Shown: one piece after another, positions 1 to 48,648 of the stretch
Layout: every line of letters starts with the position of its first letter
How positions within the stretch are numbered: position 1 is the first letter of the stretch
DNA from: Gammaproteobacteria bacterium
Lineage (GTDB): Bacteria; Pseudomonadota; Gammaproteobacteria; SZUA-140
Assembly (NCBI GenBank): GCA_020847075.1
Contig: JADLCS010000011.1
Coordinates: 1 to 48,648 of the forward strand
DNA length: 48,648 bases
Direction of reading: 5' to 3'
The notes under the pieces: generated by a model
What the model was told of the DNA's origin: nothing
Databases searched by the model: none
What the model saw: only the letters and a program-made list of their open reading frames with translations
Position numbers and translations under genes: made by a program

Positions 1-127
1 CGACCGGGGCTTGAAGGGCTGCACCACCTTCCGCCCCAATCCGGTGACCGGCGCGATCCTGAGTGCGGAAGGGGAGGGCTTCGACAAGGGCTCGCACTGC
101 TGCGACCTGGAGCGGGAGGCGGATTGA
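1..127 (+). CDS. nrdJ: Adenosylcobalamin-dependent (class II) ribonucleotide reductase, C-terminal end
   Basis: Only the last 41 residues lie in the window; the gene runs in from the left edge and stops with TGA at 125-127. The tail contains KGCTTFRPNPVTG and ends with a vicinal cysteine pair in SHCCDLEREAD. This matches from memory the C-terminus of proteobacterial B12-dependent ribonucleotide reductases, whose tail cysteines re-reduce the active site in the cytoplasm. The enzyme makes dNTP precursors independently of oxygen. A B12-dependent metH in the same window fits a cobalamin-using organism. The assignment rests on a short tail, so the family is likely but not certain. Confidence 0.7.
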   Translation, partial: DRGLKGCTTFRPNPVTGAILSAEGEGFDKGSHCCDLEREAD

Positions 128-147
128 AATCGGAGTCGTTTCAGCGG

Positions 148-232
148 GTAGCCCGGATGCAGGCGCGGAGTGCCGTAATCCGGGGAGTATCTCGGGTAGT
201 TCCCGGATTCCGCTGCGCTTCATACGGGCTAC
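148..232. repeat. Imperfect inverted repeat of the GTAGCCCGGATGC type
   Basis: The left arm begins GTAGCCCGGATGCAGGCGCG and the right arm is its imperfect complement ending CGCTTCATACGGGCTAC, with CCCGGATT/AATCCGGG pairs inside. This is a dispersed REP-like element type common in gammaproteobacterial intergenic DNA. It sits between the reductase and carbonic anhydrase genes, and transcribed it would fold into a long hairpin. Confidence 0.7.
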
Positions 233-312
233 AACGTGTTATCCTCGCACGTCCGGGGCCGGCGACGGGAGGACTGCGCCTTGCCCGCCATTGACGATCA
301 GAGGTGGTGACG

Positions 313-930
313 ATGATTTCCGCACAGGAGGCCCTGCAACGGTTGCGCGACGGCAACCGGCGCTTCGTCGCCAACGTCCGTAATCCGGAGGCCTCGCAGC
401 ACCACCTGCGCCGCGTCGATCTGCTCGCGGACCAGCAGCCGTTCGCGATCATCCTCGGCTGCTCCGACTCGCGCGTCCCGGCCGAGCTGGTATTCGATCA
501 GGGTCTCGGCGATCTGTTCGTGATCCGGGTCGCCGGCAATATCGTCGCGCCCTCCCAGATCGGCAGCGTCGAGTTCGCGGCGACGAAGTTCCAGACCCGG
601 CTGGTCGTCGTGCTGGGACATACCCAGTGCGGGGCCATCCTCGCGACCCTGGACGAGCTGCGCCGGCCCGCCACGAACCAGTCGAAGAACCTGCGCTCCA
701 TCGTCGATCGTGTGCGCCCCTCGGTGGAGACGCTGCTGGCGACGGAGCTCCGTCACGACACCGACGCCCTGGTGCGTCAGGCGGTGCGCGCCAACGTGCG
801 CGCCTCGGCGGCGCACCTGCGGCACGGTTCGGAGATCATCGAGGACCTCGTCGCGCGCGAGGGGCTCGTGATCGTCGGCGCCGAATATTCCCTGGAGACC
901 GGGGAGGTCGATTTCTTCGAGGGCGTGTGA
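313..930 (+). CDS. Beta-class carbonic anhydrase
   Basis: Interconverts CO2 and bicarbonate in the cytoplasm with a zinc centre. In the 205-residue product the zinc ligands are visible as Cys50 in GCSDSR, and His103 and Cys106 in GHTQCG; the Asp52-Arg54 dyad that gates the site is also present. Length is normal for the family. The ATG at 313 is preferred because AGAGG lies about 8 bases upstream; two in-frame GTG codons at 304 and 307 overlap that site and are less likely. It stands alone, between two repeat-rich spacers. Substrate class is secure; its physiological role (carbon fixation, pH or anaplerosis) cannot be read from context. Confidence 0.92.
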   Translation: MISAQEALQRLRDGNRRFVANVRNPEASQHHLRRVDLLADQQPFAIILGCSDSRVPAELVFDQGLGDLFVIRVAGNIVAPSQIGSVEFAATKFQTRLVVVLGHTQCGAILATLDELRRPATNQSKNLRSIVDRVRPSVETLLATELRHDTDALVRQAVRANVRASAAHLRHGSEIIEDLVAREGLVIVGAEYSLETGEVDFFEGV

Positions 931-963
931 AGGGCGTAGCCGTAAGGGGATACGCGGCAGTAA

Positions 964-988
964 GGGGACAGATTTAAAATCTGTCCCC
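964..988. repeat. Perfect REP-like palindrome, GGGGACAGATTT version
   Basis: Two 12-base arms, GGGGACAGATTT and AAATCTGTCCCC, flank a single A. This is one member of the GGGGACAGA superfamily found many times in this window. It lies just after the carbonic anhydrase stop; without a T tract it is not a canonical terminator. Confidence 0.9.
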
Positions 989-1000
989 GATGTTAGTGCG

Positions 1001-1163
1001 TAGGTTGGGCTGAGCGCAGCGAAGCCCAATGTGTCGCTCCCCGAAGCGCTGGGCTTCATCCATTCCGCCCAACCGACGTAAGGGGACAGATTTATAAATC
1101 TATCTCTGGTGTCGCAACGGTCGGCTCCCGATCGTTGGACTTCATTCCATTCCGCCCAACCTA
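1001..1163. repeat. TAGGTTGGGC-type inverted repeat plus degenerate copies
   Basis: An inverted repeat at 1001-1074 pairs TAGGTTGGGCTGAGC and GAAGCCCAA with GGGCTTCAT and CCGCCCAACC. It is followed at 1082-1107 by a decayed GGGGACAGATTT unit and at about 1137-1163 by another half copy ending CCGCCCAACCTATA. The spacer 931-1200 is therefore almost entirely repeat DNA, with no gene seen. Confidence 0.8.
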
Positions 1164-1200
1164 TAGGCTACAGGCGTCGCCCGAGCGTGAGGTTTCGCGG

Positions 1201-1770
1201 CTATTTACCCTGGTCCTTCGCCACCGAGTGGCAGCGCACGCAGTTCAGCGTCGGCGGGAAGGCTACCTTGCCGTGGCAGACGCCGCAGTATTTCCCCTGC
1301 AGGATGTCGTTCATGACGAACTTGTTGGCGCCCTTCTTCTGTTCGAAGATCGCCGGATGGCAGTTGGAGCAGTCCAGCCACAGGGTGTGCGACAGGTGCG
1401 GGAAGCGGACATTGGGCATCGCGCCGGTGTTCGTGAAGACGATGTCCAGGTCCAGCGTCTGTTTCTGCGTCAGCCCCTCGATGTCCGCGCGGGGTTCGAT
1501 ATAGCCCTGCTTGATCGCCTGCACCCAGTCGACGATGCCGGCGTTGTCGCGCGGAAACCCGGTCATCGCCTCGGAGGGCGGCTGCAGCACCTCCACGGCG
1601 GGATTGTCGGGGTCGTGGATGCCGTCCTTCTCGACCGGGACGACCTCGCCCTCCGTCTGGAAGTGCCGGCCGCGCTCCTTCAGCACCGGCTCCAGCCTGT
1701 CCTGGGCGTGGCTCATGCCCGCGCCGAGCCAGAGCGACAGCACCACGATCGTCTTGATGAGCTTGACCAT
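1201..1770 (-). CDS. Triheme c-type cytochrome (c7-like), exported
   Basis: A 189-residue protein with a signal peptide (hydrophobic residues 4-19, cleavage near SHAQ) and three CxxCH haem sites: CSNCH at 134-138, CGVCH at 162-166 and CVRCH at 177-181. Histidines at 125 and 128 just before the first site are candidate distal ligands, as in bis-His multihaem cytochromes. The N-terminal 110 residues carry no haem site and are rich in acidic and proline residues. It should act as a periplasmic electron carrier. The next gene on the same strand, an alcohol dehydrogenase 87 bases upstream, has no obvious link. Its partner oxidase or reductase is not in the window. Confidence 0.85.
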   Translation of the reverse strand: MVKLIKTIVVLSLWLGAGMSHAQDRLEPVLKERGRHFQTEGEVVPVEKDGIHDPDNPAVEVLQPPSEAMTGFPRDNAGIVDWVQAIKQGYIEPRADIEGLTQKQTLDLDIVFTNTGAMPNVRFPHLSHTLWLDCSNCHPAIFEQKKGANKFVMNDILQGKYCGVCHGKVAFPPTLNCVRCHSVAKDQGK

Positions 1771-1857
1771 TGACTCGAATCTCTCGGATCTCGTTTGCGA
1801 CCGGCGCCATTATACCCGGATCGCGCGCCGCGATCCGGGCCGGCCGTCGCTCTCGCC

Positions 1858-2919
1858 TCAGGTCCCGAGCGTCGCCATGTCGATGACGAAGCGATACTTC
1901 ACGTCGCCCCTGACGGTGCGGTCGTAGGCCTCGTTCACATCCTTCATGGCGATCTTCTCGATGTCGCAGACGATGCCGTGCCGGCCGCAGAAGTCGAGCA
2001 TCTCCTGCGTCTCCGGCAGGCCGCCGATCAACGAGCCGGCCAGCGAGCGCCGGCGGAAGATGAGCGGTATGCCATTCACCCGGGTCAGCGGCTCGACCGA
2101 GCCCACCACCACCATCGTCCCGTCGCGCTTCAGCAGCTCCATGTACGGGTCGACGTCGTGACCGACCGGGATGGTGTTGAGCAGGAAGTCGAAGCCGTTC
2201 CGCGCCGCGTCCATGGCCCCGGCGTCTTTCGACAGCAGCACCTCGTCCGCGCCGAGTCTCCGGGCATCTTCGCCCTTCTGCGGGGAGGTCGTGATCATGA
2301 CTGTGCGCGCGCCCATCGCGTGGGCGAATTTCACGCCCATGTGGCCGAGCCCGCCCAGCCCGATGACGCCGACCTTCTGCCCCGGGCCGACCCCCCAGTG
2401 CCTGAGCGGAGAATAGGTGGTGATTCCGGCGCACAGCAGCGGCGCGGCCGCGGCGGGGTCGAGGTTGTCCGGGATGCGCAGCACGAAGCGCTCGTCGACC
2501 GTGATCTTGTCCGAGTAGCCGCCCAGGGTGAATCTGTGCGGCGTGCCGCCGATCCTGTCCTCGTTGCCGTAGGTCCCCGTGAAGCCGTTGTCGCAGTATT
2601 GTTCCAGCCCGGCCTCGCAGGAGGGGCACCGGCGGCAACTGTCCACCAGACAGCCGACGCCGACCAGGTCGCCGGGCCGGAAGCGGGCGACCTTGCCGCC
2701 GACGGCGGCCACGCGCCCGACGATCTCGTGCCCGGGCACGAACGGGTAATGGGTCCAGCCCCATTCGTTGCGGGCGGAGTGGATGTCGGAATGGCAGATG
2801 CCGCAATAGAGGATGTCGATCACCACATCCTCGGGGCGTGGATCGCGGCGCTCCAGGCCGAAGGGGGCGAGCCTGCCGCTCGCAGAGTGGGTGGCGTATC
2901 CCTGGGTTTGCAGTGTCAT
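1858..2919 (-). CDS. Zinc-dependent NAD(P) alcohol dehydrogenase, cinnamyl-alcohol-dehydrogenase type
   Basis: Medium-chain dehydrogenase of 353 residues that reversibly oxidises alcohols to aldehydes. Visible features are the catalytic zinc region YCGICHSD (Cys42) and GHE (His64-Glu65), the structural-zinc cysteines 95, 98, 101 and 109, and the Rossmann signature GLGGLGHMG. A Thr-Thr-Ser stretch after the second Rossmann strand rather than an acidic residue suggests NADP, as in YahK/CAD-type aldehyde reductases. Length is normal. The start has a REP-like hairpin directly upstream (2932-2992), so its promoter must lie in or beyond that repeat. Substrate unknown; general aldehyde reduction is the safest inference. 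Confidence 0.9.
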   Translation of the reverse strand: MTLQTQGYATHSASGRLAPFGLERRDPRPEDVVIDILYCGICHSDIHSARNEWGWTHYPFVPGHEIVGRVAAVGGKVARFRPGDLVGVGCLVDSCRRCPSCEAGLEQYCDNGFTGTYGNEDRIGGTPHRFTLGGYSDKITVDERFVLRIPDNLDPAAAAPLLCAGITTYSPLRHWGVGPGQKVGVIGLGGLGHMGVKFAHAMGARTVMITTSPQKGEDARRLGADEVLLSKDAGAMDAARNGFDFLLNTIPVGHDVDPYMELLKRDGTMVVVGSVEPLTRVNGIPLIFRRRSLAGSLIGGLPETQEMLDFCGRHGIVCDIEKIAMKDVNEAYDRTVRGDVKYRFVIDMATLGT

Positions 2920-2931
2920 GTGGGCCTCCGA

Positions 2932-2992
2932 AAACCGGGGACAGACCCCGATTATTTGATCCGGTTATTTAATCGGGGTCTGTCCCCGGTTT
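2932..2992. repeat. Long perfect inverted repeat, GGGGACAGACCCC version
   Basis: Two 23-base arms (2932-2954 and 2970-2992) are exact complements around a 15-base loop. The arm begins AAACCGGGGACAGACCCCG. It has the GGGGACAGA core of the family but a different second half from the copies at 964 and 21177. It sits in the spacer between the alcohol dehydrogenase start and the M23 peptidase stop, both genes reading leftward. Confidence 0.92.
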
Positions 2993-2997
2993 ACGAT

Positions 2998-3930
2998 CTA
3001 TTTCGATGCCTGCGGCACGGGTAGGTTCAGCAGCAGCGCCGGGTCGACGCGCGCGCCGTTGAGGCTGACGCCCCAGTGCAGATGAGGACCGGTGGCGCGC
3101 CCGGTCTGGCCGACCTTGCCGAGCAGGTCGCCGCGCTTCACCGCCTGACCCGCCCGGACGTCGATCTCGCTCAGGTGGCAGTAGAGGGTGATCAGGCCCT
3201 GGCCGTGGTCGAGAAAGACGCTGTTGCCATTGAAGAAGTAGTCCCCGGTATCGGCCACGATGCCGTCGGCGGGCGCATGGACCGGGGTGCCGGCCGGTGC
3301 CGCGAGATCGAGTCCGCTGTGAGGTTTGCGCGGCAAGCCATTGAATATTCTTTTGAACCCGAAAGGACTGCTCTGTACGCCGGGTACCGGTAGGTCGAAG
3401 GCGGGCAGGTCCGGCGGGCCGTCCTGCCAGCGGGCATAGATCGCGTTCATGTGCGCGGTCTCGGCCTGGATGCGTTTGAGGTCCTCCGCCAGAGGTTCGA
3501 CCTTGCGCCGGTCCGGGATGGTGAGGCTCTGGGTGGGGTATTCCTTGCCTTGCACGGTAAAGGCGAGGGTATTCGCCCGGTCGTCCGGACGACCGAGATA
3601 GAGCCACTGCTTGCCTACGGTGGTATCCAGCGAGAGACCGACGACCGCGACCCAGTCCGCCCCGTCCCGCGCCACCAGCACGCGGCGGCCGGCGTAATAG
3701 GCGCGTGGGGGTTCGGCCGATGTCGCCGGCAGCGGAATGAAGGCGATGCCGCCGGGCACCGGCGCAGTGGCGGGGAGTTCGCGGGCGTGCGCGGTGGCGG
3801 CGGTGAGCAGGCAGAGCAGGAGAAGTAGCGGCAGTAAACCGGGGACAGATTGTGAAATCTGTCCCCTACCGGTGCAGGGGACGGATTTCAAATCCGTCCC
3901 CGCCTCAAGTGATGTGATGCTATTCCACAC
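2998..3930 (-). CDS. M23-family metallopeptidase (LytM/NlpD type) with repeat-derived N-terminus
   Basis: The C-terminal domain is a peptidoglycan endopeptidase or amidase activator of the lysostaphin/LytM type. With Met1 at 3930, zinc ligands are His204 and Asp208 (HSGLD) and His285 in GPHLHWG, with His252 and His283 as catalytic histidines, so it looks enzymatically competent. A hydrophobic export segment lies at residues 32-48, ending TAHA. Residues 11-30 (GTDLKSVP...QSVP) are translated from two REP-like palindromes (3841-3901). No ATG, GTG or TTG lies between those repeats and the hydrophobic segment. The ATG at 3930 has GAGAGGG upstream; an in-frame TTG lies inside the repeat. The gene ends 5 bases after the 2932-2992 repeat. 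Confidence 0.8.
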   Translation of the reverse strand: MWNSITSLEAGTDLKSVPCTGRGQISQSVPGLLPLLLLLCLLTAATAHARELPATAPVPGGIAFIPLPATSAEPPRAYYAGRRVLVARDGADWVAVVGLSLDTTVGKQWLYLGRPDDRANTLAFTVQGKEYPTQSLTIPDRRKVEPLAEDLKRIQAETAHMNAIYARWQDGPPDLPAFDLPVPGVQSSPFGFKRIFNGLPRKPHSGLDLAAPAGTPVHAPADGIVADTGDYFFNGNSVFLDHGQGLITLYCHLSEIDVRAGQAVKRGDLLGKVGQTGRATGPHLHWGVSLNGARVDPALLLNLPVPQASK

Positions 3931-3979
3931 ATCCCGATCCCTCTCTCTGCAGGAGGGGACAGATTTAAAAATCTGCCCC
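3841..3979. repeat. Cluster of three GGGGACAGA/GGGGACGGA palindromes
   Basis: Three units: 3841-3866 (arms GGGGACAGATT/AATCTGTCCCC), 3877-3901 (perfect arms GGGGACGGATTT/AAATCCGTCCCC around one C) and 3955-3979 (GGGGACAGATTT/AAATCTGCCCC, one mismatch). A further half unit, AAATCCGTCCCC, lies at 3992-4003. The A-to-G change in the second unit is matched on both arms, so the palindrome was kept while its sequence changed. The first two units lie within the reading frame of the M23 peptidase. Confidence 0.9.
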
Positions 3980-4016
3980 CGTGTTAATCGCCAAATCCGT
4001 CCCCTCTTTGCTGGTA

Positions 4017-5393
4017 CTACTCATCCCGCGCCTCCTTCACGTCGCACACCAGCCGGCCGCGGGCGAGGCGCGCCTCGACGGTGTCGCCGGGCTTGACTGT
4101 GCGCGCATCGCGCACGACGCGGCCGTCGGGCCGGCGCACGATGGCGTAGCCGCGCCCGAGCGTCGCCAGCGGGCTCACGGCGTCGAGCGCGCGACCGAGT
4201 CCGGCGACATGATCGCTATGGCGCTCGAGCCGGCGCTGCATCAGTTGGCGCAGGCGCTGGTCGAGCCGCGCGCAGAGTTCCCGCGTGCGTTCGATCCGGT
4301 GCAGTGGCGTATGGCGCAGCAGCCGCGCGAGGCCGTGGTCCAGCAGCAGGGCCCGGCGCCGGCCCCCGGCCCGCAGGCCGCGCAGCAGCCGCTGTTCGAG
4401 TTCATCCAGGCGCTGGGCCTGTTGGCGCAGACGCTGGCCCGGGTGCTGTTGCCGCAGGCGGCGCGCCAGCCACTGCAGGCGTTCGGCGCGGCGGGCGAGG
4501 TCTCCGCGCGCGAGCCCGGCGAGACGCTCGCCGAGGTATTCCAGCCGGCGCCGCCAGTCGGCGCCATCCGGGCTGACGTGTTCCGCCGCGCCGGAAGGCG
4601 TGGGCGCGCGCAGGTCGGCGGCGAAGTCCGCGATGGTGACGTCGACTTCGTGGCCGATGCCGGTGACGATCGGAATATCGCAATCGGCGATCGCCCGCGC
4701 GACGATCTCTTCATTGAAGGCCCACAGATCCTCCAGCGAGCCGCCGCCGCGGCACAGGATCAGCACGTCGCACTCGGCGCGCGCCGAGGCGAGGCGGATC
4801 ATGCGCGCGATCTCGGGCGCCGCCGCCTTGCCCTGTACCGGCACCGGGTAGACCAGCACCGGGATGGCGGGGAAGCGCCGCCTGAGCACGGTGAGCACGT
4901 CGTGGATCGCCGCGCCCGTGGGCGAGGTGATCACGCCGATGCGGCGCGGCAGGTCCGGGAGGGGCTTCTTGCGCGCCGCGTCGAACAGGCCCTCCGCGAG
5001 CAGACGCTGCTTCAACTGCTCGAAGGCGCGGCGCAGGGCACCGTCGCCGGCCTCCTCCAGGGATTCGACGATGAGCTGATAATCGCCGCGCGCCTCGTAC
5101 AGGCTGACGCGGGCGCGCGCCAGCACCTGCATGCCGTCGGCGGGGCGGAAGCGGACGAGCTGGTTGCGGTTACGGAACATGGCGCAGCGCACCTGCGCCT
5201 GCGCGTCCTTGAGCGAGAAATAGAGATGGCCGGAGGAGGGGCGGGCGAGGTTGGAGAGCTCGCCCTCCACCCACAACAGGGGCAGGCCCGTCTCCAGCAG
5301 CTCGCGCGCCTCGCGGTTCAGGCGCGAGACCGTGTAGATGTCGCGTCCCGGCGGCGTGTCCCCCGGCCGCCCGGATCCTTCGTCCATTTCCAT
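4017..5393 (-). CDS. xseA: Exodeoxyribonuclease VII large subunit
   Basis: Catalytic subunit of exonuclease VII, which degrades single-stranded DNA from both ends together with the small XseB subunit. The 458-residue product has the N-terminal OB fold (about residues 20-115, with VEGELSNLARPSSGHLYFSLKD), the nuclease core (RIGVITSPTGAAIHDVL, CRGGGSLEDLW, GIGHEVDVTIADFAADLRAPTPS) and a long Arg/Gln/Leu-rich coiled-coil tail ending with GRGYAIVR. Length is typical. It is divergent from guaB, an arrangement seen in many gammaproteobacteria; the two share the 123-base spacer. xseB is not in the window. Confidence 0.96.
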   Translation of the reverse strand: MEMDEGSGRPGDTPPGRDIYTVSRLNREARELLETGLPLLWVEGELSNLARPSSGHLYFSLKDAQAQVRCAMFRNRNQLVRFRPADGMQVLARARVSLYEARGDYQLIVESLEEAGDGALRRAFEQLKQRLLAEGLFDAARKKPLPDLPRRIGVITSPTGAAIHDVLTVLRRRFPAIPVLVYPVPVQGKAAAPEIARMIRLASARAECDVLILCRGGGSLEDLWAFNEEIVARAIADCDIPIVTGIGHEVDVTIADFAADLRAPTPSGAAEHVSPDGADWRRRLEYLGERLAGLARGDLARRAERLQWLARRLRQQHPGQRLRQQAQRLDELEQRLLRGLRAGGRRRALLLDHGLARLLRHTPLHRIERTRELCARLDQRLRQLMQRRLERHSDHVAGLGRALDAVSPLATLGRGYAIVRRPDGRVVRDARTVKPGDTVEARLARGRLVCDVKEARDE

Positions 5394-5455
5394 AGGGCGC
5401 CATGATACCCCAGCCCGCGCAGAAAAAACGCTTCCGGACTAAGGATTTGTCGCGG

Positions 5456-5484
5456 TTTACCCAGCCCCTCCGGATCTTTATAAT
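5456..5484 (+). promoter_or_regulatory. Predicted sigma-70 promoter of guaB
   Basis: A perfect -10 box TATAAT at 5479-5484 is preceded, after a 17-base spacer, by TTTACC at 5456-5461, a 4/6 match to TTGACA. The guaB start codon lies 32 bases beyond the -10 box, so the leader would be short. Predicted from consensus and position only. Confidence 0.65.
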
Positions 5485-5516
5485 AGACGGAATTTTTCTC
5501 CGGCAGGCGGAAGCTT

Positions 5517-6977
5517 ATGAAGATCCTGGAAGATGCGCTCACGTTCGACGATGTCCTGCTCCTCCCCGACCACTCGACGGTACTGCCGCGCGAGGTCAAT
5601 CTGCGCACGCGGCTGACGCGGACGATCACCCTCAACATCCCGCTGATCTCCTCCGCCATGGATACGGTCACCGAGGCGCGGCTCGCCATCGCGCTGGCCC
5701 AGGAGGGCGGCATCGGCATCGTGCACAAGAACATGCCGGCCGAGCAGCAGGCGGCGCAGGTGCGCATGGTGAAGAAATTCGAGAGCGGCGTCATCAAGGA
5801 CCCGATCACCGTTTCGCCCGACACCAGCGTGCGCGACGTGCTCAAGATCACGCGCGAGAATCAGATCTCCGGCGTGCCGGTGGTGCGCGGCGAGGATCTG
5901 GTCGGCATCGTGACGCGGCGCGACCTGCGTTTCGAGAACAAACTCGACCAGCCGGTCTCCTCCATCATGACGCCGAAGGAACGCCTGGTGACGGTGAAGG
6001 AGGGCGCCGAGCGCGACGAGATCATCAATCTGCTGCACAAGCACCGCATCGAGAAGGTGCTGGTGGTGAACGACAGGTTCCACCTGCGCGGCATGATCAC
6101 CGTGAAGGACATCCAGAAGGCGAAGGACTTTCCCAACGCCTGCAAGGACGACCACGGCCGCCTGCGCGTGGGCGCCGCCGTCGGCACCACCAACGACGAC
6201 CGTGCCGAGGCGCTGGTCGCCGCCGGCGTCGATGTGATCGTGGTGGACACGGCCCACGGCCATTCGCAGAAGGTGCTCGATACCGTGCGCGCGATCAAGA
6301 AACGCTATCCCGACCTGCAGATCATCGGCGGCAACATCGGCACCGCCGAGGCGGCGCGCGCGCTGTACGAGGCGGGCGCCGACGCGGTCAAGGTCGGCAT
6401 CGGCCCGGGTTCGATCTGCACCACCCGCATCGTGACCGGCGTGGGCGTGCCGCAGGTGAGCGCCATCGCCAACGTCGCCAACGCGTTGCGCGGCACCGAC
6501 GTCCCGCTGATCGGCGACGGCGGCATCCGCTATTCGGGCGATCTTGCCAAGGCCATCGCCGCCGGCGCGCACTGCGTCATGATCGGCAGCATGTTCGCCG
6601 GCACCGAGGAATCGCCGGGCGAGGTCGAGCTGTACCAGGGCCGTTCGTACAAGTCCTATCGCGGCATGGGTTCGCTCGGCGCCATGGCCGAGGCCTACGG
6701 CTCCTCCGACCGCTATTTCCAGGACGCCGAATCCGCGGTGGAGAAGCTGGTGCCCGAGGGCATCGAGGGCCGCGTGCCGTACAAGGGATCGGTGATCGCG
6801 ATCCTGCACCAGATGATCGGCGGCCTGCGCGCGAGCATGGGCTATACCGGCTGCCACACCATCGACGACATGCGCAGCAAGCCGCGCTTCGTGCGCGTCA
6901 CCACCGCCGGCATGCGCGAGAGCCACGTGCACGACGTCAGCATCACCAAAGAGGCGCCGAATTACCGCATCGACTGA
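5517..6977 (+). CDS. guaB: IMP dehydrogenase
   Basis: Oxidises IMP to XMP with NAD, the committed step to guanine nucleotides. The 486-residue product has the TIM-barrel core split by two CBS domains (about residues 90-205). The active-site loop GPGSICTTR carries the catalytic cysteine at residue 301, and the flap contains [19 protein letters not shown] precedes the ATG. It lies upstream of guaA on the same strand, the usual guaBA order, but the 314-base spacer is filled with repeat DNA, so co-transcription is possible rather than assured. Start and length are normal for the family. Confidence 0.97.
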
Positions 6978-6986
6978 AATGCAGGA

Positions 6987-7169
6987 CTAAGGACTGAGTA
7001 AAAGAAATATAGAGCCTTTGTAGGTTGGGCTGAGCGACGCGAAGCCCAACAGGATGTAAACCAGTCGTCATTTGTTGGGCTTTACTCCGTTCAGCCCAAC
7101 CTGCGGCTAAGGACTGAGTAAAAGAAAACAGAGCCTTTGTAGGTTGGGCTGAGCAGCGCGAAGCCCAAC
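6987..7169. repeat. Duplicated 64-bp block with TAGGTTGGGC inverted repeats
   Basis: A block beginning CTAAGGACTGAGTAAAAGAA and running through TAGGTTGGGCTGAGC to GAAGCCCAAC occurs at 6987-7050 and again, with few changes, at 7107-7169. Between them a reverse half (TTGGGCTTTACTCCGTTCAG and CCCAACC) completes an inverted repeat with the first copy. These repeats occupy most of the 314-base guaB-guaA spacer (6978-7291); the last 120 bases hold no other feature I recognise. Confidence 0.85.
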
Positions 7170-7291
7170 GAGAATAAACCGTGCCGTTATTCGTACGGCC
7201 GGGCTGTGAGTAACCGCAGATTGGGCATGGTGCATCGAGACTCGCCCAAGGAATTCAGAGCCATCATCGCAACCTTAAAGAACCGACCGCC

Positions 7292-8881
7292 TTGGCCACC
7301 GCATCCCACCCGAACATCCACGCCGATCGCATCCTGATCCTCGACTTCGGCTCGCAGTACACCCAGCTCATCGCGCGCCGCGTGCGCGAGGCCAAGGTCT
7401 ACTGCGAGCTCCATCCGTGGGACATGGACCCGGCGGCGATCCGCGCCTTCAATCCCAAGGGCATCATCCTCTCCGGCGGGCCGGACAGCGTCACCGCGAC
7501 CGACACCGGCCGCGCCTCGCAGGCCGTGTTCGAGCTCGGCGTGCCGGTGCTCGGCATCTGCTACGGCATGCAGACCATGGCCGCGCAGCTCGGCGGCCGG
7601 GTGGAGAGCGCGCGGCACCGCGAGTACGGCTACGCCCAGGTGCGCGCACGCGGCCACACGCAGTTGCTGCGCGAGATCGAGGACCACGCCACGCCCGAGG
7701 GCTACGGCATGCTCGACGTGTGGATGAGCCACGGCGACCGCGTCATCGACCTGCCGCCCGGGTTCAAGCTGATGGCGAGCACCGATAACGCGCCCATCGC
7801 CGGCATGGCGGACGAGGCGCGCCGCTATTACGGCGTGCAGTTCCACCCCGAGGTCACGCACACGCGCCAGGGCCAGCGCATCCTCGAGCGCTTTATCCAC
7901 GAGATCTGCGGCTGCGCCGCGCTGTGGACCGCCGGCAACATCATCGACGACCTGATCGCCCAGGTGCGCGAACAGGTCGGGCGCGACCACGTCATCCTGG
8001 GCCTCTCCGGCGGTGTCGATTCCTCCGTGGTCGCCGCGCTGCTGCACCACGCCGTCGGCGACCAGCTCACCTGCATCTTCGTCGACAACGGCCTGCTACG
8101 CCTGAACGAGGGCGACCAGGTCATGGCGGTGTTCGCCCAGCACATGGGCGTGAAGGTGATCCGCGTCGACGCCGAATCGCGTTTTCTGGGCGCGCTCGCG
8201 GGGCTCAGCGACCCCGAGGACAAGCGCAAGGCCATCGGCCGCACCTTCATCGAAGTCTTCGAGGACGAGGCGGGCAAGCTCAGGAACGCGCGCTGGCTGG
8301 CGCAGGGGACGATCTATCCCGACGTCATCGAATCCGCCGGCGCCAAGACCGGCAAGGCCGCGGTGATCAAGTCGCACCACAACGTCGGCGGCCTGCCCGA
8401 GGACATGAAGCTCGGCCTGGTCGAGCCGCTGCGCGAGCTGTTCAAGGACGAGGTGCGCCGCATCGGCGTCGAGCTCGGCCTGCCTTCCGACATGGTCTAC
8501 CGCCACCCCTTTCCCGGCCCCGGCCTCGGCGTGCGCATCCTTGGCGAGGTGCACAAGGCCTACGCCGATATATTGCGCCAGGCCGACGCCATCTATATCG
8601 AAGAGCTACGCAACAGCGGCTGGTACGACAAGGTCAGCCAGGCCTTCGCCGTCTTCCTCCCCGTCAAATCCGTCGGCGTCATGGGCGACGAACGCCGCTA
8701 CGACTATGTCGTCGCGCTGCGCGCCGTCGAGACCATCGACTTCATGACTGCGCGCTGGGCGCACCTCCCCTACGAACTCCTGGAACACGTCTCCAACCGC
8801 ATCATCAACGAAGTACGCGGCATCTCGCGCGTGACCTACGACGTCTCGAGTAAGCCGCCGGCGACGATCGAGTGGGAGTAG
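7292..8881 (+). CDS. guaA: GMP synthase (glutamine-hydrolysing)
   Basis: Amidates XMP to GMP using glutamine and ATP. The N-terminal class I glutamine amidotransferase domain (about residues 10-205) has the nucleophile Cys90 in GICYGMQ and the HPEVT motif. The ATP-pyrophosphatase domain has the P-loop LSGGVDSSV. The C-terminal dimerisation domain ends KPPATIEWE, the conserved family end, so the 529-residue product is intact. The start is probably the TTG at 7292, since no ATG or GTG lies just before the conserved [13 protein letters not shown]; the site before it is weak (AAAGAA). Its 3' end is the left boundary of the island described below. Confidence 0.96.
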
Positions 8882-9055
8882 GGCTGCATGATGAACGGTT
8901 GTTTTCAATGGATACTATTATCGACAGTCGATTGACTGTATGAAAATACCGTATCTCAATGATGTGAATCACGCCTCGTAGCATTACCGCATTGAGTGTC
9001 AACCGGGGGTGGAAGATACAACCCCTGAAGAAAAAAGAGGGTAATGTGTGAAATA

Positions 9056-10240
9056 CTATGGTCCCACGACGATCCTGCCGCCCGACATCACCAGTTGCGG
9101 GTATTCCAGCGTTTTAAATGATTCCAACGGATCGCCCTTCACAGCGATCAGATCAGCGGGAGCGCCTGGCCGGATCGTACCCAACCCGGGAATGCCCAGA
9201 TAGTCACCCGCTTTCGAGGTCACGGTGCGCAATGCCTCCAGCGGTTCGATACCGGCCGCCTGCATATAGTTAAGCTCTTGCGCATCGATTCCCCAGGGGA
9301 TGTCGGGATGGGCGATCTCCGCACCGTAAAGCAACTTGCCGCCAAGGTGGATGAAGGTCATGGCATTCTGCATGACACCGTGACATTTCGACAGGGTATC
9401 CATGGTCGTGATGATGGTGACCTGTTGCATCACTGCCTGTTTGAGCAGTGCATCGGGCAGCGGATCACAGGGCACGTGGGCCCACTCATCCACACCGGCG
9501 GCGAGTGCGATGCCTGCGCCGCGTGCCTCGCCGATGTGCGCCGTTACGTTGAGTTGATGCCGGTGAGCCTCGTCCACTATTGCCTTGACGATATTTTCGG
9601 AAAGCATCGGCCAGGCTGCCGAGTGATGGAGCATGGGTGGTGTATGTCCGGCGTCGCCGAGGCGATGCATCATGTGGCCGCCCGACCAGGGCGCGCCCGC
9701 TTCGCCGCCCGGCTCCAGGGCGATCTTGATGATCACCGCGCCGCCGCCGGCCAAATTGCGCACTGTCTGCCGCGCTTCCGCTTCCGTCGCCACCGCAATA
9801 GCGATATCGCGCGCCCCCATGATCGAAATCGGATACCCGCCGGGAGCGGTGATGATCGGCCCTGAGGTCAATACCCGTAGGCGGCCGTCGCCGCCGTAGG
9901 GCGAATGGAGCGGACCGCCCACCTCCCGCAGCGTGGTGATACCGTGCTTGAGCACGACCTCTTCCACCACGCGGCGATAGATGAGGTGGGCATGCAGCTC
10001 GATGAAGCCGGGTAGCAGGGTGGCGTCGCCTAGATCGAGTTCCTCCGCCCGGCTGCCATTGAAGGCGTCGCGGGCATCGATCCTGACGATCGCGCCGTTC
10101 TCGATTAATACAGAAACGCCGGTTTTGAACTCGATCCCGTCAAACAGCCGCGCCGCGTGCAGCAACAGCGCCCCTTCCGCTCGCGTCATGGCAGGTGCAA
10201 AGATCAGTGACAGTGCGGCGATAACAAGTGCGAAGCGCAT
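9056..10240 (-). CDS. Exported amidohydrolase (imidazolonepropionase-like fold)
   Basis: A 394-residue hydrolase with a signal peptide (residues 1-21, ending MTRA). Metal-site features are HAH (His83, His85), Lys172 in IIKIAL, His235 in TAHIGEA and His255 in WAHVP, all as in binuclear amidohydrolases. The usual fifth ligand motif GTD reads GAE (Glu308), so the aspartate is replaced by glutamate. The C-terminal PGAPADLIAVKGDP strand is typical. It is the second gene of a leftward pair with a TonB receptor (16 bases apart), next to an AraC regulator, suggesting the periplasmic breakdown of an imported ligand. The substrate cannot be inferred further. Confidence 0.85.
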   Translation of the reverse strand: MRFALVIAALSLIFAPAMTRAEGALLLHAARLFDGIEFKTGVSVLIENGAIVRIDARDAFNGSRAEELDLGDATLLPGFIELHAHLIYRRVVEEVVLKHGITTLREVGGPLHSPYGGDGRLRVLTSGPIITAPGGYPISIMGARDIAIAVATEAEARQTVRNLAGGGAVIIKIALEPGGEAGAPWSGGHMMHRLGDAGHTPPMLHHSAAWPMLSENIVKAIVDEAHRHQLNVTAHIGEARGAGIALAAGVDEWAHVPCDPLPDALLKQAVMQQVTIITTMDTLSKCHGVMQNAMTFIHLGGKLLYGAEIAHPDIPWGIDAQELNYMQAAGIEPLEALRTVTSKAGDYLGIPGLGTIRPGAPADLIAVKGDPLESFKTLEYPQLVMSGGRIVVGP

Positions 10241-10256
10241 GATCGACTACCCCCGT

Positions 10257-12206
10257 TTAAAAACTCGCAGATACACCCAGCTGCGCGCCGCGCCCGGCCA
10301 TCGGATATCCGGGCTGATAGGCGTAATCACGATCGAACAGGTTTTCCACCGCCAGGAACAGTTCGCCTCGGTCGCCCAGCACCGGCATGGGGTAGGCGGT
10401 GCGGGCGTTCACCACGCTGAAGCCGCTCACCTTTTCGGTGTTGACTGCATCCGGGTTGCGGGTGCGGTTGAGGGCCAGTGTCTCGGATTGATATTGCGCA
10501 TCGACGGCGAGGGAGATATTGCCGATCTTGCCGCTTACGCCCAGCGTCGCCGCGCGGTCGGGGGTATAGGGCAGTTCATCGATGCTAGGATCGAGCAGGG
10601 TCACCGCGCCGAACAGGCGCCACCCTTCGCTAATGGTTTGGGTCAACGCCAGTTCGGCGCCGCGCATCTCATATTCACCCAGGTTGAGGAACTGCGGCGG
10701 CGGCGCGACAGTGGGGGGGAAGGCGAACACGTAGCGGTTTTTCACCTTGTCCTTGAACAGGGTGACGTCGAGCTGGGTCGCATCGGAGAGATAGAACTGT
10801 CCGCCCGCTTCGGTGTGATCGAGTTCTTCCGCCTCCAGATTTTGCCAACTCGTCCCCAGCGGGGGAATGTAGGCGGCCAGGACGGGTGTCTCCAGGCCGG
10901 GATAGTTGATCCCCTTCGAAGCGTTGACGAACAGCGTCATCGTTTCGGACATCAACGAAAGCCCGGCATGGGGCGCCGTGGTGGAATCGAATTCGCTGTG
11001 ATCGTAGTAGCGCACGCCAGCGGAGGGCGTCACCGTCCAGCCGCTGTCCAGAGCGAAGCTGTGATTGAGCGCCACATAGGGTGAGTTGATACGGAAGGTG
11101 TCGGTCTCGAAATCGACCGAGGAGGCCGCTTCGCGCACCTTGCCCGACAGGGCGTCGCTGTCGATTCCGGCCACGAGCCTGCCGTGTTCCCAGGGAGAGA
11201 CCGTCTCTTTCCAGCGCAGGCCGCTCATTTCGAAATCGGTGTAGGTATCCTTGTCGACCGCCTGGTCCAGCCAGTTGCCTTCGCCGCTGTTGCGGTAGAC
11301 GCGGATATCCCCTTGCCAAGTGCCATGCTGATGGCTGAGATTCATGGCAGCCATCGTCGCCCGGGTGTTGTACTTGGGCGCAATGGACGGCGCGGCCACC
11401 CGTTCGTCGCCTGGATCGGATGCCTTGTTGTTGGTATAGAGCAGGTTGATCCCGGTGGACCAGTGGGTGTTCAGCGTTCTGCCGAGATGTGCCATGGCGT
11501 TGTTCAATTCGCCGTCGGCGTTGTCGCGGTGACCATCCGATTTGGCATATCCCTGGGCCAGTGTATAGTCCCAGTCGCCCTGTTTGCCGACCAGGTCGAC
11601 CTGTTCAATGAGTGTGCTGAACGATCCGGCGGAGAGACGGGCGTTACCCTGAGTCCCTTCCTGTGTTGCGCGCTTGGTGATCAAATTGACCGAGGCGAAA
11701 TTGTTGCCGCTGATCTGCGGCTGGGGACTTTTGTAGACGGTGATCGAGGACATCGCATTCAGCGGCAACAGATCGAGCAGAGGGTGGTTCCAGGTTCCCA
11801 TATAATACGGGATGCCGTCGATATAAATTTTGATCTCGCTGCCGGGGCGACTTGCCCCCATGCCACGAATATAGACGCCGCCCCCTTCGCCGCCGCCGAA
11901 TGCGCCAACGGGATTGAAGCGGGAGATCTGCACCCCAGGGGTGCGGCGCAGCGCCGCCGCAAGGTCCAGGGCATTCTGGTTCTTGAGCTGCTCTTCGGTC
12001 ACCACCGACGAGACAAAGGAGAAGGAATCGATATTGGCCTCCTCGATGATTGGGCTGCCTATAACTTCAATAGTGATCAGCCTATTGGTATCTACAATTG
12101 CATCAACCTCAGCCGCCACCAGTGGTGTGCCGACTGCGCAAGCCAAGGCAACAGCATAATGAAGAAGTAACGGCTTCGGCTGACGGATCACAAATAATCG
12201 TTTCAT
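10257..12206 (-). CDS. TonB-dependent outer-membrane receptor
   Basis: 649 residues with an N-terminal signal peptide (about 1-33, ending LVAAE), a plug domain (ALRRTPGVQISR, VYIRGMGASRPGSEIKIYIDG) and a 22-strand barrel ending with a terminal aromatic residue in VSASF. The ATG at 12206 has GAGAGGA in front of it. The plug resembles receptors for siderophores, cobalamin or other large ligands, but nothing identifies the ligand. It is divergent from an AraC-type regulator and co-directional with the amidohydrolase, a layout like siderophore receptor/regulator pairs. Codon use is less GC-biased than in guaA, agreeing with acquired DNA. Confidence 0.92.
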   Translation of the reverse strand: MKRLFVIRQPKPLLLHYAVALACAVGTPLVAAEVDAIVDTNRLITIEVIGSPIIEEANIDSFSFVSSVVTEEQLKNQNALDLAAALRRTPGVQISRFNPVGAFGGGEGGGVYIRGMGASRPGSEIKIYIDGIPYYMGTWNHPLLDLLPLNAMSSITVYKSPQPQISGNNFASVNLITKRATQEGTQGNARLSAGSFSTLIEQVDLVGKQGDWDYTLAQGYAKSDGHRDNADGELNNAMAHLGRTLNTHWSTGINLLYTNNKASDPGDERVAAPSIAPKYNTRATMAAMNLSHQHGTWQGDIRVYRNSGEGNWLDQAVDKDTYTDFEMSGLRWKETVSPWEHGRLVAGIDSDALSGKVREAASSVDFETDTFRINSPYVALNHSFALDSGWTVTPSAGVRYYDHSEFDSTTAPHAGLSLMSETMTLFVNASKGINYPGLETPVLAAYIPPLGTSWQNLEAEELDHTEAGGQFYLSDATQLDVTLFKDKVKNRYVFAFPPTVAPPPQFLNLGEYEMRGAELALTQTISEGWRLFGAVTLLDPSIDELPYTPDRAATLGVSGKIGNISLAVDAQYQSETLALNRTRNPDAVNTEKVSGFSVVNARTAYPMPVLGDRGELFLAVENLFDRDYAYQPGYPMAGRGAQLGVSASF

Positions 12207-12410
12207 GTTCCTCTCACTCGTGTATACAAAGACGGGAGAAGGAAGGATATGGATTTGAGTCAGGCGGGTCGATGCGTCAAAATGCCGCAGCAAAAACGCT
12301 ATGATTGCATGTGGGCGCACTTTAATATAGACGGCAACAGGTTGTTTGGACTCCTTTTTCACGCGAGAACCGAAACAAAAGCAAATCGCGATCGAGGTGT
12401 TTCCGCGGTT

Positions 12411-13376
12411 ATGCGAAACGTACTATTTCTTATGCCAAACGGATACAGTCTCTCCACCGAGGATTTGAGCGTCGATTACAGCGATGGAAAAGCGGCTCAG
12501 CTTTTGCCCGACACTATAGGAAAAGGCCATTCCATCTTCATCGGGCTCGAACAGGGGCTCAATTTTATTGAAACCGATTACAGCATGCGCCGGGATATGT
12601 CGCTGCTCAGCCGGATGGAGGGCGCTGAAGCGCACCTGGTGGTGACACTTGGCTTACAGGGAAATTCGCGTTTTTGTCCGCGCAGCGGTGAGGCGGTCGA
12701 TTTCAGAGAGGGCTACACCACTATCACCTGTTTCGGCTCGAGCCTAGGCGCTCGCCGTTACCGGGGTGGTGATACCGTTCATCAACTGCGTTTCTCCCTC
12801 GACAGGGATTTTCTACTGCGCTATTTCGATGATCGCAGCGTCGATTCACTCTTCAACCACACCTGCCTGAAAATACTCAGTCACCGACCCATTTCTTCAT
12901 TTGCGCACTCCGCGGCGCAGCAGTTGGTCGAAGTGGAGACGCTCGCTAAAATGCGGCGGATGTTTTTGCAGGGACAGGCATTGACTATCCTGGCGGCCGA
13001 ACTGGCGCCGCTGTTTGAAGGCGATTCGTCGAAAAGCGGCAAACAGCACTATCAGGACGCCCTCATTGCGCAAAAGGCCAAGGCGATACTGGAACGTGAA
13101 TTCAGGCAACCGCCTACCGTCGCGGAGCTGGCCAGGCGTGTCGGCACCAATCAGCTTAAACTCAAACAGCTCTTTCACGACTTTCACAACAACACACCAT
13201 ATGGCGTGCTGTTGGAAATCCGCATGAAGACCGCATACCGGATGCTGGAGAGCAAGCCCTGCCATATCGCTGTCGTGGCCGATTTCGTCGGCTATCGTCA
13301 TGCCAGCAACTTCAGTTCCGCGTTTCAGCGCTTTTTCGGAATTTCCCCCCGCAGAGTCGGACGGCCGGTGCGTTAG
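12411..13376 (+). CDS. AraC-family transcriptional regulator, PchR-like
   Basis: 321 residues. The C-terminal 100 residues form two helix-turn-helix motifs (VAELARRVGTNQLKLKQLF and IAVVADFVGYRHASNFSSAF) typical of AraC proteins. The N-terminal part resembles the ligand-binding half of PchR-type regulators, which activate siderophore receptor genes when the iron-loaded siderophore is present. Divergence from the TonB receptor (205-base spacer) supports control of that gene. ATG at 12411 is chosen at the start of conserved sequence; upstream in-frame codons lie in AT-rich, non-coding-looking DNA. No clear Fur box was seen between the two genes. Confidence 0.88.
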   Translation: MRNVLFLMPNGYSLSTEDLSVDYSDGKAAQLLPDTIGKGHSIFIGLEQGLNFIETDYSMRRDMSLLSRMEGAEAHLVVTLGLQGNSRFCPRSGEAVDFREGYTTITCFGSSLGARRYRGGDTVHQLRFSLDRDFLLRYFDDRSVDSLFNHTCLKILSHRPISSFAHSAAQQLVEVETLAKMRRMFLQGQALTILAAELAPLFEGDSSKSGKQHYQDALIAQKAKAILEREFRQPPTVAELARRVGTNQLKLKQLFHDFHNNTPYGVLLEIRMKTAYRMLESKPCHIAVVADFVGYRHASNFSSAFQRFFGISPRRVGRPVR

Positions 13377-13491
13377 TCGGCAGTCTGTTTTGGGTTATGA
13401 CAGATATTGAAGGGTGAAGTGGGAGTAGGTGGTTTTTAACTCATTGGTTATTAATACAAACTATTCTAGTTGAACATTTAGAGGTACATTG

Positions 13492-13620
13492 TCAACGAGC
13501 GGAGGATCTTTGTGATCCACCGGTAGACGGTGTGGCTCGCCCGCACGGCTGGATGATGACCTCCAGCCCCAAGGTGCGCAGCGCCTTTAGAACCTTGCCG
13601 ACCTCGGCCGTCTCCTTTCG
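13492..13620 (-). pseudogene. C-terminal fragment of a HipB-like antitoxin/XRE regulator
   Basis: Reading leftward from about 13620, the frame gives KETAEVGKVLKALRTLGLEV followed by IIQPCGRATPSTGG and a stop at 13492-13494. The pattern of a lysine-leucine helix followed by LGLEV resembles the C-terminal end of HipB-type helix-turn-helix antitoxins. No helix-turn-helix precedes it, because the sequence switches near 13610-13620 to another gene on the opposite strand. It is a fragment, and no HipA partner is present. Family assignment is tentative. Confidence 0.4.
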
Positions 13621-14612
13621 GTTCCACCAACCGCCGCGCCGACCGCGAATTGATCGACGAACTGCGGCGTTTTTCCCGCGGTGAAACCTACGATGAGCAG
13701 GCGATGCCCGAGTGCGACTCGGAAGCACTCGACTTCCGAGTAGCTTCCGAGTTGTTCGCGCCCGTACGCAATCTCAAGCGCGCCGACCTGGAAACGCTGC
13801 GGCTGATGGTGAAGCACCAGGGGCGCAAGGTACCCACGGTCGGCGGCATGCTGCTTTTCGGCAAGGAACGCGAGCGCTATTTCCCGGATGCCTGGGTTCA
13901 GGTCGGTCGTTTTCGCGGAACCGACAAGACCCATATCATCGACACGCTGGAAATCAGAACTTTTCCAGTGCGCGCTGTGGAAGAGGCCATTGCTTTTGTT
14001 CAGAAGCATGCCCTGCATAGCATGGAGATCGGCGCCGTGCATCGCAAGGAACGCTGGAATCTTCCGCCGGTGGCAGTGCGCGAGGCGGTCGTCAACGCGG
14101 TGGTGCATGCCGATTATGCCCAGCACGGCGCGCCCATCCGGGTTTCCATTTTCGACAACCGACTGGAAGTGGAAAACCCTGGCCTGCTGCCCTTTGGCCT
14201 GACGGTGGATGATCTGCGCCATGGCGTGTCTAAATTACGCAACCGGGTCATCGGCCGCGTATTCCATGAATTGGGATTGATCGAGCAGTGGGGGAGCGGC
14301 ATCCAGCGCATGATGGCGGCTTGCCGCGATGCGGGTCAAGCGCTGCCCGTGCTGGAAGAAATCGGCACCCATTTCCGCGTGACTATCCACACGGCCAGCA
14401 CCGGCGCCCCCAGCGTCGACAAAACCGACCAGGCCATTCTGGATGCCCTGGCCGCTGGCGATGGACTTTCGACCCAGGAGATTGCCACCGTGATTGGTTT
14501 GACCCCGCGCGCCACCCGGAGCCGTCTGCTCAAGCTGGTGGAACGTGGTCTGGTGAGGGAGATTGGAACGAGTCCGCAAGATCCGCGGCGGCGGTATTTC
14601 AGGGCAGGGTAA
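13617..14612 (+). pseudogene. N-truncated AlbA_2 / RecG-like ATP-binding regulator (COG2865 type)
   Basis: The frame opens inside a conserved segment, GSTNRRADRELIDELRRF, which in full-length relatives lies at the end of an N-terminal AlbA_2 domain of roughly 110-130 residues. That domain is missing. What follows is the HATPase-like middle (AVREAVVNAVVHADY, WGSGIQRMMAACRDAG) and a C-terminal winged helix (LSTQEIATVIGLTPRATRSRLLKLVERGLV), all intact to the TAA at 14610-14612. A TTG at 13650 could allow translation of a 320-residue remnant. Such proteins accompany defence and toxin-antitoxin loci. The stop overlaps the next ATG by one base. Confidence 0.7.
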
Positions 14613-15253
14613 TGAAAGCAGACAAGCACATCGCCACGTACCGTCGCTTGCGTACTCAGCCACTGTGGCGGTTGCTTTCCTCTACCTACGGTCTGACGGT
14701 AATTGGTCTGCTTCAGTCACACCTCAATGAAAGGGAGTGCAGTCTGCCGGCCTCGATTCTGTTTGAGCGGTTGACGCGGGATCTGGAAGAACTCCGTATT
14801 CAAGGAGAGGATTTTCCACAGACGGCGCAGGCCTATGTGGCCAACTGGCTGAGCGATGGCTACCTCGAGCGGCGATTCCCACCGGGCGCTACCGAGGAGA
14901 AGTACGAGCTCTCGACAGCCATGGTGGAAGCAATCCGTTTTCTGTCCGACATCGCCGAACCGACGTCCGCGCTCGATCTGTTGGCCCAGGTCGAGATCGC
15001 CCGCTTGCTCGGCGACCTGCGCGCCCATCTCGGCCTATCGATGATTGTCATCAGCCACGACATCGGCTTGATCGGCCGGCTTACCGATCGCGTGGCGGTC
15101 ATGCACCAAGGTAGGATGGTGGAAGTCGGTGCGACCGCCGGCGTCCTGAGCGCGCTCTGTCACCCCTATACGGAGAGACTGTTGTCGTCTGTGATCGGAC
15201 TGGAAGAGGAGACGCACCCGGCCATGGACGGGGTCTTGGGAGATGCTTCATGA
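14612..15253 (+). CDS. Chimeric protein: N-terminal JetA (DUF3375, Wadjet) joined to C-terminal peptide-ABC ATPase
   Basis: Residues 1 to about 115 match DUF3375/JetA: YRRLRTQPLWRLL, SLPASILFERLTRDLEEL, TAQAYVANWLSDGYLERRFP and VEAIRFLSDI. JetA is the kleisin-like subunit of Wadjet, which closes circular plasmids for cleavage. From EPTSALD onward the protein is instead the end of a DppD/OppD-type ATPase: the sequence after Walker B, the H-loop in VISHDIGL, RVAVMHQGRMVE and the ending CHPYTERLLSS. The junction lies near 14950-14965 and keeps frame, giving 213 residues. Neither parent domain is complete, so it probably has no parental function. It overlaps the next gene by ATGA. Confidence 0.75.
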   Translation: MKADKHIATYRRLRTQPLWRLLSSTYGLTVIGLLQSHLNERECSLPASILFERLTRDLEELRIQGEDFPQTAQAYVANWLSDGYLERRFPPGATEEKYELSTAMVEAIRFLSDIAEPTSALDLLAQVEIARLLGDLRAHLGLSMIVISHDIGLIGRLTDRVAVMHQGRMVEVGATAGVLSALCHPYTERLLSSVIGLEEETHPAMDGVLGDAS

Positions 15254-16065
15254 GCGCGTCGATCATACGTATCGAAGGGGTCAGCAAGCGTTACCGCACC
15301 GTCGGAGGGCATTTCGGCGGCGGTCGCGCTGAGGTACACGAGGTGAAAGACGTCTCGTTGGAGATCCGAGCCGGCCAGGCCTTTGGTCTGGTAGGCGAAA
15401 GCGGTTCGGGCAAGAGTACGCTGGCGCGCATGGTGATGGGGCTGGAAACCGCGACCTCCGGCCACATCGAAGTGGATGGAATCCGACTCCCCGTGCACAA
15501 TCGTGGGGATGCGATGGTCTTGCGCAAGACCATTCAGATCGTTTTCCAGGACCCCTATGCCGCGCTGGATCCAATGATGAAAATCGGTGCCAGCATCGAA
15601 GAGCCGCTCGTCAACCTGACCGTGATGGAGGCGGCGGGGCGCAGGGTGATGGCGCTGTCCTTGCTGCACGACGTCGGACTTCCCGAGCGAGTCTACGATG
15701 CCTATCCTTTCCAGTTGAGTGGGGGGGAGAGGCAGCGCGTTTGTATCGCCCGTGCGCTTGCGCCGCGCCCACGTATCGTCGTTTGCGACGAGCCAGTATC
15801 CTCGCTCGACAAGTCCATACAGAAACAGGTCATCGACCTGCTGGAGTCCTTGCGGCGGAAACATGGCCTGACCTATTTCTTCATTTCCCACGACCTGGCC
15901 GTGATCAACCGTCTGTGCGACGAAGTGGCGGTAATGTACCGTGGAAGCGTGATCGAGCAGGGCGCGCGGGATCAGGTTCTGTTCCGGCCGCGCCAGGACT
16001 ACACCCGCAGACTGGTCGATGCGGCCCGCTATTTTCAGGAAGGTATCCCCCGCCTTTCGGCATGA
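15250..16065 (+). CDS. Peptide/nickel-type ABC transporter ATP-binding protein (DppF/OppF-like)
   Basis: A complete 271-residue ATPase that would energise a dipeptide, oligopeptide or nickel importer in the inner membrane. Visible are Walker A GESGSGKST, the Q-loop in IQIVFQDPYAALDP, the signature LSGGERQR, Walker B IVVCDEP and the H-loop ISHDLA, with the family C-terminal FRPRQDYTRRLVDAA. The preceding gene retains the end of its usual DppD partner, overlapping by four bases as in intact operons. Permease and binding-protein genes are absent, so this is probably an orphan left by the rearrangement that created the upstream fusion. Confidence 0.9.
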   Translation: MSASIIRIEGVSKRYRTVGGHFGGGRAEVHEVKDVSLEIRAGQAFGLVGESGSGKSTLARMVMGLETATSGHIEVDGIRLPVHNRGDAMVLRKTIQIVFQDPYAALDPMMKIGASIEEPLVNLTVMEAAGRRVMALSLLHDVGLPERVYDAYPFQLSGGERQRVCIARALAPRPRIVVCDEPVSSLDKSIQKQVIDLLESLRRKHGLTYFFISHDLAVINRLCDEVAVMYRGSVIEQGARDQVLFRPRQDYTRRLVDAARYFQEGIPRLSA

Positions 16066-16591
16066 GCTAGTTCCCGCGTTACCCGGTGCTCCGCATGCTC
16101 GGATTCTCCGGAGGCAGCCTGCGCGGATTCGTGAACTTGGGATCGGAGGCCCTGAGGCCACCCTGTATACATCGACGGCAAACGGGTCAACACAATTCAT
16201 CGATCCGCTGTGCGCCGTCGAGACCATCGACTTCATGACTGTGCGTTGCTCTACGAATTCCTCGAGCATGTCTCCAACCGCATCGTCAATGAAGTATGCG
16301 ACATCACCCCCCTGACCTACGACGTTTCGAGCAAGCCGCCGGCGACGATTGACGCTCTGAACTCGCTGATTGACTTGCGACGCGGTGGCAGGGCCGCTTG
16401 GCGGCACGGTTATATTTCAGGAAGAATGACTCGAGCCTGTGGGTGCTGGGCGTTGCATTCAGGGCGAATTCCACGGCGTCGAATGGCCCTCGTGCAAGGC
16501 ATCGGCGGTGAAAGACCGCTGGACGTGATCAAAATGAGGAGGGTATTCTTTGATGGCACCACCATCACGAAGCGAGGTCTAGGATTCAGTT
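16066..16591. other. Gene-poor right end of the island
   Basis: Apart from the guaA remnant at 16211-16352, I recognise no gene, RNA or clear repeat in this stretch. Short open frames here lack support from motifs or start sites. Confidence 0.5.
16211..16352 (+). pseudogene. guaA 3'-end remnant (candidate right attachment-site relic)
   Basis: The sequence aligns along its length with guaA 8722-8864: CGCCGTCGAGACCATCGACT is exact, then a 10-base deletion shifts the frame, then the frame gives [17 protein letters not shown] and [13 protein letters not shown] against [14 protein letters not shown] and [13 protein letters not shown] in guaA. Many differences are third-base changes (CTC/TTC aside, GAA/GAG, CAC/CAT, AAC/AAT), so this is a diverged homologue rather than a recent copy. 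No upstream guaA sequence accompanies it. Confidence 0.85.
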
Positions 16592-16771
16592 ATGGCATCG
16601 GAAAATCCCAAGAACACGCCGAAACCGCCCTCCAGTCCCACAAAGCCGAGCGCGAACGCCTCGGAATACGAGCCCCGCGAGGGGGAGAGCCTGGTGGACT
16701 GGTTAAAACGCCAGCCGCCGGGGACCAAAATAATCTCGGTAACGGACAGCCGCGAGCGCGAGAAGAAGTAG
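16592..16771 (+). CDS. Small hypothetical protein, 59 residues
   Basis: Begins [20 protein letters not shown], a proline/serine/lysine-rich, probably disordered head, and continues into a compact charged part containing [20 protein letters not shown] and ending REREKK. The composition changes sensibly along the protein and codon use suits coding DNA. The ribosome site is weak (GAGG about 15 bases upstream). It is not a family I recognise. It lies between the guaA remnant and the hydroxyacid oxidase. Confidence 0.4.
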
Positions 16772-16878
16772 CTCGGCCGGAGCGCGCCAAAGATGGCGCC
16801 TCCGTGGACGGTTTAGTTTCGCTCAAGAATTGGGTGCAGAATGAAACGCGGATTCAATGATGTTTGCGGAGCGTGCCC

Positions 16879-17928
16879 GTGAATGCCTCGGCCATACAGG
16901 ATGTCAGCGATTATTTGCCCCTGGCCGAAGCGCGCCTGCCACTTCCCATTTGGCGTTACCTGCAGGATGGCGACGACGGTGACAACGAACGCGCCCTTGT
17001 GGCGGTTCGCCTGCTGCCTCGCCCGCTCAGCAATGTCCGAGGCGGCCATACCCGGCTCACGTTGTGGAATCAGTCATTCGACCATCCCGTCATGCTGGCG
17101 CCGGTGGCGTACCAGCGGCTGTTTCACGCCGACGGCGAAGTCGCGAGCGCGATGGCCGCGGCCGCGCAGGGCGGTCAATACCTGATCAGCAGCCTCGCGA
17201 GCCAGCCCGTCGCCACCATCGTTCAGGCCGGCGGAAATCCAGACGGGCGCGGCCCGTGGTTCCAGCTTTATTGGCAGAACGATCGTCCGCGCACGCAACG
17301 CCTGCTGCGGAGCGCCGTTGATGCCGGCTGCTCCGCGATCGTGTTCACGGTGGATGCGCCGGTCAAAATGGCGACACTGGCGCTCCCCGACGGCGTAGAC
17401 GCCGTGAACCTCGAGCCGCCGGTCCCGCGGCCGATCGCCCCCGGGGGCAGCGAGGTGTTCGATGGTTTCATGGCGCACGCGCCGGACTGGGACGATCTCG
17501 CATGGCTGCGGCAACAGACGAAACTGCCTCTGCTGATCAAGGGCATCCTCCATCCCGACGACGCGGAGCGCACGCTGGATGCCGGCTGCGACGGCATCGT
17601 CGTTTCCAACCACGGCGGGCGGGTGATGCGCGGAACGCCCACCAGCCTCGATGCCTTGTCGCACATCGTCCGTCGCCTTGACGGTCGGGCGCCCGTTCTT
17701 TTCGACAGCGGCATACGACGCGGCCGGGATGTCTTCGTGGCGCTGGCCTGCGGCGCGAAGGCCGTGCTGATCGGCAGACCTTACCTATGGGGCCTGGCGG
17801 CCAAGGGCGCCATGGGCGTCGCCCATGTCATACGCCTGATACGCGACGAACTCGAAATGACCATGGCGTTGACCGGATGCAGGCAGCTCTCCGACATCGA
17901 TCGATCGCGGCTTGCCGGTACCGAATGA
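16879..17928 (+). CDS. FMN-dependent alpha-hydroxyacid oxidase/dehydrogenase
   Basis: A TIM-barrel flavoenzyme of the lactate oxidase / glycolate oxidase / L-lactate dehydrogenase family, which oxidises 2-hydroxyacids to 2-oxoacids. Motifs seen: MLAPVAYQRL, YLISSLASQPV, FQLYWQ, FTVDAPV, LLIKGIL (FMN lysine), VVSNHGGR (catalytic His and substrate Arg), DSGIRRGRDV and the phosphate-binding GRPYLWGLA. The GTG at 16879 is preferred because GGAG lies 7 bases upstream, giving 349 residues; a TTG at 16864 is possible. The usual GGRQLD reads GGRVMRG, a modest departure. Substrate and electron acceptor cannot be fixed from sequence; no lactate permease or regulator is adjacent. Confidence 0.88.
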   Translation: MNASAIQDVSDYLPLAEARLPLPIWRYLQDGDDGDNERALVAVRLLPRPLSNVRGGHTRLTLWNQSFDHPVMLAPVAYQRLFHADGEVASAMAAAAQGGQYLISSLASQPVATIVQAGGNPDGRGPWFQLYWQNDRPRTQRLLRSAVDAGCSAIVFTVDAPVKMATLALPDGVDAVNLEPPVPRPIAPGGSEVFDGFMAHAPDWDDLAWLRQQTKLPLLIKGILHPDDAERTLDAGCDGIVVSNHGGRVMRGTPTSLDALSHIVRRLDGRAPVLFDSGIRRGRDVFVALACGAKAVLIGRPYLWGLAAKGAMGVAHVIRLIRDELEMTMALTGCRQLSDIDRSRLAGTE

Positions 17929-18255
17929 TCCTTCATCCGTCAGGGGGGCGGTGACCGCGGCGTGGCGATGGGTTTCCGTGGCGGGTCCGACGGCCGCCGC
18001 AGTAGTCGGACGGGCGGCATTCGGGGCGTGTCAGGGCATGCTCGCCGCGAACGGAGCAGGCCGTTCGGGGCCGAGGAGGGCTGGACTTGGATACAAAGGG
18101 TGTTTATCCTTTCCATACCCGGTTGTTGAGTGCTCAAGGTGGGTATAGTTGCTCATGCGTCCTGGAGCAAGTTATTTACAATCAATCACTTAGTATGTAT
18201 CGGCTCTCGGGGTCGCGCCCAAGCGATTCCACCACAACCTACGGATACCATCGAA
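17929..18255. other. Spacer before the siroheme reductase
   Basis: A 327-base stretch whose right half (about 18080-18250) is more AT-rich and probably contains the promoter and leader of the reductase operon. I see no convincing gene; open frames on either strand here have low-complexity, shadow-like translations. An in-frame GTG at 18130 could extend the reductase, but that extension has no conserved features. Confidence 0.45.
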
Positions 18256-20580
<2,325 letters not shown>

Positions 20581-20585
20581 CGCCC

Positions 20586-21158
20586 ATGGATCTGCACAAG
20601 TTCGGCATCAAGTTCTTCGTGGACGCCGGGAAGCTCGACATCCTCAAGCTGATCCCCGTCTATCATCGCTGGATACAGCAGAGCGTCTTCGATGATCTGC
20701 TCATCGACGTGGCCGATTATACCCATGTGCCGGCCGGCCCGGGCATGATGCTCATCGCCTACGAGGGCAACTACGCGCTGGACGAGACCGACCACGAACG
20801 TGGCGTGGTCTACTACAGCAAGGCGCCGATCGCGGGCGACCTGCCCGAGCGTCTCGCGCAGGTGGCGCGCAAGGCCCTGAAGGCCGCGGCCTTGATGAGT
20901 ACGGACGCGGAGTTGGAAGGTGCGTTGAAGGTGCCCGGTAACCATCTGCAGTTCTTCGCCAACGACCGCCTGATCGCGCCCAACACCGATGCGGCCTACG
21001 CCGGACTCGAACCCGCGCTCAAGGCCTTCCTCGACCGGCTGTACGCCGGTGCGCGCTACACGCTGACGCGCGAAACCGATCCCAAGGCGCGGCTGTCGGT
21101 ACGGGTGCGGGCCGAGGGAGACGCGGCGCTGGATACCCTGCGCGCGCGGCTGGATTAG
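20586..21158 (+). CDS. Uncharacterised protein paired with the siroheme reductase
   Basis: 190 residues, starting 5 bases after the reductase stop and so almost certainly co-translated. It begins MDLHKFGIKFFVDAGKLDIL, with no signal peptide, membrane segment or cysteine cluster. The body has alternating hydrophobic strands and helices (GMMLIAYEGNYALDET, LAQVARKALKAAALM, LQFFANDRLIAPN). I do not recognise a named family. Its position suggests a partner or assembly factor for the reductase, but this is inference from operon structure only. Confidence 0.8.
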   Translation: MDLHKFGIKFFVDAGKLDILKLIPVYHRWIQQSVFDDLLIDVADYTHVPAGPGMMLIAYEGNYALDETDHERGVVYYSKAPIAGDLPERLAQVARKALKAAALMSTDAELEGALKVPGNHLQFFANDRLIAPNTDAAYAGLEPALKAFLDRLYAGARYTLTRETDPKARLSVRVRAEGDAALDTLRARLD

Positions 21159-21176
21159 CCAATGCGGGTAAATAGT

Positions 21177-21237
21177 AAATAGGGGACAGACCACGGTTTT
21201 CTACCTTAAATAGGGGACAGACCACGGTTTTCTACCT
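21177..21237 (+). repeat. Two direct copies of a 30-bp GGGGACAGACCACGG unit
   Basis: The unit AAATAGGGGACAGACCACGG plus TTTTCTACCT occurs at 21177-21206 and 21208-21237 with no difference. It is the same version of the GGGGACAGA superfamily that flanks the RAYT gene near 26 kb. It occupies much of the 154-base spacer ahead of metH; no cobalamin riboswitch features are present there. Confidence 0.92.
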
Positions 21238-21312
21238 CAATGATATTGGGAGCCAGAGTGATAACCCGCGATCCATCTGTTCAATGAATTAATACAGAAC
21301 GAATATTCCAGA

Positions 21313-25106
<3,794 letters not shown>

Positions 25107-25107
<1 letters not shown>

Positions 25108-25131
25108 AATAGGGGACAGACCACGGTTTTC
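25107..25131 (+). repeat. GGGGACAGACCACGG repeat unit overlapping the metH stop
   Basis: AAATAGGGGACAGACCACGG followed by TTTTC begins at the last base of the metH stop codon. It is identical in core to the pair ahead of metH, so metH is bracketed by same-orientation copies. Confidence 0.9.
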
Positions 25132-25156
25132 CAGCAGCGGCCATCAGCAGTCTGCG

Positions 25157-25266
25157 CACGCCCACTCGGAGTCGCAGTACTTCGTGCTCGGCCGCATCGA
25201 CCAGGAACAGCCTGTGTGCCGCGGAGACGTGGCGGGAGCCGAACCTGAGTTACGACCCGGAGGATC
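25157..25266 (+). pseudogene. Diverged partial copy of the metH 3' end
   Basis: CGCCCACTCGGAGTCGCAGT and the following 35 bases match metH from 24968 with few changes; after a deletion of about 33 bases the match resumes and runs to CGACCCGGAGGAT, the last codons of metH. Roughly one base in ten differs. The copy lies immediately after the real metH, between two oppositely oriented repeat units (25107-25131 and 25356-25380), and cannot encode a domain on its own. Confidence 0.85.
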
Positions 25267-25355
25267 GTTCCCGGAAACTCCCGCCGGAAAATTCCTGGAA
25301 GCGGGTGATTCCCGGAATGCCCGGGAGGCCGGCGAAGGCACGCGGAAAACCGGTT

Positions 25356-25380
25356 GAAACCGTGGTCTGTCCCCGGTTTT
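25356..25380 (-). repeat. GGGGACAGACCACGG repeat unit, reverse orientation
   Basis: GAAACCGTGGTCTGTCCCCG plus GTTTT, the reverse complement of the unit after metH. It lies 14 bases before the start codon of the DUF488 gene, so that gene's ribosome site directly abuts a repeat. Confidence 0.9.
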
Positions 25381-25394
25381 CGGAGGGTGTTTTC

Positions 25395-25967
25395 ATGAAC
25401 GCGCAGTCCCTGCCGCAGGAGGCGCACTGGCCGAGCGGCGCGATCTTCACCGTCGGGCACTCGACCCTGCCGATCGAGAGCTTCGTCTCCCTGCTGAAGG
25501 TCTATGGCATCGAGCGGCTGGCGGATATCCGCACGGTGCCGCGCTCGCGTCACAACCCGCAATTCAATGCCGACGCACTGGCGGGCAGTCTCGCCGCGGA
25601 GCGCATCGAATATATCCCCATGCCGGCGCTCGGGGGGCTGCGGCGGGCGCGCAAGGATTCACCCAATACCGGTTGGCGCAACGCGAGCTTCAGGGGCTAT
25701 GCCGATTACATGCAGGGCGCGGAATTCCTCGACGCCCTGGAGGCGCTCATCCGCGCGCGCCGCGAAGGGCGCGTCGCGATCATGTGCGCCGAGGCCGTGC
25801 CGTGGCGCTGCCACCGTTCGCTGGTGGCCGACGCGCTGAGCGTGCGCGGCGTGCCCGTGGTCGAGATCTTGTCGGAAAGCCAGTACCGGATGCACCGACT
25901 CACCCCGTTCGCGCGCGTCGACGGCACCTCGATCACCTACCCCCCCGATCAAGCGTCCCTCTTCTAA
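25395..25967 (+). CDS. DUF488-family protein
   Basis: 190 residues with the family signatures TVGHST (near 20), DIRTVPRSR followed by PQF, a glycine turn ALGGLRR, GYADYM and MCAEAVPWRCHRSLVADAL. The C-rich segment and fold are of a small cytoplasmic protein whose biochemical role is not established. ATG 25395 has GGAGGGTG at a good distance. It is flanked on both sides by GGGGACAGACCACGG repeats (25356-25380 and 25968-25990), so it may have moved with them. Confidence 0.88.
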   Translation: MNAQSLPQEAHWPSGAIFTVGHSTLPIESFVSLLKVYGIERLADIRTVPRSRHNPQFNADALAGSLAAERIEYIPMPALGGLRRARKDSPNTGWRNASFRGYADYMQGAEFLDALEALIRARREGRVAIMCAEAVPWRCHRSLVADALSVRGVPVVEILSESQYRMHRLTPFARVDGTSITYPPDQASLF

Positions 25968-25990
25968 AAACTGGGGACAGACCACGGTTT
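25968..25990 (+). repeat. GGGGACAGACCACGG repeat unit after DUF488
   Basis: AAACTGGGGACAGACCACGG followed by TTT, directly after the DUF488 stop codon. It forms an inverted pair with the unit at 26061-26085, separated by 70 bases in which I see no gene. Confidence 0.88.
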
Positions 25991-26060
25991 CCGCTATCCA
26001 TCCAGAGCGGGTCGGTCAGTATGATCCCATGCCGAGAGGTTCGGGCGACGTTGCAGGGGT

Positions 26061-26085
26061 GAAACCGTGGTCTGTCCCCGGTTTT
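26061..26085 (-). repeat. Repeat unit flanking the RAYT gene, left side
   Basis: GAAACCGTGGTCTGTCCCCG plus GTTTT. An identical 25-base copy in the same orientation lies at 26829-26853 on the other side of the transposase gene, so the pair frames a 793-base unit. Confidence 0.92.
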
Positions 26086-26129
26086 GTCGGTTAGAATGAA
26101 GGCGTCTCGGAATAGGACAAGGAGGTCCC

Positions 26130-26822
26130 ATGCCGCGTCGCGCTCGTATCGCCGTGCCGGGCATTCCCTGGCATATCATCCAGCGAGGCAACAATCGCTC
26201 TGCGTGTTTCTATACGGATGGGGATCGCCGCTGTTACCTGGGCGTTCTCCGAGAGCAGGCGGAGAAACATGGCTGCGCGATCTATGCCTATGTGCTGATG
26301 ACCAACCATGTCCACCTGTTGCTGACCCCTGCGTGGGAAGACAGCGCCGGCCTGCTGATGAAACATCTGGGTCAGCGGTATGTGCAGTATGTCAACCGTA
26401 CCTATCATCGTAGCGGCACGCTGTGGGAAGGACGTTTTCGCTCCTGCCTGGCGCGCGACCCGAAATACGTGCTGGGCTGTTACCGGTATATCGAACTGAA
26501 TCCCGTGCGCGCCTCCCTGGTGGGGCGCCCGGAGGAATATCGCTGGTCCAGTTACCGCGCGAATGCGGAAGGCGAGCGTGACCACGTGGTCACGCCGCAC
26601 CAGGATTACCTGCGGCTCGGCGATTCGGACGAAGGCCGCCGCGAGCACTACCGGGATTTGTTCAGGGCGCGTCTCGATCCGGAGGTCGTGGCCCACATAC
26701 GGCGGGCGACGAACGGAAATTACGTGCTCGGACCGGAGGGGTTTCAGGAGGAGATCGGCCGCATGCTCCGGCGGCGGGTGATTCCGGGCAAGTCCGGGCG
26801 ACCGGTGAAGGCGGGCGGCTGA
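26130..26822 (+). CDS. REP-associated tyrosine transposase (RAYT, Y1/HUH family)
   Basis: A 230-residue single-stranded-DNA transposase related to IS200/IS605 TnpA. Typical features are WHIIQRGNNRSACF near the start, the HUH pair His60-Val-His62 in TNHVHLLL, GTLWEGRFRSCL, and the catalytic tyrosine region CYRYIELNPVRASL (Tyr118 or Tyr120). AAGGAGG precedes the ATG. Family members act on REP palindromes and are usually single-copy. The gene is framed by identical GGGGACAGACCACGG-family repeats at 26061-26085 and 26829-26853. All motifs are intact, so it may be active. Confidence 0.93.
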   Translation: MPRRARIAVPGIPWHIIQRGNNRSACFYTDGDRRCYLGVLREQAEKHGCAIYAYVLMTNHVHLLLTPAWEDSAGLLMKHLGQRYVQYVNRTYHRSGTLWEGRFRSCLARDPKYVLGCYRYIELNPVRASLVGRPEEYRWSSYRANAEGERDHVVTPHQDYLRLGDSDEGRREHYRDLFRARLDPEVVAHIRRATNGNYVLGPEGFQEEIGRMLRRRVIPGKSGRPVKAGG

Positions 26823-27385
26823 CCGGCTGAAACCGTGGTCTGTCCCCGGTTTTCCGCGGCCGGCGCGAGCTTGATCATCGTCTGCTGGGCCATGGTGCCG
26901 TTGGCGATGACGATCTCGCGCCGGTCGTCCGTGCGCAGCACTGTATAGCCGAGCGAGATGCTTTCGACCACGCCGATTTCGTGACCGCTGCCGGTGGGGG
27001 CCTGGATCTGGATGCGGTCGCCGCGGCGGAACGGTTTGTAGAGGACCAGACTGATGCCGGCGACGAGATTGCCGAGCGTGGTCTGGGCCGCGAAGCCGAC
27101 GATGATCGACATCAGGCTCACGCCGGCCAGCAGCGTGTTCCCCAGTTTGTGCAGCGGCGGCACCAGGTGGGCGTAGAGGGCGAGCAGCAGCAGCCACAGC
27201 ACCAGGATGGTCAGGCGGCTGAGGAAGGCGAGTGTGATCTCGTCGATGCGCTCGGACTGGTCATGGCGCAATGCCGCGGCCAGTAGCCGCCGGACGATGC
27301 CGGACAGGATCGCCCCGATCACCACGAGAACGCCGGCCAGCAGCAGTGCGCCGGCGATCTGGCCTGGATCGAGCCATTTCAGCAT
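26744..27385 (-). pseudogene. MscS-family channel gene truncated at the RAYT repeat
   Basis: Two to three N-terminal membrane segments (LLLAGVLVVIGAIL, LTILVLWLLLLALYAHLV) lead into the MscS core: LLAGVSLMSIIVGFAAQTTLGNLVAG, the pore helix, and the beta domain (FRRGDRIQI, VVESISLGYTVLRTDDRREIVIANGTM). Family members continue for 80 or more residues into the alpha/beta cytoplasmic cage. Here MIKLAPAAE is followed at about 26854 by translated repeat (NRGQTTVS) and then by antisense of the RAYT 3' end, stopping at 26744. The open frame is 213 residues, but only about 177 are native. The missing 3' part was not found beyond the RAYT. Confidence 0.75.
26829..26853 (-). repeat. Repeat unit flanking the RAYT gene, right side
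   Basis: GAAACCGTGGTCTGTCCCCG plus GTTTT, identical to 26061-26085. It begins 6 bases after the RAYT stop and marks exactly where the native reading frame of the mscS-like gene ends. Confidence 0.92.
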
Positions 27386-27426
27386 CGCACGGCCCCGGCG
27401 TTGTGTTTACGGCCTGGCGGCGGCAG

Positions 27427-28242
27427 TCACTTCGCCGGCTTCTTGGCGGGATTGAGGATCACGGACGCCTCGGCCGTCTGGGTGCGGTAGGTCAGCGTCT
27501 CCTGGAGGTAGAGCTCGACGTCGCCGGCCGAATGGCCGAGATAGCCGATCGAGAGGTCCTGGCCGAGGGTGAGGTCGAAGTCGCCGCCGCGGGTCGTGAG
27601 CAGCACGCCGCCCTTGATGGCGGGACTCCAGATGATCTCCTTGTCGATGAGCTTCTGGATGTGTTTGAGGACGGGATAGCCGTCGTCGCTGCCGCCGGTG
27701 ATGAGGGTATAGGGGTCCGCGCCCAGCACCAGGGCATAGGGGCCGTTCACGCCGGCGAGCCGCAGCGCGTTGACCGCCTCGGCGACGGCCTCCGGGTAGT
27801 CGCGGATGTCGCCCGGCAGGCTCAACTTCCGGTTGCTGCTGACCTGCTGGATGCCCTCGATCCCGCCCTGCGGATAGCCCTCGAAGACGACATGGTCCTC
27901 GGCGTAGGCGATGGTCTTCGCCGCGTCCTTGAGCGGTTGCCAGTCGGAATCGTTGGAGCCGCGCTCGACGTCGTCGATCGCCCTGCGGCTGAGCCGGAAC
28001 GGCACGCGCAGTTCGAGCACCGGCGTGACCTCCCGCTGCGCGACCTGAAGGCCCGCGCACAGAGGCGGGATGTCGCGCGCATGCCCGGTCCCGACCGCGG
28101 CGAGGTCGAAGCCCTTGGGGCCGATCAGGTCCACCACCTTGCGGGCCGCCAGGTAGCGCCTGAGCGTCCGCTTCGCCTCTTCCTCGATCTGCGTCCATGC
28201 GTTCTCGGAGACGGGCGCCAGTTCACGATGCAGATTGTTCAT
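27427..28242 (-). CDS. Family 1 encapsulin shell protein
   Basis: 271-residue HK97-fold protein that self-assembles into a protein nanocompartment. Recognisable segments are the N-terminal helix region (MNNLHRELAPVSENAW, EEEAKRTLRRYLAARKVVD), GPKGFDLAAVGTG, VLELRVPFRLSRRAIDDVERG, the A-domain part (AEAVNALRLAGVNGPYALVLG, LITGGSDDGYPVLKHI) and the C-terminal strand DLSIGYLGHSAGDVELYLQETLTYR. Length is normal for the family. It begins 5 bases after the DyP peroxidase stop, so the two are one operon, and that peroxidase carries a targeting tail for the shell interior. The C-terminal extension NPAKKPAK is short. Confidence 0.95.
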   Translation of the reverse strand: MNNLHRELAPVSENAWTQIEEEAKRTLRRYLAARKVVDLIGPKGFDLAAVGTGHARDIPPLCAGLQVAQREVTPVLELRVPFRLSRRAIDDVERGSNDSDWQPLKDAAKTIAYAEDHVVFEGYPQGGIEGIQQVSSNRKLSLPGDIRDYPEAVAEAVNALRLAGVNGPYALVLGADPYTLITGGSDDGYPVLKHIQKLIDKEIIWSPAIKGGVLLTTRGGDFDLTLGQDLSIGYLGHSAGDVELYLQETLTYRTQTAEASVILNPAKKPAK

Positions 28243-28247
28243 GTCAG

Positions 28248-29279
28248 TCAGTCCTCGCTCTTCAATGATCCGATACCCAGTGATCCGTCCGCCGGCGGCG
28301 CCGGCGCACGCCGGGGCACGGTGGAAGGATCGGCCTCGGCCGCCGCCCCCTGCGGCGCATTTTCCAGGAAGGTCGCCGTGGGGACGAAGAACAGCGTCCC
28401 CGTAACCGCCCGGCTGAAGTCCAGGATGCGGTCGTAATTCCCCGGCGGGTTGCCGACGAACATGTTCTCGAGCATGCGCTCGATGCGGCCGGGCGAGCGG
28501 GTGTAGCCGATGAAATAGGTGCCGAACTCGCCCTTGCCGACGTCGCCGAAGGGCATGTTGTCGCGCAGGATCTCGAGCGGCTCGCCGTTCTCGTCGTAGA
28601 TCGTCGTCAGCGCATTGTGCGCGTGGGAGGGCTTGACGGCGTCGTCCAGTTCGATGTCCGAAAGCTTCTTGCGGCCGATGATGCCTTCCTGCCGCTCGAC
28701 CGGCAGCGCGTTCCATCCCGCCATGTCGTGCAGATATTTCTGTACGATCACGTAGCTGCCGCCGGCGAAGGCGGGGTCCTCGTCGCCGAGGATCGCGGCG
28801 TCGCGGCGCGCCTGGCCGACGGGGTTCTCGGTGCCGTCGACGAAGCCGAGCAGGTCGCGGTCGTCGAAATACTGGAAGCCGTGCGTCTCGTCGACGACCG
28901 TCGCTGCGGCGCCGAGGCGCACCATGATCTCGGTGGCGAGCTCGAAGCACAGGTCCATGCGCGCCGCGCGGATATGGAAGAGCAGGTCGCCCGGCGTCGC
29001 GATGGCCTGATGCACGCCGTGGATCTCGCGGAACGGGTGCAGCTCCCGCGGGCGCGGGGCGCCGAACAGCCGGTCCCAGGCCTCCGAGCCGACGCCGACG
29101 ACGCACGACAGGCCGCCGTCCAGATCGCGGAAACCGACGGCGCGTACGATGCCCGCCAGGTCCGCGCACAGGGCGCGGGTGGCCTGAACACTCTGCGCGC
29201 CTTCATTGAGCGTCGCGACCAGGAATATCGCCGAGCGTGAGAGGTTGTCGGTGACCGGCTGGCTTTCTAGGGTTTCCAC
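28248..29279 (-). CDS. DyP-type haem peroxidase with encapsulin targeting tail
   Basis: Haem peroxidase of 343 residues acting on dyes, phenolics or as yet unclear cellular substrates with peroxide. It has the distal catalytic Asp148 in GFVDGTENP, the proximal histidine in PSHAHN (probably His221) and Arg261 in YTRSPG. The C-terminus is a proline/alanine-rich flexible linker (about residues 308-331) followed by DGSLGIGSLKSED, the classical cargo-loading peptide that binds the inner wall of encapsulin shells. The gene lies directly upstream of the encapsulin gene. The start is taken as GTG 29279, which gives a family-normal N-terminus; longer frames upstream look non-coding. Confidence 0.93.
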   Translation of the reverse strand: METLESQPVTDNLSRSAIFLVATLNEGAQSVQATRALCADLAGIVRAVGFRDLDGGLSCVVGVGSEAWDRLFGAPRPRELHPFREIHGVHQAIATPGDLLFHIRAARMDLCFELATEIMVRLGAAATVVDETHGFQYFDDRDLLGFVDGTENPVGQARRDAAILGDEDPAFAGGSYVIVQKYLHDMAGWNALPVERQEGIIGRKKLSDIELDDAVKPSHAHNALTTIYDENGEPLEILRDNMPFGDVGKGEFGTYFIGYTRSPGRIERMLENMFVGNPPGNYDRILDFSRAVTGTLFFVPTATFLENAPQGAAAEADPSTVPRRAPAPPADGSLGIGSLKSED

Positions 29280-29428
29280 GAGTTCATTCCCGGTGAATGC
29301 GCGGAGGCGGGGCGGTCGCGCGGCGTAGATACATGCGGTAGAATTGTCGACAGTTTTCCGGAAATTTTCAATACCCTGGAGTATCGAAGTACGCGTCCGG
29401 GCGGTCGATTCGAGCGCCGGGATGCCGG

Positions 29429-29448
29429 ATTCCCGCCTGCGCGGGAAT
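29429..29448. repeat. ATTCCCGC palindrome
   Basis: ATTCCCGC and GCGGGAAT separated by four bases; same family as three copies at 41.3-41.5 kb. It lies between the divergent DyP and OB-fold genes. Confidence 0.75.
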
Positions 29449-29536
29449 GACGCGCCGGGTTTCATCGCGGAAGGCTGTTTCGATTCTGGGCCGGATTCTA
29501 TGTCCTATATCGATTTGTATTGAAGGGAGTCATGAC

Positions 29537-29902
29537 ATGTCTGCGAAATTTCACCCCCGGGTTCTCACCGTGCTGGCCGCATCTGCCCTGTTCGCCTCCG
29601 CCGCGTCGGCGCAGTACGTCGGCCCGTCGACCACGCCCTCGTACGAGACCATCGCGGACGTGCTGAAGAATCCGGTCGACGATGCCCCGGTCACGCTGAG
29701 CGGTTACCTCGTCAAGCAGGTCGGCAACGAGAAGTATCTCTTCTCCGACGGCCAGTCCGAGATCCGCGTCGACATCGATCACACGCATCTGCCCGCCACG
29801 CCGATCGATGAACGGACGCGCGTGCAGATCCGCGGCGAGGTCGAGAAGGATTTCCTACAGAGCCCCGAGATCGACGTGGAGTCCGTACAGATCCTCGAGT
29901 GA
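29537..29902 (+). CDS. Exported OB-fold protein, YgiW/YdeI (BOF) family
   Basis: 121 residues with a signal peptide (about 1-25, cleaved after ASA-SAQ) and a single OB fold: VTLSGYLVKQVGNEKYLFSDGQSEI, VDIDHTHLP and VQIRGEVEKDF are the family core. Relatives are periplasmic proteins linked to stress and peroxide tolerance and to small-ligand sensing, with no known enzyme activity. ATG 29537 has GGGAG 7 bases upstream and is favoured over the ATG at 29532, which is out of frame. It stands alone, divergent from the encapsulin operon. Confidence 0.88.
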   Translation: MSAKFHPRVLTVLAASALFASAASAQYVGPSTTPSYETIADVLKNPVDDAPVTLSGYLVKQVGNEKYLFSDGQSEIRVDIDHTHLPATPIDERTRVQIRGEVEKDFLQSPEIDVESVQILE

Positions 29903-29996
29903 GGAGGGGACTGGACACCGCATCGCCGGGGTCTCCGCCCCGGCGCCGGAACGGGCGCCCGCCGAAAGGCTTGCGCGCCGCCGTATCTCTAATTAA

Positions 29997-30015
29997 GATG
30001 ATAACCATTCTTATT
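29997..30015. promoter_or_regulatory. Fur-box-like site before the ECF sigma factor
   Basis: GATGATAACCATTCTTATT resembles the 19-base Fur consensus GATAATGATAATCATTATC at most central positions and is AT-rich in an otherwise very GC-rich spacer. Its place 40 bases before the sigma gene fits iron repression of a FecI-type system. Predicted by eye. Confidence 0.6.
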
Positions 30016-30054
30016 TGAGAGGGGCGCCCCGGCGCCTCGTCAACGGGGTGCCCC

Positions 30055-30585
30055 ATGCCGGCCGCCGAGTCCGCCCTGCAGGAAGAAGTGCGCGCGCTGT
30101 ACAGCGACCATCACGGCTGGCTGTACGGCTGGCTGCGCCGGCGGCTGGGCTGCGCGCACAATGCGGCCGACGTGGCGCAGGACACCTTTCTGCGCATCCT
30201 CGCCTCGCGCGAGGCCCTGCTGGGCATGCGCGAGCCGCGCGCCTATCTGTCGACCACCGCGCGGCGTCTGATCATCGACTGCGCGCGGCGGCAATCGATC
30301 GAGCAATCCTATCTGGAGGAACTGGCGCGGACCGCCGAAGACTCCGCCGGGCATCCTTCCTCGGAAGACATCGCCATCGTGCTGCAGGCGCTGGAGCAGA
30401 TCGGCGCGGCATTGCACGGGCTCTCGGAGCGGGCGCGCGAGGCATTTCTGCTGCACTATCTTGAAGGGCATACGCACGCCGCCATCGCCGGCCGTCTCGG
30501 CGTATCGACGAAGATGGTGCAGAAGTATCTCGCCCGCGCGCTGCTCCATTGCCACCGGGCACGGATCGAACGGGCCGGGCCATGA
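30055..30585 (+). CDS. FecI-like ECF sigma factor
   Basis: 176 residues with sigma region 2 (VRALYSDHHGWLYGWLRRRLG, AADVAQDTFLRILAS, EPRAYLSTTARRLIIDCARRQ) and region 4 (LSERAREAFLLHYLEGHTHAAIAGRLGVSTKMVQKYLARAL). It belongs to the iron-starvation group that directs RNA polymerase to the promoter of a TonB receptor. A Fur-like site lies upstream and fecR- and receptor-type genes follow, so it should be repressed by iron and activated by surface signalling. Its ATG is preceded by GGGG. The stop overlaps the next start (ATGA). Confidence 0.94.
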   Translation: MPAAESALQEEVRALYSDHHGWLYGWLRRRLGCAHNAADVAQDTFLRILASREALLGMREPRAYLSTTARRLIIDCARRQSIEQSYLEELARTAEDSAGHPSSEDIAIVLQALEQIGAALHGLSERAREAFLLHYLEGHTHAAIAGRLGVSTKMVQKYLARALLHCHRARIERAGP

Positions 30586-31601
30586 GCACGCGTGCGTTGG
30601 ACGCGATAGGCGACGATGCCCTCGATGCCCAGGCGGCGGACTGGATCGTTCGGCTCACGGCGGACGACGTGGCCGAGCGCGCCCGCGCCCGCGCGGGTTT
30701 CGAGGCCTGGCGGCGGACCAGTCCGCGCCACGCGGAGGCGGCGGCCTCCATGGAGAGTCTCATCGCCCGGGTCGAGGGCATGCGCGCTCAGGCCCGGCCG
30801 GCACGCGCCGCGCTGGATGCCGCGCGCCCGCGGGGGCGCAGGCGCGGCCAGGTCCGGCGCGCGGCGACCGCATTGATGATGGCCTTCGCGCTGGCGCTGC
30901 CGGTTGGGTTCGCGCTGCAGGCCTGGCCGCCGTCGTACCTGCTGGCGGATATGCGCACCACGACCGGTGAGTGGCGGGAGGACATTCTGGAAGACGGTAC
31001 GCGTCTGACCCTCAGCGGCGCCAGCGCGGTCAATCTGCGTTTCGACGCGGAGCGGCGCACCGTGGAGCTGGTGCGGGGCGAGGTGCTGATCGAGGTCGCG
31101 CGCGATCCGGCGCGGCCGTTCCTGGTGGAGACCGCGCACGGTCGCATCCGCGCCCTGGGCACGCGCTTCGTCGTCCGCCGGCAGGCCGAAGATACCGTGC
31201 TGACCATGCTCGAATCCAGGGTCTCGGTGCGGACCGCCGCCCGGCGCACCGCGGCCGGCGAGGATGAGGTCCTCGTGGGCGCCGGCCAGCGCGTCCACAT
31301 CCGCGCCGACGGCGTCGGCCCCGTGGAAGCGGTAGACGCCCGCGGCGTCTCGGACGCCTGGCGGTTCCATCAACTGGTGGTGCAGGGCCGGCCGCTGCCG
31401 GAGGTGCTCGACGAACTGGGTCGGCATCGCCCCGGCCTCATCCGCTACGACCGCGAACGCCTCCAGGATATCCACGTCTCCGCCGTCCTGCCGCTCGACG
31501 ATACCGGCCGCGCGCTGGAACTGCTGGCCGCCAGTTTCCCGGCCCTGCGTATCCGCACGCTCACGCCCTACCTGGTGATGGTGGACCGGCCGCGCGACTG
31601 A
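30582..31601 (+). CDS. FecR-like inner-membrane anti-sigma/signal transducer
   Basis: 339 residues. The N-terminal cytoplasmic part (QAADWIVRLTADD, GFEAWRRTSPRHAEA) is the anti-sigma domain; one membrane segment lies at about residues 95-112 (ALMMAFALALPVGFAL); the periplasmic FecR domain follows (DILEDGTRLTLSGASAVNLRF, RTVELVRGEVLIEVA, FLVETAHGRIRALGTRFVVR). The C-terminal STN-like part (RPLPEVLDELGRHRPGLIRYD) should contact the receptor's signalling domain. Translationally coupled to the sigma factor gene through a four-base overlap. Confidence 0.93.
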   Translation: MSTRALDAIGDDALDAQAADWIVRLTADDVAERARARAGFEAWRRTSPRHAEAAASMESLIARVEGMRAQARPARAALDAARPRGRRRGQVRRAATALMMAFALALPVGFALQAWPPSYLLADMRTTTGEWREDILEDGTRLTLSGASAVNLRFDAERRTVELVRGEVLIEVARDPARPFLVETAHGRIRALGTRFVVRRQAEDTVLTMLESRVSVRTAARRTAAGEDEVLVGAGQRVHIRADGVGPVEAVDARGVSDAWRFHQLVVQGRPLPEVLDELGRHRPGLIRYDRERLQDIHVSAVLPLDDTGRALELLAASFPALRIRTLTPYLVMVDRPRD

Positions 31602-31729
31602 ACGGGCTTGCGCGCCCGCGCCCCGGGACATTCCGCCCCGTCTCCGGGAATTTCGCGCCGGCCGGTTCCATTTTCCGGGTCCCCGCTCGTCAAGGCTGAT
31701 GAGACCGATCACACGAGGGAACCGTCACC

Positions 31730-34108
31730 ATGCCGTTCATACACATCCCCGGACACCTGCGGGCGTCCGCCGTCGCCGTTACGCTCGTCGCCATCCTGCC
31801 GGCCGCCGGTTTTTGCGGCCAGGCCCGCGCCGAGGCGGCGGAATCCCTGCGTCAATACGACATCCCGGCCGGGTCGCTGGCCGAGGCGCTCAACCGTTAC
31901 GCCCAGCAGTCCGGCGTCGCGCTGGTGGTGGACGCCGACAAGATACAGGGCCTGCGCACGGAAGGTCTGCGTGGCGGCTACGGCGTGGAGGAGGGGTTCA
32001 ATACCCTGCTGCGCGGCAGCGGCTATGTCGTCGGCAGGACGGCCGCCGGCTACGTGCTGCTGCCCGCGCCCGAGGGCGCGAACGACGGTCTGCTGTTGCC
32101 GGCGGTGGAGGTGACGGCGGAGGGGCGGGGGATGGCCACGACGGAAACGGCCTACGGGCCGGTGAAGGGTTACGCCGCGCGGCGCAGCGCGACCGCGACC
32201 AAGACGGACACGCCGCTGCTCGAGACCCCGCAGTCGGTCACCGTGGTGACGCGCGACCAGATCGTCGAGACGGGCGCGACCACGCTGGATCAGGCGCTGA
32301 GCTACGCCGCGGGCGTGCGCGGCGCCATCTGGGGCGTCAGCACGCGCCTGGATGGACCGCAGGTGCGCGGCGGTGAACCGATCATCTATCTCGACGGCCT
32401 GAACGACCTGGTCCAGTACTGGACCAGTACCCCGCGCGTCGAACCTTATCTGCTCGAACGGGTGGAGGTGCTGCGCGGGCCGTCGTCCATGCTGTTCGGG
32501 CAGGGGACGACGGCCGGCGTCATCAACAACGTGAGCAAGCCGCCCCTCGACGAGACGCAGCGCGAGATCGGTGTGCAGATCGGCAGCTTCGACCGCCGCC
32601 AGATCCAGACGGACCTGACCGGGCCGCTGACGGAGGACGGCGAGTGGCTGTACCGGCTGGTGGCGGTGGGCCGCGAGAGCGGCACGCAGATGGACTATGG
32701 CCAGGACGACCGCCGGCTCATCGCGCCTTCATTAACCTGGCGCCCGAACGACGCCACCGAATGGACGCTCCGCCTCAAGTGGCAGCAGGATCGCGGCGGC
32801 GGCGATTCCGGCAACGCCTTGCCCTGGGAGGGCACCATCCTGCCGAATCCGAACGGCCGCATCCCGCGCGACACCTTCGTCGGCGAACCCGACGCCGATT
32901 TCTTCAATGTCGACAGCCTGCAGTTCGGGTGGTCCTTCACACGCCAGCTCGACGAACGGTGGAAATTCCGGCAGAACCTGCGCGTGACCGACAACGACGT
33001 GGACTACGCGGCCATCGACGCCTTCGCGCCGTATCTGGACGCGGACCAGCGCATCGCCGACCGCGTCGGCTACGCCTGGAAGACGCAGGCGCGCATCCTG
33101 GCCGCCGATCAGCACCTGGAAGGCGCCTTGAAGACCGGCGCCGTCGAGCACCGTCTTCTGGCCGGCTTCGACGCGCTGCGCTATCACGAGAGCGGCGAGG
33201 AGGCAGGCGACGTCGGCATCGCGGACGGCGGGACGCTGGCGCCCATCGACATCTATGCGCCCGTGTACGATCCCGCGTACGTGATCCCGCCCTATGCGGA
33301 CATCGCCACCAACGGCATCACGCAACTGGGGCTTTATCTACAGGATCAGATGCGGCTGGATTCCTGGATCCTGGTCGCCGGCCTGCGGCACGACCGCGCG
33401 AAGAACTGGGAGCGCGGCGCGGCGGACCGCAAGGAGAACGCGAACACCAAACGCCTGGGCGCGATGTACGAGTTCGCCGGCGGCCTGGTGCCCTATGTCA
33501 GCTACAGCGAGTCCTTCCAGCCGCAGGCCAATACCGCCAGCGGGCAGCGGCTGAAGCCGTTGCGCGGCGAGCAGTGGGAGGCGGGCGTCAAGTACGAGCC
33601 GCCCGGCGCCGGCTGGCGCGCGAACGCGGCCGTGTACGACCTGAAGGAAAAGAACCGCACGGTGGAGATCTCGCCCACCGAGGTGTCACAGAGGGGACGG
33701 ACCGAGAACACCGGCGTCGAGCTCGAGTGGGTGGGGCAGGTCGCCGATGCCGTCGAGATCAACGCGAACTACACCTATACGAACGTGGACGAGGAACTGA
33801 CCGGCATGCCCGAACGGCGCGCCGCGATCTGGGGCGCCTGGCGTTTCGCCGTCGGCGGCCTGAGCGGTTTTTCGCTTGGCCTGGGTACGCAGTACGCCAG
33901 TGAGTTCACCGACGGCGAGGGCACGCCGACCACGCCGTCGGTCACGATCCTGGACGCGCTGCTCGCGTGGGAGAACGAGCGCCTGCGCCTGGCACTCAAC
34001 GCCAGCAACCTGACCGACAAGGAATATTTCAGCAACTGCTGGTCCTGGGGTACGTGCAGCTACGGCCCGGCGCGCAGCGTTCTGCTCGGCGCGACCTATC
34101 GTTTCTGA
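31730..34108 (+). CDS. TonB-dependent siderophore receptor with N-terminal STN signalling domain
   Basis: 792 residues: signal peptide (about 1-34), STN domain (about 40-115: YDIPAGSLAEALNRYAQQSG, GGYGVEEGFNTLLRGSGY), plug (LLETPQSVTVVTRDQIVE, ERVEVLRGPSSMLFGQGTTAGVINNVSK) and a beta barrel ending NLTDKEYFSNCW... and RSVLLGATYRF. The STN domain plus upstream fecI/fecR genes define a transducer-type receptor that reports ligand binding to the cytoplasm. The plug and barrel resemble ferric hydroxamate and ferric-coprogen/pyoverdine receptors, but the ligand cannot be named. No siderophore synthesis genes are in the window, so it probably scavenges xenosiderophores. Confidence 0.94.
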   Translation: MPFIHIPGHLRASAVAVTLVAILPAAGFCGQARAEAAESLRQYDIPAGSLAEALNRYAQQSGVALVVDADKIQGLRTEGLRGGYGVEEGFNTLLRGSGYVVGRTAAGYVLLPAPEGANDGLLLPAVEVTAEGRGMATTETAYGPVKGYAARRSATATKTDTPLLETPQSVTVVTRDQIVETGATTLDQALSYAAGVRGAIWGVSTRLDGPQVRGGEPIIYLDGLNDLVQYWTSTPRVEPYLLERVEVLRGPSSMLFGQGTTAGVINNVSKPPLDETQREIGVQIGSFDRRQIQTDLTGPLTEDGEWLYRLVAVGRESGTQMDYGQDDRRLIAPSLTWRPNDATEWTLRLKWQQDRGGGDSGNALPWEGTILPNPNGRIPRDTFVGEPDADFFNVDSLQFGWSFTRQLDERWKFRQNLRVTDNDVDYAAIDAFAPYLDADQRIADRVGYAWKTQARILAADQHLEGALKTGAVEHRLLAGFDALRYHESGEEAGDVGIADGGTLAPIDIYAPVYDPAYVIPPYADIATNGITQLGLYLQDQMRLDSWILVAGLRHDRAKNWERGAADRKENANTKRLGAMYEFAGGLVPYVSYSESFQPQANTASGQRLKPLRGEQWEAGVKYEPPGAGWRANAAVYDLKEKNRTVEISPTEVSQRGRTENTGVELEWVGQVADAVEINANYTYTNVDEELTGMPERRAAIWGAWRFAVGGLSGFSLGLGTQYASEFTDGEGTPTTPSVTILDALLAWENERLRLALNASNLTDKEYFSNCWSWGTCSYGPARSVLLGATYRF

Positions 34109-34130
34109 GGCGGGGGCTGGCCTGTGCTAA

Positions 34131-34670
<540 letters not shown>

Positions 34671-34740
34671 AGACCGGCGTTTCGCCCGCATATCCCGCCG
34701 GTTCGACGGCCATTTACCGCAGACATCCCCGGGAGTTTCC

Positions 34741-35013
34741 ATGAATTCCGCCTCACGACCGCCCCGCACGATCCTCGGCCTGCGCAAGCTGCCCGCGCGC
34801 TATGCCGGTTTCGTGATGCCGTTTCTTCTGTCCGTCTTCATGAGCGGCGTGGTCTCGCTGATCAGCACGTTGCACAGCCTCGGCCTCGTCCATGACCTGC
34901 CCCGACTCTGGATCGGGGCCTGGGTCGTGTCCTGGGGCATCGCCTTCCCGACCCTGCTGCTGGTGCTGCCGGTGGTCAGGCGGCTGACCCGGCTGATCGT
35001 CGAGACGCCCTGA
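34741..35013 (+). CDS. Small DUF2798-type membrane protein
   Basis: 90 residues with two hydrophobic helices (YAGFVMPFLLSVFMSGVVSLIS and AWVVSWGIAFPTLLLVLPVV) joined by a short loop, then a basic tail VRRLTRLI. The length and the pattern of conserved polar residues (FMSG, SWGIAFP) match DUF2798 proteins, which have no assigned function. It ends against the hairpin at 35013-35056. Confidence 0.8.
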   Translation: MNSASRPPRTILGLRKLPARYAGFVMPFLLSVFMSGVVSLISTLHSLGLVHDLPRLWIGAWVVSWGIAFPTLLLVLPVVRRLTRLIVETP

Positions 35014-35056
35014 AAAAACGCGGGCCGGAGACGGGGCGCCCAGTCTCCGGCCCGCG
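35013..35056 (-). terminator. Rho-independent terminator of rnk
   Basis: A 14-bp perfect stem (CGCGGGCCGGAGAC at 35019-35032 paired with 35043-35056) with a 10-base loop. On the minus strand it is followed by six T residues, so it terminates transcription coming leftward from rnk. On the plus strand there is no T tract, but the stem still follows the DUF2798 stop directly. Confidence 0.85.
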
Positions 35057-35079
35057 CGCCCGCGCCCTTCATCTCAGCG

Positions 35080-35490
35080 TCAGCGATGGTATTCGCCCAT
35101 TGCCTCCGGCTGCCGCAGGATCTCCAGGATGCGCAACTGCGCCTTGCGGCCGCCGGGGATCTGCCAGGAGATGGTCTGTCCCACCGAGAGCCCGAGCAGG
35201 GCGCTGCCGACCGGGGCCAGCACGGAGATGGTGCCGGGCCGGTTGCCGCCTTCCGGATAGACCAGCGTGAGCTCGTGACTCTCGCCCGTCGCCTCATCGC
35301 GGAAGCGCACCGTCGAGTTCATGGTGACGACCTCGGGCGGGACCTCCGCGGGCTCGACGACCGTGGCCCGGTCGAGTTCCCCCCGCAGGGCCTCGACCCC
35401 CGGCAGACGCTTGCCGTCCGGCCGGTCCAGCAGACTCTCCAGTCGCTGCAGGTCCAGGCTGGATACGATGATGGGTGGTGGATTCTCCAT
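35080..35490 (-). CDS. rnk: Nucleoside diphosphate kinase regulator / GreA-GreB-like protein
   Basis: 136 residues. The N-terminal helical part (PPIIVSSLDLQRLESLLD) is typical of Rnk, and the C-terminal FKBP-like domain shared with GreA/GreB is clear (VVTMNSTVRFRD, ELTLVYPEG, SVLAPVGSALLGLSVGQTISWQIPGG). Rnk binds RNA polymerase but lacks the long coiled coil needed for cleavage factor activity. It has its own terminator and a 251-base upstream spacer (35491-35741) in which I see no gene or clear repeat. Confidence 0.93.
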   Translation of the reverse strand: MENPPPIIVSSLDLQRLESLLDRPDGKRLPGVEALRGELDRATVVEPAEVPPEVVTMNSTVRFRDEATGESHELTLVYPEGGNRPGTISVLAPVGSALLGLSVGQTISWQIPGGRKAQLRILEILRQPEAMGEYHR

Positions 35491-35741
35491 GGGTGTGTCC
35501 TCGTTGAACGGTGAAAAGGTCTCTCCGCGCCGGGGCCGTCGCCGAGGCGTGATACGCGTGGTCGGCGGGGCGGGTCTAGGCGCGTGCCAGGCGTCGCGCG
35601 GGCGCGGGGGATCGTCCGCGCGTCGGCGACAGGGGAGTGATCGAAAGCTGGAGCGGTTTGTCCGTGTTCACGTCCCGATTGTAGCGAAAGCCGCCGCGAA
35701 TGGAAGGGCCGTAGAGACAATAGGGGCGGATTCCGCCTTTT

Positions 35742-36491
35742 CTAGGGCGACAGGAGCCGGCGGTCGGGCAGAAGACGGCGCAAACGACGGTTGTCGACGC
35801 GTTTGCCGCGGGTGTCGGGCCGGCTTTCCGGCAGCGTGAAATCGGCCGGCAACCGTCCGTCGCGCCGGAAACGCGCCGCCAGTTCGCGCCAGGCCAGGGG
35901 TTCTCCGTTCGCGAGGTTGAGGCATTCACCGGGGCGCGGACGTTCCAGCAGGGACGCGACGACCTCGACGATGTCGTCGAGATGGATCAGATTGACGAGC
36001 CCGGCCCCGTCGCGGATGAGCCCGCGCCGCAGCCAGTCCGCGGGGTCGCGCCCGGGTCCGAAGATCCCGGCCAGGCGCAGCACCGTCGCGCCGCGCCGGC
36101 GCAGCCACTCCTCGCCCTGCACGCGCGGCTGCGTCGTGTCCGGCGGCGTCTCCTCGGTGACGGTGTGTACGGGCGTCGCCGCGGTCTCCGGTGCGAGATA
36201 GGCCGAGGTACTGCCCAGTACGATCAGATTCTCCGCCCGGTCCAGGCGCCCCGCATGGAATTCCCGCACCCGTTCGAGCGGCGCGGCCGGAAAGGTCCAG
36301 ACGACCGCGCGGCCCGCTACGGGCGGAGTGTCCCAGGTATCGCGCGCCTGTAGATCGAAGGTGCGCAGTCCCGCCTCCGCGGCCGGTGCGCGGCGCGTGG
36401 CGATCGCGGCGGGGAAACGCCGCATCAAGGCGCGCCCGACATAGCCGGCGCCGAGGATCGTAAGCGGATGGCGGGGTTCGCGTGGAGTCAC
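35742..36491 (-). CDS. NAD(P)-binding SDR-family protein (YeeZ-like)
   Basis: 249 residues with an N-terminal dinucleotide fold, ILGAGYVGRALMRRFP, and extended-SDR features: VLGSTSAYL, GEEWLRRRGATVLRLAGIFGPGRDPADWLR, LVNLIHLDDIVEVVASLLERP and LNLANGEPLAWREL. The usual catalytic YxxxK is not evident (EEWLRRR occupies that region), as in the atypical YeeZ-like group. It lies 18 bases downstream of the sugar dehydrogenase stop on the same strand and may be co-transcribed with it. Substrate unknown. Confidence 0.85.
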   Translation of the reverse strand: MTPREPRHPLTILGAGYVGRALMRRFPAAIATRRAPAAEAGLRTFDLQARDTWDTPPVAGRAVVWTFPAAPLERVREFHAGRLDRAENLIVLGSTSAYLAPETAATPVHTVTEETPPDTTQPRVQGEEWLRRRGATVLRLAGIFGPGRDPADWLRRGLIRDGAGLVNLIHLDDIVEVVASLLERPRPGECLNLANGEPLAWRELAARFRRDGRLPADFTLPESRPDTRGKRVDNRRLRRLLPDRRLLSP

Positions 36492-36509
36492 GCCGCGGGG
36501 CTCCCTGCG

Positions 36510-37709
36510 TCAGGGCAGCGTGATCTTGTAAATGCTGCCGTCGGCATAGTCGGCCAGATAGAGATCGCCGTGCTCGTCTTCGCCGAAGGCGGAGAGGCGA
36601 AGCGCCGATTCCAGCAGCAATCGATTGTCCCAGGCCGCGCCGTTCCGGCGCAGGCCCCGGATGCGGCCGCTGCAGAAGTCTCCGTACAGGTAGGTGCCCT
36701 GGAGCCCGGGATATTCCGCGCCGCGATAGACGAACCCGCCGGTGACGGAGCAGTCGCCGCCGTCATGGCTATACTCCGCCACCGGCGGCGTCAGTCCGGT
36801 CGTGTCGCAGGTCGGGACATTCGCGGGATAGCAGTGCATGCCTTCCATGAGATTCCAGCCGTAATTCTCGCCGCCGCCCGCGGCGGGCTGGACGTCGATC
36901 TCCTCGTAACGGGACTGGCCGACGTCCGCGATATAGAGTTCGCCGGTGAGGCGGTCGAAGGAGAAACGCCAGGGATTGCGCAGGCCGTAGGCCCAGATCT
37001 CGGGGCGCGCGCCCGTGACGCCGACGAAGGGATTGTCGGGCGGGACGAGGTACGCTTCGGCGCCGGGGTCCTGTTCCACGTCGATGCGCAGGATCTTGCC
37101 GAGCAGCGTGGCGAGGGACTGGCCGTTGCCCTGCGGATCACCGCCGCTGCCGCCGTCCCCGAGCGCGATGTACAGATAGCCGTCTGGCCCGAAGGCGAGC
37201 TGTCCGCCGTTGTGATTCGCGTAGGGTTGCGCGACCCGCAGCAGGATCTCCTCGCTGTCGGGATCGGCCGTGTCGGGGTTCGCGCCGAGCCGGTGGAAGC
37301 GCGCGACGACGGTGTCGCCGCCGGTGTCGGTGTAATCGGCGTAGAAGTATCCCTTGGTTGCGTAGTCCGGCGGGAAGGCGATGCCCAGCAGGCCCTGTTC
37401 GCCTCCGTTCGAGCCGACCCGGTCGGAGATGTCCAGGAACGGCGTCCGTAAGGAGGTTCCGGTCTCCAGCGCCACGATGGTCCCGCGGCGTTCGACGATG
37501 AACAGGCGGCCGCTGCCGTCTCCCGCGTGGGTGATCTGCACCGGCTGGTCCGTCGCCGTGGCGATCTCGATCAGGGCGAGCGCCGGCGGATCCCCGGCCC
37601 GGGCGGGTCCGTCGCCGCGTTCGCAGGCGGCCAGCAGCAGCGACAGGGAGAGCAGCGCCGCCGTCGCGGGGCGCGGTCGCGGGAGGCCGCTTGGATAGGA
37701 TCGTTTCAT
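36510..37709 (-). CDS. PQQ-type soluble aldose dehydrogenase family lipoprotein
   Basis: 399 residues. A signal peptide ends in the lipobox LLLAAC (Cys near 29), so the mature protein is membrane-anchored and faces the periplasm. The six-bladed beta-propeller of the soluble glucose/aldose dehydrogenase family is visible: VQITHAGDGSGRLFIVERRG, GGEQGLLGIAFPPDY, NHNGGQLAFGPDGYLYIALGDGG, EIWAYGLRNPWRFSFD, DVGQSRYEEID and GENYGWN. These include the His and Asp-Gly motifs that hold PQQ and calcium in relatives. Whether this member binds PQQ is unproven; no pqq genes are nearby. Confidence 0.9.
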   Translation of the reverse strand: MKRSYPSGLPRPRPATAALLSLSLLLAACERGDGPARAGDPPALALIEIATATDQPVQITHAGDGSGRLFIVERRGTIVALETGTSLRTPFLDISDRVGSNGGEQGLLGIAFPPDYATKGYFYADYTDTGGDTVVARFHRLGANPDTADPDSEEILLRVAQPYANHNGGQLAFGPDGYLYIALGDGGSGGDPQGNGQSLATLLGKILRIDVEQDPGAEAYLVPPDNPFVGVTGARPEIWAYGLRNPWRFSFDRLTGELYIADVGQSRYEEIDVQPAAGGGENYGWNLMEGMHCYPANVPTCDTTGLTPPVAEYSHDGGDCSVTGGFVYRGAEYPGLQGTYLYGDFCSGRIRGLRRNGAAWDNRLLLESALRLSAFGEDEHGDLYLADYADGSIYKITLP

Positions 37710-37813
37710 GAAGAGTCTCCTTGTCTTCCCGCCTCCGTGTGAATGGCTGGTATATTGCCACGGATGAATACCGGCTGTCCGTTTCCGCCCGCATACCCTC
37801 CGTCCGTGGATCG

Positions 37814-39067
37814 ATGTCGCGCGTCGCGATAATCGGCGGCGGACCCGCCGGCCTGATGGCGGCCGAAGAGGCCGCCCGTGACGGGATCGGCGTGGCCCTG
37901 TTCGACGCCATGCCGTCGGTGGGGCGTAAATTCCTGCTCGCCGGCAAGGGCGGTCTGAATCTCACCCATTCCGAGCCGCGCCCGGCGGTTCTCGCCCGTT
38001 ACGGTGCGCGCGGCGATCGCCTCGCGGCGGTGCTGAACGACTTCGGTCCGGAGGCGCTGCGCGCCTGGGCGGGCGGGCTGGGCATCGAGACCTTCGTGGG
38101 CACGTCCGGGCGCGTCTTCCCCGTCGGGATGAAGGCGGCGCCGCTGCTGCGCGCCTGGCTGCACCGTCTGCGCGGGCATGGGGTGCGTATCCATGTGCGC
38201 CATCGCTGGCGCGGCTGGACGGAGGACGGTGCGCTGGTCTTCGATACGCCGCAGGGTCCGTGCGAGGTGAGCGCCGATGCCACGGTGCTGGCCCTGGGCG
38301 GCGCGAGCTGGCCGCAACTGGGTTCCGACGGGGCGTGGACGGATCCGTTGCGGCGCCGCGGCGTGACGATCGCGCCGCTGCGGCCGGCGAACTGCGGTTT
38401 CGACGCGGAGTGGAGCGGGCATTTCCGGACCCGCTTCGCGGGCCATCCGGTGAAGACGGTGACGGCGGTGCTGCCCGCAGCCGACGGCGCGGAACGCCGC
38501 GTGCGGGGCGAGTTCACGATCACCGACGCCGGCGTCGAGGGCGGCCTGATCTATGCCTTGTCCGCCCCGCTGCGCGATACGATCTCCGCGCAGGGCGAGG
38601 CCGTCCTGCGCCTCGATCTCGTCCCCGACCGCGAGCCCGGGCGCGTGTGCGCCGAACTGGCCCGGCCGCGCGGCTCGGATTCGATGGCGTCGCATCTGCG
38701 CCGCCGCCTGGGGATCGGAGGCGTGAAGGCGGGCCTGCTGCGCGAGTGCGTGCCGCGGGAGGATCTGGCGGACATGGAGCGGCTGGCGCGCGCGATCAAG
38801 TCCCTGCCGCTGCGGCTGCGCGCCGCCCGGCCCGTGTCCGAGGCGATCAGCACCGCGGGCGGCCTCCCCTTCGAGGCGCTCGACGAGCGCCTGATGATCC
38901 GGGCGCTGCCCGGTGTATTCTGCGCCGGCGAGATGCTGGACTGGGAGGCGCCGACGGGCGGCTATCTGCTGAGCGCCTGCTTCGCGACCGGCCATGCCGC
39001 CGGTCGCGGCGCGCTGGCGTGGCTCACGGCGGAATCCGGACCGCCTGGCATCGGGAGGCCGGCATGA
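37814..39067 (+). CDS. FAD-dependent oxidoreductase, HI0933/BaiN-like (TIGR03862 type)
   Basis: 417 residues with the FAD-binding N-terminus VAIIGGGPAGLMAAEEAA, the family hallmark GRKFLLAGKGGLNLTHSE, a second nucleotide motif ALGGASWPQLGSDG, and the C-terminal VFCAGEMLDWEAPTGGYLLSACFATGHAAG. The longest upstream frame adds residues without conservation, so the ATG at 37814 is preferred. It is divergent from the sugar dehydrogenase and overlaps the following phosphoesterase gene by four bases (ATGA). The physiological reaction of this family is not settled. Confidence 0.9.
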   Translation: MSRVAIIGGGPAGLMAAEEAARDGIGVALFDAMPSVGRKFLLAGKGGLNLTHSEPRPAVLARYGARGDRLAAVLNDFGPEALRAWAGGLGIETFVGTSGRVFPVGMKAAPLLRAWLHRLRGHGVRIHVRHRWRGWTEDGALVFDTPQGPCEVSADATVLALGGASWPQLGSDGAWTDPLRRRGVTIAPLRPANCGFDAEWSGHFRTRFAGHPVKTVTAVLPAADGAERRVRGEFTITDAGVEGGLIYALSAPLRDTISAQGEAVLRLDLVPDREPGRVCAELARPRGSDSMASHLRRRLGIGGVKAGLLRECVPREDLADMERLARAIKSLPLRLRAARPVSEAISTAGGLPFEALDERLMIRALPGVFCAGEMLDWEAPTGGYLLSACFATGHAAGRGALAWLTAESGPPGIGRPA

Positions 39068-39552
39068 CTGCGCGTCGATCGTTTACCGTCGGCCTCATCT
39101 CCGATACGCATGGCCTGCTGCGCCCCGAGGCGCTGCAGGCGCTGCGCGGCAGCGACTTCATCGTGCACGCGGGGGACATCGGCTCGCCCGACATCCTGAC
39201 GGCGCTGGCGGGGCTGGCGTCGGTGACCGCGATCCGCGGCAATAACGATCGCGAGGCCTGGGCGGCCGGCCTGGCGGATACCGCGACGCTGACGGTCGGC
39301 GCGTGCGCGCTGTATGTCCTGCACTCGCTCGCCGATCTCGCCCTGGACCCGGCGGCGGCCGGGTTTCGGGTGGTGGTGTCCGGGCACTCGCACCGCCCGG
39401 GATGGCGCGAGGCGGACGGCGTGCTGTACGTGAATCCGGGCAGCGCCGGGCCGCGCCGTTTCAGCCTCCCGGTCACGGTCGGGCGGCTGGCCGTCGAGGG
39501 CGACCGGGTCACGCCGCGGTTGATCGCGCTGGCGCCGGAACCGGCGGATTGA
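39064..39552 (+). CDS. YfcE/MJ0936-type metallophosphoesterase
   Basis: 162 residues with the complete dimetal phosphoesterase set: SDTHG, HAGDIG, RGNND, LHSLAD (in place of the usual LTHG), SGHSH and NPGS. The third histidine-bearing motif, normally a GH or THG, is changed, which could affect activity. The family hydrolyses phosphodiesters in vitro; the cellular substrate is unknown. Translationally coupled to the flavoprotein gene upstream. Confidence 0.92.
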   Translation: MTARRSFTVGLISDTHGLLRPEALQALRGSDFIVHAGDIGSPDILTALAGLASVTAIRGNNDREAWAAGLADTATLTVGACALYVLHSLADLALDPAAAGFRVVVSGHSHRPGWREADGVLYVNPGSAGPRRFSLPVTVGRLAVEGDRVTPRLIALAPEPAD

Positions 39553-39665
39553 CCCCCAGTCCGGGCGCGGGATGCCGGACTCCGGACGGTTGGGATATCA
39601 TGCCACCGGACGGGCGGCCCGGGCGTCGGGCCCTATTATGAACGACGATCACGAGGAGATCCTGT

Positions 39666-40388
39666 ATGCGTAAATCCGGTTTGGCGGCCCTCGCGGCCAT
39701 GGCGGTTTCGGGCGGCGCGCTGGCCTGGAATCCGCCCGCCGTGGATTACTCCGCCGACGAGACGATGGAGACCGCCGAGTTCTCCATCGAAGGGCAGGTC
39801 TATGCGTCGCAGGGGAAGGAGCGGCGCGAGACGCTGATGGAGGGGATGCGCCAGATCATGATCCTGCGCCCGGACAAGAAGCTCATATGGACGTTGATGC
39901 CGGACCAGCGCATGTACATCGAGGTGAAGCCGGGGACCGACAAGGCCGGTTCCGGCGCCGACCCGGGCGACCTTTCCGGGTATGAGATCGAGCAGACGAC
40001 CCTGGGCGAGGAGGAGGTCAACGGCGTGATGACCACCAAGAGCAAGATCGTCATGACCGGGAAGACGGGCGCAAAGATGGGCGGTTTCTGGTGGACGAGC
40101 AAGGACGGGATCGTGGTAAAGATGGACGTGCTCGCGATGGACAAGGGCGACAAGACCCGGATCAAGAAAGAGCTCAGGAATCTGCGGGTGGGTCCACAGG
40201 ATCCCGCCCTGTTCGAGATCCCCGCGGGATATGCCCGGATGGACATGATGAACATGCTGATGGGGGGTGGAGGCGGGGAAGACGCCGGGGCCGGGGAGAC
40301 GGCGTCGGGCGCAGAAGCGCCGCCCGCGGAAGAGAAAAAGGAGAAGCGCGGTTTCGGGTTGAAGAACATCATCGACATGGTGCGGTGA
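39666..40388 (+). CDS. Exported DUF4412-like protein
   Basis: 240 residues with a signal peptide (about 1-20, ending GGALA) and a LolA-like half-barrel body: FSIEGQVYASQGKERRETLMEGMRQI, DKKLIWTLMPDQRMYIEV, GFWWTSKDGIVVKMDVL. The C-terminal 45 residues are a glycine/alanine/glutamate-rich linker followed by a basic amphipathic end (KKEKRGFGLKNIIDMVR). Proteins of this kind monitor or carry hydrophobic molecules in the periplasm, but function is unknown. The next gene starts 9 bases later and is also exported, suggesting a two-gene operon. Confidence 0.8.
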   Translation: MRKSGLAALAAMAVSGGALAWNPPAVDYSADETMETAEFSIEGQVYASQGKERRETLMEGMRQIMILRPDKKLIWTLMPDQRMYIEVKPGTDKAGSGADPGDLSGYEIEQTTLGEEEVNGVMTTKSKIVMTGKTGAKMGGFWWTSKDGIVVKMDVLAMDKGDKTRIKKELRNLRVGPQDPALFEIPAGYARMDMMNMLMGGGGGEDAGAGETASGAEAPPAEEKKEKRGFGLKNIIDMVR

Positions 40389-40397
40389 GGGCGCGAC

Positions 40398-41303
40398 ATG
40401 AAGACGGGCGGAAAGGCGGTGTGGGTGCTGGCGTGCGCGGCGGGATTCGCCGCCGCGACCCCGGTGGCCTGGGCGGACGGCTGTGACACGAAGGATGAGC
40501 GGGAGGCCGGGGCCCGGATGGAGCGGGCGGAGGGGCTGGAACGCGACGGCAAGCCGCGCGAGGCCTTCAACGTGGTGAGCCGGGTCGACACGATGTGCGT
40601 CGACCAGAAACGCTTCGATACGATCCTGCATCGCCTGGGCAAGACCCTGGGCGGACAGGAGGAGCGGCAGGGGCGGCTGAGCGAGGCCTTCGCCTGGTAC
40701 GATCGCGCCGGGCTTACGGCCGACGCGGATCGCGTGATGCTCGCGCGGCTGAGGGCGGCCCCCGGCGACCGGGCCGTGTTCGGTCCCGCCTATGGGTATT
40801 TCGAGCGGCGCGAGGATGCCGCCGCCATGAAGGAGCTGCGCGCGATCGCGGCGAAGAACGCCGACGCGGCCTTCGCCGAGGAGGAGCGCGTCTTCGCCGC
40901 GCGTTCGGAATCGTTCGACGCCCTGGACCGGGCCGGCGACTGGCTGCGTTATCTCGGCGACGACTCGACGAAGCGGAAAACGGGGCGCGCCGAGGCGCGC
41001 GGGGACGCGCTGGCGGCGGGCGAGGGCCTGATCCGTCTCCAGCACGCGGTGCGTTATTACGAGATCGCCGACCGGCCGGACAAGGTCGGGCAGGTGCGCG
41101 CCAAGGCCATGCGGCTGGGCGATGCCTACGCGCAGCGCGGAGAGACCACCTCGGCCGCGAATTTCTATCGCCTGGCCGGCGCGGACGACAAGGCGACGGA
41201 GCTCGAGCGCCGCACGGAACAGGCGCAGCAGAAAAAGGAGGGCCAGCGCCAGGAGCAGTTCAAGAAGGATCAGGACGATCTCGAGAAGGCGCTGGGATTC
41301 TAG
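40398..41303 (+). CDS. Exported helical-repeat protein of unknown function
   Basis: 301 residues with a signal peptide (about 1-27, ending AWADG). The rest is almost all helical, with repeated Ala-rich helix pairs resembling TPR/Sel1-like units (REAFNVVSRVDTMC, RLSEAFAWYDRAGLTADADR, LGDAYAQRGETTSAANFYRLAG) and a strongly charged C-terminal coiled coil (about 270-298, rich in Lys, Gln and Glu). Two cysteines (in DGCDTK and DTMCVDQ) could form a disulfide. No family recognised. Likely co-transcribed with the preceding exported protein. Confidence 0.75.
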   Translation: MKTGGKAVWVLACAAGFAAATPVAWADGCDTKDEREAGARMERAEGLERDGKPREAFNVVSRVDTMCVDQKRFDTILHRLGKTLGGQEERQGRLSEAFAWYDRAGLTADADRVMLARLRAAPGDRAVFGPAYGYFERREDAAAMKELRAIAAKNADAAFAEEERVFAARSESFDALDRAGDWLRYLGDDSTKRKTGRAEARGDALAAGEGLIRLQHAVRYYEIADRPDKVGQVRAKAMRLGDAYAQRGETTSAANFYRLAGADDKATELERRTEQAQQKKEGQRQEQFKKDQDDLEKALGF

Positions 41304-41766
41304 CGCCTGTTGCGTCGGGCCTGCCTAAACCTTCGGCGGTCATTCCCGCGTGAGCGGGAATCCGCTGCTCGATGGGTTGACGTCACGGGGTTCCCGCCCG
41401 CGCGGGGACGACGCCTGTGTCTTTCCCCGTGTCCGATATCGGGATGGGGTCTCGTAACCCGCGTTGAAAAAGCCGGGGCGCGTCTCGAGCCGAACCCTCG
41501 GCCCGTTATTCCCGCGCGGGCGGGATCCCGTATTCCGCTTGCGCCGAACAGGTCCCGTCCAGGGCGGCGCGCGGTGACTGCGTCGCGAAAAAATCCTTCC
41601 AGAACAAGAAGTACACATACCGCCTCCGCCGTGTGGACGAAAACGGCCGTTTTCGAGTGACAATGCGCGTCCCGACGGGGTAGCATAGACCTCGTAAGCC
41701 GGATTTTCGTTACCCGTTGCATCGGATCGCAGCATCGTTTGGCATCGACCTGGGGAGGGTACCAAC
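41304..41766. repeat. Spacer with three ATTCCCGC-type palindromes
   Basis: Palindromes lie at 41342-41361 (ATTCCCGC/GCGGGAAT), 41391-41408 (TTCCCGC.../GCGGGGA, imperfect) and 41508-41526 (ATTCCCGC/GCGGGAT). The family resembles dispersed repeats known from beta- and gammaproteobacteria. The final 150 bases before 41767 are less GC-rich and probably carry the promoter of the rhodanese gene. No gene seen. Confidence 0.7.
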
Positions 41767-42120
41767 ATGTTTGCACGAATGATGGGTGTGGCAACGATCT
41801 CGCCCTGGAGGTTGCATGAAAAGATGCAACTGGGCACCGTTTCCGTATTCGACGCGAACCCGCGTCCGAGTTGGATGAACGGGCATGTCCCCGGCGCCAT
41901 CAACATCGATCCCTCGGAATATCCGGAACGCGAGCTCCCGGAGGACAAGAACTCCTGCGTCGTTTTCTACTGTTCCGGACCCTGGAGCGGGGCGAGTCCC
42001 TATGCCGCGCGGCGGGCGAAGCAGATGGGCTATGTCAATGTCTGCGTCCTCTCGAACGGTATCCGCGGCTGGATGGCGGCCGAGCTGCCGATGGAGCAGG
42101 GGGGCGTGACCCTGTCCTGA
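41767..42120 (+). CDS. Rhodanese-domain protein
   Basis: 117 residues, a single rhodanese fold: VSVFDANPRPSWMNGHVPGAINIDPSEY near the start, VVFYCSGPWSGAS with the active-site cysteine, AARRAKQMGYVNVCVLSNGIRGW and a short C-terminal tail. The active-site loop is CSGPWSGAS rather than the common CxxGxRS, so the arginine that often activates the thiol is missing; sulfur-transfer activity is uncertain. GGAGGG lies about 9 bases before the ATG. Cytoplasmic; no membrane segment. It stands alone. Confidence 0.85.
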   Translation: MFARMMGVATISPWRLHEKMQLGTVSVFDANPRPSWMNGHVPGAINIDPSEYPERELPEDKNSCVVFYCSGPWSGASPYAARRAKQMGYVNVCVLSNGIRGWMAAELPMEQGGVTLS

Positions 42121-42635
42121 GCCGCCTCTGAAAGATGCGCGCGCCCCTCCGGGGCGCCGTGTGTCATGTCCGCGCCGCCCCCCTGGCCGTCGGCGACCGG
42201 CATCCCCCCTCCGGCCGTGGCCGCCGATACGCCGGGCGGGCCTCCCTTCGAAGAAGTGCGCGTCCCGTTCTGCCTGGAGATCGTCCCCGCGCGCATTGCC
42301 CGCATGGATGTACCGGTCGAGTTGTACTTCCGGACCCATGATGCGGGACTCGATCCCGCGCGCGGCCCATGTCGACGTCCTGCCGGCGATGGTCGAACGG
42401 ATCGGGCTGGTGTATCGCAGGCCGGAACGCCCGAAACGGCTCGAGCCCCGTGTTCGACGACGGTCGCCCCGATGCCTGACGACACGGCCGTCGGCGCGTT
42501 GCCCGGCGCGGGGCGCCGCGCTATCATCGTGACTCGATCGCGTCAGGGATCCGCGCGATATCGTCGCCGGCGTTTCGCGCGCACCGCGCCGCCCGCGCGG
42601 GCAGCGGTCACCCGAACAATTAAGAACACATCGCC
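42121..42635. other. 515-base stretch without a recognised gene
   Basis: Several open frames cover this interval on both strands, none with a convincing family. The one at 42166-42666 has a middle segment (VRVPFCLEIVPARIARMDVPVELYF) that looks protein-like, but its ends are low-complexity and it overlaps the next gene, so it may be the decayed remnant of a gene. No clear palindromic repeat is seen here. Confidence 0.45.
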
Positions 42636-43064
42636 ATGTCCGTACGCCGACCGTTATTCAGCCTGAGGGGCGCACTGGATCGCGGACGTTTCGTGGCCGG
42701 CGTAGCGTTCGGTTTCGCCGCGCTGCTTACCCTCGCCCTGGTCGCGCTGAAGGGGCAGACCGGCGGACACATGAGCGAGACGAATTTCCAGGGGCATCTC
42801 GCGCTGATGCTGGCGCTGGTACTCTGGCTGATCCCGTTGACGCCGCGCCGTTGCCTCGATCTCGGCTGGTCGGTGCCGAAGGCGCGGCTCGCCGCGCTCG
42901 GCTCGGCGATCCCGTTTCCGTTCCTGACGCGGGTGTTCATGGGGATTCCCGGGCGGGCCGGCGCCGGCGTGGCGCCGCTGTCGAGGCTCACGATCATCGC
43001 GGCTCCGGTGGCCGGCGTGCTGATCGCCCTGACGGTTTCAGCGGTGTTCTCGCGGCTGCCGTGA
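42636..43064 (+). CDS. Small multi-pass membrane protein, hypothetical
   Basis: 142 residues with four probable membrane helices (FVAGVAFGFAALLTLALVAL, LALMLALVLWLIPL, LAALGSAIPFPFLTRVFMGI, LTIIAAPVAGVLIALTVSAV). It has no motif I recognise. It begins a run of overlapping genes: its stop shares a base with the ATG of the next one, so the two are translationally coupled. Confidence 0.65.
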   Translation: MSVRRPLFSLRGALDRGRFVAGVAFGFAALLTLALVALKGQTGGHMSETNFQGHLALMLALVLWLIPLTPRRCLDLGWSVPKARLAALGSAIPFPFLTRVFMGIPGRAGAGVAPLSRLTIIAAPVAGVLIALTVSAVFSRLP

Positions 43065-43813
43065 TGACGCCCGCGCGGGTCGCGCCCCACCGCCGTTATC
43101 TGCGGGTATTGTCCCTGCTGTTCGCCCTCGAGTGGCTGCTGCTCGCGATCCATCCGAATTATCGCAGCGACTGGCTGCTCGAAAACGTCCTGCCGGTCCT
43201 GAGCGTGGGCCTGCTCTGGCTCACGGTCGACCGCCTGCCGCTGTCGCGCGTCTCCTACACGCTGATCTTCGCCTTCCTGTTTCTCCATGAGATCGGCGCG
43301 CACTATACCTATGCCGAGGTGCCCTACGATGCCTGGTTCCGCGCGCTCACCGGCACTAGTTTCGACGCGCTGGTGGGCTGGGAGCGCAACAACTTCGACC
43401 GCATCGTGCATTTTCTCTATGGTCTGCTGCTGTTCTATCCCATCCGCGAGATCTATTTCCGCGTGGCGAGCGCGGACGGTTTCTGGGGATACTTCCTGCC
43501 GCTGGATTTCGCCATGTCCACCTCGATGATGTACGAACTGATCGAGTGGGGCGCGGCGGAGGTCTTCGGCGGAGATCTCGGCATGGCCTATCTCGGCACG
43601 CAGGGCGACGTGTGGGACGCGCACAAGGACATGCTGCTGGCGAGCGTCGGGGCGTTGCTCGCCCTGTCGATCGTGCTCGCCATCAACCTGTACCTGCAGA
43701 AGGACTTCGCGCGGGAATGGTCCGACAGCCTGCGCGTCAAGCACGCCCGGCCGCTGGGCGAGGACGAGATCGCGCGCCTGTGGCGGCGGAAGCACGGGCC
43801 GCCGCGGCCATGA
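43064..43813 (+). CDS. DUF2238 (YjdF-like) membrane protein
   Basis: 249 residues with about six membrane helices and the family's polar signatures within them: FLHEIGAHYTYAEVPYDAWF, RNNFDRIVHFLYGLLLFYPIRE, MYELIEWGAAEVFGGDLGMAYLGTQGDVWDAHKDML. Conserved Asp, His and Glu residues inside the membrane suggest a site for an ion or small ligand, but no function is established. The C-terminus (about 40 residues) is cytoplasmic and basic. Overlaps both neighbours by one and four bases. Confidence 0.88.
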   Translation: MTPARVAPHRRYLRVLSLLFALEWLLLAIHPNYRSDWLLENVLPVLSVGLLWLTVDRLPLSRVSYTLIFAFLFLHEIGAHYTYAEVPYDAWFRALTGTSFDALVGWERNNFDRIVHFLYGLLLFYPIREIYFRVASADGFWGYFLPLDFAMSTSMMYELIEWGAAEVFGGDLGMAYLGTQGDVWDAHKDMLLASVGALLALSIVLAINLYLQKDFAREWSDSLRVKHARPLGEDEIARLWRRKHGPPRP

Positions 43814-44397
43814 TTCCGGGCACCCTCGAAAGCTTCATCCAGCATTACGGCTATCTGGCCATTCTCGCCGGCACCTTCCTCGAGGGGGAGACCGTCCTGG
43901 TCCTGGCCGGGTTTCTCGCCCATCGCGGTTACCTGGATCTGCCCGGCGTATGGCTCGCCGCCTTCGCGGGCACCTTCTGCAGCGACCAGTTGTGTTTTTA
44001 TCTGGGCCGCTCGCGCGGTGCGGAGTTCATCCGGCGCCGGCCCGCCTGGCAGGCGAAATCCCGGCGGGTCTTCGATCTGCTGCACCGGCACCAGGTATGG
44101 GTGATCCTGGGGTTCCGTTTTGTCTACGGCTTCCGCATCGTCACCCCGCTGGTCATCGGGGCCGCCCGGGTGGCGCCGTTGCGCTTTCTGGCCCTGAACG
44201 CCCTCGGGGCGGCGCTGTGGGCCGTGTCCCTGGGCGCGCTCGGCTATCTGATCGGGCCTTCGATCGAGATGGTCATGGGCGAGATCAGGCGCTACGAGAT
44301 GCGTGTGCTGGCCGGCATCGCCGTGATCGGCGCCGGCGTCTGGGCGATCTATCTGTACCGGCGGGTCGTCAAGAGGGCGGACGGATCGTCGAACTGA
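43810..44397 (+). CDS. DedA-family membrane protein
   Basis: 195 residues with the family core: GTFLEGETVLVLAGFLAHRGYL, FAGTFCSDQLCFYLGRSRG, and RFVYGFRIVTPLVIGAARVAPLRFLALNALGAALW, then two C-terminal helices. The Glu and Asp in the first motifs and the paired Arg residues are those needed in DedA proteins, now seen as lipid flippases/transporters (undecaprenyl-phosphate and phospholipid handling). ATG overlaps the DUF2238 stop by four bases. Confidence 0.92.
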   Translation: MIPGTLESFIQHYGYLAILAGTFLEGETVLVLAGFLAHRGYLDLPGVWLAAFAGTFCSDQLCFYLGRSRGAEFIRRRPAWQAKSRRVFDLLHRHQVWVILGFRFVYGFRIVTPLVIGAARVAPLRFLALNALGAALWAVSLGALGYLIGPSIEMVMGEIRRYEMRVLAGIAVIGAGVWAIYLYRRVVKRADGSSN

Positions 44398-44477
44398 ATC
44401 CACGTCCCCGGCGCCGGCAGACGGCATGACCGGGGCATGGGCGGCGGGCAACGGGCAACGGGCGCGGAGGGGGTGGG

Positions 44478-44840
44478 ATGGAGTTTCTGACCGGAATGAC
44501 GATTCTGGTGGTCTATCAATTGATCGGCGAGGTCATGGCCCTGCTATTGCGTCTTCCGATACCGGGGCCGGTGATCGGGATGGCGCTGCTGTTTCTGACC
44601 CTGCTGATCCGCCGCGGCGCGCCGGCGCCGCTGGACCAGGCCGCGGGTTCCCTGCTCGGGCATTTGTCGCTGCTGTTCGTCCCGGCCGGGGTGGGCGTGC
44701 TGGTGCATTTCCACCGTATCGGCGACGAATGGATGCCCATCGGGGTGGCGCTCGTGCTCAGCACGCTGGCCACGCTGGCGGTGACGGCGCTGGTCATGCG
44801 CGTGATGATGCGTCTGGCCGCCCGCGGAGGGGAGGGGTGA
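44478..44840 (+). CDS. lrgA: LrgA/CidA-family membrane protein
   Basis: 120 residues with four membrane helices and the family segments YQLIGEVMALLLRLPIPGPVIGMALLFLTLL and LLFVPAGVGVLVHF. LrgA/CidA proteins are holin-like or form an export system with LrgB, controlling murein hydrolase release or, in other bacteria, glycolate/pyruvate transport. GGAGGGGGTGGG lies ahead of the ATG. The stop overlaps the lrgB start by one base. Confidence 0.93.
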   Translation: MEFLTGMTILVVYQLIGEVMALLLRLPIPGPVIGMALLFLTLLIRRGAPAPLDQAAGSLLGHLSLLFVPAGVGVLVHFHRIGDEWMPIGVALVLSTLATLAVTALVMRVMMRLAARGGEG

Positions 44841-45568
44841 TGCGCGCCGATCTCGCGGATATCTGGGTCTATCTGTCCGCCTCGCCGCTGCTGGGGCTGG
44901 CCGCGACCCTGCTGGCCTATCTCGCCGCGTGGCATCTCTATCGGCGGGCCGGGGCGAATCCTCTGCTCAATCCCGTGGCGGTCGCGGTGGGGTTGCTGAT
45001 CGTCTTTCTGCTCGTCACCGGAATTCCCTACGGCCGCTATTTCGAGGGCGCGCAGTTCGTCCACTTCCTGCTCGGGCCGGCGACGGTGGCGCTGGCGGTG
45101 CCGCTGTACCGGCAGTCGTCCAGGCTGCGTACGCTCTGGCTGCCGGTCGGCGTGGCCGTGCTCGCCGGCGCCTGCACCGCGGCGCTCAGCGCCGCGGTGA
45201 CCGCCCGTCTGCTCGGTGCGACGCCGGTCACGGCGCTCTCCCTCGCGCCCAAGTCGGTGACCGCGCCGGTCGCCATGGGCATCTCGGAGCGGATCGGCGG
45301 GCTGCCGTCGCTCACCGCCGTGCTCGTCGTGATGACGGGTATCCTGGGAGCGGTGCTGGGCGCGAAGGTCTTCGATCTGCTGCGCATCCGGGACGACGGC
45401 ATTCGCGGCGTCGCCATGGGGACGACCTCGCACGGCATCGGTACCGCGCGCGCCTTTCAGATCAGCGGCGAGATGGGCGCCTTCTCCGGGCTGGCGATGG
45501 CGCTGACGGCCCTGGCGAGTTCGCTCGTCCTGCCGTGGCTGATGAGATTCGCGGCGCGTCTCATCTGA
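44840..45568 (+). CDS. lrgB: LrgB/CidB-family membrane protein
   Basis: 242 residues with about six to seven membrane helices. Family signatures are ALSLAPKSVTAPVAMGISERIGGLPSL, LGAKVFDLLRIRDDGIRGVAMGTTSHGIGTARAFQISGEMGAFSGLAMALTALA. It works with LrgA; in plants and some bacteria the combined protein moves glycolate and glycerate, which would suit an organism with a hydroxyacid oxidase such as the one at 16.9 kb, though they are far apart. GAGGGGAGGGG precedes the ATG. Confidence 0.93.
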   Translation: MRADLADIWVYLSASPLLGLAATLLAYLAAWHLYRRAGANPLLNPVAVAVGLLIVFLLVTGIPYGRYFEGAQFVHFLLGPATVALAVPLYRQSSRLRTLWLPVGVAVLAGACTAALSAAVTARLLGATPVTALSLAPKSVTAPVAMGISERIGGLPSLTAVLVVMTGILGAVLGAKVFDLLRIRDDGIRGVAMGTTSHGIGTARAFQISGEMGAFSGLAMALTALASSLVLPWLMRFAARLI

Positions 45569-45599
45569 GGGGACCGTTGTCGCCCCGGCGCCGCGCGGA

Positions 45600-46151
45600 T
45601 CAATGCCGGACCGGGCGTTTGGTGAGTTTGCGTTGCAGGGTGCGGCGGTGCATGCCCAGGCTGCGTGCGGTGGCGGAGATATTGCCGTCGTGTTCCTGCA
45701 GGACCTTCTGCAGGTACTCCCATTCCAGGCGCTCGGGCGAGGGGCGGTGTGCGGCGACCGGCGCCGCGGTTCCGGTGACCTCGTCCGCGTTTTCCCGCAG
45801 CACGGCGAGGATGTCCTCCACCCCGGCCGGCTTGGTGAGGTAATGGACGGCCCCCAGCTTGATCGCCTCCACGGCGGTCGCGATGCTGGCGTACCCGGTC
45901 AGTATCACGATGCGGACGGCGGGATTGATCGCGATCAGGGCCCGGATCAGCGTCAGCCCCGAGGGGCCGGGCATGCGCAGGTCGACCAGCGCGTAATCGG
46001 GCGGCGTGTTCCGCGCCTGCGCCAGCGCGCCTTCGGCATCGTGACTGACATCGACCCGGTAGCCGCGACGCGCCAGGGCCTCGGCGAGGACCTCGCAGAA
46101 GAGCTCGTCGTCGTCGACCAGCAGCAGGCGCCGGGCTGCGGCATCATTCAT
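45600..46151 (-). CDS. regA: RegA/PrrA/ActR-type response regulator
   Basis: 183 residues, matching the short length of RegA/PrrA. The receiver domain has Asp13-Asp15, the phospho-acceptor Asp57 (ALVDLRMPG), Thr85 (ILTGYAS) and Lys107 (LTKPA). After a proline/alanine linker (about 125-140) comes a Fis-type helix-turn-helix, NISATARSLGMHRRTLQRKL, at the very C-terminus. RegA-type regulators bind DNA to control redox-linked genes. It overlaps the kinase gene by eight bases. It is convergent with lrgB, with 31 bases between the two ends. Confidence 0.9.
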   Translation of the reverse strand: MNDAAARRLLLVDDDELFCEVLAEALARRGYRVDVSHDAEGALAQARNTPPDYALVDLRMPGPSGLTLIRALIAINPAVRIVILTGYASIATAVEAIKLGAVHYLTKPAGVEDILAVLRENADEVTGTAAPVAAHRPSPERLEWEYLQKVLQEHDGNISATARSLGMHRRTLQRKLTKRPVRH

Positions 46152-47421
46152 GCGCGTCCACCCGGATGCGGTCGAACGGAAGGTCCAGGTGTACACAGGC
46201 GCCGCCGTTGTCGCGATTGTGTATGTCGAGGCGGCCGCCGTAACGGCCGACCGTGGCGAACGCCAGGTACAGTCCGAGACCCTGCCCGCCTTCCTTGGTG
46301 GTGAAGAAGGCCTGGCCGGCGCGCGCGAGCGCCTCGGGCGGGAAGCCGGGGCCGCGATCGCAGATCCTGATGCTCAGCGCCTCTTCGTCCCATCCCGCCA
46401 CGATCTCGACGCTGTCGGGAGAGGCGTCGGCGGCGTTGTCGAGCAGGTTGTGCAGCGCCTGTCCCAGCGTCCGGTCCACGACGACCCAGGGGCCCGGCGC
46501 CGGTCCGTTCTCCCACTCGACGCGGTAACGGACGGCGGGGCGGCGCTGATGCCATTCCTCGAGCAGAGCGTCGAGGCACGCGCGCAATCGTTGTCTGCGT
46601 CCCGATTCCGCGCGCGCCGCGCCGGCTTGCTCGGTCAGGCTCGACAATACCTGTTTGCAGCGATCGATCTGGCCGCGCACGATCGCCAGCCGGCGGCCCA
46701 GGCGGGCATCGTCCGCGCAGTCGCGCGCCAGCTCGTCGGTTACCACCGCCATGGTGGCGAGGGGCGTCCCCAGTTCGTGGGCGGCGCCCGCCGCGAGCGC
46801 GCCCAAGGCGAGCAGGCGCTCGTCGCGCAGCGCCTGCTCGCGCGCGCGCGCCAGCCGCTGCTCGTGCTCGCGCAGGGCGATGCCCATCCGGGTCACGAAA
46901 TAGGCGATCAGCGCGGCGCTCAGGACGAAGCCGAGCCACATGCCCACCACATGCATGTGGAAACCGTGCGCGCTCGGCTGCGGCAGCGGCCGGTAGAACA
47001 GCATCAGCAGGCTGTAGACGCCGATCACGAGCACGGCGGCGGCGTAGCTGTAACGTTGCGGGAGCGCCGCCGCCGACACCGTGAGCGGCAGCAGCAGCAG
47101 GAAGGAGAACGGGTTGGTGGCCCCGCCGCTGAGGTAGAGCAGGACGCCGAAGATGGCGATGTCCATGACCAGATGGACGTACAGCTCGCGTTCGCGGACC
47201 GGCGACGGGCGGCGCAGGCGCCATGCCGTATACAGATTGAGCAGGACGTGCGCCAGCACGACGCCGCTCATGGCGGACACCGGAAGGTCGATGGTCAGCG
47301 CCAGGGAGGCGACGATCAGCGTGACGAGTTCGCCCGCGTTGAGAACGGCGCGCAGCAGCACCAGGCGTTGCAGATTGAGACGCGTGGAGGAGGCGGAGAA
47401 TGCGGGCAGGGACGCGTGCAT
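46144..47421 (-). CDS. regB: RegB/PrrB-type redox sensor histidine kinase
   Basis: 425 residues with about six N-terminal membrane helices (residues 20-180). The third/fourth helix region holds GGATNPF (99-105), the quinone-binding GGxxNPF motif of RegB. The dimerisation/phospho-acceptor box is GAAHELGTPLATM with His215. Cys255 in DRCKQVL corresponds to the redox-active cysteine of RegB. The ATPase domain has HNLLDNAADAS, DRGPGFP and GGQGLGLYLAF. With the following regulator it forms a complete RegBA-like pair sensing the state of the quinone pool. ATG 47421 is chosen; longer frames add a non-conserved head. Confidence 0.92.
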   Translation of the reverse strand: MHASLPAFSASSTRLNLQRLVLLRAVLNAGELVTLIVASLALTIDLPVSAMSGVVLAHVLLNLYTAWRLRRPSPVRERELYVHLVMDIAIFGVLLYLSGGATNPFSFLLLLPLTVSAAALPQRYSYAAAVLVIGVYSLLMLFYRPLPQPSAHGFHMHVVGMWLGFVLSAALIAYFVTRMGIALREHEQRLARAREQALRDERLLALGALAAGAAHELGTPLATMAVVTDELARDCADDARLGRRLAIVRGQIDRCKQVLSSLTEQAGAARAESGRRQRLRACLDALLEEWHQRRPAVRYRVEWENGPAPGPWVVVDRTLGQALHNLLDNAADASPDSVEIVAGWDEEALSIRICDRGPGFPPEALARAGQAFFTTKEGGQGLGLYLAFATVGRYGGRLDIHNRDNGGACVHLDLPFDRIRVDAHE

Positions 47422-47590
47422 GGCGTGCGCGTGTAGTCGGCGGGCGGAGAAACTATAACACAGGCCCGCGCCCGCGGCCCGGGGTGCGGCATTATGCCGC
47501 AGGGCGGTCGGCAGGGCCGGGCCCGGCGCGGCCGCCGTGTGGCCCGGCCGCCTTCCTGCTATCATGCGCGGATCATCCGTATCCGCCGCC

Positions 47591-48439
47591 ATGCTGAGTT
47601 ATCGCCACGCCTTCCACGCAGGAAACTTCGCCGATGTGCTGAAGCACCTGGTGCTCGACCGGATCCTTGCCCATCTGGTGAAGAAGGACAAGCCGTTCTT
47701 CTGCCTCGACACCCATGCCGGCGCCGGCGGCTATTCCCTGACCGGGGAGCCGGCGCGCAGGAACGGCGAGTTCGAGGCCGGCATCGGCCGGTTGTGGGAG
47801 CGCGACGACCTGCCGGCCGCGCTGGCGGAGTATCTCGCCGTGGTGAGGGAGTTCAATCCCTCCGGGCGCCTGCAGGCCTATCCGGGCTCGCCGTACTTCG
47901 AGCGCCGTCGCTTGCGCGCCGGTGACCGGCTCGTGCTATGCGAGCTGCACCCGGCCGAACTGGTGCGGTTGAAGTCTTTCGCCCGCAAGGATCCCAGGCT
48001 CAAGGTGGTTCGCGGCGACGGTTTCCACGAGTGCATCGCGCTGCTGCCCCCGCACGAGCGACGCGGTCTCGTCCTGATCGACCCGTCCTATGAGATCAAG
48101 ACCGATTACCGCCGGGCGGTCGAGGCGCTGCTGGGTGCCTGCCGCCGCTTCGAGACTGGTATCTTCGCCCTCTGGTATCCGGTGATCGAGCGGCGCAGGA
48201 TCGACGGGCTGGAGCAGGCGCTGGGGCAGAGCGGTATCCGCCGCATCCGGCTGTTCGAACTGGGCGTCGGGCCGGATGCCCGCGGGCACGGTATGACCGC
48301 GAGCGGCATGATCGTGGTGAACGCGCCCTGGACCCTGGCGGACGAGATGGAGGCGGCGCTGCCGTTTCTGGCCGATGCGCTGGGGCGGGACGGGGGCGGC
48401 CATTACCGGGCCTTCGAGCTGACGGGCGAGGGGCCGTGA
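47591..48439 (+). CDS. rlmJ: 23S rRNA (adenine-2030-N6)-methyltransferase
   Basis: 282 residues starting MLSYRHAFHAGNFADVLKHLVL, the highly conserved RlmJ head. SAM-binding and catalytic parts follow: FFCLDTHAGAGGYSL, LVLCELHPAE, VVRGDGF and VLIDPSYEIKTDY, where the usual DPPYE is DPSYE. It methylates A2030 of 23S rRNA. Length is normal. Divergent from the regB-like gene; the 169-base spacer should hold both promoters. Confidence 0.95.
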   Translation: MLSYRHAFHAGNFADVLKHLVLDRILAHLVKKDKPFFCLDTHAGAGGYSLTGEPARRNGEFEAGIGRLWERDDLPAALAEYLAVVREFNPSGRLQAYPGSPYFERRRLRAGDRLVLCELHPAELVRLKSFARKDPRLKVVRGDGFHECIALLPPHERRGLVLIDPSYEIKTDYRRAVEALLGACRRFETGIFALWYPVIERRRIDGLEQALGQSGIRRIRLFELGVGPDARGHGMTASGMIVVNAPWTLADEMEAALPFLADALGRDGGGHYRAFELTGEGP

Positions 48440-48491
48440 ACGGCGGCGCTCTCCGGCGCGGCGGTGAAGGCCGCGCGCCGCACCCAGGGAC

Positions 48492-48648
48492 TCAGCAGCG
48501 CAGCGTATGAGGGAAGGCGCGGGTCGCGCGCCGCGCCTCGATCCGGCGCCAGACGCGCTCATGGAAATAGAACCCCACCGGATTCACCGCCGGCTCGATC
48601 AGCGCGACGGCGCCCCCGACCACGATGTCGCCCGTCAGCAGATAAGCG
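48492..48648 (-). CDS. DUF2061-type membrane protein, C-terminal part
   Basis: The gene enters from the right edge; 51 residues are visible, stopping at 48492-48494. They read YLLTGDIVVGGAVALIEPAV then NPVGFYFHERVWRRIE, the second membrane helix and the HE(R/K)VW motif of DUF2061 proteins, with a basic tail. Family function unknown. Convergent with rlmJ, 52 bases apart. Confidence 0.75.
   Translation of the reverse strand, partial: AYLLTGDIVVGGAVALIEPAVNPVGFYFHERVWRRIEARRATRAFPHTLRC

Follow-up and report, generated by a model that had tools for sequence, protein, structure and literature searches.

Tandem flank duplications outside the terminal inverted repeats of a lineage-amplified TIRYT element in a gammaproteobacterium

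Results

A RAYT gene and its repeat units in the window

The window analyzed here is the whole 48,648-nucleotide stretch of contig JADLCS010000011.1, from a gammaproteobacterium of the SZUA-140 lineage. At 26130–26822 on the plus strand it carries an intact open reading frame for a 230-residue RAYT of TIRYT type, a Y1 HUH single-strand transposase by Pfam, NCBIfam, alignment and predicted fold. The Pfam Y1_Tnp model matched at E = 1.8e-10 and the NCBIfam REP_Tyr_transpos model at 70 bits, which is under its cut-off of 80. The HUH histidines (H60 and H62) and Y120 are invariant in a 37-member alignment, and the predicted model (pLDDT 90) has E. coli TnpA_REP as its top fold match (4er8, E = 1.1e-7), giving a Y1 HUH, RAYT-related tyrosine transposase of the kind that defines TIRYT/TIRtron elements. 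The host genome encodes this single RAYT of the clade plus two more distant RAYTs on contig C43.

An 18-nt core, GGGGACAGACCACGGTTT, occurs in seven exact copies between 21182 and 26847, four on the plus strand (21182, 21213, 25112 and 25973) and three on the minus strand (25357, 26062 and 26830), compared with 0.01 matches expected by chance in the window even when three mismatches are allowed. Three units share the identical 25-mer GAAACCGTGGTCTGTCCCCGGTTTT (25356–25380, 26061–26085 and 26829–26853). A preliminary description of this DNA had reported identical 25-base units flanking an intact RAYT; the identity and the open gene were confirmed, but both units have the same orientation and the inverted partner lies 69 nt further out. 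Of the five additional sites at which it placed the same sequence, 25356 holds the full 25-mer, whereas the units at 21177, 21208, 25107 and 25968 have the core in common and differ outside it.

The minus-strand unit at 26829–26853, a few nucleotides past the stop codon, has the position and orientation of the right unit in related loci and represents the right terminal inverted repeat (TIR) of the RAYT element. A mechanosensitive-channel-like open reading frame (26744–27385, minus strand) reads through this TIR into RAYT antisense (ENRGQTTVSAG), and the end of that gene has apparently given way to the RAYT element. The right end fits; the left end is rearranged: the unit found where the left end normally lies relative to the start codon (26061–26085) is inverted, and a plus-strand unit (25967–25991) lies about 140 nt upstream. 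Together these two make up a MITE/REPIN-like inverted pair of 119 bp (25967–26085) immediately before the gene. Judging from its matches to a pair on contig C15 (79% identity over 118 bp; L108:1935–2049) and to contig C92 (77% over 70 bp; L117), this pair is a member of a dispersed family.

Further upstream, a plus-strand unit recognized by its sequence and core match adjoins the metH stop codon (25106–25130), followed by a partial duplicate of the metH 3′ end (25158–25265, plus strand; repeats of 87–94%) and a decayed RAYT 3′ end, RVIPGMPGRPAKARG (25288–25355, plus strand; 83–84% identity to 26774–26854). The minus-strand unit at 25356–25380 is the right TIR of this decayed copy, as shown by 86 nt that repeat the RAYT 3′ end and its TIR at 83% identity. 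The whole forms a TIR-bounded segment of 274 bp (25107–25386) in which the metH piece is joined to what is left of the RAYT, as though the element had picked up host DNA. A DUF488-domain open reading frame sits between two units (25305–25967); its longest frame begins upstream and translates through the TIR at 25356. Part of the crowding of units in the window reflects the decayed RAYT end and TIR within 25107–25386, and the two units at 21182 and 21213 are explained by a tandem duplication of two identical 31-nt copies (21176–21237, plus strand). Directly outside the TIR at 21182, GTAAATA is present twice with a period of 7 (21168–21181, plus strand), the same sequence as in locus L010.

The units are terminal inverted repeats of a TIRYT element

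Scanning a single genome for each species, we obtained 71 related RAYT loci from gammaproteobacteria, betaproteobacteria and Desulfobacterota, 56 of which were used for end mapping. Even with some contigs stopping before the flank, the core was found in plus orientation at most 170 nt upstream of the RAYT start in 46 of the 56 (usually 45–75 nt) and inverted at most 250 nt downstream of the stop in 38. This arrangement identifies the units as TIRs, with the consensus GGGGACAGACCAC(G)(N)TT; the motif GGGGACAG, near-invariant in 84 ends, fits GGGGWSAS.

The same organization, a tyrosine transposase gene with flanking TIRs that carry GGGGWSAS, is given for TIRYT/TIRtron elements by Di Nocera et al. 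(2013, PMC3733652), and these elements were later assigned mainly to TnpA_Y1 subclass 2.1 (Quentin et al. 2018, PMC6006769), which corresponds to RAYT group 1. We consider it almost certain that the locus is a TIRYT element, and its motif together with the literature placement of TIRYTs would put it in the RAYT group 1 type. As in published TIRYTs, the gene is flanked by TIRs at similar distances and genomic TIR copies are single, dimeric or clustered. Unlike them, the present element shows a species-specific expansion to 57 units as well as tandem duplications of the flank and TIR start, which the available text of PMC3733652 does not mention. The kind of element is already known, and the duplications outside its TIRs are the new part.

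With TnpA_Y1 subclass 2.1 and RAYT group 1 (Quentin et al. 2018; Bertels et al. 2017) the system shares a Y1 HUH core, a C-terminal extension and the absence of GTAG REPs. That subclass has a C-terminal HTH (Bac_DnaA_C, HTH_23 or HTH_28), whereas the extension here has three predicted helices (residues 167–213) and gave no match in a Pfam HTH search. REPIN/REPtron systems of RAYT groups 2 and 3 (E. coli, Stenotrophomonas and Pseudomonas) likewise couple a single RAYT to short ends arranged as inverted pairs, but theirs are GTAG hairpins and ours are TIRs. No GTAG-tagged REP hairpin was found at units in the window, at pairs in the genome or at the ends of relatives, and the GTGG of the bottom strand lies within the TIR, flanked by AAACC and TCTGTCCCC, rather than at the foot of a hairpin of the published type. 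IS200/IS605 elements (IS608 and ISDra2) have the same HUH-Y1 fold, in contrast to which the present system is TIR-bounded, with many non-autonomous pairs and few gene copies. We also considered a hairpin within the single unit (conserved 13-nt loop, variable AAACC/GGTTT stem) and rejected it, as outer and inner bases lacked clean covariation across species (outer TA was seen together with inner GA, GT and GG).

Recent amplification in the host lineage

Across the host assembly (2.51 Mb in 101 contigs, about 90% complete) we identified 57 units with up to two mismatches, compared with 0 for a reversed control. These correspond to about 35 elements, most of which are inverted pairs of 39–107 bp. 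Exact cores numbered 48 in the host genome and 1 in a same-genus genome, with almost none in the family; on this distribution the expansion is lineage-specific and recent. Within the class, a 14-nt core was found in 52 of 369 genomes, with most copies in the host (47), followed by 32, 23 and 20. All four of the unit-richest genomes carry the RAYT clade at 59–100% identity (59–68% in the other three). More broadly, the clade was present at 59% identity or higher in 9 of 17 genomes with at least three units versus 0 of 18 tested genomes without units, and in one genome that lacks units but has a 66% RAYT the TIR is a variant, GGGGACAGACCCC. Pseudohalioglobus lutimaris (L065) is one species in which the family is found. 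The amplification was probably driven by RAYT, although the host gene, with its abnormal left end, may not be the copy responsible.

Elements are clustered in the genome, with 15 neighbors within 6 kb compared with 2.7 expected (maximum of 10 in 5,000 simulations). Equally dense clusters of four elements each were found on contigs that lack a copy of the RAYT gene described here (C4:38.0–39.9 kb and C73:13.2–15.2 kb), and two of the three densest clusters are on such contigs, which means that clusters do not point to this gene in particular. The C73 cluster (C73:13191–15204, L115) consists of four very short pairs (47 bp with an 11-nt loop) in 2 kb and is denser than the one around RAYT.

These results refine several claims of the preliminary description. 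The pairing of RAYT with a repeat family of its own in REPIN-like inverted pairs is seen genome-wide, and the expected co-occurrence of repeats and RAYT clade holds in the genome counts above. Its picture of mostly single-armed units applies within the window but not to the genome as a whole; the excess near RAYT is real but is equaled on contigs without a copy of the gene; and the recent activity it proposed is evident at the level of the lineage, but not as crowding centered on RAYT.

The outer flanks of inverted pairs mirror each other, with 4.05 nt matching versus 1.90 nt when partners are exchanged (all pairs) and 4.71 versus 3.35 nt within the host genome (P about 0.001). Mirroring spans 6–10 nt, and the flanks differ from pair to pair in the host and in other genomes. 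Copying across a hairpin and palindromic target sites are both possible origins.

Phage or plasmid carriage was considered and set aside: viral contigs contained no relatives of RAYT, a phage search returned one weak match, plasmid relatives were all below 60% identity and motif matches in viral contigs behaved as chance. In G139 (L471) and its relatives, the unit occurs inside or beside a larger repeat of ~350 bp, which is present in dozens of copies in one genus.

Tandem duplications directly outside the TIRs

Many TIRs are preceded by a tandem copy of their own flank (T) and a piece of the TIR, giving the arrangement T-(TIR start)-T-TIR, which we term stutter and of which the doubled GTAAATA at 21168–21181 is a short example. 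For each unit we measured the longest perfect tandem match that stops at the TIR edge and called runs of at least 6 nt positive. Stutter was detected at 21.3% of 225 units in a first set and was replicated at 17.1% of 111 fresh units that had been fetched regardless of stutter. Controls gave lower rates: 1.3–1.8% for positions drawn at random from these loci, about 2% when the inner side of the units was scored instead, 2% at chance motif matches in viral contigs and 0.8% for shuffled flanks. Pooled, 70 of 336 units (21%) were positive compared with 230 of 13,432 random positions (1.7%; Fisher's P = 2.6e-49, which serves as a guide only because some units share a genome and not all are independent). 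Counted by locus, with a few loci overlapping, 52 of 179 had stutter, and 39 arrays contained at least three copies of T, counting both TIR families described here. The second of these, GGGGTCAGAGAACAATT, is associated with a RAYT about 50% identical to ours and showed stutter at 22% of 68 units versus 1.2%.

Other structures behaved differently. Generic hairpins in the same loci were positive in 2.4% of 166 cases, near the random level, and none of 83 feet of E. coli REPs stuttered (0%), in contrast to the TIRYT ends. Among the classes tested, stutter is therefore restricted to TIRYT ends. Runs of 4–5 nt showed no excess at TIR edges, indicating that T is truly 6 nt or longer. Searches for orthologous sites yielded no clean before-and-after pair, and same-genus empty-site searches for G139 and G341 turned up nothing beyond a repeat family and a fragment of a truncated IS. 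The literature searched, with incomplete coverage, held nothing specific on tandem flank-plus-TIR duplications or on the motif.

Duplications end at preferred positions inside the TIR

The duplicated unit consists of 6–9 nt of flank and the first n nucleotides of the TIR. Among 22 unambiguous arrays, n was 1 (six arrays), 2 (four), 3 (three), 7 (four), 0 (two) and 6, 12 or 13 (one each); the values 1, 2, 3 and 7 thus account for 17 of 22 (P = 3e-6 if n were uniform over 0–13). The same two preferred lengths emerged from 147 partial ends of the first family, where n peaks at 1–3 and then at 7: of the 32 partial ends with n = 4–11, 16 had exactly 7, with 0–8 at each other position. In the second TIR family both n = 7 and n = 8 occur, the latter twice, and n = 4 was also seen among duplicates. 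The far boundary, on the other hand, lies 6–9 nt from the TIR regardless of n and follows no dinucleotide or other sequence rule. Microhomology at the join was 0–1 nt in 42 of 50 perfect duplications. At least the first TIR base is included in 67 of 70 duplicated units, ten of the units have exactly seven TIR bases, and arrays contain truncated TIR starts of several lengths (for example, L061, L098, L297 and L368).

The bottom strand of the TIR has the sequence GTGGTC|TGTC|C|C|C, with GTGG just before the candidate cut sites, so that n = 1–3 corresponds to C|C and n = 7 to C|T. For TnpA_REP enzymes the published cleavage site is C|T, which shifted to C|C in one enzyme given a GTGG guide (PMC8266576). 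Since we noticed this match after the distribution of n, it provides a hypothesis with a good prior rather than a blind test.

Discussion

How the repeats associated with RAYTs spread has, to our knowledge, been an open question with respect to the transposition steps since their discovery, and the TIRYT group is almost unstudied. Purified RAYTs cut and join single strands. The account we favor combines the observed pairing of TIRs with RAYT, the lineage-specific amplification and the scar with its two preferred lengths: the scattered units are TIRYT ends and non-autonomous derivatives (inverted TIR pairs of 39–107 bp) recently amplified in this lineage, and stutter would be produced by RAYT through nicking, extension and rejoining. 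Taken as a whole, mechanism included, we hold this account to be somewhat better than an even bet.

In this mechanism, RAYT would nick the strand 5′-GTGGTC|TGTC|C|C|C-, which points outward into the flank and is the GTGGTCTGTCCCC strand, at C|C (1–3 nt inside the end) or at C|T (7 nt inside), leaving a 5′-phosphotyrosine and a 3′-OH. The 3′-OH would then be extended over the remaining TIR and 6–9 nt of flank and rejoined to the phosphotyrosine. Each round would leave a tandem copy of 6–9 nt of flank plus the first n nucleotides of the TIR, and repeated rounds would build arrays. We propose this route tentatively as regards the enzyme, the strand and the order of steps, and with similar reserve suggest that stutter arrays may be genomic fossils of a RAYT cycle of nicking, short extension and rejoining. 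The C|C and C|T rule is not absolute, as n = 0, 4, 6, 8, 12 and 13 also occur; n = 1–3 alone could arise from any process acting at the junction; and the constant position of the far boundary is not predicted by plain extension of fixed length.

An alternative that we regard as unlikely, though the strongest of those considered, is that the stutter of an otherwise ordinary TIRYT and its repeat family arises without the transposase, by DNA polymerase slippage at the base of the hairpins that inverted TIRs form. Inverted TIR pairs do form strong hairpins, slippage is a source of short tandem duplications and some values of n fall outside 1–3 and 7. The near-background rate at generic hairpins in the same loci and the absence of stutter from E. 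coli REP feet speak against this explanation, the 0–1 nt of microhomology at most joins is little for slippage to work with and nothing in it predicts a peak at exactly n = 7. Successive insertions into a single target, each imprecisely lost, with arrays as footprints of target plus truncated TIR, would account for the truncated TIR starts of several lengths, but it requires a target duplication, and the two flanks of an element usually differ and are not direct repeats; we consider it a good deal less probable than slippage.

Little credence is due to the conventional REP/REPIN system with local spread around RAYT that the preliminary description envisaged, which we place slightly below repeated insertion. 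A RAYT, inverted pairs and a local cluster are indeed present, but the units it took for REP palindromes are GGGGWSAS-type TIRs of a TIRYT without a GTAG hairpin, and clusters of the same density occur away from the gene. Least probable by far is a preference of the element for targets that already held short tandem repeats. Stutter flanks are A/T-rich (AATA and AACC), which would favor it, yet shuffling the flanks reduced the signal to background and arrays containing GGGGACA contradict the idea. Nearly all duplicates include the first TIR base, and ten have exactly seven TIR bases, indicating that the duplication took in the TIR and not only its flank.

The stutter scar is statistically solid, favors certain lengths within the TIR and keeps a fixed distance on the outer side; it names candidate cleavage sites and an expected product. 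If the RAYT mechanism is correct, stutter would amount to a reaction product of the enzyme preserved in natural genomes and would support 3′-OH-primed copying as a route by which repeats spread. If slippage is responsible instead, TIRYT elements would still create a mutational hotspot. The result also sets TIR-type repeats apart from REPs.

Other TIR types are present in the host as well. An inverted pair of ~51 bp of a sister type, GGGGACAGACCCCGATTA, is located at 2937–2987 of the window, and more units of the variant GGGGACAGACCCC occur on contigs C19, C43, C46, C51, C52 and C76.
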